Shown: in pieces, positions 1 to 64,000 of the stretch
How the letters are laid out: every line of letters starts with the position of its first letter
Position numbering within the stretch: the first letter of the stretch is position 1
Assembly (NCBI GenBank): GCA_015491865.1
Contig: WFVD01000006.1
Span: 62,001 to 126,000 of the forward strand
Origin: Gammaproteobacteria bacterium
GTDB lineage: Bacteria; Pseudomonadota; Gammaproteobacteria; SZUA-140
DNA length: 64,000 nt
Direction: 5' to 3'
The notes under the pieces: generated by a model
The model's database searches: none
What the model saw: only the letters and a program-made list of their open reading frames with translations
What the model was told of the DNA's origin: nothing
Position numbers and translations under genes: made by a program

Positions 1-368
1 TCAAGACCTGCGCTATCCTCAAAGAGCAGCACAACAGCGAGGTTCCACAAACGCGTGAAAGCCTGGAAGCGCTGCCCGGCGTGGGCCGAAAGACCGCCAA
101 CGTTATCCTCAACACCGCCTTTGGCCAGCCGACGATTGCCGTTGACACCCACATATTTCGGGTCTCTAATCGCACTAGAATCGCACCTGGAAAGAATGTG
201 CTGGAGGTGGAGCGCAAGCTGGTCAGATTGACCCCCGAAGCGTTCAGATTCGATGCCCACCACTGGCTGATCCTGCACGGGCGCTACGTCTGTGTGGCAC
301 GTAAACCGCGCTGCGGCGCCTGTGTGATTGAGGATCTTTGTGAATACAAACAGAAAGTAGTCGAGTAG
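1..368 (+). CDS. nth: Endonuclease III, C-terminal part (5' end outside window)
   Basis: The reading frame is open from base 3 to the stop at 366-368 and gives the last 121 residues of a DNA glycosylase/AP lyase that excises oxidised pyrimidines in base excision repair. The helix-hairpin-helix LPGVGRKTA carries the catalytic lysine. VDTHIFRVSNR carries the catalytic aspartate. The C-terminal iron-sulfur loop has the exact C-x6-C-x2-C-x5-C spacing of the family. The start lies before the window, so nothing can be said of its promoter. In many gammaproteobacteria nth follows rnfE; here the rnf operon sits about 27 kb away and is not followed by nth. Confidence 0.96.
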   Translation, partial: KTCAILKEQHNSEVPQTRESLEALPGVGRKTANVILNTAFGQPTIAVDTHIFRVSNRTRIAPGKNVLEVERKLVRLTPEAFRFDAHHWLILHGRYVCVARKPRCGACVIEDLCEYKQKVVE

Positions 369-410
369 ACTATAGCCTGCAAAAAGTAGCCATTAACCTG
401 AGAATTTACG

Positions 411-848
411 ATGTTCTTTTCAAAAGACCGACATAAGATGCGCCAGTTCTTTTTTGATATCTGGCAGAAGCACAGCCGTGGCAGTGAGCCGCTGGAACCC
501 ATCGAGCAGATCATCGCTGGTATTATTCAGCAGCACCCGGAATATCATGCACTGCTGGCAGATCCCGATGCGGTGATCGACAAAGATTTCACCCCTGAAA
601 TGGGACAGAGCAACCCCTTCCTGCATATGGCTATGCATATCGCCATTCAGGAGCAGCTCGCTACCCAGCGCCCCAAAGGGATTGTCGCCGTCCACCAGTC
701 ACTGCTCGGCAACGGAAATGACCCCCATGCAGTTGAGCACCAGATGATGGAACCACTCGGTGAAATGCTGATGCAGGCGCAGCGCCGCAACACAGCGCCC
801 GATGAGAAACGTTATTTAAAAGGGTTGCGCAAGCTGCTTAAAAAATAG
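411..848 (+). CDS. DUF1841 family protein
   Basis: This 145-residue soluble protein has the composition and core of the DUF1841 family: an N-terminal stretch rich in aromatic and basic residues (FFFDIWQKH), a central HMAMHIAIQEQ helix, and a HAVEHQMMEPLGEML segment near the end. The repeated His and Glu residues in these helices could suggest metal or cofactor binding, but the family has no established function. It lies 42 bp after nth in the same direction. Neighbouring nth is common for this family, so co-transcription is likely. No signal peptide or membrane segment is visible. Confidence 0.85.
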   Translation: MFFSKDRHKMRQFFFDIWQKHSRGSEPLEPIEQIIAGIIQQHPEYHALLADPDAVIDKDFTPEMGQSNPFLHMAMHIAIQEQLATQRPKGIVAVHQSLLGNGNDPHAVEHQMMEPLGEMLMQAQRRNTAPDEKRYLKGLRKLLKK

Positions 849-960
849 GCCGAAAAAAACAATAACCCTTTGTTCTAAAAGGCGTTAAATGTGCTATTGC
901 ACAGAAAGGCAAGGCGTTAGATACTACAACTAATCACACCGATGCCGATATAGCATTTAT

Positions 961-3900
961 GTGTATAGGGATGTTTTTATCAGGCTGCGGAGCCTTTCTC
1001 TCGTCAACGCTCTTTTTCTCAAGGTAAGCCACTTGTTTAATCACACTGCGACAAATTGCCCGTCAAACCGTTCTAGCGCTCAGCTGACAGTGTGGCTGAT
1101 GCTGGCCTGCCTGCTGCCGACCAGCGCAATCGCTGTCCCAACCCAGTGGCAGTGGGCGCACCCTTTTCCACATGGCAATCAGATTAACGCCACCATCTGG
1201 GGAGATTCTGAGTTTATTGGGGTGGGGGACGGCGGTAATATCATCACCTCCCCTGATGGTGCCATTTCCGATAACTGGACGCTTGTGGAGTCAGAGACCA
1301 GCCAGAACCTGAATGACATCGCCTGGAACGGTAGTGACAGCCTGGTTATGCAGAGCGGTGAAAAGCGTTATGTCAGCGTCGGTGACCAGGGGGTCATCAT
1401 CAGCACAGACAGCGATATGCAGTGGCAGCTTCGCAACTCCGGGGTGACGCATAAACTCACCCAGGTGATCTGGGTCGACAAGCCAGCACTTGAAGACTCC
1501 TTTTTTTTAGTCATTGGCGAATACACCACCACTATTAATGATCCCGTTAACGGCTCAATCAGCCGGCCTGCGGCGGCCATTCTCACCAGTCCCACCGGCT
1601 TTAGCACCTGGAAGCTTGAGTCCGCCACCCTCAATCCCGACCGTTTTGGTAACATCCCCCCTCCACGCCTCAATGGTGTCACCTGGAATGGCTCGCTGTT
1701 TGTTGCAAGCAGCGATGCGGGTGCTATCCTCACCAGTGATGACGGCATCGCGTGGCACACACGCTCAATAAACGGCATTGCATGGAATGGCAGCGACTAT
1801 CTGGCCGTAGGCGATAACGGCCTGGCGCTCACCAGTAGCGACGGCACTAGCTGGACCACACTCACCTCACCTGTCACCACTAACCTCCACGCGGTGACAT
1901 GGGGGGACGACCGTTTTGTCATTACCGCCGCTAGCGGCACCATCATCAATGCAAAAAAAACGACGCTCTGGACATGGAATATTGAAGATGCAGATCCAGA
2001 TGGCTTACTGACCTCAACAACACTGCGGGGGATCGCTAGCAACGGTGGCCTGCTGGTTGCCGTCGGCGATAACGGCACGATTTTAACACGCCCCCACAGC
2101 AGTGCCTCACTATCCCCGACATGGACCGCTCGCATTTCCGGAACAACTAGCAATACACCGGAGAACCTGTACGACATCGCCTTAAACAGCGCTAATTTTA
2201 GATTTTCAGTAGTCGGTACAAACGGTACGATACTGACCAGCACAAACGGTATTGACTGGGCACCCCCTTCAGCGGTGTCACCCGCAGAATTTACCACCGA
2301 TCTGCTCAATATCTCGTCAGGTAATAATCTGATGATCGCCACAGGCAAAGCGGGCACTATCATCTCATCGAATGATGATGGTGCTACATGGACAGAGTGC
2401 GCCACCTCAAGCTGTGACAGTATTGCCGATGAGTGGCTGCTCGATAGCAGCTGGGACGGTACCAGCCATATTGTTGTAGGCAGCAATGGCACCCTGATCA
2501 CCTCTACCGACGGTATCAACTGGTCTGCGCACTCTGCACAGACAACCGAACACCTCTTTAGCATCGCCAGTGATGGTGCATCAAGAGTCCTTATCGGCGG
2601 CGAATATAGCACCCAGATAGCGACAAATGACGTAAGCGCGATTCTCTCCAGCGACCTTGTGATGACCAGCATGCCCGATGCCACCACCGTCACCAGTGGG
2701 CGCATCACACAGGAAGCACTCAATAAGATCCTCTATTTCAACAACCGATATACAACCGTAGGTAGTGCTGGCACCATCTTAACCAGTGACAACGCTATCT
2801 ACTGGACACCTCCGAACAGTATCACCGGGGGTAGCGAGATAGCCAATGATCTGTTTGATATTAGCGTCACAGATAGTGATGATAACCATCTCACCGCTTC
2901 CGGCGCATGGGGAACACTACTACAGAGCACTGACAACGGTCTAAACTGGAACAGCATCGGTCCACCTCTCACTGGCAATGCTGATTTCCTTAACGGCATC
3001 ACCTCCAACCTGCTATCAAATCCCGGCACCCCGACATTGGTAACAGCTGGAAGCGGTGGCGCCGCCTTCACCAGTACCAATAACGGCACTAGCTGGAATG
3101 CGACAGCCGGCCCCACTCAGACTATTGAAGATATTAATGCACTGGCAGCCAGTGATGCATTACTGGTTGCTGTGGGTAATCAAGGGATTATTTTAAACAG
3201 TAGTGACAGCGGCATAAGCTGGGCAACGCAGGTACCCACATCAACCTGCGGTACCAACCATCTTCGTGCCGTCAGCTGGAGTGACGTCACCTCACGTTTT
3301 GTCGCCGTCGGTGACTACGGCACCGTCTGCCATAGCGACGACGGAACCACCTGGCAACCACCACCTGTTTCAGCCAGCTTGCCCGATAGCTCAAGTACCT
3401 TATATGGCATCACCTGGGGAAAAGAGCAGTTTGTTGCGGTCGGTGGCTCTGCACTTAATAGTGTTGTTTACACCAGCCCGGATGGTGATCTCTGGACAAT
3501 CAGAGACTCAAACGAACCCTACATCCTGCGCGACATCACCTGGGATCAGGACCATTTTATTGCTGTCGGTGATAGCGGCACTATCATCACCAGCCCTAAA
3601 GGGATCTCCTGGACCAGAAAGAGCAGCGGCACTACCACGAACCTCACAAATATTGTGGTGAACGAAACGACGGCCCTTGCGACAGGGGCAACAACAGCGC
3701 CTCTCGCCACTACTATAATTCGCCGAACTGGAAACGTCTGGCAGGGAGGAGAGGATCTGGAATTGGCCAACTTTTTCATCAACGACCTCGCATTTGGCGG
3801 CACCCAGTTTGCAGCTGTGGGCCCTTCTGGTGAGATCGCAGTCAGTGAAAATGGTGAAGAGTGGAAGCTGGTGACAACCGGCACTAACAGCCTGTTTAAA

Positions 3901-4494
3901 ACGGTTATCTGGGATAGCAGCAAATTCATTACCGCTGGTGCAGCAGGCCATATTCTCTATGCAAACAACCGAGATCTGGTGATCAGCGGTGGCTTTACAA
4001 CCGAAACGGTGCGCGATGGCGAGACAGCCCGCTACATCTTTACCGTGACTAACAGAGGGCTGTCAACCGCGACCAATGTCAGCTACCAGGGGGAGCTATC
4101 ATCAAACAGCACCCTTCTTTCCGCCAGCAGCAGCCGCGGTAGCTGCTCGTTCGCTCAATCATTAATCTGCCTGCTTGATGATATGGCCACCGGCGAAACT
4201 GCCACCATCACAATTGATATCACTACCACTGCTGTCGGTGCTCAACTACACCGAGGCACAGTAACGGCAGACGGGGGAAATGATAGTGATGAAGCAAACA
4301 ATACGATCGCTATCACCCTTGGGGTCTCCCGTGGCAATGCTGAAAGTGGTGGCGCCGCCATTGGCTATTGGTCACTGGCAACCATGCTGCTCTTTCTATT
4401 TATAACCAGACAAAAAGGGTATCGTCGCCAACAGAAGAGAGGGAAGCCAACGCTAGTCACCACCCATTATTACTCAGGCCACTCCAGTTTGTAG
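961..4494 (+). CDS. Large secreted beta-propeller-like repeat protein with C-terminal anchor
   Basis: This 1177-residue protein begins with a GTG. A hydrophobic signal-like segment ending in TSAIA lies near residues 42-58, so the true start may be later than the GTG. About 20 degenerate repeats of roughly 45 residues follow, each built around the pattern AVGDNGTILTSxDGxxW and often preceded by ITWNGS. These resemble BNR or Ycf48-type blades. Residues about 1010-1120 look like a DUF11 domain (ARYIFTVTNRGLSTATNV). The tail has a GG pair at about 1130-1131, a hydrophobic helix and a basic cluster, like a GlyGly-CTERM sorting signal but with an extra 15 residues. An extracellular or surface-attached binding role is inferred. 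Its last 25 bases overlap the convergent lipoprotein gene. Confidence 0.85.
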   Translation: MYRDVFIRLRSLSLVNALFLKVSHLFNHTATNCPSNRSSAQLTVWLMLACLLPTSAIAVPTQWQWAHPFPHGNQINATIWGDSEFIGVGDGGNIITSPDGAISDNWTLVESETSQNLNDIAWNGSDSLVMQSGEKRYVSVGDQGVIISTDSDMQWQLRNSGVTHKLTQVIWVDKPALEDSFFLVIGEYTTTINDPVNGSISRPAAAILTSPTGFSTWKLESATLNPDRFGNIPPPRLNGVTWNGSLFVASSDAGAILTSDDGIAWHTRSINGIAWNGSDYLAVGDNGLALTSSDGTSWTTLTSPVTTNLHAVTWGDDRFVITAASGTIINAKKTTLWTWNIEDADPDGLLTSTTLRGIASNGGLLVAVGDNGTILTRPHSSASLSPTWTARISGTTSNTPENLYDIALNSANFRFSVVGTNGTILTSTNGIDWAPPSAVSPAEFTTDLLNISSGNNLMIATGKAGTIISSNDDGATWTECATSSCDSIADEWLLDSSWDGTSHIVVGSNGTLITSTDGINWSAHSAQTTEHLFSIASDGASRVLIGGEYSTQIATNDVSAILSSDLVMTSMPDATTVTSGRITQEALNKILYFNNRYTTVGSAGTILTSDNAIYWTPPNSITGGSEIANDLFDISVTDSDDNHLTASGAWGTLLQSTDNGLNWNSIGPPLTGNADFLNGITSNLLSNPGTPTLVTAGSGGAAFTSTNNGTSWNATAGPTQTIEDINALAASDALLVAVGNQGIILNSSDSGISWATQVPTSTCGTNHLRAVSWSDVTSRFVAVGDYGTVCHSDDGTTWQPPPVSASLPDSSSTLYGITWGKEQFVAVGGSALNSVVYTSPDGDLWTIRDSNEPYILRDITWDQDHFIAVGDSGTIITSPKGISWTRKSSGTTTNLTNIVVNETTALATGATTAPLATTIIRRTGNVWQGGEDLELANFFINDLAFGGTQFAAVGPSGEIAVSENGEEWKLVTTGTNSLFKTVIWDSSKFITAGAAGHILYANNRDLVISGGFTTETVRDGETARYIFTVTNRGLSTATNVSYQGELSSNSTLLSASSSRGSCSFAQSLICLLDDMATGETATITIDITTTAVGAQLHRGTVTADGGNDSDEANNTIAITLGVSRGNAESGGAAIGYWSLATMLLFLFITRQKGYRRQQKRGKPTLVTTHYYSGHSSL

Positions 4495-4880
4495 TCAAAT
4501 GCCTTGGTGTAGTGATCTGCGCCACAGATAAAATCAAACTCCAGCACCCACTCTCCGCCCATGCTGAATTCACCACTCTTTCCGTCGTAAAGGCCAACCT
4601 TTGCCTGATCCACCATTAATACAAAGGTATTATCCAGTGCCATCTCATGGCCCGGCATATACTGACGAAAACGGACCTCACAATTACTCACCGGCTGGTT
4701 GATGCCGTCACGAATGGAGAGTGTGACCGCCGCATTCTGGCCCACCATCAGCGGTGCCGGATCAGTCTTCACCTGTAATTCGTAACCACCCACAGAGCCT
4801 GTTTTTGCCGGCTGAAAATCGGAACAGGCAGCCAACAGGGCACACCCACCCACTATCATATAACTTGCTATTCTCATCAT
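4470..4880 (-). CDS. FixH/YtkA-like lipoprotein
   Basis: The 136-residue product starts with a lipoprotein signal ending in LAAC, with Cys19 as the likely lipidated residue. It continues as an immunoglobulin-like beta-sandwich of the YtkA/FixH type (LQVKTDPAPLMVGQNAAVTL, then EVRFRQYMPGHEMAL, then GEWVLEFDFIC). Proteins of this fold are often linked to copper handling or cytochrome oxidase assembly, but no copper gene lies nearby, so the role is open. The gene is convergent with the propeller protein, overlapping it by 25 bp. It lies 17 bp downstream of gloA on the same strand and may be transcribed with it. Confidence 0.7.
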   Translation of the reverse strand: MMRIASYMIVGGCALLAACSDFQPAKTGSVGGYELQVKTDPAPLMVGQNAAVTLSIRDGINQPVSNCEVRFRQYMPGHEMALDNTFVLMVDQAKVGLYDGKSGEFSMGGEWVLEFDFICGADHYTKAFDYKLEWPE

Positions 4881-4897
4881 TTATTTTCCTTCTTCAC

Positions 4898-5287
4898 TTA
4901 GCTATTTTTCTTCTGGATCAGTTCAATTTTGTACCCATCGGGATCTTCAACAAAAGCGATTACGGTTGTGCCGCCCTTCATTGGCCCCGCATCACGTACG
5001 ACTTTCCCACCACGTGCTTGAATCTCTTTACAGGCCTGACAGGCATCATCCACTTCTAATGCGATATGACCAAAGCCATTGCCCAGCTCATATTCATTCA
5101 CATCCCAGTTATGGGTTAGCTCTATCACTGCTCCTGCCGCCTCATCATCATAACCAACGAACGCGAGTGTAAAGCGTCCAGCGGGGTAATCGTTGCACCG
5201 TAGCAGGCGCATGCCGAGCACCTCGACGTAAAAATTAATTGATGACTCAAGATCAGTCACTCGGATCATAGTATGGAGGATACGCAT
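4898..5287 (-). CDS. gloA: Lactoylglutathione lyase (glyoxalase I)
   Basis: This 129-residue enzyme isomerises the hemithioacetal of methylglyoxal and glutathione to S-lactoylglutathione, a cytosolic detoxification step. The four metal ligands of the bacterial Ni-dependent class are all visible: His5 (MRILHTMI), Glu in VIELTHNW, His in GFGHIALEV, and Glu in YKIELIQ. The length matches the short GloA class. It is followed by the FixH-like lipoprotein gene and preceded by the GGDEF-EAL gene on the same strand after about 80 bp. Confidence 0.95.
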
Positions 5288-5367
5288 CAGATAGTCCGTT
5301 CGTTATTATTAAGGTTTCGTTGAAATAATCTGCTCAGCTTTCAGTCCAGGGTGCAGGCATCAAACCA

Positions 5368-8289
5368 TCACGACTTGCCCGGAGAACGCTTAAGCAGATC
5401 ACTCAACGGCTCTGGCTTGGCGATATTATACCCCTGTGCATAATCAACACCCAATGCCTTAATGCAGCGGTAGATCTCATCATTCTCAACAAACTCAGCA
5501 ATCGTTTTGATTTCCATTACATGACCAATATGATTAATCGATTCAACCATTGCGCAATCGACAGGATTATCAACAATTCCACGAATAAACCCACCATCAA
5601 TTTTAAGGTAATCAACGGGCAGATTTTTAAGATAGGCGAAAGATGAAAGCCCACTCCCAAAATCATCCAGTGAAAAACAGCAGCCAAGCATCTTAAGCTC
5701 AGAGATGAAATGGATCGCCTCACTCAGGTTGGAAATGGCAGCGGTTTCGGTAATCTCAAAAGAGAGGCTTTCTGGTCGAACATCATAAATGGAAAACTGC
5801 TCACGTAGATACTCCATCAGCCCTTCACCACTTAATGAAGCGCCCGATAGATTAATCGCATAGACAATATCATCACGACCGCTCACTTCACAAAAAGAGA
5901 AGACATTGCGAATCACCCAGCGGTCAATCGCCGGCATCAGGTCAAAGCGTTCTGCCGCAGGAATAAACGCCATCGGAAAAACCAGCCGACCTGCGTCGTC
6001 TCGCATACGAAGCAGTATCTCAACATGCATGCTCTCCTTTATATCCTGTAGTGGCACAATCGGCTGGTAGTAGAGATGAAAACGATTCTCTTCTAACGCC
6101 CGGTTAATTCGAGAGACCCACTGCATCTCACCATGACGGGTAACCAGCTCTTTATCATCTGGCTGATAAATATAAACCCTGTTGCGCCCTTTATCTTTGG
6201 CCACATAACAGGCTGCATCGGCTGCACTCAGCAGATCAGTCGTGCTGCTACTATCCGAACCGATCGAGACGAGGCCGATACTGGCACCAATCTCAAAGCT
6301 CTTCTCCTGCCACACAAAACGAAACTCTCTAACTGTCTGACAAAACTCTTCAGCAATCTCCCCCGCTTTCTGCAGTCGACAATCGCCAAGCAACACCCCA
6401 AATTCATCACCACCCAGCCTCGCCAGCGTATCGCGCTCCCTCACCTGCGCCTGTAATAGCGTTGTCAACTGGCGTAACAGCTCATCCCCCGCCACATGGC
6501 CGCAGGTGTCGTTTACGATCTTGAACTGATCCAGATCCATATAACAGAGTGCATGCTGCTTATCTTCCTGGCGCGCACTCTCCAGCAATAGTGCCAGACG
6601 ACGTTCAAACTCTCGACGGTTGATCAAGCCAGTCAACGCATCATGTGTCGCCTGATAGGATATCTTGTTCGCAAGCCCGCGCAGCTCTGTCACATCATGA
6701 AAAACAACCACCACCCCGACTACATCATCTTCTCTGTCAAGGATAGGACTGGCCATGACTTCAATGGCAAACTCTTTTCCCGTGAAATGGTTAACGATCA
6801 CCTGGCCCGGCAGCGCGACCCGATGCCCTTTTTTCAGACACGCTTCAACTGGGCCGCTAAACTTATGATGCGTTAACTCATCAAAAACATCTACCACTTC
6901 TCCCAGCGGTTTACCTTTACACTCTTCCAGCTCTACTCCCGCCAGCATTTCTGCGCGAGGATTCATGTAGTCCACCAGACCACGTGCATTGGTTGTAATC
7001 ACACCATCACCAATCGATTCCAGTGTAATTTGCGCCCGCTCTTTCTCCTTAAATAGTGCGCGCTCCAGCCGCTTATGTTCCGTTACATCAGTTCTGATCG
7101 CCACGTATTGATACGGTTCACCCGTCGAATCGACAAATGGCACGATGGTTGAGTCTACCCAGAAGTAATCGCCGCCTTTCTTTCGGCTCCGTATCTCACC
7201 ATTCCAGACCTTGCCGGCCTTAATGGTCGCCCAGAGCTCTTCAAAAAACTCATCAGAGTGGTAACCCGAATTCATCACTCGATGGTTTTTACCTATCAGC
7301 TCATCACGACCATACTGACTAACATCGCACAACTTATCGTTGGCGTAGGTAATAACACCCTCTCTATCCGCGATACTAACAATCGAATGTTGATCCAGCG
7401 CAAACTTCTGATAGTTGAGGTCACGGACAGTGCGCCTCAGCGTTGTTGCGCTATTTTTTAACTGCCACATAATAAATGCCACATAGACTAGCAGTGCGAC
7501 CGCAAAGAGATAGAGATAGAGACGATAAATATTGGCCCGATGGACTAACGTCTCATGATGATGACTATATAACGCCAATAGCTCGTCCACCTGTTGAGCT
7601 GTTGCGGTCGATGTCAGCATCAAAATCATCTGGTCAACCGCCTGCTTCTCATCCAGCACGACCTTCAGGTGCTGAGCAAGGCGACGCACATCTTCCTGAA
7701 CAGCTAACGGGTAGTGCTCGACATCCTGCATCACTTTTTCATAATGAGACAGGACGTGCGCCTTGAAAATAGTACTGCCATCGCTATAGTAACTTAGCAG
7801 GTCTCGTACCATATCATTCAGTACTATTACGACATCAACATCAGCACCCTGCGCTTCCATGTTAGTCATTAGCTGATCCGTTAACCAAGGGATGTAATGA
7901 ATCGAATTCCTCAGGACCGCGTTGTGCGCCTTAAACGCTTCAAGTCGCTCCTCCTTGGCCAACAGTAACGCCTCTATCGTATCCAGTTTCAGGTCGATAT
8001 CAACATTGCCCTGATGATAAATACCCGATGATTCAACCACCAGCTCTCGATGCGTCTCTTTGAGCTGTTGCATCCACAGTACCAGCGGGTCATAGTGGGA
8101 GAGCAGCTCATTTCGAGAACGCAGGACATCACGCCCAAGGTTTGCGTCCAGCTGCTGTAAATGAGAGAGGCTGTTTAATATTGCGTTATAGCTTTTTCCA
8201 TCAACAGCCTGTGTCTTAATATAGAGAAATGTCATCAACATGACGGCGATGATACCGATCAAAGATTGCTTGATAATCGATGCTGTCAT
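5368..8289 (-). CDS. Membrane sensor with PAS-PAS-GGDEF-EAL domains (c-di-GMP turnover)
   Basis: The 973-residue protein has membrane helices at about 8-27 and 254-276 around a mostly helical periplasmic region (28-253) that resembles the DAHL sensory domain. The cytoplasmic part holds PAS1 (about 290-405), PAS2 (415-535), GGDEF (540-708) and EAL (720-965). The diguanylate cyclase site GGDEF (626-630) is intact and the RxxD inhibitory site lies five residues before it (Arg617, Asp620). The EAL signature reads EIL (757-759), and the motifs NLSG, DDFGSG, YLKID and YAQGY are kept, so both synthesis and hydrolysis of c-di-GMP are possible. Its ATG overlaps the stop of the upstream peroxidase gene (ATGA), so the two are translationally coupled. 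Confidence 0.93.
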   Translation of the reverse strand: MTASIIKQSLIGIIAVMLMTFLYIKTQAVDGKSYNAILNSLSHLQQLDANLGRDVLRSRNELLSHYDPLVLWMQQLKETHRELVVESSGIYHQGNVDIDLKLDTIEALLLAKEERLEAFKAHNAVLRNSIHYIPWLTDQLMTNMEAQGADVDVVIVLNDMVRDLLSYYSDGSTIFKAHVLSHYEKVMQDVEHYPLAVQEDVRRLAQHLKVVLDEKQAVDQMILMLTSTATAQQVDELLALYSHHHETLVHRANIYRLYLYLFAVALLVYVAFIMWQLKNSATTLRRTVRDLNYQKFALDQHSIVSIADREGVITYANDKLCDVSQYGRDELIGKNHRVMNSGYHSDEFFEELWATIKAGKVWNGEIRSRKKGGDYFWVDSTIVPFVDSTGEPYQYVAIRTDVTEHKRLERALFKEKERAQITLESIGDGVITTNARGLVDYMNPRAEMLAGVELEECKGKPLGEVVDVFDELTHHKFSGPVEACLKKGHRVALPGQVIVNHFTGKEFAIEVMASPILDREDDVVGVVVVFHDVTELRGLANKISYQATHDALTGLINRREFERRLALLLESARQEDKQHALCYMDLDQFKIVNDTCGHVAGDELLRQLTTLLQAQVRERDTLARLGGDEFGVLLGDCRLQKAGEIAEEFCQTVREFRFVWQEKSFEIGASIGLVSIGSDSSSTTDLLSAADAACYVAKDKGRNRVYIYQPDDKELVTRHGEMQWVSRINRALEENRFHLYYQPIVPLQDIKESMHVEILLRMRDDAGRLVFPMAFIPAAERFDLMPAIDRWVIRNVFSFCEVSGRDDIVYAINLSGASLSGEGLMEYLREQFSIYDVRPESLSFEITETAAISNLSEAIHFISELKMLGCCFSLDDFGSGLSSFAYLKNLPVDYLKIDGGFIRGIVDNPVDCAMVESINHIGHVMEIKTIAEFVENDEIYRCIKALGVDYAQGYNIAKPEPLSDLLKRSPGKS

Positions 8290-9335
8290 CGCTCGCCGCC
8301 CATGCCGGGCCCGCTTAGCGAATGGAGAAACGCCACAATCAAACGGGCATCATCAATTGGTATAGGGCGACCCAGTTGATAAGAGGCCATCACCATCACC
8401 GCCTGCTCAAGTGTTGCGACAGAACCATCATGAAAATAGGGTGCCGTTAATGCAACATTGCGCAGGCTCGGGACACGAAAGCGGTGCCTGTCATCATCCT
8501 TGCCTGTGACATTAAATCTACCCATATCCACTTCATAGATTGGGTTACGATCGGCAAAATAATCTCCCATGACGCCAAATAACTGAAACATATTGCCGCC
8601 AATATTGCCTCCCTGGTGGCACGCACTACACCCGTAGGACTTGAACAGTTGATAGCCGTTCTGCTGCTCGGGAGTTAATGCGTTTTCCTCCCCCAGTAAG
8701 TAGCGATCAAACGGCGCATCAATCGTGATTAATGAGCGCTCAAATACGACCAGCGCATCAATCACACTCTCTTTGCTGACCCCCTTTTCCGGGTAAATTT
8801 GCGTAAACATCGCCTGGTATTCCGCAATAGAGGCGAGAGTTTCGAGCAACTCCAGCCAGTCTGCACCCATCTCAGTCAGACTGGTCAGCGACTCATCGAC
8901 CTGCGCTTCAAGCGTCACTGCCCGCCCATCCCAGTACCATCTAAAGTTGTTCGCGCTGTTATAGATAGCAGGTGTATTGATGCTTCCGCGAGAAGGGTCA
9001 CCTCCTAGCGCGTGAGAACGGTGGTCGACACCACTCTCATTCAGTCGATGACAGCTGTCACATGAAATATCACCTCGTGGCGAGAGGCGCTTATCTAGAA
9101 ATAGTCGCCGACCAAGCGCCACCTTGTCATCATTAAGATTCCTGGGCTTTCTGACCGGCTGAAGCGGTTCATTGATTAACTGTGCAGAAGGAAGGCTGGG
9201 TAAATTGAAAGGGGCAGCATCGATTATCGGAGGAACAGAGGTGTCATCATCATGGCTCATCTGCCCCAGCACCCAGGGAAAGGAGGCGAAAAAGAGTAGC
9301 AGTAGCACGCCATGAATAACATTATTGTTTTTCAT
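8286..9335 (-). CDS. Di-haem cytochrome c peroxidase / MauG family protein
   Basis: This 349-residue periplasmic protein carries two CxxCH haem c sites, CDSCH at 92-96 and CSACH at 236-240, with an N-terminal signal sequence of about 24 residues. The region WYWDGRAVTLEAQ and the C-terminal RVPSLRNVALTAPYFHDGS are typical of the bacterial CcpA/MauG superfamily. Such enzymes reduce hydrogen peroxide with electrons from periplasmic cytochromes, or modify proteins in the MauG branch; the sequence alone does not separate these. The gene is followed, with a 4-bp overlap, by the sensor GGDEF-EAL gene. It lies downstream of argG beyond a terminator-like hairpin. Confidence 0.92.
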   Translation of the reverse strand: MKNNNVIHGVLLLLFFASFPWVLGQMSHDDDTSVPPIIDAAPFNLPSLPSAQLINEPLQPVRKPRNLNDDKVALGRRLFLDKRLSPRGDISCDSCHRLNESGVDHRSHALGGDPSRGSINTPAIYNSANNFRWYWDGRAVTLEAQVDESLTSLTEMGADWLELLETLASIAEYQAMFTQIYPEKGVSKESVIDALVVFERSLITIDAPFDRYLLGEENALTPEQQNGYQLFKSYGCSACHQGGNIGGNMFQLFGVMGDYFADRNPIYEVDMGRFNVTGKDDDRHRFRVPSLRNVALTAPYFHDGSVATLEQAVMVMASYQLGRPIPIDDARLIVAFLHSLSGPGMGGER

Positions 9336-9360
9336 TAATCACGCCCAACATCCTAACCTT

Positions 9361-9414
9361 AGAATAAAAGGCCAGCCACCGGTGCAACTTCATCACAAAT
9401 TGCACTGGCGGCTG
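9361..9414 (-). terminator. Terminator-like hairpin after argG
   Basis: A long inverted repeat pairs 9373-9387 with 9400-9414: 13 Watson-Crick pairs, one G-T pair and one mismatch, around a 12-base loop. Read on the minus strand the stem is followed by GGCCTTTTATT, which suits an intrinsic terminator for argG. Only about 25 bases separate it from the peroxidase start, so it could also act as a leader structure for that gene. Confidence 0.65.
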
Positions 9415-9444
9415 TTTGCCAGATTAAGCGGCCCGTATCAAAAC

Positions 9445-10659
9445 CTATAATTTCTTGGCAGCAATACGCAGACGTAGTGCGTTCAGTTTGATAAAGCCTT
9501 CAGCATCCTGCTGGTTATAGCTGCCTGCATCATCCTCGAAGGTTGCAATGTTGGCATCAAACAGACTATCCGACTGTGACTGACGTCCCACCACGATCAC
9601 ATTCCCTTTATAAAGCTTAATGCGTACAACCCCATTCACCTGCTGTTGCGAAGCATCGATCATCACCTGCATCATTTCACGCTCAGGGCTCCACCAGTAG
9701 CCGTTATAAATCAGGGTGGCATAACGCGGCATCAGCTCATCTTTCAGGTGAGCCACTTCACGGTCGAGGGTGATCGACTCAATTGCACGGTGCGCCTTCA
9801 GCATCACCGTCCCCGCGGGTGTTTCATAGCAGCCACGGGACTTCATCCCCACATAGCGGTTTTCAACAATGTCATCACGCCCCACGCCATTTTCGCCCCC
9901 CACCTTGTTCAGGTAGCGCATCACTTCAGCAGGACTCATTGCCTGGCCATTAATCGCAACGATGTCACCCGCTTTATAAGTCAGCTCAAGGTAGCACGCC
10001 TGGTCGGGTGCCTGCTCCGGGCTGACCGTCCAGCGCCACATATCGGCTTCTGGCTCTGCCCATGGGTCTTCCAGAATGTCGCCTTCATATGAGATATGTA
10101 ACAGATTTGCATCCATTGAATAGGGGGATTTCTTGCCGCGCTTCTGTTCAATCGCGATGTTGTGCTGCGCGGCATAGGCCATCAACTTCTCACGCGAATT
10201 CAGATCCCATTCACGCCAGGGGGCGATGATCTTCACATCAGGTTTCAATGCATAGGCTCCCAGCTCAAAGCGCACCTGATCATTACCCTTACCGGTCGCG
10301 CCGTGAGAGACCGCATCGGCCCCGGTCTGGTTCGCAATCTCAACTAGCCGTTTGGCGATCAGCGGCCGTGCAATGGAGGTACCCAGCAGATACTCCCCTT
10401 CATAAACGGCATTGGCGCGAAACATTGGGAAGACATAGTCACGTGCATACTCTTCACACAGATCCTCAATATAGATCTCCTTAATCCCCATCGCCTCTGC
10501 TTTTGCGCGCGCCGGCTCTACCTCTTCACCCTGCCCAATATCGGCAGTAAAGGTCACCACTTCGCAGTGATACTCATCCTGTAGCCATTGAGCGATGATT
10601 GAGGTATCGAGACCGCCTGAATAGGCCAGTACAACTTTATTGATATCTGTTTGCGACAT
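9445..10659 (-). CDS. argG: Argininosuccinate synthase
   Basis: This 404-residue ATP-dependent ligase joins citrulline and aspartate in the penultimate step of arginine synthesis. The N-terminal PP-loop [11 protein letters not shown] binds [18 protein letters not shown] is a family signature, and [13 protein letters not shown] and the later [14 protein letters not shown] segment are also diagnostic. The length is that of the type I bacterial enzyme. It is a single-gene unit, ended by a hairpin at 9361-9414 and preceded by a 127-bp gap with a TATAAT hexamer. No argH lies beside it. Confidence 0.98.
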
Positions 10660-10699
10660 TCAAATTAATCCTGTAAATAACATGGTAGCTTTGGCTTGA

Positions 10700-10705
10700 A
10701 TTATA
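10700..10705 (-). promoter_or_regulatory. Possible -10 hexamer of argG
   Basis: On the minus strand GGCTATAATTC gives a perfect TATAAT about 40 bases upstream of the argG start. No good -35 hexamer stands at the usual distance, and no convincing ArgR box was seen. The assignment is an inference from the motif and its position. Confidence 0.35.
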
Positions 10706-10786
10706 GCCTAAATGGAGCCTTTCGGCCGAATAATAACGCGACCCCAGCGAGTAGTCAGACTACTTTTGTCAGGTGATCAACGCCGG

Positions 10787-11866
10787 TCACGTTTGTCTCA
10801 GGCGCCGACACCACCAGCGCAGCAGTGTATTCGAGAAAACAGCGCCGCACGATAATAGCATCATGCGATAGACCCATTTCCGTTCAACCTTGCAGGGATT
10901 AGCCGGATCAAGCCAGCTCGACTGCTGCGAGAGTAGTGCCAGCGTCTTAAGCCCGATCAACATCGGCCACAGCGCCGCCAGCCGTAGCCGTAGACAACGC
11001 CGCGGCAGCGCGACAACATACTGCTCCGCCGCGCTGTAGTGATCCAGCGCGATGCCGATCCCTCTGTTCAACAGTGGCCGTGCCATCTCACTACGAGCGA
11101 CATTCAACAGCTCATTGGCACTCAGACCGACCTCATCCAGCCACGGTTGCGGCAAATAGCAGCGACCGATACGGAGGTCTCGCGGCACATCGCGCAGGAT
11201 ATTGGTTAACTGCAACGCCTTACCAAAACGGATACCTAGCTGAGAATAGTGGGCTTGCTGAGCGTGCCACCCCTGTAACGCATCCATGTGGGCGACCGAG
11301 ATATCGGTCCAGAATTCACCCACACAACCGGCCACCCGATAGGTGTAGTGATCCAGCTCCCTCTGGTCGTTCAGCGCAGTAATGGTGAGCTGACCCGCCG
11401 CGGGCGCCGGGAAATTTTCAAGGTCACTCAGCATGCCATCAAGCAGGGTCAGCACTACCTTGCTGATCAACGCCCTGTCTGGCACTGTCTGCCGCGCCAG
11501 CAACTCAAACAGCGGCGGCAACTTTGTCAGCAGCGCTTTCTCAAGCGCATGATCCAGCTTGCCAATAAATACCGATTGCAGCTGCTCCAGCACCGCATGC
11601 GATCGTTCATCTGCGACTAACTGGGTACGAAGACGAAGTAACGCTGCACGACGCTGTTCGGCGGCCACGATCGCCGTATCGGCAATCGTATCGGCCGCGC
11701 GCGCCAGGAGATAGGCGACACTGATCGGCTCGCGTAGTGGCTGCGGCAGCACCTTCAGGGTCAGGTAAAAGCTGCGCGAGACACCACGTAACAGATCATT
11801 TAAGAGATACTTTCGCTGCACATCGTCCAGTGTCTGTGGCAAAAAAGAGACGGGATCAGGTGACAT
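10787..11866 (-). CDS. Squalene/phytoene synthase family protein
   Basis: This is a 359-residue trans-isoprenyl diphosphate synthase of the head-to-head type. It has both aspartate-rich motifs: DTIAD within LLARAADTIADT and DVPRD within LTNILRDVPRDL. A central YTYRVAGCVGEFW segment matches the family. It would condense two farnesyl or geranylgeranyl diphosphates to squalene, presqualene or phytoene; which one cannot be read from sequence. The open frame extends upstream, but the ATG at 11864-11866 starts the conserved part and is preferred. The extension would run through the upstream DUF71 gene, which it overlaps by 11 bp. A C-terminal hydrophobic stretch ends in an Arg-rich tail. No hopanoid or carotenoid genes are adjacent. 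Confidence 0.88.
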   Translation of the reverse strand: MSPDPVSFLPQTLDDVQRKYLLNDLLRGVSRSFYLTLKVLPQPLREPISVAYLLARAADTIADTAIVAAEQRRAALLRLRTQLVADERSHAVLEQLQSVFIGKLDHALEKALLTKLPPLFELLARQTVPDRALISKVVLTLLDGMLSDLENFPAPAAGQLTITALNDQRELDHYTYRVAGCVGEFWTDISVAHMDALQGWHAQQAHYSQLGIRFGKALQLTNILRDVPRDLRIGRCYLPQPWLDEVGLSANELLNVARSEMARPLLNRGIGIALDHYSAAEQYVVALPRRCLRLRLAALWPMLIGLKTLALLSQQSSWLDPANPCKVERKWVYRMMLLSCGAVFSNTLLRWWCRRLRQT

Positions 11867-12548
11867 CGGCGTTACCCTTTTTCGCGGTCGGCAGTAAATC
11901 TGTAAAGACAAAACCGCCACGCGTGACCACCTCACCCGGTGTGACATCGATCGCACGATCAAACATCGGCCCGGCAAAGACAAAGCTATGAAACTCACCG
12001 TTCTCACCACACGGGTCAACCGCCGCCGGCAGCTGGTCGAGCAGTGTTTGATCAAACGCTCGCCCAGCAAACGGTGCGGGTAGCTGACGTGGATCAACAC
12101 AGGTCAAATATGCACGCAAGCCCCCCGCTATCATCGCCTGCGATAAGGTTGTCGTCGAAATACCCCATAAAGGGAAAAGAGGCTCGATACCAGAGCCCGC
12201 CAGCTTCTGCTCCCGGTATTCACGAATATCCGTTAAGTAGAGATCCCCAAAAGCAAAGCAGTCGATCTCTCGCTGCTGGCATCGCGTAACAAAAGCGGCC
12301 ATACGCGCCTCATAATCGGCATTGCTACAGGGGTCAGGAATCCCGATAATCTCTAACGGCAGCCCGGCATGTTGCGCCTGCAACATTAACAGCTCTCGCC
12401 GCACCGCATGCATCGCCACGCGGTCGTGCCGTTGATTCACCGTAGTAAATAGCCCCACCACATCAAACTGGTTCTGCTGACGCAGGATATGCAGAGTCCA
12501 GGCGCTATCTTTGCCGCTACTCCACGAGAGTAATACCTTTTTTTTCAT
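11856..12548 (-). CDS. DUF71 / Dph6-like PP-loop ATPase
   Basis: The 230-residue protein begins MKKKVLLSWSSGKDSAW, a PP-loop that forms an adenylate in the alpha-hydrolase superfamily. CFAFGDLYLTDIREYRE and the late NGEFHSFVFAGPMF motif place it in DUF71, the family of eukaryotic diphthine-ammonia ligase Dph6. Bacteria make no diphthamide, so the substrate here is unknown and presumably another amidation. The ATG at 12546-12548 is preferred over a TTG at 12575 because the motif begins there. Its 3' end overlaps the squalene-synthase-like gene by 11 bp. The ptsP gene lies 46 bp upstream on the same strand. Confidence 0.85.
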   Translation of the reverse strand: MKKKVLLSWSSGKDSAWTLHILRQQNQFDVVGLFTTVNQRHDRVAMHAVRRELLMLQAQHAGLPLEIIGIPDPCSNADYEARMAAFVTRCQQREIDCFAFGDLYLTDIREYREQKLAGSGIEPLFPLWGISTTTLSQAMIAGGLRAYLTCVDPRQLPAPFAGRAFDQTLLDQLPAAVDPCGENGEFHSFVFAGPMFDRAIDVTPGEVVTRGGFVFTDLLPTAKKGNADVT

Positions 12549-12594
12549 TATCCAGTTCCTGGTCGATAGCGACAACGATCATACAGTAGATCAC

Positions 12595-14865
12595 TCATTT
12601 ACCCGCCCTTACCAGACCACCCAGTCCTTGCTGCTCCAGCAGCTGCTCAAGATGTTCACGAATCGCGGCGGCATTATCATACTGCAAAGCCTGGTCCAGC
12701 GCCTCGCGCGCCTCGCTCACCGTGAAGTTACGGATGACCGCTTTTACCCGCGGCATACTCGCAGCGCTCATGCTCAGTCCATCCACGCCAATACCCAGTA
12801 GTAATAGTGCTGCTAGCGGGTCTCCCGCCATCTCACCGCAGACACCCACCGGCTTATCCAGAAGGTGTGCGCCCGAAACAATCTGAATCAATGCTCGTAT
12901 CACCGCCGGATGTAGCCCATCATAGAGAGAGGCGACCCGCGGGTTGTTACGGTCGACCGCCAGCAGATACTGGGTTAAATCGTTCGTTCCCACTGAAAAA
13001 AAATCGACTCGCGACGCCAGCGTCTCCATCTGATAGATCACAGAGGGCACCTCGACCATAATACCGACCTGCGGCATCATCACCTGCTCCCCGGCATCGC
13101 GTAATTCATGGTAAGCGCGTCCGATAAGATGGAGGGCGTGGTCAACCTCGGCAACATTACTAATCATCGGCAGCAGTAGCTGTAGATTATTTAAACCGAT
13201 ACTGGCGCGCATCATCGCCCGTAGCTGCACCAGGAAAATCTCAGGGTGATCGAGGGTGATGCGAATCCCGCGCCAGCCTAAAAAGGGGTTCTCTTCTTCA
13301 ATGGGAAAATAGGGGAGCGCTTTATCGCCCCCTACATCAAGTGTTCGCAACGTCACCGGTCGTGGTAAAAAACCTTTCAGCACTTCTCGATAGATGGTGC
13401 GCTGCTCCTCTTCACCGGGAAAACGCTCACGAATCATAAATGGAAATTCGGTACGGTAAAGGCCAACGCCTTCGGCACCACTCTCAATCGACGGGGCCAG
13501 ATCAGAGAGCAGGCCGGTATTGGCATACAGCGGTAGATGGAGGCCATCCGGGGTCTCGGCAGGCAGCTCGCGCAACCCTTCCAGCCCCGCAACAAGCACC
13601 TCTTCTTCACGCGCGAGATGGTAATACTCATCGCACACTGACTGCGGAGGTGAAACAAATATGCGTCCGCGATAACCATCGACTACCAACTCGCAGCCAT
13701 CAATGCGCCCCACCGGCAGCTCGCCCGCTCCGACCACTGCCGGCACCCCCATCGCGTGGGCGAGGATCGCCACATGAGAGGCGCTTGAGCCACGCACTGA
13801 TACTACTCCTACCAGACGCTCGCGTGGCACCTCTGCCAGCATCGTGGCAGAAATCTCCTCGCCCACCAGAATGGTCTGTGCTGGATAGTCGGGCGGACGG
13901 CGCACCTCATTCTGTAGTTGTGCCAGAATGCGTCGCCCAAGGTCTCGCAGATCATCCGCGCGCTCACGCAGATAGGGATCATCCATCGATTCAAACAGCT
14001 GGGCCTGCTCGTTAATGGTGTCTCGCCACGCCCCCGGTGCCCAGCACCCCTGCCGAATGCGTGCGATACTCTTTTCGATCAGCGTATCGCTATTGAGCAT
14101 CAACAGGTAAGCCTCAAAGAGTGCGCGGCTTTCAGCTCCCAGCGCAGGATGAATCGAGGCCTCTAGCGCCTGTATATTATTGCGCTCCGCTTCAAGCGCC
14201 TGTTCAAGTGCAAGGATTTCAGTTGCTGTATCGTTACTCTGGCGATGCGGTACGGCATCCAGGTTCGCTAGCGGGTAGACCACCACAGCGTGCCCGATCC
14301 CGACACCCGGGGCACCCGGCAGCGCCACAATCGGGCGGTTATCACCACCTGCAGGGAGCTCAGTAAACGGCTTAATCTCACCGCGCGCATCCGCATGGGC
14401 GATCGCCCCCGCCAGCTGCGCCGCTATGGTCAGCAGGAAAGCGACCTCACTCTCATCAAAACGGCACCGGCGACACTGGCGGACAACAACTACCCCCATC
14501 ACCTGCCGGTGATGAATGATCGGTACCCCGAGAAATCCATGAAAAGAGAGTTCGCCTGTCTCGGCAATAAAACGGTAACGCGGATGGTCCGGTGCATTGT
14601 CAAGATTGAGCAGCTCTTCCGTCTCGCCAACCAGTCCCACCAGCCCTTCGCCCGGACTGAGGCGCACCACCCCAACCGAAGCTGGGTTCAGCCCTTCGCT
14701 GGCCATCAAAATATACTGCTGTAGACCTTGATCAAAGAGGTAGATGGAGCAGACATCAGCCGACATCGACTGTTTAACCCGGGCAACAATAATGGCGGAC
14801 GCCTGCTCAAGGTCATGCGCCGTGTTCACTTCCTGGACAATACGTCGCAGTGTTGCCAGCATCAC
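12595..14865 (-). CDS. ptsP: Nitrogen-type PTS enzyme I (phosphoenolpyruvate-protein phosphotransferase)
   Basis: This 756-residue protein has an N-terminal GAF domain (about 15-155) followed by a complete enzyme I. The phosphorylated histidine is His364 in RGSSASHVAILAHAM. The C-terminal PEP-binding barrel includes GAEGVGLYRTEF, GWRGIR, FFSVGTNDLTQY and GVCGEMAGDP. It passes phosphate from PEP to NPr and on to EIIA-Ntr, coupling carbon and nitrogen status to regulation. The GAF domain probably senses glutamine or 2-oxoglutarate, as in studied homologues. It lies 58 bp after rppH on the same strand, an order known from enterobacteria. Confidence 0.97.
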   Translation of the reverse strand: MMLATLRRIVQEVNTAHDLEQASAIIVARVKQSMSADVCSIYLFDQGLQQYILMASEGLNPASVGVVRLSPGEGLVGLVGETEELLNLDNAPDHPRYRFIAETGELSFHGFLGVPIIHHRQVMGVVVVRQCRRCRFDESEVAFLLTIAAQLAGAIAHADARGEIKPFTELPAGGDNRPIVALPGAPGVGIGHAVVVYPLANLDAVPHRQSNDTATEILALEQALEAERNNIQALEASIHPALGAESRALFEAYLLMLNSDTLIEKSIARIRQGCWAPGAWRDTINEQAQLFESMDDPYLRERADDLRDLGRRILAQLQNEVRRPPDYPAQTILVGEEISATMLAEVPRERLVGVVSVRGSSASHVAILAHAMGVPAVVGAGELPVGRIDGCELVVDGYRGRIFVSPPQSVCDEYYHLAREEEVLVAGLEGLRELPAETPDGLHLPLYANTGLLSDLAPSIESGAEGVGLYRTEFPFMIRERFPGEEEQRTIYREVLKGFLPRPVTLRTLDVGGDKALPYFPIEEENPFLGWRGIRITLDHPEIFLVQLRAMMRASIGLNNLQLLLPMISNVAEVDHALHLIGRAYHELRDAGEQVMMPQVGIMVEVPSVIYQMETLASRVDFFSVGTNDLTQYLLAVDRNNPRVASLYDGLHPAVIRALIQIVSGAHLLDKPVGVCGEMAGDPLAALLLLGIGVDGLSMSAASMPRVKAVIRNFTVSEAREALDQALQYDNAAAIREHLEQLLEQQGLGGLVRAGK

Positions 14866-14923
14866 GCGCCCTGAAAGTGGTTAGGAGGATAAAAGGGCGG
14901 CGGCGGTGCCGCCAATCCAGAGA

Positions 14924-15409
14924 TCAGCACGCCCCTCGCGCAGTGGATAGCGGCTCCAGTTCGGCCAGCGCATGCTCATAGACATTGCGCTTAAAAGAGA
15001 CAATTTCGTTCAGCGGCTCCCAGTAATCGATCCAGCGCCAGTGGTCAAATTCAGGATGGTCAGAGATATCCAGCCTCACATCACTCTCGTCACCCTTCAG
15101 CCCAAGCATAAACCAGATCTGTTTCTGGCCAATGCAGAGCGGCTTGCTTTGGTGGCGAATCAGCCCTCTGGGCAGGCGGTAACGTAGCCAGTCACTCGTG
15201 CGGCCAAGAATCGTAACGTGGCTGGGCTCCAGACCGACCTCCTCTCGGAGCTCCCGGTACATCGCCTCTTCCGGGGATTCATTCGGCTGAATGCCTCCCT
15301 GCGGAAATTGCCACGCATCCTGGCCAATACGGCGAGCCCACAGCAGCTTGCCATCCCGGTTATTCAGGATAATGCCGACATTAGCTCTATATCCGTCAAG
15401 ATCGATCAC
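14924..15409 (-). CDS. rppH: RNA 5'-pyrophosphohydrolase (Nudix)
   Basis: The 161-residue enzyme removes pyrophosphate from the 5' end of triphosphorylated RNAs and so starts 5'-dependent mRNA decay. The Nudix box is complete ([20 protein letters not shown], followed by VGL). The N-terminal [11 protein letters not shown] and the WFMLGL segment match RppH. It begins the rppH-ptsP unit. A CRP-type palindrome lies 29-44 bases upstream of its start codon, in the spacer shared with the divergent HAD gene. Confidence 0.96.
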
Positions 15410-15437
15410 TAGTCAGGCCTCACATAACTGCTACAAT

Positions 15438-15453
15438 TGTGACGATTGTCACA
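15438..15453. promoter_or_regulatory. CRP/Vfr-type palindrome
   Basis: The sequence TGTGACGATTGTCACA has both half-sites TGTGA and TCACA separated by six bases, an exact match to the CRP consensus. It sits in the 146-bp spacer between rppH (minus) and the HAD phosphatase (plus). Binding by a CRP family regulator is inferred from the motif. Which of the two genes it would act on is not clear, since no strong promoter was seen at a fixed distance. Confidence 0.55.
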
Positions 15454-15555
15454 TAAACCGGGGATTAAGCGCAAATAAGCGCCTGATTATGCAGTCATTG
15501 CCCCACCTTTAGAGAGACCCGCCAGGCCAACACATTAATAAATGAGGGATAGCGT

Positions 15556-16206
15556 GTGAGTTTAGTTATTTTTGATCTTGATAACACCCTGATTGGCGGA
15601 GATAGCGACTATCTCTGGAGTCAGTTCCTCACTGAGAGAGGCATTGTCGGAGCCGATCATCAACACGAAAACCGGCGCTTTTATGATGAATATGTCGCGG
15701 GTACGCTTGATATCGATGAATTCCTCGCCTTCCAGCTCGCACCACTCGCAGCACATGACATCAGCACATTACAGAGATGGCGCGAGCGCTTTCTACAAGA
15801 GAAGATCGCGCCGATTATGCTGGCAGCAGCTGAGAAATTAATCGAAAAACATCGTAAAAATGGCGAAACACTCATGATCATCACCGCCACCAACCGCTTT
15901 GTCACCGCCCCCATTGCTGAACGCCTCGGTATCCCCCACCTGATTGCCACTGAACCCGAGATGAACAACGGCCAGTACACCGGCAAAGTTGCCGGGATAC
16001 CCAGCTTTCGTGAAGGAAAAGTAGAACGATTAATGCAGTGGCTAAAAGAGACCGGTCATGATTTAGAAAATAGCTGGTTCTACTCCGACTCCCACAACGA
16101 CCTGCCACTGCTGACGCTGGTTACCCACCCCGTTGCAGTTGACCCGGATGAGGCGCTAGAAAAAGAGGCTAACGCACACGGCTGGCCAGTTATCAGCCTG
16201 CGCTAA
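15556..16206 (+). CDS. HAD-IB family phosphatase
   Basis: The 216-residue product starts with GTG behind a good GAGGGAT ribosome site. Motif I is FDLDNTL, with the nucleophile and acid aspartates. Motif II is IITATNRF, motif III the lysine of FREGKVERL, and motif IV is YSDSHNDLPLL. The four-helix cap between motifs I and II is typical of the phosphoserine phosphatase-like HAD-IB subclass. The closest known types are the CicA-like and histidinol-phosphatase-like enzymes, but the substrate cannot be assigned. It is a single gene, divergent from rppH and convergent with pilT. Confidence 0.88.
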   Translation: MSLVIFDLDNTLIGGDSDYLWSQFLTERGIVGADHQHENRRFYDEYVAGTLDIDEFLAFQLAPLAAHDISTLQRWRERFLQEKIAPIMLAAAEKLIEKHRKNGETLMIITATNRFVTAPIAERLGIPHLIATEPEMNNGQYTGKVAGIPSFREGKVERLMQWLKETGHDLENSWFYSDSHNDLPLLTLVTHPVAVDPDEALEKEANAHGWPVISLR

Positions 16207-16220
16207 CACCAGCCGCCCGA

Positions 16221-17258
16221 CTATGTAAAGTCAGCCTTATTGGCAGCCTTCATCGCCGCATCCTGCTTGGTAATCAACCCTTTCTGAATTAACTCCTGAA
16301 GGTTCTGGTCGAGCGTCTGCATGCCGAGTGCCTGACCTGTCTGGATAGCAGAGTACATCTGCGGAATCTTGTTTTCACGGATCAAATTGCGAATCGCGGG
16401 GGTACCCACCATAATTTCATGCGCCGCAATACGGCCACCACCAATCTTTTTCAGCAGTGTCTGTGAGATCACCGCCTTGAGTGATTCCGACAGCATCGAG
16501 CGAATCATCTCTTTTTCAGCCGCTGGAAAGACATCAATCACACGGTCGATGGTCTTGGCCGCCGAGCTGGTGTGCAGGGTGCCAAACACCAGATGCCCCG
16601 TTTCCGCCGCAGAGAGCGCCAGTCCGATCGTCTCTGGATCACGCATCTCACCCACCAGAATAATGTCTGGATCTTCGCGCAGCGCTGAACGCAGCGCCTC
16701 TGCGAACCCCAGGGAGTCGCGATGGATTTCACGCTGGTTAACCAGACATTTTTTGCTTTGATGGACAAATTCAATCGGGTCTTCAAGTGTCAGGATATGG
16801 CCATATTCAGTATTATTTTTGTAGTCCATCATCGCGGCAAGCGTGGTCGATTTACCGGAACCTGTCGGCCCCGTTACCAGCACAATGCCGCGCGGGGTAT
16901 CGGCGATATCACCAAACACGGCCGGCGCACCGAGCTCTTCAAGCGACAGGATCGTTGAAGGAATGGTTCTAAAGACCGCCCCCACGCCACGGTTATGGTT
17001 AAAGGCATTGACACGAAAACGGGCCAGACCCGGGATCTCAAATGAGAAATCGGTCTCCAGAAACTCCTCAAAATCCTTGCGCTGCTTGTCATTCATGATG
17101 TCATACACCATGTTATGCACCGTCTTGTTATCCAGCGCGGGCACATTGATGCGACGGATATCACCGTCGACACGAATCATCGGCGGCAGTTCAGCAGAGA
17201 GATGTAGATCCGATGCGTTACTTTTAACGCCAAATGCGAGTAGCTCAGCAATATCCAT
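16221..17258 (-). CDS. pilT: Type IV pilus retraction ATPase
   Basis: The 345-residue AAA-type secretion ATPase has a Walker A at 130-138 (GPTGSGKST), an Asp box with EDPIEFVH, a Walker B in DPDIILVGEMRD, a His box in GHLVFGTLHTSSA, and the PilT hallmark AIRNLIRE near residue 300. It depolymerises type IV pili at the inner membrane and drives twitching motility and DNA uptake. The length equals that of Pseudomonas PilT. It is divergent from yggS-proC-yggT, the usual gammaproteobacterial arrangement. A second ATPase of this family, pilU, lies 16 kb away rather than directly downstream. Confidence 0.98.
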   Translation of the reverse strand: MDIAELLAFGVKSNASDLHLSAELPPMIRVDGDIRRINVPALDNKTVHNMVYDIMNDKQRKDFEEFLETDFSFEIPGLARFRVNAFNHNRGVGAVFRTIPSTILSLEELGAPAVFGDIADTPRGIVLVTGPTGSGKSTTLAAMMDYKNNTEYGHILTLEDPIEFVHQSKKCLVNQREIHRDSLGFAEALRSALREDPDIILVGEMRDPETIGLALSAAETGHLVFGTLHTSSAAKTIDRVIDVFPAAEKEMIRSMLSESLKAVISQTLLKKIGGGRIAAHEIMVGTPAIRNLIRENKIPQMYSAIQTGQALGMQTLDQNLQELIQKGLITKQDAAMKAANKADFT

Positions 17259-17451
17259 TCAATTCTCCTCCAGAGAGATCAATTCACCGCGATGAAAAAG
17301 ATTCGCAATGCGAACAACCCTTTCGCTTGCAGTCACTTAACGGCATTTCCATATACATCTTGAACGACCAGCCAGCGCGCCACCGGCCATGATATGGCGC
17401 TCGAATTCACGCTGGACTCAACCCGATAAACCACTAAAATAGGCCTCACTT

Positions 17452-18156
17452 ATGCCTACTGACACTGCCATCAAACAGAATATTGAGCAAGCACGACAGC
17501 GCATCACCGCAGCCGAAGAGCGCTTCGGCCGCTCGCCAGGCTCCGTCGAGCTACTCGCTGTCAGCAAAACCCAGCCGGCGAGTGCCATTCTGACGGCCGT
17601 TGAACAGCAGCAATATCACTTCGGTGAAAATTACCTGCAGGAGGCGCTGGATAAAATCGGGGCACTTCAGGCGTGCGCCATCACCTGGCATTTCATCGGC
17701 GCGATTCAGTCCAATAAAACACGCCCGATTGCAGAACAGTTTGACTGGGTGCATAGCGTTAGCAGCCTCAAAATTGCGAAAAGACTGAGTGCTCAGCGGC
17801 CAGCGTCACGAGCGGATCTCAACATCTGCCTGCAGTTCAATGTGAGCGATGAAGCCAGTAAATCTGGCCTGTCCTTTGAAGCGTTAGCCGCACTTGCAAG
17901 CGACGTCGAGGCATTACCACATCTCAAACTACGGGGGTTGATGGCGATCCCGCAAAAAACAGGGGACGTTAACCAGCAGCGCGCAATTTTTCACCGCGTC
18001 AAGCAGGCCCAGCAATATCTGATCGATGCGGGCCACCCACTGGATACCTTGTCACTCGGTATGTCGGCGGACCTTGAAGCCGCCATCGCAGAGGGCTCCA
18101 CCATGGTACGCATCGGCAGCGCTATTTTTGGTCCGCGCGCCACAACCGCTCACTAG
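17452..18156 (+). CDS. yggS: PLP homeostasis protein (YggS/PROSC family)
   Basis: This 234-residue single-domain TIM-barrel protein binds pyridoxal phosphate without known catalysis and keeps free PLP balanced in the cytosol. The PLP lysine is in LLAVSKTQPASAI. HFIGAIQSNKTRPIAE, LSLGMSADLEAAIAEGSTMVRIGSAIFG and the length are diagnostic. It opens the yggS-proC-yggT unit, with 41 bp to proC, and is divergent from pilT. Confidence 0.96.
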   Translation: MPTDTAIKQNIEQARQRITAAEERFGRSPGSVELLAVSKTQPASAILTAVEQQQYHFGENYLQEALDKIGALQACAITWHFIGAIQSNKTRPIAEQFDWVHSVSSLKIAKRLSAQRPASRADLNICLQFNVSDEASKSGLSFEALAALASDVEALPHLKLRGLMAIPQKTGDVNQQRAIFHRVKQAQQYLIDAGHPLDTLSLGMSADLEAAIAEGSTMVRIGSAIFGPRATTAH

Positions 18157-18197
18157 ATGATGGCGCAGACAATCAAATCCCAGTATATTCCTTACCT

Positions 18198-19034
18198 ATG
18201 AAGGGAAAACGATACACATTTATTGGTGGCGGTAACATGGCGCGCAGCCTGATCGGCGGGCTGGTTAACGACGGCTGTGATCCTGCTCAGATCCGGGTTT
18301 CGGATCCCAGCAGCGAACAGCGACAACAGCTGGCCGCCACCTTTGGCATTCACACCGAGGCCGCTAATCTGCAAGCCGTGCGACAGGCCGATGTCGTGAT
18401 TCTCGCTGTTAAACCACAGGTGATCGAGGCCGTCGCGACCGAAATTGCCGAGGCAGTTCAGCAACAACAGTGCCTGGTTGTCTCTATTGCCGCGGGCATC
18501 CGCAGTGCAGACCTGGAGCGCTGGCTGGGTGGCCACTGCGCCGTTATTCGGGCCATGCCCAACACCCCGTCGCTGGTTGGCAGCGGCGCAACCGCTCTCT
18601 TTGCCAATCAAACTGCCACCGCGCCGCAACGCAACCTGGCCGAATTTATCATGCGTGCGGTTGGACTGACCCTGTGGCTGGATGATGAGCCGCTAATGGA
18701 TGCAGTCACCGCCCTCTCCGGCAGCGGCCCCGCCTATTTTTTTCTGCTAATGGAGGCGCTCGAAAATGCTGGCTGCAATGCTGGGCTGCCACGTGAAACC
18801 GCCCGTCTGCTCACATTACAGACCGCCTTCGGCGCAGCAAAAATGGCACTTGAAAGCAGCGATGATAGCGCCACATTAAGAAAATGTGTCACCTCACCCG
18901 GTGGTACCACCGAACACGCCATCGAGATAATGGAAGCGGGTGAATACCAGGCACTAATTAATAACGCCGTTCAGGGGGCAAAAAAGCGCGCCCAGGAGCT
19001 GGCCGATATTCTAGGAAACCATAACCATGGATAG
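18198..19034 (+). CDS. proC: Pyrroline-5-carboxylate reductase
   Basis: The 278-residue enzyme reduces 1-pyrroline-5-carboxylate to proline with NAD(P)H, the last step of proline synthesis. The Rossmann start FIGGGNMARSLIGGL, the AVKPQV strand, RAMPNTPSLVGSGATAL and the C-terminal TALSGSGPAYFFLLMEAL and SPGGTTEHAI motifs are all present. Its last 8 bases overlap yggT, which points to coupled translation. Confidence 0.97.
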   Translation: MKGKRYTFIGGGNMARSLIGGLVNDGCDPAQIRVSDPSSEQRQQLAATFGIHTEAANLQAVRQADVVILAVKPQVIEAVATEIAEAVQQQQCLVVSIAAGIRSADLERWLGGHCAVIRAMPNTPSLVGSGATALFANQTATAPQRNLAEFIMRAVGLTLWLDDEPLMDAVTALSGSGPAYFFLLMEALENAGCNAGLPRETARLLTLQTAFGAAKMALESSDDSATLRKCVTSPGGTTEHAIEIMEAGEYQALINNAVQGAKKRAQELADILGNHNHG

Positions 19035-19602
19035 CTCTTATTTTAGTAACCCTGCAATCTACCTGATTGACGCCATCTTTGGGCTCTACCTGATTGCAGT
19101 TATGCTGCGCTTTCTACTCCAGCTAGTGCGTGCAAACTTCCACAACCCGATCTGCCAGTTTCTGGTCAAAATCACCAACCCACCACTGGTACCGCTAAGA
19201 CGCCTCATTCCCGGTTTCAAGGGCGTTGATGTCGCCTCCCTGTTTTTACTGTTCGCAATTCAGTTGAGTGCGACCCTGCTCAAACTGCTCATAGCTAGCA
19301 GCTCATTCAGCATCCTGATCCTCATCCCGCTGACCATTTCAGATCTGCTGTCGCTGGCGCTGAATGTCTTTATGGTGGCAATACTGGTGCAGGTGGTCCT
19401 AAGCTGGGTCGGCCAGGGGGTACACAACCCGCTCACCAGCACAATCTACTCGCTCACCGAGCCAGTATTAGCCCCTGTTCGCCGCTTTATTCCCCCTATT
19501 GGCGGCATGGATCTCTCACCGCTAGTGGTCTTGATCGCTATTCCACTCATCAAAATGCTGGTCATTGCCCCAATTGCTAATATAGGCAGGTTGTTCATCT
19601 AA
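19027..19602 (+). CDS. yggT: YggT family membrane protein
   Basis: This 191-residue inner-membrane protein has two tandem YggT units, each a pair of hydrophobic helices with a PLRRLIPG-type or PVRRFIPPIGGMDLSPLV signature. The family is widespread and its function is not firmly settled; links to osmotic and potassium physiology and, in plastids, to cytochrome b6 haem assembly have been described. It overlaps proC by 8 bp. In pseudomonads the next genes are metX-metW; here a dynamin-like gene follows after 273 bp instead. Confidence 0.92.
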   Translation: MDSSYFSNPAIYLIDAIFGLYLIAVMLRFLLQLVRANFHNPICQFLVKITNPPLVPLRRLIPGFKGVDVASLFLLFAIQLSATLLKLLIASSSFSILILIPLTISDLLSLALNVFMVAILVQVVLSWVGQGVHNPLTSTIYSLTEPVLAPVRRFIPPIGGMDLSPLVVLIAIPLIKMLVIAPIANIGRLFI

Positions 19603-19875
19603 AGGAGGCTCCCATTTTATTCATGAACATCTATCAAGCCTGTAAGTTTTGCGGGTAAAGTGGCATTTTCTTAACCATTACCCATTAAATAACAGCCATC
19701 TTGCCCCCGTTACAGCGCCCAGAGCGCAGCTTTTTCTGCCAAAACAAAACCACCGCAGCAGTTTTTTGAAAAAAAACTCATGCAAAGAGACAAAATTCCG
19801 ATAGTAGACTGTAACTACAATAAATTTCAGCCATAATTAGTCATCACGCTAAAGGTAGAACTGGAAAAGGGAAAT

Positions 19876-21852
19876 ATGTCCACAAACGCTTTGGATATCA
19901 ATAAGGCTCTACAGCAAGATCGCTTTGGCAGCCAGATGGCTGCCTTTGCTCAGTGGAAAACAGAGCTTATCCAGACCATTCGACGCTATCAGGAGTGGCT
20001 CACTCAGCACGATAAAAGCAGCCCTGAAATCGAGCTACGCATCTTTGATGCGCTGAAAGCGATCGACTCGGATAACCTGAACATCGCCTTTGTGGCTGAA
20101 TTTTCACGTGGTAAAACTGAACTAATCAATGCCATATTCTTTGCCAACTACGGCCGACGCCTGCTTCCCTCTGAAGCAGGACGTACCACGATGTGTCCAA
20201 CTGAACTCTTTTATGACAAAACAAAAGATCAGTCATTTATTAAACTACTGCCGGTCGAAACCAGACTCAGCGATGCCAGCCTCTCCGAACTAAAAAATGA
20301 GGAGAGCTACTGGACTGAGCTACCTCTTGACATCGACTCGCCCGACCAGATGGCGGCGGCTTTTCAGGAAGTTGTGAAGACCAAAAATGTCCCGGCAGAC
20401 GAAGCTGAGAAACTGGGACTTTACAGTGAAGAGCTGCACGGGGGAGATGAAGCGACCCCGGCACCTGATACCATTGAGATTCCGATGTGGCGCCACGCGC
20501 TCATTAGTTTCCCCCACCCACTGCTGAAGCAGGGACTCGTTATCCTCGACACACCCGGCCTCAACGCACTCGGTAGTGAACCAGAACTCACACTTAACAT
20601 GCTGCCGAGCGCGCAGGCAGTCCTGTTTATCCTCTCCGCCGATACTGGTGTCACAAAAAGTGATCTCGATATGTGGAAAAACCACATCATGGCCTTTCGC
20701 GATAAGAAACAAAACGGCCTGGTGGCGGTGCTAAATAAAATCGATATCCTGTGGGATGAGATGAAAAAACCGGAAGAGGTCCTCACCTCAATCGAAGAGC
20801 AGCGCACCACAAGTGCTGCGATGCTCGGCATTGACGACAGCAGTGTATATCCCGTCTCTGCACAGAAGGCACTGCTGGCAAAAACAAAGCGAGATGACAA
20901 GCTGCTTGAGCAGAGTAATATTCTTGCACTCGAGTCACTACTCGCTAACGAAATACTGCCCACCAAGCAGCAGGTAATCTGGAACAGCATCGTGGTAGGA
21001 CTCGATCAGTCAATCAACAACACCTACGACCCGATTGCAGGAAAACTGCAAGATCTCACCCGGCAGCAGGAGCAACTTGAAGCGCTACGCGGTAAGAATG
21101 AAGATGTTGTGCAACAGCTATTGCAGAAAGCAAAAGAGCAGAAAGTCGCCTACTACGAGAGTGTTAAAAACTTTCAGGCGAGTCGTCGCCGCCTCGCGAC
21201 TCAGGCGAAAGTGATGTTTAACACCCTGGGGATGGATGCGATCGATGTCATCATAGAAAAGACCCGCCAGGATATGTCCGGCAGCTGGACCACTAACGGC
21301 ATGAAAAAGGGGATGACCCTCTTCTTCGAAAGCTCACGTGAAGCGATGCAGATCGCAGAACGACACGCTGATGAGATCCATAAACTGATCGAGGGTATCT
21401 ACAGAAGATTTCATGAAGAGCACGGCCTGAAAAGTCACAAAGCACCGAAATTCAATATTCAGCCACACATCGCTGAGCTAGACCAGCTCGCCATCAAGGC
21501 AGAAGAGTTCCGTAACAGCCCGATATCCACCATGGCCGAACAGAGTTTTGTGGTCAAAAAGTTCTTCATCTCACTGGTTAGCCACGTGCGCAACACCTTT
21601 GGTAATGCCAACCGTGAGGCCGATGCCTGGCTCAAAGAACTGATTAATCCATTAGTGATTCAGATCCAGGAAAAGCGCACCAGCATCGACAAATACATGG
21701 AGACCTTAAACAAGATTAAAGAGTCGAAAAACAACCTTGAGGGACAGCTCAAAACATTAAATAAAGAGTTGGCACAACTTGAAGAGCAGACCAGCGCATT
21801 AGAAAGCATGCGTAAAACATTACAGAACTGCACCCCACCCCCTCCTGAGTAG
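19876..21852 (+). CDS. Bacterial dynamin-like GTPase
   Basis: The 658-residue protein has a GTPase domain with G1 AEFSRGKT, a G2 threonine in a GRTTMCPTE loop, G3 LDTPGLNAL and G4 LNKIDILWDE. Helical stalk regions follow from about 370, and the end is a strong coiled coil (NLEGQLKTLNKELAQLEEQ). No transmembrane helix is evident, so any membrane contact would be through a paddle or a partner. Bacterial dynamins reshape or protect membranes. This one stands alone instead of as the usual tandem pair, between yggT and pyrE. The sequence does not tell whether it serves membrane repair, phage defence or division. Confidence 0.85.
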   Translation: MSTNALDINKALQQDRFGSQMAAFAQWKTELIQTIRRYQEWLTQHDKSSPEIELRIFDALKAIDSDNLNIAFVAEFSRGKTELINAIFFANYGRRLLPSEAGRTTMCPTELFYDKTKDQSFIKLLPVETRLSDASLSELKNEESYWTELPLDIDSPDQMAAAFQEVVKTKNVPADEAEKLGLYSEELHGGDEATPAPDTIEIPMWRHALISFPHPLLKQGLVILDTPGLNALGSEPELTLNMLPSAQAVLFILSADTGVTKSDLDMWKNHIMAFRDKKQNGLVAVLNKIDILWDEMKKPEEVLTSIEEQRTTSAAMLGIDDSSVYPVSAQKALLAKTKRDDKLLEQSNILALESLLANEILPTKQQVIWNSIVVGLDQSINNTYDPIAGKLQDLTRQQEQLEALRGKNEDVVQQLLQKAKEQKVAYYESVKNFQASRRRLATQAKVMFNTLGMDAIDVIIEKTRQDMSGSWTTNGMKKGMTLFFESSREAMQIAERHADEIHKLIEGIYRRFHEEHGLKSHKAPKFNIQPHIAELDQLAIKAEEFRNSPISTMAEQSFVVKKFFISLVSHVRNTFGNANREADAWLKELINPLVIQIQEKRTSIDKYMETLNKIKESKNNLEGQLKTLNKELAQLEEQTSALESMRKTLQNCTPPPPE

Positions 21853-21924
21853 CCTCGCTTTATCACTCACCAGTGAGGCCTGTTCACCTGTAGTAAACAA
21901 ATACTTACCCTTTCTACCGCGGGT

Positions 21925-21946
21925 GGTTACAATAGGCGCTGTAACC
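21925..21946. promoter_or_regulatory. Inverted repeat and -10 element before pyrE
   Basis: A perfect GGTTAC/GTAACC inverted repeat with a 10-base spacer lies just before pyrE. It includes TACAAT at 21928-21933, which could be a -10 hexamer with TTACCC at 21905-21910 as a weak -35 at 17 bases. A repeat placed on the -10 could be an operator or a hairpin in the transcript. Function is inferred only. Confidence 0.35.
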
Positions 21947-21962
21947 ATAGAAGGAAAGTGAT

Positions 21963-22607
21963 ATGCAGGATTTTCAGCGCGATTTTTTTGATTTTGTAAT
22001 TGATAGTGGCGTACTCCGCTTCGGTGAGTTTACCCTCAAGTCAGGTCGCATCAGCCCCTATTTCTTCAACAGCGGACTATTCAGCACGGGCGCGGCGATC
22101 TCCCGCCTTGGCCAATATTATGCTGCTGCCATTATCAATGATAAGGTTGAGCTCGACATGCTCTACGGCCCCGCTTACAAAGGTATCCCACTCGCTGTTG
22201 CAACAGTCATCGCACTACAGGAACAGCACCAGCGTGACGTCCCATTCGCTTTCAATCGTAAAGAAGCTAAAGATCATGGCGAAGGAGGCACCATCGTCGG
22301 GGCCGCACTGCAAGGTAAGGTACTCGTCATTGATGATGTTATTTCCGCCGGCACTTCAGTGCGTGAATCGGTCACCATCATTGAGAATGCAGGTGCGTCG
22401 ATAGCGGGTGTTGCTATCGCACTTGATCGACAGGAGAGAGGACAAGGGGAGACTTCGGCCATTCAGGAAATTGAACAACAGCACGCCATCAAAGTCACCA
22501 GCATCGCCAGCCTCACCACCCTGCTCACCTATCTCAGCGAGAAGCCTGCGCTAACCGACACCTTAGCGCGCATTCGGGACTACCGAGCGCAGTATGGTTG
22601 CGCTTAA
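21963..22607 (+). CDS. pyrE: Orotate phosphoribosyltransferase
   Basis: The 214-residue enzyme makes orotidine 5'-phosphate from orotate and PRPP in pyrimidine synthesis. The PRPP-binding motif [17 protein letters not shown] is complete. [18 protein letters not shown] and [15 protein letters not shown] are signature segments, and [13 protein letters not shown] forms the flexible catalytic loop. The length matches E. coli PyrE. The translation start follows a GAAGG site. The DUF3108 gene begins 13 bp after its stop, so the two are probably one transcript. Confidence 0.97.
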
Positions 22608-22620
22608 CGGCTAACCGGCA

Positions 22621-23382
22621 ATGAGCGCAACAAGCCGGCACCTGCGCAGCATCATGGGTGCTATCTTCGGCTGGCACCTGCTGATCGCAACACCACTCCT
22701 CTACGCCAGCGATGAGGTATCAATCCCCTTATTTACCGCCCATTACGAACTACTACGCAACGATGGCATGAAGCTGGGTGAAGTCAAACGCAAGACCACG
22801 ATAGAAAAAAATGGCGCAATGACCTTTGAGTCTTATTCAAAAACAACCGGACTTGCCGCGCTATTCATCAAAGATAAAATCACTGAGCGCACCACTTTCA
22901 CCCTCAACGGCAACACCATTCAACCGCTCAATTATCTTTATGATCGCAGCGGCGGCAAACGCAGCCGTAATGCTCGGCTTAACTTCGACTGGACAACAAA
23001 AAGTGTCACCAATGCCATCAATAATGAAGCATGGAAAATGAAGATAGCGGCGGGAACACAGGACAAACTCTCCTATCAATTGCAGCTAATGCTAGACCTG
23101 CAGGCGGGGCTAACGACATTTGAGTACCCCGTTGCCGATGGCGGCACACTCAAGCAGTATCGCTTTACCTTATTGGGTGAAGAGACCCTCAAAACACCGA
23201 TGGGAGAGATTGAAACCGTTCAGCTTAAACGTGAACGCGCGGCAGACAGTAAACGGAAAACCACGATCTGGTTCGCCCGCTCACTCTATTATTTACCGGT
23301 AAAAATAAAACAGGGCAAGAGCGATGATGAGTTTGTCACACTGGTGATCAGAAAAATCGAGGGCCTCCAAAACCAGCGCTAA
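22621..23382 (+). CDS. DUF3108 exported protein
   Basis: This 253-residue protein has an N-terminal signal sequence (about 1-30, ending LLYAS) and a beta-rich body of the DUF3108 type: FTAHYELLRNDGMKLGEV at the start, DKLSYQLQLMLDLQ in the middle and TIWFARSLYYLPVKI near the end. The fold resembles lipoprotein-carrier-like half barrels, and the function is unknown. It lies directly after pyrE and convergent with dcd. Neighbouring purN or pyrE is often seen for this family, but no metabolic link is established. Confidence 0.85.
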   Translation: MSATSRHLRSIMGAIFGWHLLIATPLLYASDEVSIPLFTAHYELLRNDGMKLGEVKRKTTIEKNGAMTFESYSKTTGLAALFIKDKITERTTFTLNGNTIQPLNYLYDRSGGKRSRNARLNFDWTTKSVTNAINNEAWKMKIAAGTQDKLSYQLQLMLDLQAGLTTFEYPVADGGTLKQYRFTLLGEETLKTPMGEIETVQLKRERAADSKRKTTIWFARSLYYLPVKIKQGKSDDEFVTLVIRKIEGLQNQR

Positions 23383-23408
23383 AAGCTGCGGGCTAACAAC
23401 ACACAGCC

Positions 23409-23975
23409 TCAGGTCTTTGGCAACGTCACCCCTTGCTGTCCCTGATACTTGCCACCACGATCTCTGTACGATACCTCACACTCTTCATCAGATTCGAAAA
23501 AGAGCACCTGCGCCACCCCCTCATTCGCATAAATCTTTGCCGGTAGTGGCGTGGTGTTTGAAAACTCCAGCGTCACATGCCCCTCCCACTCCGGCTCAAA
23601 CGGGGTGACATTAACGATAATGCCACAGCGCGCATAGGTCGATTTACCCAAGCAGATAGTCAATACACTACGCGGAATCCGGAAATATTCCACCGTGCGC
23701 GCCAGCGCAAAGGAGTTTGGCGGGATGATACAGACATCGGACTTCACGTCGACAAAACTATTTTCATCAAAGTTTTTAGGATCGACAATTGCCGAATTGA
23801 TATTGGTGAAGATCTTAAACTCGTCCGAGCAGCGGATGTCGTAACCATAACTCGATGTACCATAAGAGACGATGCGACCATTCTCGTTCTCTCTCACCTG
23901 CCCCGGCTCATAGGGTTCAATCATGCCGTGCGCCTCAGCCATACGACAAATCCACCTGTCCGATTTAATACTCAT
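23409..23975 (-). CDS. dcd: dCTP deaminase
   Basis: The 188-residue homotrimeric enzyme deaminates dCTP to dUTP and so supplies the dTMP pathway. Conserved segments are SYGYDIRC, the [20 protein letters not shown] strand pair, [28 protein letters not shown] with the catalytic Glu, and [15 protein letters not shown] at the C-terminus. The length is exactly that of the proteobacterial enzyme. It follows apbC on the same strand after 57 bp, the usual gammaproteobacterial order. Confidence 0.98.
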
Positions 23976-24032
23976 CTTGTTAATCTCTGCTCTTTTTATC
24001 GATTAATATTTTAGAAAGTAGTCAGATTAGAA

Positions 24033-25124
24033 CTAGGTATTCTGTACCACAATATTAGGAAATGCGGCACTATAATCTTTACCCTGCCGCGACAGCCCGG
24101 CCGCTACACGGCGCGCAATATCACGGTAGCTCTGCGCAATCACTCCATCGGGGTCTGCCACCACCGTCGGCGTACCGCCATCGGCATTTTCACGAATCGA
24201 GATATCAAGCGGCAATGAACCCAGCAACTCAACCCCATAATCTTCCGCCATCCGTTCACCACCACCGGCACCAAAAATGTGCTCTTCGTGGCCACATTCA
24301 GAGCAGATGTGAGTGCTCATGTTTTCAATCACACCCAGCACCGGCACCTCAACCTTCTCAAACATCTTCAGCGCCTTGCGTGCATCCAGCAGGGCAATAT
24401 CCTGCGGGGTAGTCACAATTACCGAAGCACTCACCGGAATCTTCTGCGCCAACGTCAGCTGTACATCACCGGTACCCGGCGGCAGGTCGATCACCAGATA
24501 ATCAAGCGCAGCCCAGTTGGTATCGCGCAGCAGCTGCTCCAGCGCCTGGGTGACCATCGGGCCACGCCAGATCATCGGGTTATCCTCTTCAATCATATAA
24601 CCAATCGACATCGACTGCACAGCGTGGCACACCACCGGCATCATCGTCTTGCCATCTTCCGTCTGCGGTTTGGCGTTAGCCCCCAACATGCGCGGCTGGC
24701 TGGGGCCGTAGATATCAGCATCCAGAATCCCGACTCGCGCCCCCTCAGCCACCAGCGCCAAGGCGAGATTAACCGACGTGGTTGATTTTCCGACACCCCC
24801 CTTACCCGACGCCACCGCAATGATGTTTTTAATATTTTTGTGCGGCTTGATGCCGCGCTGCACGGTGTGGCTGATAATTCTGGAGCCGATCTCAATCACG
24901 ACATCGCTCACACTATCGATAGCGACAACCTGGTCGCGCAGCGCCTGCGCCAGTGTCTCAACATAACCTTCAGCAGGGAACCCCAGCTCAATCTTCAGCG
25001 TCACCTTCGCGCCATCAACCGTAATCGCCTTCACCGCTGAGGCAGTGACCAGATCGCTCTTCAGATAGGGACATGTATACCCCTTAATTGCCATTTCCAC
25101 CTGCGCTTGAGAAACTTCAGACAT
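24033..25124 (-). CDS. apbC: Iron-sulfur cluster carrier ATPase (Mrp/ApbC)
   Basis: The 363-residue protein has an N-terminal DUF59/MIP18 domain (about 8-85) and a P-loop NTPase with the deviant Walker A GKGGVGKSTTS. The CSECG motif near residue 275 holds the bridging cluster at the dimer interface, as in ApbC and Nbp35. It carries [4Fe-4S] clusters to target proteins in the cytosol. It is divergent from metG, and the downstream rnf and nth products are iron-sulfur proteins, though nothing here shows a direct client relation. Confidence 0.96.
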   Translation of the reverse strand: MSEVSQAQVEMAIKGYTCPYLKSDLVTASAVKAITVDGAKVTLKIELGFPAEGYVETLAQALRDQVVAIDSVSDVVIEIGSRIISHTVQRGIKPHKNIKNIIAVASGKGGVGKSTTSVNLALALVAEGARVGILDADIYGPSQPRMLGANAKPQTEDGKTMMPVVCHAVQSMSIGYMIEEDNPMIWRGPMVTQALEQLLRDTNWAALDYLVIDLPPGTGDVQLTLAQKIPVSASVIVTTPQDIALLDARKALKMFEKVEVPVLGVIENMSTHICSECGHEEHIFGAGGGERMAEDYGVELLGSLPLDISIRENADGGTPTVVADPDGVIAQSYRDIARRVAAGLSRQGKDYSAAFPNIVVQNT

Positions 25125-25248
25125 CTTGACGCCGTACTCCTTAAAAACCTGCTAAAAACAAAACGCGCATTCTACCCCAAATCGCCACGCTCATCAGCCT
25201 GAGAAAAACAAGGGATTCTACCCTGCCACGCGAACCGTGATCACCACG

Positions 25249-25277
25249 TGCCATCGGCTACCAAGTTGGGCTATAAT
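25249..25277 (+). promoter_or_regulatory. Likely sigma-70 promoter of metG
   Basis: A perfect TATAAT at 25272-25277 is preceded at 17 bases by TGCCAT, a weak -35. It lies 114 bp before the metG ATG, leaving a leader of about 100 bases in which no known riboswitch pattern was recognised. The promoter may serve metG and possibly the rnf genes by read-through. Confidence 0.45.
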
Positions 25278-25390
25278 GGCGGGTTATTCCGCGCAGATCA
25301 AAGCGGGCATACGAAAATGCACGCAAACCGCATAAAAAATTAATAATCGTAACAAGAACTGGTTACCAGCACTCAGGATTTCGGGGCGAT

Positions 25391-27496
25391 ATGCCGTCAG
25401 ATTTAACAACAAAGCATTCACGCAGGATACTGGTGACCAGTGCACTGCCTTACGCCAACGGATCGATCCACATCGGTCATCTGGTTGAGTACATTCAAAC
25501 CGACATCTGGGTTCGATTCCAGAAGATGCGTGGGCATCGCTGCCACTACGTCTGCGCCGACGACACCCACGGCACCCCGATTATGTTGCGTGCCGAGCAG
25601 GAAGGGATCACTCCGGAGGCGCTGATTGAACGTGTCCACGGCGAACACTTCCGCGATTTCAGCGATTTTCAGATTGAGTTCGATAACTACCACTCGACCC
25701 ACTCCGATGAGAACCGTGAGCTATCGCAGGATATCTACCGCCGTCTCGACAGAGCCGGCTTGATCACCAGACGCACCATCGAACAGCTTTATGATCCTGA
25801 AAAAGAGATGTTTCTGTCGGACCGGTTCATCAAAGGCGGCTGCCCAAAGTGTAAGGCGGGAGAGCAGTACGGCGACTCATGCGAGGTGTGCGGTGCCACC
25901 TACGCGCCGACAGATCTGATCAAACCCTACTCTGTGCTGTCGGGTGCGACGCCAGTGACCAGAGAGTCAGAACACCACTTCTTTAAGCTCGGTGAGTGTG
26001 AAGACTTTCTGAAAGAGTGGCTTGATCCGGCGGGCAAGGCTGCGCCACTGCAGCTTGAGGCGGCCAATAAAATGAATGAGTGGTTTGCAGCAGGGCTGCG
26101 CGACTGGGACATCTCACGTGACGCCCCCTATTTCGGTTTTGAGATCCCCGATGCATCGGGCAAGTTTCTCTATGTGTGGCTCGATGCACCGGTGGGTTAC
26201 ATGGCGAGTTTCAAAAATCTGTGCGAGAAAGAGGGGCTGGAATTCGATAGCTACTGGCAGCCCGATAGCGATGCCGAACTCTACCATTTCATCGGCAAGG
26301 ACATTCTCTATTTTCACGCCCTGTTCTGGCCTGCAACATTGAAATACGCTGGCTACCGCACCCCAACAAAGATCTGTGTGCACGGCTTTCTGACCGTGGA
26401 TGGACAGAAGATGTCGAAATCGCGCGGTACCTTTATTATGGCGCGCACCTACCTTGACCACCTGAACCCTGAGTACCTGCGTTACTACTTTGCAGCAAAA
26501 CTGAGTGAGCGTATTGAAGATATCGACCTGAACCTCGAAGATTTCACCGCGCGTGTCAACAGCAACCTGGTCGGTAAATATATCAACATCGCATCACGCT
26601 CAGCCGGCTTTATCAGCAAACGATTCGATGGCCAGCTGGCCACTGCACTGGATGCTGATGGCGCAAAAATGGTGGCCGGAATTCAGGCGCAGGCGGAGCA
26701 GATCGCAGCACGTTTTGAGGCGCGCCAGTTTAGCGAAGCGATGCGTGAGATCATGGCGCTGGCGGATCAGGCCAACGAATATGTCAGCGATAAAGCGCCA
26801 TGGGTCATGGCGAAAGAGGCAGGACAGGAGCAGCCGCTGCACCAGGTCTGCACTGCCATCATCAACGCCTTCAGAGTGCTGACGATCTACCTCAAACCGG
26901 TACTACCCAAACTCGCCGCCGAGGTCGAGGCGTTCCTGAATATCAAACCGTTACAGTGGTGCGATGTGAGCGAGCTGTTAACAGATCACACCATTAACAA
27001 CTACAAACATCTGATGAAACGGATTGAGCAGAAACAGATCGATGCGATGCTGGAAGCGAGTGCAGCGACCCTGCAGCAGGCCAAACCCTCACCAGCCCGA
27101 CACGGCGAAGCGCAGCAGAAAAAAACAGCAAAGGTTAAAAAAGAAACCATGACTAGTGATAGCGATCACACCATCCAGTTTGATGACTTCGCAAAAATCG
27201 ATCTTCGCATCGCAAAGATCGTGAAGGCCGACCACGTCGAGGGAGCGGATAAACTACTGCAGCTCACCCTCGACATCGGTGAAGAGAAGCCGCGCAATGT
27301 ATTTGCCGGCATCAAATCGGCCTATTCGCCTGAACAACTGGAAGGGAAATTAACGGTGATGGTCGCCAACCTTGCACCACGTAAAATGCGCTTTGGTCTC
27401 TCGGAAGGGATGGTACTGGCCGCTGGCCCCGGTGGAAAATCGCTATGGATACTGGAGCCGCATGAAGGGGCGCAGCCCGGCATGAAGGTTAAATGA
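25391..27496 (+). CDS. metG: Methionyl-tRNA synthetase
   Basis: This 701-residue class I synthetase charges tRNA-Met and initiator tRNA. The HIGH box appears as [10 protein letters not shown] and the KMSKS loop as [12 protein letters not shown]. The zinc knuckle has two CxxC pairs (CPKC and CEVC, near residues 145-165). An Ala/Lys-rich linker at about 560-600 leads to a C-terminal Trbp111-type tRNA-binding domain ([20 protein letters not shown]), the dimerising form as in E. coli. It is placed between apbC (divergent) and rnfA (35 bp downstream), a synteny seen in many gammaproteobacteria. Confidence 0.98.
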
Positions 27497-27531
27497 TCCT
27501 CTAATAGTCAAACCATACTGATATAGATTTC

Positions 27532-28113
27532 ATGACCGAATTCGCCCTCATCCTGCTCAGCACCGTACTGGTTAACAACTTTGTGTTAACCAAATTTCTC
27601 GGCCTGTGCCCTTTCATGGGTGTATCGCGCAAGCTGGAGACCGCGATCGGCATGGCGCTCGCCACCACCTTTGTGCTGACGCTCGCATCAATCTGCAGCT
27701 ATCTTGCCAACACCTATCTGCTGGCACCACTCGGTATTGAATACCTGCGCACCATCACCTTTATTCTGGTAATCGCGGTGGTAGTGCAGTTCACTGAGAT
27801 GGTCATCCAGAAAAGCAGCCCGCTACTGCATAAGGTGCTCGGCATCTTTCTACCGCTAATCACCACCAACTGTGCGGTGCTTGGTGTCGCACTACTTAAC
27901 ATCCAGCAGGAGCTTAACTTCCTGCAATCGGCCGTTTACGGTTTTGGCGCTTCGGCTGGCTTTTCAATCGTGCTTATCCTCTTTGCGGCAATGCGTGAGC
28001 GGCTTGCAGTAGCCGATGTCCCCACCCCCTTTCAGGGACCAGCCATCGGGTTGATTACCGCCGGGTTGATGTCACTCGCCTTCCTCGGTTTTTCCGGGTT
28101 GATAAAAGGCTGA
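27532..28113 (+). CDS. rnfA: Rnf electron transport complex subunit A
   Basis: The 193-residue integral membrane protein has six predicted helices. Signature segments are [20 protein letters not shown] and [13 protein letters not shown], where the paired cysteines of RnfA and RnfE hold an iron-sulfur cluster in the membrane. It is part of the ion-translocating ferredoxin:NAD+ oxidoreductase, called Rsx in enterobacteria, where it keeps SoxR reduced. It is the first gene of a six-gene rnfABCDGE operon and lies 35 bp after metG. Confidence 0.97.
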
Positions 28114-28126
28114 GGCTTAAATTGAT

Positions 28127-28705
28127 ATGTTAAACGCAATCCTGGCACTCAGCGCACTGGCGCTCACCTTTGGACTGCTCCTCGGTTTTGCCGCGATCCG
28201 TTTCAAGGTTGAGGGCGACCCGCTGGTCGATCAGATCGATGCACAACTGCCACAGACCCAGTGTGGCCAGTGCGGCTTTCCCGGCTGTCGCCCTTATGCT
28301 GAAGCGATCGCCAATGAAGAAGCGGAGATCAATCAGTGCCCGCCGGGAGGTGAGGCGACCATTCACGCACTGGCCGATCTGCTCGACCGTGAACCGCTAC
28401 CACTCAACCCGGAAAACGGTGTCGAAGCCGCAAAGACTGTCGCCGTTATCGATGAACAGACCTGCATTGGCTGCACGCTATGCATACAGGCGTGTCCGGT
28501 CGATGCGATCCTTGGTGCTGCCAAACAGATGCACACCATCATCGAATCAGCATGTACTGGTTGTGAACTGTGTCTGCCACCGTGCCCGGTAGACTGTATT
28601 GAGATGGTCGAAATTAAAGAAGATATATTGACGTGGAAATGGCCCTACCCTGAACCAGCAACAATTGAACAGCCCACTGACAACCGACAGGGGGCCACGG
28701 CATGA
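28127..28705 (+). CDS. rnfB: Rnf complex iron-sulfur subunit B
   Basis: The 192-residue protein starts with one membrane helix (about 2-22). [17 protein letters not shown] motif with a fourth cysteine 16 residues later (C-x2-C-x4-C-x16-C) follows. Two ferredoxin-type motifs come next, [14 protein letters not shown] and [18 protein letters not shown], for [4Fe-4S] clusters. It is thought to accept electrons from ferredoxin at the cytoplasmic face. The gene overlaps rnfC by 4 bp (ATGA), so translation is coupled. Confidence 0.97.
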
Positions 28706-30453
28706 CCAGCGCGCCGATCAGACTATGGGATTTCCACGGTGGCATCCACCCGGAGCAGAACAAACGGCAATCAACGCAGGAGCCATCGGCACAGGCGCGC
28801 ATGCCAGCGACACTCACACTCCCCCTGCACCAGCACATTGGAGCGGCAGCGGAACCCATTGTTGAAGTTGGTGAGACCGTATTAAAAGGGCAAAAGATCG
28901 CCAGCGCCAACGGCTATGTTAGTGCACCCGTGCATGCACCGACCTCTGGCAAGATTGTGGCTATTGGTGATTATCCCATACCACACCCATCAGGCCTCAG
29001 TGCCCTCTCGATTGTGATTGAGACCGATGGGCGCGATGAATGGGTCCGTTATGCAGCCAAACAGGATTACACAGAGACCAACCCCAGCCACCTGCGCAAC
29101 ATCATCCGAGAGGCGGGCGTGGTCGGGCTTGGCGGTGCAGGCTTCCCGGCGTTTATTAAATTAAACCCAGGCTCGCAAAAGAAGATCAAAACATTGATTA
29201 TCAACGGCGTGGAGTGCGAACCCTACATCACCTGTGACGATATGCTGATGCGTGAAGATCCGCAGTCAATTCTTGAAGGCATCCGTATCATGCGCCATGC
29301 ACTGCAAGCGGAACGCTGTGTGATCGCCATCGAAGATAACAAGCCCGAGGCCTATGAAAGCATCTGCAAGGCAGCCAGAGGGGTTGAAGGGGTCAACGTC
29401 GCACTGGTGCCTACCCGCTACCCACAGGGAAGCGAGAAGCAGTTAGTCAAGGTGATCACCGGCAAAGAGGTGCCGAGCAACGGCCTCGCGCTGGATGTCG
29501 GCGTGGTTTGCCATAACGTCTCGACTGCCGCCGCAATCTACCGCGCGATTCACCTCGGCCAGCCATTGATCTCTCGCATGGTTACCGTTACCGGCAAAGG
29601 GGTTAAACGGCCACGCAACCTCGAAGTGCTGTTTGGCACGCCGATGGATGAACTACTGGCACAGTGCGATGTTGAAGCAGATCAGATCGAACGTCTCATC
29701 ATGGGGGGGCCGATGATGGGCTTTGCACTGCACGACACCAACCTGCCTGTGATCAAGACCACCAACTGCATCATCGCCGCCACTCGTAACGAGCTGGGGG
29801 TTGAGCGCCCGGTCATGCCCTGTATCCGCTGCGGTGCCTGTGCCGATGTCTGCCCGGTCAAACTACTCCCTCAGCAGCTCTACTGGTATTCGCGCGCCAA
29901 AGAGCTCGACAAAGTGCAGGAGTATGACCTGTTCGACTGCATTGAATGTGGCTGCTGCTCTTATGTGTGCCCCAGTAACATTCCACTGGTGCAGTTCTAC
30001 CGCTTCGCCAAAGGGGCGATCTGGACACAGGAACAGGAACAGAAAAAGGCAGCGCAGGCGCGTCAACGCCATGAGTTTCACCAGATGCGCATCGAGCGTG
30101 AAAAACAGGAACGCGAAGCCCGGCGGGCCAAGAAGAAGGCCGCCCGGCCCAGCGCTGCTGCACCCAAGGCACCACCTGCTGATGGCGCAAAGATAGCCGA
30201 GAAGAGGCGCGATGAGGCGATAAGCCAGCGAGACAGTGCCGCAGCCGCACGCAAGGCGGAGATCCAGGCTGCACTCGCTCGAGTACAGGCGAAAAAGCGT
30301 GCGCCACAAAAAACAGCTGAAGCCCCGGATAAAACAGAGGAGAAAACAGCCCCTGCCACAACAGCAGAGAGGGCCGCTGCTACACAGAAAAGCGCCATCA
30401 CTAAAAAAGATAACGCGACCTCCACTCACGATGACGATCAACCGGTACAATAA
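28702..30453 (+). CDS. rnfC: Rnf complex NADH-binding subunit C
   Basis: The 583-residue peripheral subunit has a Nqo1-like NADH/FMN fold with [16 protein letters not shown], and two ferredoxin motifs, [19 protein letters not shown] and [19 protein letters not shown]. After about residue 440 the chain becomes a long, charged, Ala/Lys/Arg-rich helical tail with no conserved domain, a feature typical of gammaproteobacterial RnfC but variable in length. It links the complex to the NAD(H) pool. It overlaps rnfB by 4 bp, with 37 bp to rnfD. Confidence 0.96.
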
Positions 30454-30490
30454 CACCGTTACGACACTGTACTAACAGACAAACGAATCG

Positions 30491-31567
30491 ATGCCATTTA
30501 ACACACCTACATCCCCTCATCAGCTCGCCCCCACCTCTATCACCCGCGTGATGATGCTGGTGATTCTCGCGCTGATCCCGGGCATCACCGCCTATGTCTG
30601 GTTCTTTGGCTGGGGGGTCGTGGTAAACATCTCAATCGCGCTGATCACGGCACTCAGCTGCGAGGCCTTAATCCTGAAACTGCGCCAGCGTCCCATGCTT
30701 CCCTCTTTGAGTGATGGCAGCGCCGCACTTACCGCTATATTGATCGCACTCACGCTCCCCCCCCTGTCGCCCTGGTGGATCACTGTCATTGGCGTTGCCT
30801 TTGCCATCATCATCGCCAAGCAGTTATACGGTGGTCTCGGTTTTAACCCGTTTAACCCGGCAATGGTCGGCTACGTAATGCTGCTGATCTCATTCCCGCG
30901 CGAAATGACCAGCTGGATACCACCTACAGCACTCACCGATAACAGCCTCGATTTTCTTGAGACAGTGATCTTTATCCTCTTTCATACCCTGCCAGACGGC
31001 ATCACCTTTGACGCCCTCACGGAGGCGACACCGCTCGACTCTCTCAAGACTCATCTGGCGCTCGGTAACACTGTGGATGAGATTCGTGAACAGCTGGGGG
31101 TGGATGAGGCGGCCAGCCGCATCCTTAGCGTGATCCCGATCTTCGGCACCATCGGTGGCAAGGGGTGGGAGTGGGTAGGCGGCGGTTTTCTCCTTGGTGG
31201 CCTGTGGCTGATCTATCAAAAGGTCATCAGCTGGCATATTCCGGTGGCAATGCTCGGTTCTCTTTTTGCGATCTCGGCACTCTTTTATTTTATCGACCCT
31301 GCCCATTACGCCACCCCGATGTTTCACCTCTTTAGCGGCGCGGCGATGCTGGGGGCATTTTTTATCGCCACCGACCCGGTAACCGCCGCCGCCTCGAATC
31401 GCGGCAAGATTATCTACGGCTGCGGCATCGGCATCTTTACCTATGTGATCCGCACCTGGGGCGGCTATCCAGATGCCGTTGCCTTTGCAGTGCTACTACT
31501 CAACATGTGCACGCCGTTGATCGACCACTACTTCAAATCCAGCGTCTTCGGGCATAAGAAAGGGTAG
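30491..31567 (+). CDS. rnfD: Rnf complex membrane subunit D
   Basis: The 358-residue protein has nine or ten hydrophobic helices and belongs to the NqrB/RnfD family. GGLGFNPFNPAMVGYVMLL is a signature, and the threonine in DALTEATPLD is at the position that carries covalent FMN in studied homologues; the usual SGAT reads TEAT here. A loop at about 175-205 includes a short acidic helix. It forms the core of the ion path together with RnfE. The rnfG gene begins 5 bp after its stop. Confidence 0.96.
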   Translation: MPFNTPTSPHQLAPTSITRVMMLVILALIPGITAYVWFFGWGVVVNISIALITALSCEALILKLRQRPMLPSLSDGSAALTAILIALTLPPLSPWWITVIGVAFAIIIAKQLYGGLGFNPFNPAMVGYVMLLISFPREMTSWIPPTALTDNSLDFLETVIFILFHTLPDGITFDALTEATPLDSLKTHLALGNTVDEIREQLGVDEAASRILSVIPIFGTIGGKGWEWVGGGFLLGGLWLIYQKVISWHIPVAMLGSLFAISALFYFIDPAHYATPMFHLFSGAAMLGAFFIATDPVTAAASNRGKIIYGCGIGIFTYVIRTWGGYPDAVAFAVLLLNMCTPLIDHYFKSSVFGHKKG

Positions 31568-31572
31568 CCCTT

Positions 31573-32220
31573 ATGACCCTTAAACATATGCTCACCACCT
31601 CGCTGCTGCTCGGCATCTTCGCGATCGCAGGCACCTCAATGGTCGCACTCACCTATGAGGGCACCGAGGCTCGCATTATCGATAATGATTATCAGGCGCT
31701 CCTGCGCACCCTCCACGCCCTTGTGCCACCCGACAGCCACGATAACGACATCGCCACCGATACCGTCACGGTCACCTCAAAGGCGCTGCTTGGTAATAAA
31801 AAACCGAGCACTATTTATCTCGCCCGGCTCAAAGGCGTTCCGGTCGCCGCCGTTATCACCGCCATTGCGCCCGACGGCTATAATGGTGCGATTAAGCTGC
31901 TGGTCGCGATTCGCTATGATGGTTCCATCAGCGGCGTACGTGTGCTCAACCACCGCGAGACACCCGGGCTGGGTGACGGCATTGAGATCGAGCGCTCAAA
32001 CTGGATCATGAGCTTTAATGGGCTCTCCTTAAACAACCCCGATGAGCTGGGCTGGCGGGTGAAAAAAGATGGTGGTATTTTTGACCAGTTCACCGGCGCC
32101 ACCGTCACTCCGCGCGCAGTGGTAAAAGCGGTACACCATGCGTTAATATATTTTAAGCAACACCGCGACCAACTCTTTAATGCATCAGCAGAAGCGTCGG
32201 CAGCAGCACAGAGCGACTGA
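31573..32220 (+). CDS. rnfG: Rnf complex FMN-binding subunit G
   Basis: The 215-residue subunit has one N-terminal membrane helix (about 8-28) and a periplasmic FMN-binding domain. The motif [14 protein letters not shown] contains the threonine that takes the phosphoester-linked FMN; the family usually shows [16 protein letters not shown] is also a family marker. The flavin relays electrons across the membrane between the Rnf subunits. It has tight spacing with both neighbours (5 bp and 2 bp). Confidence 0.96.
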
Positions 32221-32222
32221 TC

Positions 32223-32933
32223 ATGGCTAACTCAATCTATAATGAACTGACCTATAACGGACTGTGGAAAAACAATGTCGCACTGGTGCAGGTCCTCGGT
32301 CTCTGCCCACTGCTGGCAGTCACCACCACCACCGTCAACGGCATCGGGCTGGGCATCGCCACAACACTGACACTGGTACTATCCAACATCACCGTATCGC
32401 TGATCCGCAACTCGGTACGTCCAGAGATCCGTATTCCAGTCTTTGTGCTGATCATCGCCTCGTTTGTCACTGCGATTGAACTGGCAATGAACGCCTACTT
32501 TTACGACCTTTATAAGATCCTCGGTATCTTTATTCCGCTAATCGTCACCAACTGCGCCATCCTCGGCCGCGCTGAGGCGTTCGCCTCTAAAAATGCCGTG
32601 GTGCCCTCTTTCATAGATGGTCTGATGATGGGGGTCGGCTTCACCGCCATTCTTGTCATTCTCGGTGCGATTCGTGAGCTGCTTGGGCAGGGGACACTTT
32701 TTGCTCAGGCCCACCTGATGTTTGGCCAGGCCGCCGAGTGGATGACCGTTACCGTCATCGACGACTACAACGGTTTTCTGCTTGCCATTCTGCCACCGGG
32801 CGCATTTATCGGCCTCGGGCTTCTGATCGCGCTAAAGAATATGATTGATCAACACACACAAAAAAGAGCCGCGCCAGCGAAAACCCCAGAGACAGAAACA
32901 GCTACCGGGAGCGCTTCTGCAACAACCAGCTAG
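32223..32933 (+). CDS. rnfE: Rnf complex subunit E
   Basis: The 236-residue integral membrane protein is a paralogue of RnfA with inverted topology. [19 protein letters not shown] and [15 protein letters not shown] are signature segments, and the cysteines pair with those of RnfA around the membrane cluster. A Pro/Thr/Ala-rich tail follows the last helix. It closes the rnfABCDGE operon. In many relatives nth follows directly; here 156 bp of spacer and a zinc-ribbon gene follow. Confidence 0.96.
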
Positions 32934-33089
32934 CAGACCTGCTTTAATATAACCAGAGAGATCAACCCTGCACACAGTGATATGGCCACTTAACCACAGC
33001 ACAAACAGCTATCCAGGGTGCTCTGCACAAAGATAAGCGCCCACAACAGACTACCCGACACCACGGCTTCATGAAATGAGGAACACAAG

Positions 33090-33347
33090 ATGAACAAAAT
33101 GTGCCAGAGCTGCGGAATGCCTTTGAAACGAGACCCTAACGGCGGTGGCAGCAATGCTGATGGCAGCAAAAACAGCGAATATTGCAGCCACTGTTATGTG
33201 GATGGTGCCTTTGCACAGCCAGACATTAATGCCGCAGGAATGCGCGCCCTCTGCATTGAAAACCTGGTCGATGGAGGAGTACCAAAACTGATGGCACGCC
33301 TGCTGACAAAAGGGATCCCACGGCTAAAACGCTGGAGAGCTCATTAA
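33090..33347 (+). CDS. Small zinc-ribbon protein
   Basis: The 85-residue protein carries two CxxC pairs, Cys5/Cys8 (CQSCGMPL) and Cys32/Cys35 (CSHCYVDG), joined by a Gly/Asn-rich loop. This matches the putative zinc-ribbon family PF12674. The start has a GAGGAAC ribosome site. The C-terminal half is helical and basic. The function is unknown; in other bacteria such proteins occur alone or fused to transcription factors. It lies 20 bp before pilU in the same direction, but no functional tie to pili is known. Confidence 0.8.
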   Translation: MNKMCQSCGMPLKRDPNGGGSNADGSKNSEYCSHCYVDGAFAQPDINAAGMRALCIENLVDGGVPKLMARLLTKGIPRLKRWRAH

Positions 33348-33367
33348 GATTTGTTATCGCCTGGCAG

Positions 33368-34468
33368 ATGATGGACATTACCCCCTTTTTAGAGATGATG
33401 GCAGAAAAAGATGCCTCCGATCTCTTTTTCACTGCTGGCTCGCCACCCTGCATCAAGATCGAAGGTGTCACCACCCATCTCGGTGAAAAAAACCTCTCCG
33501 CCAATAGCGCACAAAGACTGGCCTATTCATTGATGAGCGGTGAGCAGATTGAGGTATTTGAAGAGACCTGGGAGATGGATGTTGCGCTTACTCTGAAATC
33601 GCTCGGGCGGTTCCGCATCAACATCTTTCGGCAGCGCGGTGATATCTCAATTGTGGTACGCTATATCAGCGCTAAAATTAAGTCCATTGCTGAACTAAAG
33701 CTGCCCGAAGTTCTGAGCAACCTTGTGATGGAAACGCGCGGGCTGGTACTGATTGTTGGCTCCACAGGATCAGGGAAGTCGACCACACTGGCGTCGATGA
33801 TCGATCATCGCAACCACAATAAAACGGGGCATATCCTGACGATCGAAGACCCGATTGAGTACGACCACCCACATCAACGATCGATCGTTAATCAGCGCGA
33901 AGTGGGGTTAGACACCCACTCCTATGCCGCCGCCCTTAAGCGTGCGATGCGCGAAGCACCAGATGTGATTATGATCGGTGAAATACGTGACCGGGAAAGC
34001 ATGCATCACGCAATCGCCTATGCGGACACCGGGCACCTCTGCCTTTCGACACTGCATGCAACCAATGCGGCTCAAACACTCAAAAGGATCGTGAACTTCT
34101 TTCCACAACAGGACCATCAACAAATTCTAATGGATCTCTCCCTGAATCTTAAAGCGGTCGTTTCACAGCGTCTTGTCATGGGTATCGACAATAAACGAAT
34201 TCCAGCGACTGAAATAATGATCAACACACCGTACATAGCGGGACTGATTCAGAAAGGAGCGATCAGTAAAATCTCTGAAGCGATATCACATAGCAATAAC
34301 CTCAGCATGCAGAGCTTTGACCAGGCTCTCTACCAGCTATTTATCGCTGGCAAAATAAGCGAAGAAGAGGCGTTAAATAATGCCAATTCGCGCAACAATC
34401 TGGGGCTGCGCATTCGACTCGCCAGAAATAGCAAGATAGCGATTAATGATGATCTCTCTTTTCAATAA
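33368..34468 (+). CDS. pilU: PilT/PilU-type twitching motility ATPase
   Basis: The 366-residue ATPase has Walker A at 131-139 (GSTGSGKST), an EDPIEYDHPHQRS Asp-box region, Walker B in APDVIMIGEIRDRES and a His box in GHLCLSTLHATNA. Where PilT has AIRNLIRE this protein has PYIAGLIQKGAI, and the C-terminus is longer. These are PilU traits. PilU assists PilT in forceful pilus retraction. In pseudomonads pilT and pilU are adjacent; here pilT is 16 kb away on the other strand. Confidence 0.9.
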   Translation: MMDITPFLEMMAEKDASDLFFTAGSPPCIKIEGVTTHLGEKNLSANSAQRLAYSLMSGEQIEVFEETWEMDVALTLKSLGRFRINIFRQRGDISIVVRYISAKIKSIAELKLPEVLSNLVMETRGLVLIVGSTGSGKSTTLASMIDHRNHNKTGHILTIEDPIEYDHPHQRSIVNQREVGLDTHSYAAALKRAMREAPDVIMIGEIRDRESMHHAIAYADTGHLCLSTLHATNAAQTLKRIVNFFPQQDHQQILMDLSLNLKAVVSQRLVMGIDNKRIPATEIMINTPYIAGLIQKGAISKISEAISHSNNLSMQSFDQALYQLFIAGKISEEEALNNANSRNNLGLRIRLARNSKIAINDDLSFQ

Positions 34469-34498
34469 TGACACCACCAATACAACCGGATATTACTC

Positions 34499-34657
34499 AT
34501 GAATCGTGGTTACGCTGTCTTATATCTAATTACTGCTTTACTCTTTTACTTTGGCTGGAAATGTCGTAAGGAAAACCGCCTGCTCTCAACAGCGCTCTTT
34601 ACTACGGCCACCATCGTGACCGCGCTGCTAATCGGGGGGCATTTTGGTTTAATCTAA
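34499..34657 (+). CDS. Small two-helix membrane protein
   Basis: A 52-codon frame begins at an ATG 30 bp after pilU and ends with TAA. The product has two hydrophobic stretches (about 5-19 and 31-47) around a basic turn WKCRKENR, which is a plausible small inner-membrane hairpin protein. No ribosome site of good quality is visible. It is convergent with the VanZ-like gene 20 bp beyond. The assignment rests only on frame, composition and position. Confidence 0.4.
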   Translation: MNRGYAVLYLITALLFYFGWKCRKENRLLSTALFTTATIVTALLIGGHFGLI

Positions 34658-34677
34658 AAGCGCTACCTTGATCTATA

Positions 34678-35625
34678 TTAAGGTACCAGCCGAATATCAT
34701 CGAGATAAAACAGGTGCGTCTGTTGCTGTTGGTTCACAAACAGAACCATTTTTCTAATGCTGGAAAGCTCAAGTGAGCGGGACTTTGGCCCTGCCGCAAT
34801 ATCATCCAGTGGCAGTAACACCGTGTTAACCCCATTATTTACAGCCACTCGACCATTGTATCGTTCACTGTAGGCGGGTGCCGCCGTTATCCCGTCATCG
34901 ATACGTATATTCAGTTTGAACGCCGCGCCTGGGTTATAGATCGTCATTGATAGCGCCCGGTATCCGCGCCAGTCCTGCTCACCTGCGGCATAACGCACCC
35001 CGCTCCAGGTACCGCTGATAGTTACCACCTTTAATGAATGGTCACCACTGCCGACATACTGTTGAGAAAATGAGATCTGTGTCTGTTTCTCATGCAGCGC
35101 ACCGCTGGCTAGCCAGAGCCGTTTCTCCAGTTCATCTTCAAAAGTACCCAGCAGAGGGAACTGCTGATCACGTAACCAGAGCGCTCGCCACTCCGTCAGT
35201 GCCGGCTGCACTATCCACACAAGTGAGACCACAAGCAGTAGCAGATGCGCCCCCCTCAATAACCAGCGCTGCGAACTTCGCCAGACAACCATGCCGCTTA
35301 ACGCAATCACCATTCCGAGCAGCCCCACCTCAACATCTGCCAGCGAAGCGGTTCTGCCAACATAAGGCTGAACCAGCTCAATACCGACCATGAGCACTAT
35401 TGAGACGATAGCAGCAACGGTTACCGCCCACTTTTTTCCGTGATGCTCAACAGCGAGATAGATCAGACTACTCAGCAGAATAAAGGCGAAGGCGTGCCCT
35501 GCATCCATCGTCTTCTGAAACGCAACGGGATCAGGACTGCTGCCAAAAGGCATAAATGCAAATAAAGCAAAGAGCGCAAGGAGAAAGGCGAGCGCGATCA
35601 GATAATGTTGTCTGGTGATCGCCAT
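34678..35625 (-). CDS. VanZ-like membrane protein with C-terminal beta-sandwich domain
   Basis: The 315-residue protein has a VanZ-type membrane domain of four helices in the first 125 residues (DAGHAFAFILLSSLIYLA, then IELVQPYVGRTASLADVEVG), then another helix near 130-145. The rest looks like a periplasmic carbohydrate-binding or CIA30-type beta-sandwich (LKVVTISGTWSGVRY, WRGYRALSMTIYNPG, LNIRIDDG, YLDDIRLVP). VanZ proteins act at the cell envelope, in one case in teicoplanin resistance, but most have no known role. It follows the glutamine amidotransferase gene by 11 bp and is probably co-transcribed with it. Confidence 0.8.
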   Translation of the reverse strand: MAITRQHYLIALAFLLALFALFAFMPFGSSPDPVAFQKTMDAGHAFAFILLSSLIYLAVEHHGKKWAVTVAAIVSIVLMVGIELVQPYVGRTASLADVEVGLLGMVIALSGMVVWRSSQRWLLRGAHLLLLVVSLVWIVQPALTEWRALWLRDQQFPLLGTFEDELEKRLWLASGALHEKQTQISFSQQYVGSGDHSLKVVTISGTWSGVRYAAGEQDWRGYRALSMTIYNPGAAFKLNIRIDDGITAAPAYSERYNGRVAVNNGVNTVLLPLDDIAAGPKSRSLELSSIRKMVLFVNQQQQTHLFYLDDIRLVP

Positions 35626-35636
35626 ACAGTCGTCAG

Positions 35637-36347
35637 CTATGTTGAGGCATCGGAGATAAACGCCATCATCCAGCGAGCAATTGCCACCTCGTCAGTAGCG
35701 GTCTGTAGCGATTCGATCCCGGCGCGATAGCATGTCTCGCCCAGTATCTCGCGCCGGAACCCCATTAAGTCTGCAGCATAGGGCGCTGAAAATTCCGGGT
35801 GCCCCTGCACGGTAAGGATATTGCTGCCCAGCTGAAACATCGCATAGGGACAGAAAGAAGAGCCCGCAATCAGCTCCGCCTCAGGCGGCAACGCGACCAC
35901 CTGATCCTGATGGCTAACTAATAGATGGGCAACTGCCAGTGGCGGTTCCATCCAGGGTTTGTCAGCCATCACCGTCATTGTATGAACCCCCACACCCCAC
36001 CCTTTTTCAGATTTGACCACACGCCCCCCAAAGGCCTGCGCCACCAACTGATGACCAAAACAGATTGCAATCAGTTTCTGCTCTGTCTGATGGAGGCGGA
36101 TAATAAAATCCTGCAATTTAGTGATCCAGGCCTCAGCGTCGTAGACACTCGCTTTGCTCCCCGTGGTAATATAGGCGTCGCATTCACCCGGATCAGGAGG
36201 GTAGTGACCTGCGACCGCATCATAAACTTCAATATGAATGGCAGGCAGAACCTGCCGTAGCAGTGACGTAATCATCTCCGGATAGTCGCCGTGCCGCCCC
36301 TGAAATTGCGATCTTACTGAATCACACTGCAAGATCCCCACCTTCAT
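35637..36347 (-). CDS. Class I glutamine amidotransferase-like hydrolase
   Basis: The 236-residue protein is a stand-alone class I GATase of the GuaA-like subgroup. The nucleophile is the Cys of IAICFGHQLVAQAFGG, and the catalytic His is in TVQGHPEFSAPY with a Glu two residues on. No synthase domain is present. Such proteins can hydrolyse gamma-glutamyl amides. PuuD, which cleaves gamma-glutamyl-GABA, has a comparable size and fold. Its position, divergent from a PuuA-like synthetase operon across a 143-bp spacer, suggests that it releases glutamate at the end of that pathway. This is inferred from context, not shown. Confidence 0.8.
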   Translation of the reverse strand: MKVGILQCDSVRSQFQGRHGDYPEMITSLLRQVLPAIHIEVYDAVAGHYPPDPGECDAYITTGSKASVYDAEAWITKLQDFIIRLHQTEQKLIAICFGHQLVAQAFGGRVVKSEKGWGVGVHTMTVMADKPWMEPPLAVAHLLVSHQDQVVALPPEAELIAGSSFCPYAMFQLGSNILTVQGHPEFSAPYAADLMGFRREILGETCYRAGIESLQTATDEVAIARWMMAFISDAST

Positions 36348-36410
36348 CTATCCACCCCCTCCCATAAACTCACCGCCAGACTCAACGATAGAGTGTTTGT
36401 ATTCCGCCCT

Positions 36411-36423
36411 GGTATTAGATACC
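36411..36423. promoter_or_regulatory. Inverted repeat in the divergent spacer
   Basis: GGTAT-TAG-ATACC is a perfect 5-bp inverted repeat with a 3-base centre, lying between the amidotransferase (minus) and the glutamine-synthetase-like gene (plus). An AT-rich CTTATATC follows directly and could hold a -10 element for the plus strand. A shared operator for both transcripts is plausible but unproven. No regulator gene lies next to it. Confidence 0.3.
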
Positions 36424-36490
36424 TTATATCTTTCGCATCTATAATGAACAGTGAGCCTGCGATAGGCAAGCACTCAAAACGAGAGAAATC

Positions 36491-37867
36491 ATGCCCGACA
36501 TGCAAGCCAGAGAGGTGAAAAGTGTTGTCGATGCTAAAAACATTGTTAATGAACGCAACATCCACCACATCAAGGTAGGCGTTTTTGACATCGACGGCAT
36601 ACTACGCGGTAAATATATCTCACGTGATAAATTTTTCTCAGCGCTCGACAGGGGCTTCGGCTTCTGCGATGTGGTGCTAGGCTGGGATAGTAAAGATCAG
36701 CTCTACGATAACGTCAACTATACTGGCTGGCATACCGGATACCCCGATGCGCCGGTACGGATTATTCCTGACTCCTGTCGAGAGATCCCCTTCGAACCGG
36801 CGACGCTCTTTTTCCTCGGCGAATTTACCGACAACGCTGCAGCACTCTGTCCACGTGGCCTGTTACAGCGCACTATCGAAAAGGCGAACCGGCTGGGGCT
36901 ATTTCCAGATGCCGGTTTTGAGTACGAGTTTTTCCTCTTCGACGAGACGCGTGAATCGATCCGTGAAAAACGTTACCGAAACCTCACGCCACTGGCACCG
37001 GACTACTTTGGCTACTCGGTGCTACGCAACAGCGTTGATGCAGAGATCTACCAGCAGCTCCTCGATCTCGGCGAAGCGATGGACTTTCCAATTGAAGGGC
37101 TGCATGAAGAGACCGGCCCCGGCGTACTCGAAGCCGCTATCGCCTATGATGGTGCGCTCGCTGCTGCCGACAAGGCTGCGCTTTTTAAGACCTTTACCAA
37201 GATTACCGCACAGCGCGCAGGATTGATGGCCACGTTTATGGCGAAGTGGTCACCGGAGTGGCCAGGGCAGAGTGGGCACATCCATATCTCGCTAAATGAT
37301 AGCAGCGGCACCTCGTGCTTTTATGATGCCGACAAAACGGACAACATGAGTGAGACCATGCGTCACTTCATTGCCGGCCAGCAGCAGTTTATGCCTGAAC
37401 TACTGGCGATGATCGCACCGACGATCAACTCATACACCCGCCTGATCCCTGGCTTCTGGGCACCAACGGTCGCCACCTGGGGGGTCGAAAACCGTACCTG
37501 TGCACTGCGTGTCATCTCCGGCAGCGCTCGCTCTCAGCGGGTTGAATATCGCGTTGGCGCAGCGGATGCCAACCCTTATATTATTCTTGCTGCAGCACTT
37601 GCATCCGGCCTCGCCGGTATCGAACAGAAACTGGAACCCGATAAAAAAGTGAGCGGCAACGCCTATGAACAGCAGTTCGCCGCAGAACGCCAGCTGCCCA
37701 CCACGCTATGGGCAGCAGCACAACGCCTCAGAGCCTCCACCATGGCACGACAATATTTTGGAGAGCTCTTTGTTGACCACTACGCCGCAAGCCGCGAGTG
37801 GGAAGAGCGCGAGTTCCGTAAACACATTTCTGACTGGGAAATGGATCGCTACTTTGAAATTATCTAA
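36491..37867 (+). CDS. PuuA-like glutamine synthetase family ligase (gamma-glutamylamine synthetase)
   Basis: The 458-residue enzyme has the GS beta-Grasp domain (VGVFDIDGILRGKYI) and the catalytic domain with EYEFFLF, SGHIHISLND, NSYTRLIPGFWAP and VEYRVGAADANPYI. The adenylylation-loop motif NLYxLPPEE of true GlnA is absent, replaced by a GNAYEQQ segment. This is typical of GS-like enzymes that ligate glutamate to amines: PuuA (putrescine), IpuC (isopropylamine) or GlnA4 (ethanolamine). A GAGAG ribosome site precedes the ATG. It leads a tight three-gene operon, with 12 bp to the aldehyde dehydrogenase. The amine substrate cannot be read from the sequence. Confidence 0.88.
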   Translation: MPDMQAREVKSVVDAKNIVNERNIHHIKVGVFDIDGILRGKYISRDKFFSALDRGFGFCDVVLGWDSKDQLYDNVNYTGWHTGYPDAPVRIIPDSCREIPFEPATLFFLGEFTDNAAALCPRGLLQRTIEKANRLGLFPDAGFEYEFFLFDETRESIREKRYRNLTPLAPDYFGYSVLRNSVDAEIYQQLLDLGEAMDFPIEGLHEETGPGVLEAAIAYDGALAAADKAALFKTFTKITAQRAGLMATFMAKWSPEWPGQSGHIHISLNDSSGTSCFYDADKTDNMSETMRHFIAGQQQFMPELLAMIAPTINSYTRLIPGFWAPTVATWGVENRTCALRVISGSARSQRVEYRVGAADANPYIILAAALASGLAGIEQKLEPDKKVSGNAYEQQFAAERQLPTTLWAAAQRLRASTMARQYFGELFVDHYAASREWEEREFRKHISDWEMDRYFEII

Positions 37868-37879
37868 AGACGTTGTGCA

Positions 37880-39262
37880 ATGAATACTTTTAAAGTTATC
37901 TCGCCCATCAATAGCCGCAGTTATGCGGAGCGCCCTTATGCGACCGCTGGCGAAATTGAAAAGGCGCTCACCACCTCTGCAGCGGCACAGCTTGAGTGGC
38001 AACAGCGACCACTTGATGAGCGTCAGGCGATCTGCCTGAAAGCGGTGAGCGCGCTACTGGCAAGGCAGGCTGGCATCGCCGAAGCGCTGAGCTGGCAGAT
38101 GGGGAGACCGCTACGCTACACCCCCGGCGAAGTCAAAGGGTTTGCCGAACGCGCACGTTATATGGTGCGGGCAGCGGCCGACAAGCTAACCGACATCCAG
38201 CTTGAGGAGAGCGCCACAAGTTCACGCTTTATCCGCCGCACACCACACGGCATTGTGCTTTCGATTGTACCGTGGAACTACCCCTATCTCACCGCCGCCA
38301 ACTCGATCATCCCGGCATTAATGGCCGGTAACAGCGTCATCATGAAACCATCATCACAAACGCCATTATCCGCTGAACGACTTTATGATGCCTTCGACAC
38401 CGCCGGCCTTCCTGCGGGGCTGTTTCAGTACCTCTTTCTTGAGCATGATACGACAGCAAAACTTATTCAGCATCATGCCATCAACTATCTCTCCTTTACT
38501 GGCTCCACCCGGGGCGGACGAGAAATGGAACTGGCGGCTGCCGGTCGTTTCATTAATATGGGGCTGGAACTGGGCGGAAAAGATCCCGCCTATGTACGCA
38601 GTGATGCCAACATTGAACGCGCCATCGAAGGGCTTGTCGATGGCGCGTTTTTTAATTCGGGCCAGTCCTGCTGTGCTATCGAACGCATCTATGTTCATAA
38701 AGATCGCTACCGGGATTTTTGTGATGGCTTTATCGAACTGACCCGGGAATATCGTCTTGGCGATCCACTACACCCGGACACCACCCTTGGGCCGATGGTC
38801 AATGCTGCCAATGCAACCCATGTCCGCACCCAGATCAATGAAGCGATCCAGCAGGGAGCAACAGCTACAATTGATGAAAAACAGTTTCCAGCCAGTGTTG
38901 CCAATTCGCCCTATCTCGCGCCGCAGGTGCTGCTGGATGTCGATCACTCAATGTCACTAATGCGTGATGAAAGCTTCGGCCCGGTCGTCGGCATCATGCA
39001 GGTTGATGGCGACGAACAGGCGGTAGAACTGATGAACGACTCACCCTATGGTCTAACCTCATCGGTCTGGACTGAAGATAGCGAAGCCGCGCTAACACTC
39101 GGCACACAACTGCAGTGCGGCACCTGTTTTATGAACCGTTGTGACTATCTCGACCCAGCACTACCGTGGTGTGGTGTTAAGCAGTCTGGCAAAGGGTGTT
39201 CACTCTCTGCACTGGCTTATGAGCGGCTCACACAACCAAAATCATTCCATTTTCGTCGATAG
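37880..39262 (+). CDS. NAD(P)-dependent aldehyde dehydrogenase
   Basis: The 460-residue enzyme has the catalytic Glu in LELGGKDPAYV, the nucleophile in NSGQSCCAIERI, the cofactor loop SFTGSTRGGREM and the oxyanion strand IVPWNYPYL. It is slightly short, close to the succinate-semialdehyde dehydrogenase Sad type. In this operon it probably oxidises the aldehyde made by the neighbouring alcohol dehydrogenase, which would be a gamma-glutamyl-amino aldehyde if the GS-like enzyme initiates the route. It has 12-bp spacers on both sides, so one transcript is likely. Confidence 0.93.
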   Translation: MNTFKVISPINSRSYAERPYATAGEIEKALTTSAAAQLEWQQRPLDERQAICLKAVSALLARQAGIAEALSWQMGRPLRYTPGEVKGFAERARYMVRAAADKLTDIQLEESATSSRFIRRTPHGIVLSIVPWNYPYLTAANSIIPALMAGNSVIMKPSSQTPLSAERLYDAFDTAGLPAGLFQYLFLEHDTTAKLIQHHAINYLSFTGSTRGGREMELAAAGRFINMGLELGGKDPAYVRSDANIERAIEGLVDGAFFNSGQSCCAIERIYVHKDRYRDFCDGFIELTREYRLGDPLHPDTTLGPMVNAANATHVRTQINEAIQQGATATIDEKQFPASVANSPYLAPQVLLDVDHSMSLMRDESFGPVVGIMQVDGDEQAVELMNDSPYGLTSSVWTEDSEAALTLGTQLQCGTCFMNRCDYLDPALPWCGVKQSGKGCSLSALAYERLTQPKSFHFRR

Positions 39263-39274
39263 CGTTAATTCATA

Positions 39275-40450
39275 ATGGCAACTGATCAATCACTCCACGG
39301 CAACTGGAACTATCCCACAACTATCTGGTTTGGCTGCGGTCGTATTGAAGCGCTGGCCGAGGCGTGTCGCACACTCGCCATCAACCATCCGCTACTGGTC
39401 ACCGATGCGGGGCTGGCCGGGTTACCGATGATCAGCCAGGCAATGACGCATAACCGCAACCAGGGAATCCCCACCGGGCTATTTTCTGATATCAAACCCA
39501 ACCCCAATGACGCGAATATTGAAGCGGGCATCGACCATTACCGTAGGAACAGCCACGATGGTGTGATCGCCTTTGGTGGCGGCAGCGCGCTTGATGCCGG
39601 AAAAGCGATTGCGCTGATGGCGGGACAGCACCGTCCGCTATGGGACTTTGAAGATCTCGGCGATAACTGGCAGCGCGCGAACAGAGCGGGCATTGCGCCG
39701 ATCATTGCGATACCCACCACTGCCGGGACCGGCTCGGAGGTGGGGCGTGCTGCGCTCGTGGTTGATGAGGCAGCGCAGTGCAAAAAGATCATCTTTCACC
39801 CGAAGATGCTGCCGGCCATTGTCATCGCCGATCCACAACTTACCGTCGGGCTGCCAGCCAACATCACGGCCGCGACCGGCATGGATGCCCTCTCGCATAA
39901 TCTGGAGGCGTACTGCGCGCCCGGCTACCATCCACTGGCCGATGGGATAGCGTTGGAGGGAATGCGCCTGATCAAGGAGTGGCTCGTCACCGCCTGCAAA
40001 GAACCCCTTAACCTTGAGGCGCGCAGCCAGATGATGGCGGCATCCACCATGGGAGCAACCGCCTTCCAGAAGGGACTCGGTGCGATGCATGCGCTGGCAC
40101 ACCCACTCGGCGCAATCTATGATGCCCATCACGGCCTGCTCAACGCCATTCTGATGCCCTATGTCCTCCTCAAAAACCGCCCGGCACTGGCTACACCCAT
40201 GCACCATCTTGCCTGCTATCTTGAACTCGACGGTGAGGGATTTGAGGCGGTACTCGACCACATCATCACGCTGCGCAGCCACATCGGCATTCCCAATGAG
40301 CTGCGCAGCATCGGCATTGACGAGCAGCGTCTGGATGAGATCGCCGCACAGGCAGTTCAGGACCCCTCCGCTGCGAGCAATCCACTTCCACTGACACAGC
40401 AGCAATATGCAGAGCTGTTGAGTGATGCGATCAACGGGAATCTCCGTTAA
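39275..40450 (+). CDS. Iron-type (group III) alcohol dehydrogenase
   Basis: The 391-residue protein has the NAD-binding FGGGSALDAGKAIAL and the metal-binding region MDALSHNLEAYCAPGYHP, GAMHALAHPLGAIYDAHHG with its histidines. It belongs to the Fe-ADH family and would oxidise a primary alcohol to an aldehyde, or the reverse. It is the last gene of the GS-like/ALDH/ADH operon. Presence of an alcohol dehydrogenase instead of the FAD amine oxidase PuuB suggests the substrate is an amino alcohol. That is inference from the gene set. Confidence 0.92.
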   Translation: MATDQSLHGNWNYPTTIWFGCGRIEALAEACRTLAINHPLLVTDAGLAGLPMISQAMTHNRNQGIPTGLFSDIKPNPNDANIEAGIDHYRRNSHDGVIAFGGGSALDAGKAIALMAGQHRPLWDFEDLGDNWQRANRAGIAPIIAIPTTAGTGSEVGRAALVVDEAAQCKKIIFHPKMLPAIVIADPQLTVGLPANITAATGMDALSHNLEAYCAPGYHPLADGIALEGMRLIKEWLVTACKEPLNLEARSQMMAASTMGATAFQKGLGAMHALAHPLGAIYDAHHGLLNAILMPYVLLKNRPALATPMHHLACYLELDGEGFEAVLDHIITLRSHIGIPNELRSIGIDEQRLDEIAAQAVQDPSAASNPLPLTQQQYAELLSDAINGNLR

Positions 40451-40526
40451 CCAGCCACAATGCTATAGTTCTCGTAGAAGTTGCCGATCATTCAATACAC
40501 AAGCACTTCCAACAGAAACTCATAAC

Positions 40527-41414
40527 ATGCTGAAGATATTAAAAATATTTTCTAAAAAGAACCCAGATGAGAATAATGCACCCGCGCCGCGTGTGGTGCT
40601 GGAGAGCCGTAAACTATGCTCACTACTGCGCTACTTTCCTATCGGAAGCAGCCTCAGATACTTCCCCGAGTATCGAGAGGAGATCATCCTCGACTCCGTC
40701 ATCATCGCCTACCTCATTAACAGTGAACTCATCTACTCAAATCGTGAAATCGCTATCCCCTCGGATGAGAGTGGGCTCATCATAAATGGCAAGCTGGTAG
40801 ATGAGGTCAACAGTTTCTCAATTCTTCTTCCCTCAACCAGTCGCGGTGAAGCTGAACTCGATTATGAGCAAAAAGAGATTCTGGAGCAGACTGGCGGTTT
40901 TTCAAAGGGAAACTGCATCACACTAATCGGCCAGCAGCAAGATGGTAATATTCCAGTGATTGATACGATCGTCAAAAAACATGCGCGCCTGAAAGAGGGT
41001 CACTTCGACAATACCCGAGTTGTCATACTCACGGTAGACCCCGCCCTGCTGAAGCTGAAAGATCAGCGTAGCCAGGCAAGGCTAGCGGCCAGAATCCCAG
41101 GACTGATCCAGACAAAACTGTACAGCGAACCGAACCCCTGCACCATTATCGATTTTGCAGGACACGCCATTAAAATTGCCTGCGATAGTAATGAACTCAT
41201 CCCACTGAGTTGCAAGTTAGATGAAACTGTCACCCTGACATTTAACCTTCCGATTAGCGCAGAACCCACTGTCATGCGCGGAAAAGTGACTAAAACAGCA
41301 GACTCATCGATGGTGATTGAGCTAAAAGAGATATCCAGAGAGAAGAAGTTCGAGAAACTGGCGACGATCGATCTGATCGAGATCAAGGCAAAGCTACTCC
41401 AGCAACCCTCTTAA
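40527..41414 (+). CDS. PilZ-like domain protein
   Basis: The 295-residue cytoplasmic protein starts at the ATG at 40527; the frame is open upstream, but the conserved-looking part begins here (MLKILKIFSKKNP). The C-terminal third resembles a PilZ domain: QARLAARIPGLIQTKLY has the RxxxR element, and IDFAGHAIKI stands where the D/NxSxxG motif would be, so the site is degenerate. The N-terminal 190 residues have a YcgR-like beta-rich look but no clear match. Binding of c-di-GMP is therefore uncertain. It lies 76 bp after the Fe-ADH gene. Confidence 0.55.
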   Translation: MLKILKIFSKKNPDENNAPAPRVVLESRKLCSLLRYFPIGSSLRYFPEYREEIILDSVIIAYLINSELIYSNREIAIPSDESGLIINGKLVDEVNSFSILLPSTSRGEAELDYEQKEILEQTGGFSKGNCITLIGQQQDGNIPVIDTIVKKHARLKEGHFDNTRVVILTVDPALLKLKDQRSQARLAARIPGLIQTKLYSEPNPCTIIDFAGHAIKIACDSNELIPLSCKLDETVTLTFNLPISAEPTVMRGKVTKTADSSMVIELKEISREKKFEKLATIDLIEIKAKLLQQPS

Positions 41415-41472
41415 TGATACCCCAAACAACCTCACCATGAAAGGAAGTCACTATATTCCATAGAACTCAGAA

Positions 41473-41901
41473 TCAGTTCTCCCTGCTTTTTAACCAGGCA
41501 TAGCCCAATGCGACAAGGAGTACACCCCACACAGCCAGAAACGTAAGCGTTATTTGGTATAATTGCTGAAAGCTCCCTATTTTTGCATACGGATAATCAG
41601 CCGGGTTGTATACTACCGGAACTTCATCACCAACTTCATAGCTTCCCATCAGATGTTCGACGAGATTCCTGCTGCTATAGAATTTCCTCTGTTTTCCATC
41701 AACAGTGAATTCGATTTCCATGTCAATCGAATCCCCCTGAGCAGAACTAAACTGTTTCTCCTTAAATGAGATGATCTCTCCCGTCGTTGTCATCCCATTT
41801 ACCGCAAATTCCCGTTCATAAAAAGCGCTACTGCTGATGGTCAATAGCGAGAGAACCATCAGCAGTTTAAATGCGCGTTTAATTGTAGAGTGCGTTGTCA
41901 T
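41473..41901 (-). CDS. DUF3592 membrane protein
   Basis: The 142-residue protein has an N-terminal hydrophobic helix (about 10-26), a beta-rich middle with MTTTGEIISFKEK, VDGKQRKFYSS and YEVGDEVPVVYNPADYPYAKIG, and a C-terminal helix (about 112-134). This arrangement and the V.Y.P.DP-like motif are those of DUF3592, of unknown function. It lies 24 bp after the porin-like gene on the same strand and may be co-transcribed. Confidence 0.8.
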   Translation of the reverse strand: MTTHSTIKRAFKLLMVLSLLTISSSAFYEREFAVNGMTTTGEIISFKEKQFSSAQGDSIDMEIEFTVDGKQRKFYSSRNLVEHLMGSYEVGDEVPVVYNPADYPYAKIGSFQQLYQITLTFLAVWGVLLVALGYAWLKSREN

Positions 41902-41925
41902 GCTCAGCCATCAGGAGGCAGTAAA

Positions 41926-43131
41926 CTAAAACGCTGCTTGCGCCCAGACCCAGAATTTATCCGTATCAACCGAAACGGTATCCGCATCATAACCAGCATA
42001 CTTAACACCCACTGAGTAATGTTGCGAAAGCTTCTTTGCAGCCAGCAGATTAATCTCAGAACCGTAATCTGTACCCCCCTTATCGGCGCTGTAAAGGTGA
42101 TAAACACCCAGCAGTTTCACACCGGCAACTTTGCTCATAACAGAAAAATATCTATCTTCCAGCCCCTCTTCTGGTGTCACAAGAAACTTATCGGCCCAGC
42201 CATTGAAGGCATGTTTTGTAGCCAGTGGCGTGGCAAAGCCATAGGTTCCATCGCCACCCAGCAGCTCATAACCCAGTTTTACCGTCACCCCAGCGGCAAC
42301 CACCCCACCCTCGATCAAAGTGTAATCGGCGTCAACAGTTGAAGGCGCATCGGCGTAATCACGTTGCATCGCAAACTCAGTGGTATAAAGCAGGCCAACA
42401 TCGCCCAGCTGCTGCTTACCACTAAAGCGAATACCAAGCGTCTGGCTATCCACTGTTGAATTATCATAATCAAGCAGATAGCCGTAGCCGGTCAGTTTGC
42501 CCGCACTCAATCCACTGTATGAGGCGTTCAGCAAGTGCCCTTTCACATCGATATATTGTGCTTTGATACTATTAACAGCACCAAGATAGATATAATTAAT
42601 CTCAGTCGAAGGCAAGCGCTTATCACTGACCATCACCGCATCAAAAGTCTGCTCATTCTGACGCCAACCAACATTGCCCACAAAACGCTGATTATCCAGA
42701 AGAATACGCTGACGGCCCGCCTTGACAGAGATCGCATCACTTACCTGATACAGGAGAAACCCCTGGTTCAGCTCAGTGCTTTCAACATCCACCACTAACG
42801 GGTATTGAGCGAGGCCATTAGCGCTACTATTAAATCGTTCGCTACCAACCACAGAGACATCTTCAAATTCCAGGTACGCATGAAACTGTGCAACATTCCC
42901 CGTTTTATAACCGACCCGCGTTCTCGCTGTGGAAGCCCCGGCATCTTTTGCAAAACCCTGCTGATCCACCGCCTCAAAACGATAACGAAGACTCGCAGAG
43001 GCAACGCCCTCCTGCAGCGCACTGGTAACAGCGTTTTCTGCATGTGCCGTTGATAACGGCATCGCAATCGGGCATGCTGCAATAGTAAGCAGAGCCAGTA
43101 GACGCTTCCTGGAAAATTCACTCATAGGCAC
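41926..43131 (-). CDS. Outer-membrane beta-barrel (porin / alginate-export-like)
   Basis: The 401-residue protein has a signal peptide (about 1-31, ending STAHA) and alternating beta strands through to a C-terminal aromatic residue (FWVWAQAAF), as in outer-membrane barrels. The pattern ASLRYRFEAVDQQGF, ARTRVGYKTG, VKAGRQRILLDNQRFVGNVGWRQNEQTFDAV is like the alginate-export family and related porins. The solute is unknown. A GAGGAG site lies six bases before the GTG at 43131 but twelve before the ATG at 43125, so the GTG is the likelier start. Confidence 0.8.
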   Translation of the reverse strand: MPMSEFSRKRLLALLTIAACPIAMPLSTAHAENAVTSALQEGVASASLRYRFEAVDQQGFAKDAGASTARTRVGYKTGNVAQFHAYLEFEDVSVVGSERFNSSANGLAQYPLVVDVESTELNQGFLLYQVSDAISVKAGRQRILLDNQRFVGNVGWRQNEQTFDAVMVSDKRLPSTEINYIYLGAVNSIKAQYIDVKGHLLNASYSGLSAGKLTGYGYLLDYDNSTVDSQTLGIRFSGKQQLGDVGLLYTTEFAMQRDYADAPSTVDADYTLIEGGVVAAGVTVKLGYELLGGDGTYGFATPLATKHAFNGWADKFLVTPEEGLEDRYFSVMSKVAGVKLLGVYHLYSADKGGTDYGSEINLLAAKKLSQHYSVGVKYAGYDADTVSVDTDKFWVWAQAAF

Positions 43132-43437
43132 AATTTACTCCTCGATCAATCTGGCAAATGAAAAAGACTATAACAAAGTCTCACATCGTGCCAGCATCTC
43201 CTGTTTTAAGAAAAATCACTTACTGAGACCGCCCTGCAGCAGTATACTTAAAACGGCTACCGTGCGGTGCTCATTCGGCTCGAGACTGGAATCATTACTG
43301 GAATTTACCGGGCGCCTTTATAATCTCGGCGAAGTGATTTTACTATTGAGCAGACAGACCAGGCAGAGAATGGTCAGCGGGGATACCGCTACCGGCCGCA
43401 TTACGCCAACACCTCCATCGAGCAGAAAAGCAGCCTA
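43132..43437. other. 306-bp spacer with a weak 58-codon frame
   Basis: No established gene fits in this stretch. On the plus strand the frame is open throughout. From a GTG at 43262 it gives 58 codons, whose TAA overlaps the next ATG as TAATG at 43436-43440. There is no ribosome site before the GTG, and the product is basic and unlike known families. The spacer probably holds the promoters of the porin-like gene and of the membrane protein gene, but I could not place them with confidence. Confidence 0.4.
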
Positions 43438-44034
43438 ATGTTTAAAACAAGCACCCAATCCCATAAATTCAGCATTAAACATGAAACACACAGGGAAACA
43501 TTATTAAAGTTTGTTGCCCTCGTGCTCATTCTTGTCGCCTACTTTATATATATGAGCTGGAAGTATGATGCATCCACAGGCTTTTCCGTTGCACTATTGA
43601 CCTGGAGTTTTTTCGTACTATGCACACCAGTTGCTGATGGCGGGTTTATCCTCGCTTTTCCAGTTCGATTACTGTTTGGCATTAAAATGGCCATTACACA
43701 GGTAGTGCTCTGGTTTGTTGCCATCGCAATTAACGTAGCGATGTTATTGCTAGCGCCGACTACATATGATCTGACATTTTTAACCCAACTACTCAAACAC
43801 ATTCTGACCGAGCCGTACCCATACTGGAGCATTTTAATATTAAGCGCAGCGGGAACTCTGTTATCAATATTTTTTGGTGATGAGATGATGGATGTGGCCT
43901 CTCACGACAGCCGGAAACTACACCATCGACATGGGCTGAAATATCGCACGGTTCTTATCGCAGGGCTAGCCGTTTTAACTGTAGTCTCTTACTACTACTT
44001 ATTGAGCAGTTTAAACATTTCACTACCCGATTAG
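43438..44034 (+). CDS. Integral membrane protein of unknown function
   Basis: I do not recognise this 198-residue protein. It has about five hydrophobic helices, near residues 22-40, 48-75, 83-105, 128-147 and 171-192. Between the last two lies a soluble loop with DEMMDVASHDSRKLHHRHG, which is rich in His and acidic residues and could bind a metal. The central PVADGGFILAFPVRLLFG segment suggests a re-entrant loop. It is convergent with def. Confidence 0.6.
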   Translation: MFKTSTQSHKFSIKHETHRETLLKFVALVLILVAYFIYMSWKYDASTGFSVALLTWSFFVLCTPVADGGFILAFPVRLLFGIKMAITQVVLWFVAIAINVAMLLLAPTTYDLTFLTQLLKHILTEPYPYWSILILSAAGTLLSIFFGDEMMDVASHDSRKLHHRHGLKYRTVLIAGLAVLTVVSYYYLLSSLNISLPD

Positions 44035-44053
44035 TGGTCAGGGGCGTTCTCAG

Positions 44054-44554
44054 TTACTTATAAACCTTGCGCTTAAACAGGTCACTACGCCGGCTCACGA
44101 GGCGGTCAAGAAATAGCATCCCTTTTAAGTGGTCAAGCTCATGCTGCACTGCACGCGCTTCATAGCCTTCCATCTTATAGCGCTGTCGTTCACCAAATTC
44201 ATCCTGCGCTTCCAGCGTGATGGTCTCAGCTCGTATCACATTACCGGTAAAATCAGGGAGCGACAGACACCCTTCTCGCCCCACTACTGAGCCTTGCCAC
44301 TCAATAATCTCTGGATTGATCAGCACTATGCGTCCGTGATGTTTTATCTTCTTTTTAGCAGATACATCAACGAGCGCAATCTGCTCAAGTCGGCCAACCT
44401 GTGGCGCGGCGATACCGACGCCACCCGGCCCTGCGCGCATCGTCTCTTCAAGGTCAGCAAGAAAGGTACGCAGCGCCTCGTCAAACAGCACAACTTCATC
44501 GCAGCTCTGTTTGAGCCGCTTGTCAGGGTATTGCAGAATCTCCAGCAGCGCCAT
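44054..44554 (-). CDS. def: Peptide deformylase
   Basis: The 166-residue metalloenzyme removes the formyl group from nascent chains. The three motifs are present: GGVGIAAPQVG (44-54), EGCLSLPDF with metal ligand Cys96, and QHELDHLKG with His138, Glu139 and His142. The C-terminal tail is slightly basic. This copy is not next to fmt, the usual partner, and stands 8 bp after a GcvR-like gene. A second deformylase gene may therefore exist elsewhere in the genome. Confidence 0.96.
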   Translation of the reverse strand: MALLEILQYPDKRLKQSCDEVVLFDEALRTFLADLEETMRAGPGGVGIAAPQVGRLEQIALVDVSAKKKIKHHGRIVLINPEIIEWQGSVVGREGCLSLPDFTGNVIRAETITLEAQDEFGERQRYKMEGYEARAVQHELDHLKGMLFLDRLVSRRSDLFKRKVYK

Positions 44555-44562
44555 TATCTCAA

Positions 44563-45084
44563 TCAGCCCATCACGGTATCGACAGGGGTCAGCTGTGTTT
44601 CGATCCCTTCGCTGGCGATGATCGACAGTGCCGATTCCAGCGACGGCACCCCTTCCAGCGCAGCACCTTCGATATGCAGCACATAGATCGGCCTGTTTTT
44701 GCTACCCGCCACATCAGACTCCAGTGACAGAATATGTAATCCCGCCTCTGCCAGCGTCGCTGTGGCGTGCGCCACAATGCCGCTGCGGTCTTCACCAAAC
44801 AGGGTGATGCGGACATCAGGTTCGATGTGGTGGTGAAGTTCAGCTTTAATGCTATCGATGTGAAGGTGAAGCGCTAATGACGCTACCACCGGCGCAAGCA
44901 GATCACGCAACCCTTTTTCACGACCGTCGTGCTGCACCATCAACATCATGGTGAAGTTGCCACCAAGACGCGTCATTGAAGCTTCACCCAGATTGCAGCC
45001 GCCATTAAAGAGTGCGGATGTCACTTTGGCCACGATGCCGGGGCGGTCCGGCCCGACCACTACTGCCATAAACCATTTATCCAT
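44563..45084 (-). CDS. Tandem ACT-domain protein (GcvR-like)
   Basis: The 173-residue protein has two ACT domains: AVVVGPDRPGIVAKVTSALF (about 7-26) starts the first, and ITLFGEDRSGIVAHATATLAE the second. This matches the glycine cleavage transcriptional repressor family GcvR, which senses glycine and controls GcvA in E. coli. No gcv gene is in the window, so the target is not known here. It lies just upstream of def, probably in one transcript. Confidence 0.85.
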   Translation of the reverse strand: MDKWFMAVVVGPDRPGIVAKVTSALFNGGCNLGEASMTRLGGNFTMMLMVQHDGREKGLRDLLAPVVASLALHLHIDSIKAELHHHIEPDVRITLFGEDRSGIVAHATATLAEAGLHILSLESDVAGSKNRPIYVLHIEGAALEGVPSLESALSIIASEGIETQLTPVDTVMG

Positions 45085-45153
45085 AGTTCCCCCTTCGACG
45101 ACAGTGTTAACAGCGGCCTGATATCCAGGCGGCCAGGTTAAGATGGTTTGGAT

Positions 45154-45942
45154 TTATTCATGCAACAGCAGGTGCGTCAGGTAAATTATCGCAACACCAC
45201 TACCGATCAACAACACCTGCTGTATCGAGGCGCTCATTTCGGTGCGCTTATGCAGGCCGGGAATCAGATCAGCCACTGCAATATAGATACAGCTTGAGAC
45301 TGCGATCGCCAGCATATAAGGCATTAACCACTCCACTCCGTTGAGTCCAAAGTAACCGATCACCCCGCCCAGCGGTGCAGTCAGGCTAGAAAGAGTATTC
45401 AGGAGTAACGCGCGTGTGCGACTCAGACCACCATGCAACAGCACCGCAAAGTTGCTCAGCTCCTGCGGAATCTGGTGCGCCATCACCGCCAGGCTGGTCA
45501 CGATGCCGAGGTGGATATCGACCAGAAAGGCGGCTGCAATCAATACGCCATGAATCAGGTTGTGCACCGCGTCACCCACTACGATCAGCGGCCCGGCAAC
45601 ACCGCTATGCAGCTCGTTCACTTCACGCGCATGGTGCGCTTCACAGTCGGCGTGATGACAATGTCGCCACAGCACCATCTTCTCCATGACAAAAAAACCG
45701 AGCAGCCCAAGCAGGACAACAAACGTCACTCGGTGAGTATCGCTATCGGGTACCGTCTCCAGCGCATGTGGCAGCAGTGCCAGAAAGGCAGCGCCCAGTA
45801 GCGCACCTGTCGCAAAACTGATCAGGTGGGGTAGTAGTCGCGTACGTAGCGGCTGTGGCAATAGCAGAAACAGCCCCGCAGCCATCACACTCAGCATGCC
45901 AACCAGGAGACAAAACAGGACGATCCAGCTCAATGCACTCAT
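45154..45942 (-). CDS. ZIP family divalent metal transporter
   Basis: The 262-residue protein has about eight membrane helices. The metal-binding helices IV and V carry VHNLIHGVLIAAAFLV and MAHQIPQELSNFAVLL, the ZIP signatures. A cytoplasmic loop with HCHHADCEAHH (about 93-103) is rich in His and Cys and probably senses or delivers zinc or iron. The metal cannot be told from sequence. It stands alone between the GcvR-like gene and the ankyrin lipoprotein gene on the minus strand. Confidence 0.9.
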   Translation of the reverse strand: MSALSWIVLFCLLVGMLSVMAAGLFLLLPQPLRTRLLPHLISFATGALLGAAFLALLPHALETVPDSDTHRVTFVVLLGLLGFFVMEKMVLWRHCHHADCEAHHAREVNELHSGVAGPLIVVGDAVHNLIHGVLIAAAFLVDIHLGIVTSLAVMAHQIPQELSNFAVLLHGGLSRTRALLLNTLSSLTAPLGGVIGYFGLNGVEWLMPYMLAIAVSSCIYIAVADLIPGLHKRTEMSASIQQVLLIGSGVAIIYLTHLLLHE

Positions 45943-45994
45943 CGCATCACTCCGCTAAACAAGGCTGTAAAGCGGGTTATCACTACAAATAACA

Positions 45995-46729
45995 CTAACC
46001 GCCACGCTTTCTCAAATAATCCGCCGCCTCAAGCTGGTTCTGCTCCATCGCCCAGTCAATCGCATTTTCCCCATCAAGCGTTTTGGCATGAATATCGGCA
46101 CCATTTGCCAGCAGCAGATCTATCATATCGATCTTTCCCTGACGCGCCGCGCGCATCAGCGCTGTCTGCCCATCTTTAGCCTGTATGTTCACGTCAGCAC
46201 CGTGTGCAATCAGCAGTTCAGCAATCTTCACATGGCCCATAAATGCCGCGACCATCAGCGGCCCAATCATCTCACGATTATAGGCATTAACCTCCGCACC
46301 GTGGGCCAGCAGGATCTCGATCACCTCCGGCTCGTCGCTCATGGGTGGCAGCATCAGCGCGGTATTGCCGTTGACGTCACCTGCATTCACATCAGCCCCC
46401 ATATCGATCAGGCGCTTTACAATTCCGGGATAGGGACCAGAGACAGCCAGCATCAGCGGAGTCGTGTTTAACACCCCCGGTGCATTGATATCGACTTCGC
46501 GTTTAAGCAGTAGTGCTGCAATTTCCAGGTGGCCATGACGAATCGCCAGTGCCAGCGCCGAGTCCCCGGCGCGATTATAGACGTTGACCTCGACCCCCTG
46601 GTTCAGCAGATCTTCGACAGCCCGTACACTTCCATTATCGACCGCGTCGATCAATGGAGGATTGCTACAGCCCGTTAGCGTGCCGAGGGAGACCAGCAAA
46701 ATAATAATTTTCAAAAAGTGTGTATTCAT
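45995..46729 (-). CDS. Ankyrin-repeat lipoprotein
   Basis: The 244-residue protein has a lipoprotein signal ending LTGC (Cys21), then about six ankyrin repeats across residues 25-240 (such as GDSALALAIRHGHLEIAALL and GQTALMRAARQGKIDMIDLL). Membrane-anchored ankyrin proteins in the bacterial periplasm are known mostly from catalase-linked AnkB-type proteins; no catalase is adjacent here. It is likely a periplasmic scaffold, on the inner or outer membrane. The target is unknown. Confidence 0.85.
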   Translation of the reverse strand: MNTHFLKIIILLVSLGTLTGCSNPPLIDAVDNGSVRAVEDLLNQGVEVNVYNRAGDSALALAIRHGHLEIAALLLKREVDINAPGVLNTTPLMLAVSGPYPGIVKRLIDMGADVNAGDVNGNTALMLPPMSDEPEVIEILLAHGAEVNAYNREMIGPLMVAAFMGHVKIAELLIAHGADVNIQAKDGQTALMRAARQGKIDMIDLLLANGADIHAKTLDGENAIDWAMEQNQLEAADYLRKRGG

Positions 46730-46827
46730 GTGCGTGAATTGACCATGCTATCCAGTGAAAGAGCGGCAATTCTACATGAGTTTGGGGCAAAAGGGATGGT
46801 GATCGCCCCCACTCAAATGCACTCTCT

Positions 46828-47586
46828 TCAGGTGACTCGCCAGATCAGCGTCGCCATCCGCCCGGTCACCCCATCGCGACGATAGGAGTAGAAATGTTCC
46901 GGGCGGCTCACAGTACACCATTCGCCGCCATAAACATCTCTAACCCCTTGTTTTTCCAGCTTGATCTCGGCTAGCCGGTAGAGATCCGCATACCAGTGGC
47001 CAGCGCGGGCAGGGAGAAAGGCCTCCTTCGCCGCCGCATCACGCGCCACAAAAGCGGCGCGCACCTCGACACCCACTTCAAAACATTGCGCGCCAATGGC
47101 GGGGCCTAACCACGCCATCAGCTCGCGCCCCTCGCCCATGGCTGCGATGGTCGATTCGATAATGCCAGCGGCCAGACCGCGCCAGCCGGCATGAACAGCG
47201 GCCACCGCCGTTCCTGTTTTATCGCACAACAGCAGCGGCAAACAGTCAGCGGTGAGCACCGCACTCACCACCCCCGGCCGGATAGTAAAACTGGCATCTG
47301 CCTCTGTGCCTGCGGCGCTATTCGCCGCATCAATAGTGTGGGTGCCGTGAACCTGCCTCAACCAGAGAGGGGTGCTGGGCAGCGCCAGGGTGTGCTGTAA
47401 CTGTGCGCGGTTCGCAACCACCGATGCCGCCTCATCACCAACATGATCACCAAGATTAAGCGCACCGAATTTACCGACACTCCTTCCGCCACAACGCAAC
47501 GATGAGGCGGCGCGAATATTGGTCGGTGCCGGCCAGTCAGGGGTGATCCAGCATAATCCATCAACCTCATCGATGCTATCAGGCAC
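46828..47586 (-). CDS. pgeF: Peptidoglycan editing factor PgeF (YfiH, laccase-domain)
   Basis: The 252-residue protein belongs to the DUF152/YfiH family. The metal-site motifs are present: LRQVHGTHTI, VLTADCLPLLLCD with the Cys, and AAVHAGWRGLAAGI with the His. PgeF corrects misplaced amino acids at UDP-MurNAc in cell-wall synthesis, and related proteins have purine nucleoside or phenol-oxidising activity. It follows rluD after 2 bp, the conserved gammaproteobacterial order. The clpB gene that often follows is absent. Confidence 0.94.
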   Translation of the reverse strand: MPDSIDEVDGLCWITPDWPAPTNIRAASSLRCGGRSVGKFGALNLGDHVGDEAASVVANRAQLQHTLALPSTPLWLRQVHGTHTIDAANSAAGTEADASFTIRPGVVSAVLTADCLPLLLCDKTGTAVAAVHAGWRGLAAGIIESTIAAMGEGRELMAWLGPAIGAQCFEVGVEVRAAFVARDAAAKEAFLPARAGHWYADLYRLAEIKLEKQGVRDVYGGEWCTVSRPEHFYSYRRDGVTGRMATLIWRVT

Positions 47587-47588
47587 CG

Positions 47589-48548
47589 TTATTCTGCCTG
47601 CCTCAGGTCTTCATCCAGTACCTGTAATAAGTGGGCCATATCGAGCGGTAGCGGTGCCTGCCAGTGAACCATTTCGCCGCTCTCAGGATGCACCAGCCCG
47701 AGCTTTGCCGCATGCAGTGCCTGGCGCTTAAAGGTTCGCAGCACACCATTGAGCGCCTCGCCACACCCTTTGGGTATACGCAGGCGGCCGCCGTAGACCG
47801 GGTCTCCCACAATTGGATGTCGGATATGCGCCATATGCACACGGATCTGGTGAGTTCGGCCGGTCTCCAGTTTCACCAGGAGATGGGTGTGGGCACGGTA
47901 ACGCTGCACCACCCGGTAGTGGGTGCGCGCCGCCTTGCCATTTGCGACCACCGCCATACGGGTGCGCACGGCAGGGTGGCGTCCGATCGCTGCATCGACT
48001 GTGCCCCCAGCCGTCATCACACCGTTCACCACGGTCTGGTATTCACGCTCGAATTCACGCCGCTGAATCTGCTCGGTCAGTACCTTTTGCGACTTAAGGG
48101 TACGCGCCACCACCAGCAGACCACTGGTCTCTTTATCTATGCGGTGGACGATGCCAGCTCGCGGCACCAGGGTAAGCTCAGGCGCATGGTGGAGCAGTGC
48201 ATTCAGCATCGTCCCCTCTCGATTGCCGGCCGCCGGATGAACCACCAGCCCGACCGGCTTGTTGATGACCAGCAGCGCTTCATCTTCATAGACAATATCG
48301 AGTGGAATCGCCTCCGGCTGAGAATCGACCTTCTCTTCCCGTTCGACCTGAATCTCAATCCGTTCACCACCACGTAGTTTATCTTTTGAACGCAGCTGCT
48401 TGCCATCGACCAGCACCGCGCCATCACTCACCCACGACTGCAACCGTGCGCGCGAATAGTCCGAAAAGAGCTGTGCCAGAATCTTATCGAGACGCTGCCC
48501 CGCCAGCTCATCGCCAACAGTCGCTGTAAAATGTTCCACTTCACTCAT
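47589..48548 (-). CDS. rluD: 23S rRNA pseudouridine synthase RluD
   Basis: The 319-residue enzyme makes pseudouridines in helix 69 of 23S rRNA. It has an N-terminal S4 domain (LDKILAQLFSDYSRARLQSW), and the catalytic aspartate in IVHRIDKETSGLLVV. LETGRTHQIRVHMAH and DPVYGGR are diagnostic. The ATG at 48548 is preferred over one at 48584 because the conserved part begins there. Divergent from the BamD-type genes, as in E. coli. Confidence 0.95.
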   Translation of the reverse strand: MSEVEHFTATVGDELAGQRLDKILAQLFSDYSRARLQSWVSDGAVLVDGKQLRSKDKLRGGERIEIQVEREEKVDSQPEAIPLDIVYEDEALLVINKPVGLVVHPAAGNREGTMLNALLHHAPELTLVPRAGIVHRIDKETSGLLVVARTLKSQKVLTEQIQRREFEREYQTVVNGVMTAGGTVDAAIGRHPAVRTRMAVVANGKAARTHYRVVQRYRAHTHLLVKLETGRTHQIRVHMAHIRHPIVGDPVYGGRLRIPKGCGEALNGVLRTFKRQALHAAKLGLVHPESGEMVHWQAPLPLDMAHLLQVLDEDLRQAE

Positions 48549-48717
48549 GACAAACTGCCACCCAACCCTTTTATTCACGTGCATATAAGCTCATAATCCA
48601 TTCACAAGTGATCAACCTGCGTCGTACTAACGACATATAACCACTCATGTGGTGGCCTGCCAAATCTAACTAGATCCGGCCAGATAAAGGACACCGCAGA
48701 TAACAGGAACTGAACCT

Positions 48718-49830
48718 ATGCGACCAACCAACATAGTATACTGTTTTGTCACCGCATTTTCGCTTCTGCTCGCAGGCTGCGCCACCACCAGCGAGCATCA
48801 CGCCGAACAGCAGCAGGCTAGCCAGCGCACAGCAGCCAGCACCCTCTACAGCGCCGGCAAAGAGGCGCTGAACATTGGTAACCTGGCCGGGGCCATCCGC
48901 CATTTCAACGCGCTGATCACGCAGTACCCGGCGGATAAATTTGCTCAGCAGGGAGAACTTGAACTGGCCTACGCCTACCATAAAAGTGGCCAGACCAGCG
49001 CTGCTATCGCCACTACCGAACGCTTTATCACAAATTACCCGCAACATAAAAACATCGACTACGCCTACTACCTACGCGGCCTTACCGCCTATGAAGCGGC
49101 GCTCGCAAGATTTGATCGCAGCATGGACTCAACACCCTATGAGGCCCCGATGGCCATCGAATTTCTCAACGAACTCAAAAACCGCTTTCCTGACGGAAAG
49201 TACAGTGAAGACACAACCCAGCGCATTAACACCCTTAACGAAAGAATTGCACAACAGCGGTTATTCTCGGCAAAACAGGAGTTAGACCAGAACAATCCGG
49301 CCAGCGCAGCCTTACTGGCCAAAAGTGTGATGGAAGAGTATCCACAATCATCAGCCATTCAGGAAGCAGCCATTATCACAAACCAGGCCTATCAAATGCT
49401 TGAGCTGAGCGATGCAACAGAACCTCCTGCAACCGCCACGCAGAGACCCACAACAGCCAGCAGGCCACAGCAGCCAGCAGCGACTATCACTCAGCCCGAC
49501 GCTACTGCGGATAACATGATGCCACCCAGCAATACGATCAGAGAGACATCATGGGTGATCGCCCAGCCCCCAGAGCGTTTTACCATTCAGCTGCTCGGCA
49601 CCGAAAATGAGGCGCTGCTGCGCCATCAGATCAAAAGCAATGGGCTGTTAAATGAGGTCGCCTATTATAAAAAATCACGAGAAGGGGCACCGTGGTACTC
49701 ACTGATCTACGGGAGCTACCCTAACCGGAAGGCCGCCAACGCTGCCGCTCAGGCTTTGCCACCCGCACTACGCAAGGGCAAACCGTGGATCAGAAAGATC
49801 GGCGACATCCAGGCCTCGCTCGGCGAATAA
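48718..49830 (+). CDS. BamD-like lipoprotein fused to a SPOR domain
   Basis: The 370-residue protein has a lipoprotein signal with LLLAGC (Cys21), then BamD-type TPR repeats (about 40-230) that include HKNIDYAYYLRGL, nearly the same as HKNVDYAYYLRGL of the true bamD 1.5 kb downstream. A Pro/Gln/Thr-rich linker (about 232-285) leads to a C-terminal SPOR/DamX-like domain (FTIQLLGTENEALLRHQI, PWYSLIYGSYPNRKAANAA). SPOR domains bind denuded glycan strands at division septa. The fusion suggests an outer-membrane factor directed to the septum. It sits between rluD and bamD, where relatives have only bamD, so duplication is likely. Confidence 0.85.
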   Translation: MRPTNIVYCFVTAFSLLLAGCATTSEHHAEQQQASQRTAASTLYSAGKEALNIGNLAGAIRHFNALITQYPADKFAQQGELELAYAYHKSGQTSAAIATTERFITNYPQHKNIDYAYYLRGLTAYEAALARFDRSMDSTPYEAPMAIEFLNELKNRFPDGKYSEDTTQRINTLNERIAQQRLFSAKQELDQNNPASAALLAKSVMEEYPQSSAIQEAAIITNQAYQMLELSDATEPPATATQRPTTASRPQQPAATITQPDATADNMMPPSNTIRETSWVIAQPPERFTIQLLGTENEALLRHQIKSNGLLNEVAYYKKSREGAPWYSLIYGSYPNRKAANAAAQALPPALRKGKPWIRKIGDIQASLGE

Positions 49831-49835
49831 TAGGC

Positions 49836-49841
49836 TATAAT
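49836..49841 (+). promoter_or_regulatory. Possible -10 hexamer of bamD
   Basis: GGCTATAATCC gives a perfect TATAAT 63 bases before the bamD ATG, between the two BamD-type genes. A short hairpin GAGGC-ACCGA-GCCTC follows. No good -35 is seen 17 bases upstream, as that region is still coding. If used, it would let bamD be made independently of its paralogue. Confidence 0.3.
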
Positions 49842-49903
49842 CCAACTTTAAAGAGGGAGGCACCGAGCCTCTGAAGTTTCGTTATTTAACCAGGCTGGAT
49901 CCG

Positions 49904-50656
49904 ATGCGTGCTTTATATCTCACTGTCCCCTTACTGCTTGCAATGCTCTCGGGCTGTTCGTCGCTGCAGGAGAAGGATGATACTGAACTCAGCGCGGATG
50001 CCCTCTATGAACGCGCAAAAAAAGCGCTTGATAGTGGTGATTATGAGATGGCAATCAGCCATTTTGATTCACTTGAAACCCGTTTCCCATTTGGCGTGTA
50101 TGCGCAACATGCCCAGCTAAATTCGGCCTACGCCTATTACAAATTTAATGAACCAGAATCGGCCATCGCCAATGCCGAGCGTTTTATCAAGACCTACCCA
50201 CGCCACAAGAATGTCGATTACGCCTATTACCTGCGCGGCCTGGCAAAGTTCAACCAGGACAAGGACAGCATCGATCGCATGCTTGATCTCGATATTACCG
50301 AGCGGGAACCCGGCTCGATAGAGGCCTCTTTCTTCTATTTCAAGGAGCTGGTTGAGCGCTACCCCAATAGCCGCTACAGCGCCGATGCAAGACAGCGCAT
50401 GATTCACCTGCGCAATCTACTGGCACAGCATGAGCTGCATGTCGCCAGCTTCTACCTGAAGCGTGGCGCTTTTGTTGCCGCAACCAATCGCGCAAAATAT
50501 ATCATTGAAAATCTCCCCCGCACCCCGGCGATTCCAGAGGCGCTCACCATTATGGCGGCGGCATATCAGCAACTGGGGCTACCATCACTGGCTGAAGATA
50601 CACTGCGCGTACGTCGCCACAATTTCCCTGACTACACTGCCAGCCGCGCGCTGTAG
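49904..50656 (+). CDS. bamD: Outer membrane protein assembly factor BamD
   Basis: The 250-residue lipoprotein (signal ending MLSGC, Cys18) has the five TPR repeats of BamD: DALYERAKKALDSGDYEMAI, AQHAQLNSAYAYYKFNEPES, HKNVDYAYYLRGLAKF, and others to the C-terminus. The length equals E. coli BamD (245). With BamA it forms the essential core that inserts beta-barrels in the outer membrane. It is divergent from rluD-pgeF in the standard gammaproteobacterial layout, but with an additional BamD-like gene inserted between. Confidence 0.96.
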   Translation: MRALYLTVPLLLAMLSGCSSLQEKDDTELSADALYERAKKALDSGDYEMAISHFDSLETRFPFGVYAQHAQLNSAYAYYKFNEPESAIANAERFIKTYPRHKNVDYAYYLRGLAKFNQDKDSIDRMLDLDITEREPGSIEASFFYFKELVERYPNSRYSADARQRMIHLRNLLAQHELHVASFYLKRGAFVAATNRAKYIIENLPRTPAIPEALTIMAAAYQQLGLPSLAEDTLRVRRHNFPDYTASRAL

Positions 50657-50695
50657 GAAGCCACCGTTTTAAGAGCCAATACGAGGAGTAAGTAT

Positions 50696-51220
50696 ATGTG
50701 GGACTTCTTCGAAACAGTACGCCACCGGCACTCGGTTAGGAAATACCAGACCACCACCCCGATCGAAACAGGGAAACTCCACGCCGTACTTGAGATGGCG
50801 TGCGCTGCCCCCTCTGCGGGCGACCTGCAGGCCTACCAGATCACAGTGATCGAAGAGCAGGCAACACGCGAAGCGTTGCAGGAAGCGGCACATGGGCAAG
50901 CGTTTATCTCAGAGGCTCCGATCTGCCTCGTCTTCAGTGCCGACCCCGCCCGTTCAGCGCACACCTTTGGTGAACGCGGCGCTTCACTGTATGCGATTCA
51001 GGATGCCACCATCGCCGCCACCTACGCACAGCTCGCGATTGTGGCGGCCGGCATGGGCTCCACCTGGGTTGGTGATTTTGATGACATAGCGGTTAAATCA
51101 ATACTCAACAGCGATGATGAGCTTCAGCCGATCGCCATTCTTAGCGTGGGTTACCCGGCGGAGCTACCAGAGCCGACACCGCGCCGCCATCTCGATGACG
51201 TGGTTAAATACTTCCCGTAA
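50696..51220 (+). CDS. Nitroreductase family protein
   Basis: The 174-residue FMN-dependent reductase has RHRHSVRKYQ at the N-terminus (FMN phosphate binding), MACAAPSAGDLQAYQI, and a late AAGMGSTWVGDFDD segment. It is on the short side of the family. A clear GAGGAG ribosome site lies 7 bases before the ATG. The substrate is unknown; such enzymes reduce nitro compounds, quinones or flavins with NAD(P)H. It is probably a single gene, 39 bp after bamD. Confidence 0.9.
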   Translation: MWDFFETVRHRHSVRKYQTTTPIETGKLHAVLEMACAAPSAGDLQAYQITVIEEQATREALQEAAHGQAFISEAPICLVFSADPARSAHTFGERGASLYAIQDATIAATYAQLAIVAAGMGSTWVGDFDDIAVKSILNSDDELQPIAILSVGYPAELPEPTPRRHLDDVVKYFP

Positions 51221-51252
51221 AAAAACGGGGTAACAGCACTGCCGCTACCCCG
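51219..51252 (-). terminator. Intrinsic terminator of the PII gene
   Basis: A perfect 7-bp stem, CGGGGTA (51226-51232) with TACCCCG (51246-51252), is followed on the minus strand by seven T residues (51225-51219). It lies 47 bp beyond the stop of the PII gene and directly abuts the stop of the convergent nitroreductase gene. Confidence 0.75.
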
Positions 51253-51298
51253 CTTCTGTAACCCGCCTGAAAACGACGACTCCTGCGATTCATAAAAA

Positions 51299-51715
<417 letters not shown>

Positions 51716-51761
51716 TTAACTTAAATTTTCACCACCAGTTTAAACTGATTCTATTCTGATA

Positions 51762-53396
51762 TCACGCTTCATGAAAACCAGAGGTGATCGGATAACGGCG
51801 GTCTCGCCCAAAGGCGCGTGCAGTAAGCTTTACCCCCGGTGGTGCCTGACGCCGCTTGTACTCATTACGCTTCACCATTGCTACCACCTGGCGCACCATC
51901 TCGCGTTCGTAACCGGCCTTTATAATCGCCGCGGGACTCATGTCCTGCTCGACATACATCTCCAGTACGGGATCAAGGATTTCATAAGGCGGCAGGCTAT
52001 CTTCATCTTTCTGATCGGGCGCCAGCTCGGCCGAAGGAGGACGTTCAATCACCCGCTGCGGAATCACCATCGAAACAGTGTTGCGATAACGGGCAAGACG
52101 GTAGACCAGTAACTTTGGCACATCCTTTAACGGTGCAAAGCCACCCGCCATGTCGCCATAAAGGGTAGCATAACCGACCGACATCTCACTCTTGTTGCCG
52201 GTGGTCAGCACAATCTTGCGCCCCTTATTCGAGAGCGCCATCAAAATGATACCGCGACAGCGCGCCTGAATATTTTCTTCAGTCGCATCAGGTTGATCTC
52301 CGAGAAAGTCCGCTTGCAGGGCGTTCAGAAACGAGCGATACATCGGTTCAATCTCAACCTGATGGCACTTCACCTCCAGCGCCTCACACTCGGCAAAAGC
52401 GTCTTCAATGCTCATCGCTGCGGTATAACGAGACGGCATGGTGACCGCTTCCACATTGGCTGCACCGATCGCATCAACAGCGATGGCCAGCGTCAGGGCC
52501 GAGTCGATCCCGCCCGAGAGACCCACCACCACGCTATTAAAACCGTTCTTCTGAATATAATCACGCACCGCCAGTACAATTGCGTTGTAGACCATCACCT
52601 CATCGGCCGGCAGTGGTGTAATCCAGCCCGGATGCGGCAGCAGTGGGCCGCTCTCGTCAATCTCAAATTCAGCCACCATCAACGCTTCAGCCAACATCGG
52701 TAGACGTTGCGTCACCACCCCTTTTGCGTTAATCACAAATGAGCCGCCATCAAAGATCAGCTCATCCTGCCCACCAACCAGATTCAGATAGATGACCGGC
52801 AGGCCGCTCTCAGCCACACGCTGCGCCAATACCGCTTCACGCGCTTGCTGTTTACCCAGGTGGAAGGGGGATGCATTCAGGTTGATGACCAGCTGCGCAC
52901 CAGCCGATTTTGCACCATCCAGCGCGCGGGGGCGCCAGATATCTTCACAGATCGAAAGTGCGATCTTGACACCGTTGATCGCTACAACCGTGGCGGCGGC
53001 AGTGCCTGCGCTAAAATAACGCTTCTCATCGAACACACTATGGTTGGGCAGCGCCTGTTTGAAGTAGCAGTGCTGAATCTCACCATCACTGATCACTGCT
53101 GCGGCGTTATAGCAGTCATCCGCGTCGTAATGGGGATAGCCGAGCACGACGCTAATACCGCTCACGCCCGCCTTAATCGCCGCCAGTACCGCATCGATCT
53201 GTGCAGCCATCGCCGGACGCAGCAGCAGATCTTCCGGCGGATAGCCGGTTAATGTCAACTCAGGGAAAACGACCACATCGGCTTTAAGTCGGTCGCGCGC
53301 ATCCAGCGCATGCGCTATCACCTTCACACCGTTGCCAGCGATGTCACCCACCAGCACGTCGATCTGCGCCATGGCGACGCGTAATTTATTATCCAA
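51762..53396 (-). CDS. nadE: Glutamine-dependent NAD+ synthetase
   Basis: The 544-residue enzyme makes NAD from deamido-NAD, ATP and glutamine. The N-terminal nitrilase domain has the catalytic Glu in VVFPELTLTGYPPEDLL, a Lys region at CYFKQALPNHSVFDE and the nucleophile in LSICEDIWRP. The C-terminal synthetase has the PP-loop VVGLSGGIDSALTL and LTTGNKSEMSVGYATLYGDMAGGFAPLKDV. The length is that of the two-domain bacterial type. It lies 76 bp after sucD and upstream of the PII gene. Confidence 0.97.
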   Translation of the reverse strand: MDNKLRVAMAQIDVLVGDIAGNGVKVIAHALDARDRLKADVVVFPELTLTGYPPEDLLLRPAMAAQIDAVLAAIKAGVSGISVVLGYPHYDADDCYNAAAVISDGEIQHCYFKQALPNHSVFDEKRYFSAGTAAATVVAINGVKIALSICEDIWRPRALDGAKSAGAQLVINLNASPFHLGKQQAREAVLAQRVAESGLPVIYLNLVGGQDELIFDGGSFVINAKGVVTQRLPMLAEALMVAEFEIDESGPLLPHPGWITPLPADEVMVYNAIVLAVRDYIQKNGFNSVVVGLSGGIDSALTLAIAVDAIGAANVEAVTMPSRYTAAMSIEDAFAECEALEVKCHQVEIEPMYRSFLNALQADFLGDQPDATEENIQARCRGIILMALSNKGRKIVLTTGNKSEMSVGYATLYGDMAGGFAPLKDVPKLLVYRLARYRNTVSMVIPQRVIERPPSAELAPDQKDEDSLPPYEILDPVLEMYVEQDMSPAAIIKAGYEREMVRQVVAMVKRNEYKRRQAPPGVKLTARAFGRDRRYPITSGFHEA

Positions 53397-53472
53397 AATA
53401 GCTCTCTTTCAGACCACTGTCACGCGGTTACTACGATTGAAAGGGGATCATATAACCGCTGTTCAATTAGCG

Positions 53473-54348
53473 CTATTCAGCTGGGCAGACCTCCAGGATG
53501 CGATCCCCCATATCGGCTGGCGATTCTGCAATCGAGACACCGGCATTTTTCAGCGCTTGAATCTTGTCGCTCGCCGTCCCTTTACCGCCTGAAATAATAG
53601 CACCCGCATGCCCCATCCGTTTACCCGGCGGCGCAGTCAGCCCAGCAATATAAGAGATAACCGGTTTGGTCACATTCGACTGGATATATTCAGCCGCCTC
53701 TTCTTCGGCTGTGCCACCAATTTCACCCACCATCATGATCGCCCGGGTCTGCTCATCCTGCTCGAACAGCTCAAGGCAGTCGATAAAGTTCATGCCGTGA
53801 ATAGGGTCACCCCCAATGCCAACGCAGGTGCTCTGACCAAGGCCGTTGGCAGTGGTCTGATGTACCGCTTCATAGGTCAGCGTGCCCGAGCGGGAAACCA
53901 CACCCACAACACCCGGCTGATGGATCGCACCCGGCATGATACCGATTTTACAAGCGCCCGGGGTGATCACACCGGGGCAGTTAGGGCCGATCAGTCGGGC
54001 ATCGTAATTGAGCAGCTGCGCCTTTACCCTGATCATATCCTGCACCGGAATCCCTTCGGTGATACAGACAATCACCTTGATGCCCGCATCCGCCGCCTCA
54101 AGGATGGCATCTGCCGCAAAAGGAGCCGGCACATAGATCATCGAAGCGTCCGCACCGGTCTCGGCAACGGCATCATGAACGGTATTAAACACCGGCACAT
54201 CAAGGTGACGCTGACCACCCTTCCCCGGCGTCACCCCCCCGACAAAACGAGTGCCGTATTCAATCGCCTGCTGAGAGTGAAATGTTCCCTGCTTCCCTGT
54301 GAACCCCTGACATATCACGCGCGTCTCTTGATCGATCAGAATCGACAT
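53473..54348 (-). CDS. sucD: Succinyl-CoA ligase alpha subunit
   Basis: The 291-residue subunit binds CoA and carries the phosphorylated histidine in [43 protein letters not shown] and [16 protein letters not shown] are diagnostic. It catalyses the substrate-level phosphorylation step of the TCA cycle together with SucC. A good GGGAGAGAG ribosome site precedes the ATG. The beta-subunit gene sucC, nearly always directly upstream, is not present: 283 bp of non-coding sequence and then ssb are found. Confidence 0.97.
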
Positions 54349-54571
54349 CTACTCTCTCCCGGAAAATTAGCCATAACACTCAGATAACACCATACACATT
54401 AATCGACAGGCTGTTGAATCGCTTGAGCCTGCACCGCTAACTATCGATCAATTAAGAAAAAACAGTGGCAATAGTGTCCCAAATTTGCCAAAAAACTTAA
54501 AGGGGGTATTTCATTTGCTGCTGAGGCGTTGAATCACGTAAGGCTCTGTGCCAGTTTTGCCCCTCAAAAAC

Positions 54572-54598
54572 AAAAAGGCCTGAAAAACTGGCCTTTTT
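54572..54598. terminator. Bidirectional terminator after ssb
   Basis: AAAAAGGCC (54572-54580) and GGCCTTTTT (54590-54598) form a perfect 9-bp stem with a 9-base loop and T-runs on both strands. It lies 33 bp beyond the ssb stop and would end ssb transcription on the minus strand, separating it from sucD. Confidence 0.8.
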
Positions 54599-54630
54599 GA
54601 AACATGCAACTGACCTAAGCAACAGCCCTG

Positions 54631-55101
54631 CTAGAACGGGATATCATCATCAAAATCATCAAACCCCTTTGCAGGTGCCGACCCCTGAGTCTGATTGCTC
54701 GGCGCACCGCTGCCCTGATTTTGATTCTGCCCCGGACCACTGCCATAGTTTCCACCGCTCCCTTTGCTATCGAGCATCTGCATTTCGCTCGCCACGATCT
54801 CGGTGCTGTAGCGATCCTGACCGCTGGTTTTATCCTGCCATTTACGAGTGCGCAGGCTGCCTTCGACATAGACCTTTGAACCCTTTTTCAGGTATTCACC
54901 GGCGATCTCGCCGAGACGGTTAAAGAAGACGACGTTGTGCCATTCGGTACGCTCCTGCTTTTCACCCGTCTGTTTATCTTTCCATGATTCGCTGGTCGCA
55001 ATTGTAACGTTGGTGACCGCTGAACCGCTGGGCATGTAGCGAACATCGGGGTCTTTACCCAGATTGCCGACCAGAATTACTTTATTCACACCTCTTGCCA
55101 T
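54631..55101 (-). CDS. ssb: Single-stranded DNA-binding protein
   Basis: The 156-residue protein has the OB fold ([54 protein letters not shown]), a Gly/Gln/Asn-rich linker, and the acidic tip DFDDDIPF that recruits replication and repair proteins. It protects single-stranded DNA in replication, recombination and repair. It lies downstream of the MFS gene, and uvrA is divergent beyond, as in many gammaproteobacteria. Confidence 0.97.
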
Positions 55102-55292
55102 TGTCGCTCTCCCACGATTGTGATTTTTGAACTATACATCTAATTTGAATACCCCTCATTACGCATCCAATGTGTCATAACGAGCCGTGCGCAACGGACT
55201 GGCACTCCAGACTCTGTTGAGCAGCAACCCCGAGGCATATGAACCTGTTGAGTTAAGCGATGACACTCTGTTAGTGATCGCTTAATCTTTAA

Positions 55293-56732
55293 CTAATTTT
55301 GAGGCGCGCGCTTATGCACATCATCTGTTATGCCATCTTTGGCGGTCCCTAACGCTGAGTCATCGACCTGCTCTACAAACCCTTCCAGCGCATCACCATC
55401 CAGCTCACGGTTATCAACCTTCAGATAAGCGGCACCCTCTTCCGCCACATACATCGCCTCTACGACACCGTTAACCTGTTTCAGGTCATATTCAAGCTTT
55501 TCGATCTGATCTTCTGGGATGTCGCCCACATGCAACATAAAGTTGGCGAGGAAACGGGGTGTCTCCATGCTTCGGGCGACAAAGAACCATCCGCCCGCCA
55601 CCAGTGTGCAGAAGAAAAAGACACCCGCCAGACCAAACCAGCCATAAATAGCGCCACCCAGCAGGCCACCGATAAAGGCCCCCAGAAACTGCGAAGTGGA
55701 GTAGACACCCATCGCGGTTCCCTTTTTATCCGCCGGTGAAAATTTGGCAATCAACGATGGCAGCAGCGCTTCCAGTGTATTAAAGGCGATAAAGAAACAG
55801 GCGAGTAGTAAGCAGATCGCTATCAGTGAGTCGTAAAAGAAAACCAGCCCAAGCTGTGCCAACGCAATGCCGACAATCGCGGCAACAAAGACCTCTTTAA
55901 TTTTACGCTTCTTCTCGGCGATAATGATAAACGGAATCGACGCCCCCAACGAGAGCAGCAGTACCGGCAGGTAGACATACCAGTGATGCACCACATCCAG
56001 CCCCGCGTAATCACGCAGCGCAAACGGCAGGGCGATAAAAGTAGAAGTTAGAATAATGTGTAGTGAAGCGATGCCGTAATCAAGCCGCTGTAGCTGTCGG
56101 TCTTTCAGTACATTCATAAAGTAGCCCGGCACCGGCTCGGCATCCCGGTGAAAGCTGCTCTTCGCTGGTGTTGGTACCACATACTTCAATACAAAGATGC
56201 CACCAACCGCCAGCACCGCCGTCATCCAGAAAATACCCGGTACGCCGATCACCCCATTTAACATCGGCCCCAGTACCAGCGATGCGGTAAACGACAGGCC
56301 GATACTCATGCCGATCACCGCCATCGCCTTGGTGCGGTGCTCTTCACGGGTGAGGTCTGCCGCCAGTGCCATGACCGCGGCGGCAATTGCACCACTCCCC
56401 TGCAGTGCGCGCCCGATGATGATGCCCATCATGCTGTCGGCGGTCGCGGCCACCACACTGCCAACGGCAAAAATAACCAGACCCAGCGCAATGATCGGTT
56501 TACGTCCAAATTTGTCCGACATCATGCCAAACGGAATCTGGAACAGCGCCTGGGTCAGGCCGTAGATACCGATCGCCAGCCCGATCATCACCGGGGTCGC
56601 CCCTTCAATGTCGGTTGCGAAGAGCGCGAATACCGGCAGGATCATGAACAACCCCATCATTCTCAGGGAAAAGATGCCAGCGAGTGAGAACGCCGCGCGC
56701 TTCTCAATGGGGGTCATATCAGTATGAATCAT
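55293..56732 (-). CDS. MFS transporter of the YajR type
   Basis: The 479-residue protein has 12 membrane helices (about 10-395). The MFS motif A is GMMSDKFGRKPIIALG. A soluble C-terminal domain (about 405-465) resembles the ferredoxin-like YAM domain of YajR: IEKLEYDLKQVNGVVEAMYV. The substrate is not known; drug or proton-coupled export is commonly assumed for this group. A second ATG at 56717 (MTPIEKRAAF) is an equally possible start. It lies between ssb and divergent uvrA. Confidence 0.9.
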   Translation of the reverse strand: MIHTDMTPIEKRAAFSLAGIFSLRMMGLFMILPVFALFATDIEGATPVMIGLAIGIYGLTQALFQIPFGMMSDKFGRKPIIALGLVIFAVGSVVAATADSMMGIIIGRALQGSGAIAAAVMALAADLTREEHRTKAMAVIGMSIGLSFTASLVLGPMLNGVIGVPGIFWMTAVLAVGGIFVLKYVVPTPAKSSFHRDAEPVPGYFMNVLKDRQLQRLDYGIASLHIILTSTFIALPFALRDYAGLDVVHHWYVYLPVLLLSLGASIPFIIIAEKKRKIKEVFVAAIVGIALAQLGLVFFYDSLIAICLLLACFFIAFNTLEALLPSLIAKFSPADKKGTAMGVYSTSQFLGAFIGGLLGGAIYGWFGLAGVFFFCTLVAGGWFFVARSMETPRFLANFMLHVGDIPEDQIEKLEYDLKQVNGVVEAMYVAEEGAAYLKVDNRELDGDALEGFVEQVDDSALGTAKDGITDDVHKRAPQN

Positions 56733-56741
56733 GGAACTGTT

Positions 56742-56771
56742 TTGCCTTCGACGAGCTAAAAGGCGTATATT
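56742..56771 (+). promoter_or_regulatory. Possible uvrA promoter
   Basis: TTGCCT (56742-56747) and TATATT (56766-56771) are spaced by 18 bases and lie 30 bp before the uvrA ATG. No LexA box of the CTGT-N8-ACAG type was found here, so SOS control is not evident from the sequence. Confidence 0.4.
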
Positions 56772-56801
56772 AGCAGGTTAGTTTAGTTGTAGGAACAAGG
56801 C

Positions 56802-59678
56802 ATGGACACCATCCAGATTCGTGGGGCGCGTACCCATAATCTAAAAAATATTGACGTTGATCTCCCGCGTAACCAGCTGATTGTTATCACCGGACTTTCC
56901 GGATCTGGCAAGTCTTCGCTCGCGTTTGACACCATTTATGCGGAGGGGCAGCGACGCTATGTGGAGTCGCTCTCCAGCTACGCGCGCCAGTTTCTCTCGG
57001 TGATGGAAAAACCCGATGTCGATCATATTGAAGGACTTTCGCCTGCTATTTCGATTGAGCAGAAGACGGTCTCGCACAACCCGCGTTCGACTGTCGGCAC
57101 CGTCACCGAGATCTACGACTATCTGCGGCTACTCTTTGCGCGCGCCGGTGAACCGCGCTGCCCTGAGCACAATCAGCCGCTTGCGGCGCAGACCGTGAGC
57201 CAGATGGTCGATCACATCCTCACCCTGCCGGAAGGGTCAAAGATGATGCTGCTCGCGCCGGTGGTGCGTGGCCGCAAAGGTGAACACATCCAGCTACTCG
57301 AAGAGCTGCGCGCGCAGGGTTACATCCGTGCCCGCATCGATGGCGAGATTGTCGAACTCGAAAAACCACCCGCGCTGGATCTGCATAAAAAACATACCAT
57401 CGAGGTGATCATCGACCGCTTTAAGGTGCGCGCTGATCTTCAGCAGCGGCTCGCTGAATCGATTGAGACCACGCTGCATCTCACCGAGGGAATTGTGAAA
57501 GTGGCCTTTATGGATGGGGCTGAAAATAGTGGCGATGAACTGCTGTTCTCGGCCAGGTTCGCCTGCCCGCACTGCGGCTATAGCATTTCTGAACTTGAGC
57601 CAAAACTCTTTTCGTTTAATAGTCCGGCCGGCGCCTGCCCCACCTGCGACGGCCTTGGGGTGATGGAGTTTTTTGATCCGGAGCGTGTCGTCACCCATGC
57701 CGAACTGAGCCTGACAGCCGGTGCTATCCGCGGCTGGGACAAGCGCAACACCTACTACTCCCGTCTGCTCAATGCCCTCTCGGCACATTACAAGTTTGAT
57801 CTCGACACCCCGTTTGCAGATCTCCCCAGAAGCACTCGTGACATCATCCTCTACGGCAGTGGTAATGAGCAGATTGCGTTTACCTACTTCAATGAGCGCG
57901 GTGGTAGTGAATCACGCCACCACAGTTTTGAGGGGATCATCCCCAATATGCAGCGCCGTTATCGCGAAACCGAATCCAACGTGGTGCGCGAAGAGCTGGC
58001 CAGATATATCAGCCACCAATCGTGCAGTAGCTGTGGTGGCACCCGCCTGCGCACCGAGGCGCGTAACGTCTTTGTTGCTGACTCAACCATGCCGGAAATA
58101 ACCTCGATGCCGGTGGGGCGCGCACATGAGTTTTTTACCCAGCTGACACTGCCGGGCTGGCGTGGCGAGATCGCCGACAAGATCGTTAAGGAGATCAACC
58201 AGCGCCTCGGCTTTCTCGTTAACGTTGGGCTCGATTACCTCGCGCTTAACCGCACTGCCAGCACACTCTCCGGTGGCGAGACACAGCGCATTCGCCTTGC
58301 CAGCCAGATCGGTGCGGGGCTTGTCGGGGTGATGTATGTGCTCGACGAGCCGTCGATCGGGCTGCATCAGCGCGACAATGATCGCCTGCTCCAGACGCTC
58401 ACCTATCTGCGTGACCTGGGCAACACCGTCATCGTGGTGGAGCATGATGAAGATGCGATACTCTCAGCCGACCACGTGCTGGATATCGGCCCCGGTGCAG
58501 GCACCCACGGGGGAGAGGTTATCGCCCAGGGAACGCCAGCAGATATCATGGCATCCAGGCAGTCACTGACCGGCCAGTACCTCACCGGTGAGCAGTGCAT
58601 CGATATCCCGCAGCAGACCGTGCCCAGCGACCCAGCAAGGCAGCTAAAGATCTTCGGCGCAAGTGGCAACAACCTTAAGTCAATCGATGTCTCTATTCCT
58701 GTTGGATTGATGTGCTGTGTCACTGGCGTTTCGGGTTCGGGAAAATCAACCCTGATTAACGACACACTCTACAGCCATGCGGCGCTGGCAATCAATGAAG
58801 GAAGCCACGACCCGGCACCGTGTGACAAGATTGAAGGACTGGAGCAGTTCGACAAGGTGATCAACATCGACCAGAGCCCGATCGGCCGAACCCCGCGCTC
58901 AAACCCGGCCACTTACACCGGCCTGTTCACCCCGATTCGTGAACTCTTTGCTGGCACCCAGGAGGCGCGCTCACGCGGTTACACTCCGGGACGCTTTAGC
59001 TTTAATGTTAAAGGTGGGCGCTGCGAGGCGTGTCAGGGCGACGGTGTGATCAAGATCGAGATGCACTTTCTTCCCGATACTTATGTATCGTGTGATGTGT
59101 GTAAAAACAGACGTTACAACCGCGAGACACTCGAAGTTAAATACAAGGGCAAAAACATCCACCAGGTGCTGGAAATGCCAATTGATGAAGCAGTGGAATT
59201 TTTTAGCGCCGTCCCGGTAATCAAGCGCAAGCTACAGACGCTGGTTGACGTTGGCCTTTCATACATTAAACTGGGGCAAAATGCGACGACCCTCTCTGGT
59301 GGTGAAGCGCAGCGCGTTAAGTTATCCCGTGAATTATCTAAACGTGGCACCGGCCGAACCCTCTATATTCTGGACGAACCGACTACCGGGCTCCACTTTC
59401 ACGATACAAAACAGTTATTGAAGGTACTGCACCGACTACGTGACCAGGGCAACACCATTGTGATCATCGAACACAACCTGGATGTGATCAAGACCGCCGA
59501 CTGGGTCATCGACCTCGGCCCGGAAGGGGGCGATAAAGGGGGGATTGTTGTCGCTACCGGCACGCCAGATGAGATCGCCAGCAATCCGGCCTCTGTCACC
59601 GGCCCGTTTCTCAGGGCGGTGATCGAACGCCAGAGCCGCTCCGTTGAAGATGTGCCGCAACTTGCCCAGCTATCCTGA
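56802..59678 (+). CDS. uvrA: Excinuclease ABC subunit A
   Basis: The 958-residue ATPase recognises DNA damage in nucleotide excision repair and loads UvrB. It has two ABC modules, with Walker A motifs [12 protein letters not shown] and [12 protein letters not shown], and signature motifs [13 protein letters not shown] and [13 protein letters not shown]. The zinc modules are [20 protein letters not shown]...CPTC and CEAC...CDVC. The length is slightly above E. coli UvrA (940). The downstream M48 protease gene begins near or within its last codons. Confidence 0.98.
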
Positions 59679-61128
59679 CAACAGCGACAACGGCGTGCGT
59701 GCGCGCAGACAATACTGTTTTGCCGTACTGCTCTCTCTTCTGTTATGGCTGCCAACCGCGCAGGCAATTGAACTACCGGATATGGGTGACACCTCCGAAT
59801 CCTATCTTTCACTCACAGAAGAGTATCGAATCGGCGAGGCGTTTATGCGTAATCTTCGCGGCGCACTTCATATCGTTTATGACCCGGAGATTGAAAGTTA
59901 CATCACCGCCCTTGGCGAGCGCTTAACCACCAATAGTAATAGCCAGCAACATTTCAGGTTGTTTGTAGTGGATGATCCAGCCATCAACGCCTTCGCTGGT
60001 CCCGGCGGCCATATCGGCATCAACACCGGCCTGATCATGACCACCCAGACAGAGAGCGAACTTGCATCGGTGGTCGCTCATGAAATCGCTCATGTGACAC
60101 AGCGCCATCTGGCACGCGCCTTTGAGGCCGCCAAAGAGCGTGCTGTTCCCACCGCAGCTGCGATCATTGCCGCTATCATTCTTGCCAGCCAGGGGTCAGA
60201 GCTAGGCGAAGCTGCGCTGGTTACCGCCATGGCAAGCAGCACACAGACCGGGATCAACTTCACCCGTCAAAATGAAAAAGAGGCCGACCGACTGGGCATG
60301 ACACTACTTGCCGCAAGCAACTTTGATCCACAGGGAATGCCCGCATTTTTCGAACGCCTCTACCGCCACAACAAGGCCTACGATAACCAGAGCATCGAAT
60401 TCTTACGCACACATCCACTCACACTGTCTCGCGTTTCAGATACACGAAATCGCGCAGCTCAGTACCCGCCCCCAGAAGCTCATGATGAAACAAGCTATCT
60501 GCTGATCAAAACCAAAATCGAAGTACTCAGCAGTGACGATAATAAAAAGAGCATCACTCAATTTAAAAACCGGCTAGAAAACAACCCTTCGCGGCAGGAT
60601 GTCGCACGTTACGGCTACGCCTTAAGTCTTGCGGAAGGTAAAAAGTATAACCAGGCGATACGCGAGATAAACATCCTTATTGAGCAGCAGCCAGAGCGAA
60701 TTAATTATCAGGTAGCCGCTGCCTATATCGCCTATTCAGCTGGCGACTTTTCACGTGCCGCCGCCATCTGTGAAGAGAATCTAAAGCTATTCCCCCACAA
60801 CCATGCGCTGACCTCACTCTACAGCAGTGCGCTCATGAAGCTGGGTGATGCAAGAAAAGCCTCCGCGCTCTTATATGCACATTTAAGGCGATACCCATCA
60901 AACCCACAACTTTACAAAGCGCTCGCCAGAAGTGAATACCAGAACAAAAACCTGAGCGCCTCGCATGAAGCGTTAGCGGAGTACTATTATTTAATGGGAT
61001 CGACACATAGTGCCATTGAACAACTCGATATTGCGCTAAAAAACACTCAACCTTCAAACAGGTCAGCAATCGCGCGCATCAAATACAGACAGACTCAAAT
61101 GAAAAAAGAGCTGGAAGCACATGAGTGA
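59650..61128 (+). CDS. bepA: M48 metalloprotease with TPR domain (BepA-like)
   Basis: About 492 residues, with a signal peptide ending TAQA, a zinc protease domain with [16 protein letters not shown] (HEXXH) and the third ligand in NEKEADRLG, and a C-terminal TPR region (about 310-480). This is the architecture of BepA/YfgC, a periplasmic protease and chaperone that supports LptD and BAM-dependent assembly of outer-membrane proteins. The start is uncertain: ATG 59650 lies within uvrA, while a GTG at 59695 just after the uvrA stop would give a tighter signal peptide. A link to the bamD genes 10 kb away is only functional. Confidence 0.9.
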
Positions 61129-61142
61129 GCGATGCAGTGCGA

Positions 61143-62345
61143 TCAGGCCGGGGCCGCCTCACAAATATCAATATAGAATGTAGTACCCTTGCCCTCTTCG
61201 GTCTCAAAGCCGATCCCGCCGCCCATCTTTTCCATAATCGCCTTTGAGATACTCAGCCCCAGACCGGTTCCACCCGTCTTCCGGGTATCAGAGCCATCCG
61301 CCTGACTGAACTTCTCAAAGATCCTGCTTTGGAACTGCAATGGTATTCCCGCACCAGAGTCCTTCACTTCGACCCGGACCATCGCACCATTCTGGAGTAC
61401 ACTAATTTCAACCTCTGCGCCTTCGGGTGAGAATTTTGCGGCATTTGATAATAGATTATTCAGCACCTGCATCAGACGATCGGTATCAGCCTTGACCACC
61501 ACCCCGGCCACCACCTGTTTGAGCACATACCTGATTTTATACTGCTCACCATACGGCTGGTTAGCCTCTAGCGCCTGTCGCAACACCGCCATTAGATCAA
61601 CGGGGCCGATGACAAAATCCATCTTACCCGACTCAATTTTATCGATATCAAGAATATCATTGATCAAAAACAGCAGCCGCTCAGTGTTGTTACAGGCAAT
61701 ACTGACTAGCTTGTTCACTTCAAGCGGCAACTCACCCATTACCCCGCTTGAAACCAGCCCTAACGAGCCACGAATTGAGGTGAGTGGAGTTCGAAGTTCA
61801 TGACTCACCGTTGATGTGAATTCAGACTTAAACCTGGAGATCTCTTCAGCTGCCTTCTGTGCCGCTTCAGCCTCTCTGGCCAGCACCCTTAGCACCTCCT
61901 CACGCTGTACCATTGGGGTGACATCTGTGATCTGTACCAGGCAGTAGTCTCGACCATCGCACTCTATCGGCTTTACGATGACTGACTGTTCGATCCGTTT
62001 TCGCGCGCCTCCGCCATTAGCAGAAAACAGCGGAAACAGCGATTTATTTAATGAGCGCGACAGCAATGAGGCCGCTCGCTTATCCAGCGCTGTCTCAATC
62101 ACAGAGGCGACGCGTGTACCCGCCAATTCTGGAAATACTTCGTTAAAGGTACGACCGATCACATTGCGCCTTGCCATCGAAGATGCCTGCACCATCCACT
62201 CATTCCACAAAACAATTTTACGTGCTGAATCGACCAGAAAGAGACCATGTTCACTCAGATCCAGCACCTTTCCAAACAGCCCACCAGTGTCTGAGGAAAG
62301 GCACTCAGCAGTAACAGCGCCTAATTCGTTACTGTCAGAGTGCAT
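61143..62345 (-). CDS. PAS-domain sensor histidine kinase
   Basis: The cytoplasmic kinase of about 400 residues has a PAS domain (about 22-140), a short coiled coil, an H-box FTSTVSHELRTPLTSIRGSL (phosphorylated His193 counted from the GTG at 62378), and a HATPase domain with NLLSNAAKFSP, DSGAGIP and GGTGLGLSISKAI. No membrane helix is present. Several starts are possible (62378 GTG, 62357 ATG, 62345 ATG); all overlap the end of the CheC-like gene, so translation is coupled. It is the last gene of a CheY-CheC-kinase operon. Confidence 0.88.
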   Translation of the reverse strand: MHSDSNELGAVTAECLSSDTGGLFGKVLDLSEHGLFLVDSARKIVLWNEWMVQASSMARRNVIGRTFNEVFPELAGTRVASVIETALDKRAASLLSRSLNKSLFPLFSANGGGARKRIEQSVIVKPIECDGRDYCLVQITDVTPMVQREEVLRVLAREAEAAQKAAEEISRFKSEFTSTVSHELRTPLTSIRGSLGLVSSGVMGELPLEVNKLVSIACNNTERLLFLINDILDIDKIESGKMDFVIGPVDLMAVLRQALEANQPYGEQYKIRYVLKQVVAGVVVKADTDRLMQVLNNLLSNAAKFSPEGAEVEISVLQNGAMVRVEVKDSGAGIPLQFQSRIFEKFSQADGSDTRKTGGTGLGLSISKAIMEKMGGGIGFETEEGKGTTFYIDICEAAPA

Positions 62346-62943
62346 TAATCTGCTCATCCAGGTGTGCAATAAATTCACGTAACGAGGGGACGTTTAGCAT
62401 CAACGTAACGTGGCCATTAATAGACTGGCTTTCAAGTCCAAAGCCCACCTTAAGGAACATCACCAGATCATCCTCACAGCCTGCATTGATCGCATAGATC
62501 TCCCTGCCGGTGCCACTAATAAAATGGGGCAGAGAACTCACGATCTCTTTTTGTAATAGATTGGCCACACTCGAGACAATCGCATTGAGAATAATATTTC
62601 CAATTTCACACATCGCCTCCTGCTCCATCTCCGTCAGGCTCTCAACCGGCACCGTATCGCCAAGTAGAATCCGCACAATCGTCAGCGTCTTCTCTTCGGG
62701 AAACATCAGTAGAGCATCACCATTAATAGCGCCGCTGACGCTTTGCGTCACACCACTCATTTTCGCAGAATTATTCAGATCAAACTTATCTGCAGCAACC
62801 CGCCGTGGTAAAAAGACAACTTCTGGTACCGATAACCCCACTTCCTCTCCTACCATTTCACTTAAAACAGCCGCCGCACTCCCCATACTGATATTCAATA
62901 TCTCAGTGATGTAATCGCGCTGAATATCTGTAATCTCAAACAT
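62335..62943 (-). CDS. cheC: CheC-family CheY-P phosphatase
   Basis: The 202-residue protein has two copies of the CheC active-site helix: YITEILNISMGSAAAVLSEM (E14, N17) and EAMCEIGNIILNAIVSSVAN (E and N three residues apart). Both have the E-x2-N pair used to dephosphorylate CheY-P, so this is a two-site CheC. The preferred ATG is at 62943, where the family start MFEITDIQRDYI begins. It overlaps the upstream response regulator by 8 bp. No other chemotaxis genes are nearby, which suggests a small stand-alone circuit. Confidence 0.87.
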   Translation of the reverse strand: MFEITDIQRDYITEILNISMGSAAAVLSEMVGEEVGLSVPEVVFLPRRVAADKFDLNNSAKMSGVTQSVSGAINGDALLMFPEEKTLTIVRILLGDTVPVESLTEMEQEAMCEIGNIILNAIVSSVANLLQKEIVSSLPHFISGTGREIYAINAGCEDDLVMFLKVGFGLESQSINGHVTLMLNVPSLREFIAHLDEQINAL

Positions 62944-63307
62944 AAGATGGCTGCACCTGCGCCATAATGTTTGCAATCTTCTCTTCTGTGATCGGCTTCT
63001 TCTCAAACCCGATGCCCAGTGAATCGGCTCGCTTCTGAATGCTATCCTGAACATTGGCGGTCAACATTGAGATGTGTGCCGTGGGGTAAAGCGCTTTCAT
63101 TTTCTCGGCTAGCGTCATGCCGTTCATCCCCGGCATGTTGAAATCGATGATCATCAAATCAATCTGCTCACCTGCATGTGTCAGTGCCTCATCACCGCTG
63201 CCTGACTCTAATATCGTCCAGTCTGGGTGGCGGTCAACCACCACACTCTTGATCAACATCCGTGAGACGCGACTATCATCAACAATCAGAACAGTCTTTT
63301 CATCCAT
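62936..63307 (-). CDS. CheY-like response regulator
   Basis: The 123-residue single receiver domain has the acidic pair VDDS, the phosphorylated aspartate Asp55 in MIIDFNMPG, the switch threonine in MLTANV and the lysine in FEKKPI. No output domain is fused, so it signals by protein contact as CheY does. The ATG at 63307 follows a GGAGGTGG ribosome site at 8 bases. It is the first gene of the CheY-CheC-kinase operon. Confidence 0.92.
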   Translation of the reverse strand: MDEKTVLIVDDSRVSRMLIKSVVVDRHPDWTILESGSGDEALTHAGEQIDLMIIDFNMPGMNGMTLAEKMKALYPTAHISMLTANVQDSIQKRADSLGIGFEKKPITEEKIANIMAQVQPSYV

Positions 63308-63322
63308 CGTTACCACCTCCAA

Positions 63323-63336
63323 TGTGACACATCACA
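63323..63336. promoter_or_regulatory. TGTGA-N4-TCACA inverted repeat
   Basis: TGTGACACATCACA has CRP-like half-sites but a 4-base centre instead of six, and lies just 16 bases before the response regulator start, upstream of its ribosome site. It might bind another regulator or form a weak RNA structure. Function is not established. Confidence 0.25.
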
Positions 63337-63749
63337 AAAACCCAGTACGGCTACCGTCAGCAAATCATCAACTATGCACAATCATTGCGCGCTTTCTGGG
63401 CATTAATCGAGGGAAAACTAAAAATGGGTGGGGTAAAAACAGGAAGGGCGCTGCTCGACAATGAATCGCTATCGTTCATCAGTAAGACTCCCTGCCATAC
63501 CTTTACCAACGCCACCAGCAATCGGCTGCAATGTTAACTTCCCTATCTACCGCCCTTAGCGGCATAAAAAAAAGATTACTTAAGCGCCTGACCTCTCTTT
63601 TCCTAAAAACATCAATTTTCGCTTATGCTTCTCACAACACCGATCTCGACCGTAATATCCAACGCTAACAATATGTTACCATTGAAGTTAAGGGGTCTCT
63701 GACCACCTGATAGTGACACCGTCATCGTAGATACCGAACAGCTAAAACC
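63337..63749. other. Spacer of about 410 bp without a supported gene
   Basis: Between the response regulator and the last gene I find no reading frame with a ribosome site and family-like sequence on either strand. A short CCGC-CCTTA-GCGG hairpin near 63550 is followed by A residues, not T, so it is not a terminator for the plus strand. The region should hold promoters for both divergent genes, but none stands out. Confidence 0.5.
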
Positions 63750-64000
63750 ATGAGCCCAAAGCACACTTGCCCACAGAAACCGACGACAGAAGAGCGACAG
63801 AGACTCGAACAACGGGTGGGGCATCTGCACTTCAAACAGCGTTTCGGGATAGAGACTGAACGGCGTGCGCGCCTCATTGGGCAAGGGGTTAAGTGGCTCA
63901 ACATTGAGAACTGGGCCAGCATGCACCAGCTGATCCGCTTTTGTCTGAAACTCTCATTTAGCTATAAACGTGCAAAGAAAAACGTACTCAATATAGCGAT
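63750..64000 (+). CDS. N-terminal part of a probable metallophosphoesterase (3' end outside window)
   Basis: An ATG at 63750 opens a frame with no stop to the window end (83 full codons). The sequence RLEQRVGHLHFKQRFGIE, then GVKWLNIENWASMHQLIRFC, is reminiscent of the N-terminal region that precedes the catalytic domain in a family of bacterial metallophosphoesterases (pattern RLGIE..., GQG..F..ENW...H..IR). The metal-binding motifs themselves would lie beyond the window, so this is a tentative call. Confidence 0.45.
   Translation, partial: MSPKHTCPQKPTTEERQRLEQRVGHLHFKQRFGIETERRARLIGQGVKWLNIENWASMHQLIRFCLKLSFSYKRAKKNVLNIA

Follow-up and report, generated by a model that had tools for sequence, protein, structure and literature searches.

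The window, that is, the whole stretch of DNA that was analysed (64,000 nucleotides), carries two genes for BamD-type lipoproteins in tandem on the plus strand, separated by 73 bp (Table 1). In the product of the first gene, here called bamD-SPOR, a lipoprotein signal peptide and a TPR domain are followed by a linker and a SPOR domain, while the second gene encodes a canonical BamD. The tandem pair, as well as the lipobox, the TPR region and a motif common to both proteins, had been part of the original prediction for this locus and were found at the positions listed in the table. In E. coli the gene order is yfiH-rluD // bamD, and bamD-SPOR sits inserted between rluD and bamD both in the window and in its relatives. 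A promoter scan gave no signal above chance.

Table 1. Genes and sequence features of the bamD-SPOR/bamD locus, in window coordinates.
Feature	Position	Strand	Basis
rluD, divergent neighbour, marker of the conserved rluD//bamD site	47589..48584	-	gene order
bamD-SPOR gene, 370-aa outer-membrane lipoprotein (BamD-type TPR, linker and SPOR)	48718..49830	+	sequence, profiles
Signal peptide and lipobox LLLAGC21, Ala at +2	48718..48780	+	sequence
BamD/YfiO TPR domain, aa 39-235	48832..49422	+	PF13525 3e-40; Foldseek
HKNIDYAYYLRGL motif, common to BamD-SPOR and BamD	49045..49083	+	sequence, conserved columns
Low-complexity linker, aa 236-277, predicted disordered	49423..49548	+	pLDDT, dN/dS
DamX-type SPOR domain, aa 285-360	49570..49797	+	PF05036 2.4e-9; PDB 2lfv 1.6e-9
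Canonical bamD, 250-aa lipoprotein, BamA-docking residues intact	49904..50656	+	profiles, residue comparison
HKNVDYAYYLRGL motif in canonical BamD	50204..50242	+	sequence

The two main domains both score above the curated cut-offs of their profiles. BamD-SPOR matches both the YfiO family PF13525 (138.6 bits, cut-off 25) and the BamD model TIGR03302 (7e-49, 166.4 bits, cut-off 81.4), and its C-terminal domain passes the SPOR profile PF05036 (37.8 bits, cut-off 21), the closest solved SPOR domain being that of DamX (PDB 2lfv). The TPR part groups with BamD, and a CpoB/YbgF-like identity is rejected by score (TIGR02795, 33.6 bits against a cut-off of 90.1). Neither of the two outcomes named beforehand as refuting the original prediction, a failed SPOR profile search and a CpoB-like TPR domain, therefore occurred. 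The DamX model NF008153 reaches only 44.3 bits on BamD-SPOR, under its cut-off of 256. The neighbouring canonical BamD scores higher than BamD-SPOR with the BamD profiles (PF13525, 1.9e-69; TIGR03302, 3.9e-82, 275 bits) and has a BamD as its top PDB match (9pxg_D, 4e-73), although with the equivalog model NF008119 both proteins fall below the cut-off (BamD-SPOR 113 of 363, canonical BamD 199). An AlphaFold2 model of BamD-SPOR, built from a 25-sequence alignment, has a mean pLDDT of 83.6, with values mostly above 90 in the TPR domain, about 80-95 in the SPOR domain and below 50 in the linker (aa 232-262). In Foldseek comparisons the modelled TPR domain matches E. coli BamD as found in the BAM complex (6lyq_D) with a TMt of up to 0.84 and an rmsd of 1.8, and the modelled SPOR part matches that of DamX (2lfv). 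TPR and SPOR domains were both found in all 25 full-length BamD-SPOR members scanned, and none of the 28 proteins with an automatically found lipobox has Asp at +2, the signal for inner-membrane retention. The protein is a new, conserved and testable architecture of known parts. No relevant paper on a BamD with a SPOR domain, or on BamD paralogues, was found in the literature library searched, within which BamD-SPOR is apparently undescribed.

The rluD // bamD-SPOR - bamD arrangement is present in 17 of the 20 genomes of the order that were searched, including all ten of good quality, and the three genomes without BamD-SPOR are incomplete assemblies. In a class-wide sample BamD-SPOR was found in 13 of 369 genomes (strict cut-off), which adds five gammaproteobacterial families (f22, f23, f75, f128 and f144) with unchanged neighbours, so that the search for this architecture suggested with the original prediction has located it in its own order and in five further families. 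In a phylum sample of 398 genomes only the window genome has it, with a strict cut-off and few candidates scored per genome. A canonical BamD adjoins BamD-SPOR in every case where the contig goes on. The nearest named record to BamD-SPOR, 92% identical, is from the metagenome-assembled genome ‘Chromatiales bacterium’ HyVt-459. The claim that relatives have one BamD-type gene where the window has two needs correction: it holds only for Gammaproteobacteria further removed, E. coli among them, and within its own family all members have the pair, several sister species carrying three copies.

The neighbourhood of bamD shows further variation. In five sister species (L044:8832-10124, L045:1407-2759, L047:72-1310, L048:8554-9792 and L050:704-1945) there is a third tandem BamD-like lipoprotein, in which the TPR part is joined to another type of C-terminal domain, itself conserved (W, YxLYLGG, CxYST ... 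CN), that gives no Pfam match, has no SPOR and is modelled with low confidence. The window genome encodes a separate 219-aa lipoprotein (L153:4525-5184, on G000:C31) with a C-terminal domain that shares 59% identity with that of the third paralogue; strong matches to this domain are restricted to the genus, and a few other genomes give weak hits. In genome G354 (L113:2-2688) bamD is preceded by two BamD-SPORs in tandem, of which the first has two SPOR domains, and in G162 a 181-aa BamD-like piece adjoining BamD-SPOR (L112:2896-3441) is probably the remnant of another tandem copy. In G054, from another family, a second BamD-like lipoprotein, lacking a SPOR domain, stands in tandem (L061:80-889 and 925-3225), possibly an independent duplication, and in G033, a genome without BamD-SPOR, a SPOR lipoprotein with Sel1-like repeats, recognised by eye, lies near bamD (L067:7453-8322).

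A tree of the TPR domains places all 31 paralogues on one side and all 38 BamD-type rows, that of E. coli included, on the other, a split with a bootstrap support of 88% and a weak SH-aLRT of 35; a recent duplication inside the genus of the window is rejected (p-AU 0.026). Together, the split and this rejection indicate that bamD-SPOR and bamD are old paralogues and not the products of a recent tandem duplication. Because the branches are long, a single origin of the TPR paralogue is favoured, no more, and the tree of the SPOR domains is without resolution, also as to an origin from the genome’s own DamX. Purifying selection acts on both domains: in comparison with the nearest relative, dN/dS amounts to 0.119 for the TPR domain, 0.145 for the SPOR domain, 0.245 for the linker and 0.154 for the whole BamD-SPOR, as compared with 0.014 for BamD.

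Binding residues are kept in the SPOR domain and mostly lost from the TPR domain. In DamX, septal localisation involves Q351, S354 and W416, and the site is lined by a basic patch of R380 and K418 (PMC6895207). Among 27 SPOR domains from 26 BamD-SPORs, the residues corresponding to Q351 and W416 (Q291 and W357 in the window protein) are invariant (27/27 each), the S354 position holds a small residue in 26 and Met in one, and the basic patch has Arg at the K418 position in 26 of 27 and at the R380 position in 18. With these positions kept, the SPOR part looks competent to bind denuded glycan, which is enriched at septa (PMC6895207), and septal targeting of BamD-SPOR is well supported by inference. 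The idea that a duplicated BamD has been joined to a SPOR domain of the septum type stands on good ground.

The docking surface of the TPR domain is another matter. The hotspots of BamD for BamA comprise Y184 and the salt-bridge residues R94 and R97, and R197 pairs with E373 of BamA (PMC11592675); R197 also lies within a substrate site, and in E. coli the R197A change alone leaves formation of the BAM complex intact (PMC10945584). When 36 canonical BamDs were compared with 26 BamD-SPORs (E. coli BamD numbering), K or R at position 97 was found in 34/36 versus 8/26, Y or F at position 184 in 34/36 versus 3/26, and R at position 197 in 36/36 versus 10/26, while at position 185 all 36 canonical proteins have Y and only five of the 26 BamD-SPORs have Y or F; R94 is retained only partly. 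The window protein reads TSKQEDL at positions 97, 181, 183, 184, 185, 187 and 197, so that at 97, 184, 185 and 197 it has T, Q, E and L, against K, F, Y and R in the neighbouring BamD. None of the 26 members has F64 or G65, which are conserved in BamD, and the PFG65 motif adjacent to the substrate-binding residues is lost with them; the D131-R135 loop is partly lost in the genus of the window. Fewer BamD-conserved columns are kept in the C-terminal half of the TPR domain (0.51) than in the N-terminal half (0.69), and an aromatic residue (Y/F) stands at position 62 in 22 of the 26. Three members from family f22 retain the aromatic pair YF (Y184, F185) as well as R197. Since the docking residues are mostly replaced across the 26 BamD-SPORs, docking on BamA in the manner of BamD is unlikely, though BamA might be bound in another way, and the proposal that the protein guides outer-membrane assembly as a part of BAM is disfavoured by the replacement of R97, Y184, Y185 and R197 in most members.

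With a TPR part that has lost its BamA-docking surface and a SPOR part that has kept its glycan-binding residues, BamD-SPOR would most likely be a septal adaptor. We consider it probable that the protein is a septum-directed TPR adaptor, anchored in the outer membrane, which ties this membrane to septal peptidoglycan beside the BAM complex. The lipid would hold BamD-SPOR in the outer membrane and extend a TPR scaffold with the shape of BamD into the periplasm, a flexible linker of about 40 residues would let the SPOR domain reach the peptidoglycan, and the latter, being of the DamX type, would bind peptide-stripped glycan where the septum constricts. The TPR domain may bind another partner, for instance a peptidoglycan synthase or its activator, a Tol-Pal component or a nascent outer-membrane protein; enzymes of the PBP1A/PBP1B type are plausible clients, since DamX and DedD stimulate PBP1A and PBP1B (PMC7642682). 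By tying the outer membrane to the septal wall the adaptor could coordinate outer-membrane constriction, a role that we infer as plausible, and it would act beside a BAM complex whose intact BamD is encoded next door. The genome background weighs on the other side. The window genome also encodes two DamX-like proteins, DedD-, FtsN-, RlpA- (on G000:C13) and CpoB-like proteins (on G000:C28), the names being assigned from sequence and domain layout, as well as LpoA and LpoB; with this septal set already present, it is not evident why yet another septal factor should be needed, which counts against an adaptor. That BamD-SPOR makes up for a lost SPOR protein, CpoB, LpoA or LpoB is rejected, since all of these are present, and it seems to add to the set instead of standing in for any member. 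BamC gave no hit in the window genome, and replacement of a missing BamC was considered and rejected as well, there being no clean link: BamC and BamD-SPOR occur together in families f22 and f128, and several genomes have neither. The DamX-like proteins of the window genome (L074:7630-9186 and L075:6246-8267) have, by eye, an ATPase-like N-terminal part, and the second of them carries two SPOR domains.

Other readings give the TPR domain a more direct part in outer-membrane protein insertion. BamD-SPOR might replace or join BamD in some BAM complexes and so bias insertion towards the septum; a part in a septal BAM would make sense, because E. coli inserts its outer-membrane proteins most strongly at division sites (PMC9242858) and shows an enrichment of BAM at midcell (PMC8620860), and the retained BamD fold, R197 in 10 of the 26 members and the aromatic pair of f22 point the same way. 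Such a role is nevertheless unlikely, given that the BamA hotspots are gone in most members, the window protein among them, and are kept by the neighbouring BamD, and that BamD-SPORs lack the PFG65 motif and, in the window’s genus, some of the D131-R135 loop. In a stricter form, two kinds of BAM would coexist, a general one with BamD and one dedicated to the septum, with BamD-SPOR in the place of BamD through altered contacts. We regard this as rather improbable, although, if true, it would mean that denuded septal glycan directly steers outer-membrane protein insertion. The TPR groove could instead bind unfolded outer-membrane proteins, feeding or buffering them at the septum with no docking on BamA. 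The more BamD-like N-terminal half and the aromatic residue at position 62 would fit a holdase of this kind, but F64 and G65 are lost throughout and the N-terminal conservation may reflect the fold only, which makes it quite improbable.

Septal targeting itself can be questioned if the SPOR domain is taken as a wall anchor and the TPR domain as a spacer in a general tether between the outer membrane and the peptidoglycan, as the combination of a lipid anchor with a wall-binding domain would allow. A precedent linked to BamD is ComL of Neisseria, reportedly termed a peptidoglycan-linked lipoprotein. We give this little credence, since the denuded-glycan residues of the Q351/W416 type are invariant, denuded glycan is septum-enriched and, unlike a spacer, the TPR domain is under purifying selection. 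As to a functionless decaying duplicate or a chance fusion, BamD-SPOR does evolve faster than BamD (92% versus >99% identity to the nearest relative); yet its low dN/dS (0.15), the conservation of open frames in six families and the retention of functional SPOR residues refute this explanation, to which we attach practically no weight.

A septal adaptor of this kind would bear on the question of how the pulling-in and assembly of the outer membrane keep step with the septal wall. Coordinators other than CpoB and LpoB have been postulated for other microbes (PMC4458516), and this conserved lipoprotein, derived from BamD and equipped with a wall-binding domain of the septal type, offers a concrete, testable candidate. 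In annotation, TIGR03302 would name both genes of the pair BamD, though one of them has lost the docking residues.

With BamD/YfiO (TIGR03302, PF13525) BamD-SPOR shares the nature of an outer-membrane lipoprotein, the TPR fold and the rluD-linked locus, but it differs in the added linker and SPOR domain, in the loss of most BamA-docking residues and of PFG65, and in having an intact BamD alongside. DamX of E. coli has the closest SPOR type, with Q351 and W416 in common, and the W-x3-Q lead-in of the domain is also present in the genome’s own DamX-like proteins; DamX, however, sits in the inner membrane and has a cytoplasmic part, whereas BamD-SPOR would be an outer-membrane lipoprotein with a TPR domain. 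RlpA, too, is a septal lipoprotein with a C-terminal SPOR domain, but it has an enzymatic DPBB domain where BamD-SPOR has a TPR scaffold and no enzyme domain, DPBB giving no match in the profile search. LpoA and LpoB are outer-membrane lipoproteins that act on peptidoglycan synthases; BamD-SPOR differs from them in giving no match to PF04348 or PF13036 in the same kind of search. CpoB (YbgF), which we propose as a functional analogue, is not known to have a lipid anchor or a SPOR domain, in contrast to BamD-SPOR. It is a TPR protein of the periplasm by which outer-membrane constriction is coordinated with the synthesis of septal peptidoglycan, and the TPR part of LpoA serves a CpoB-like function (PMC4458516).
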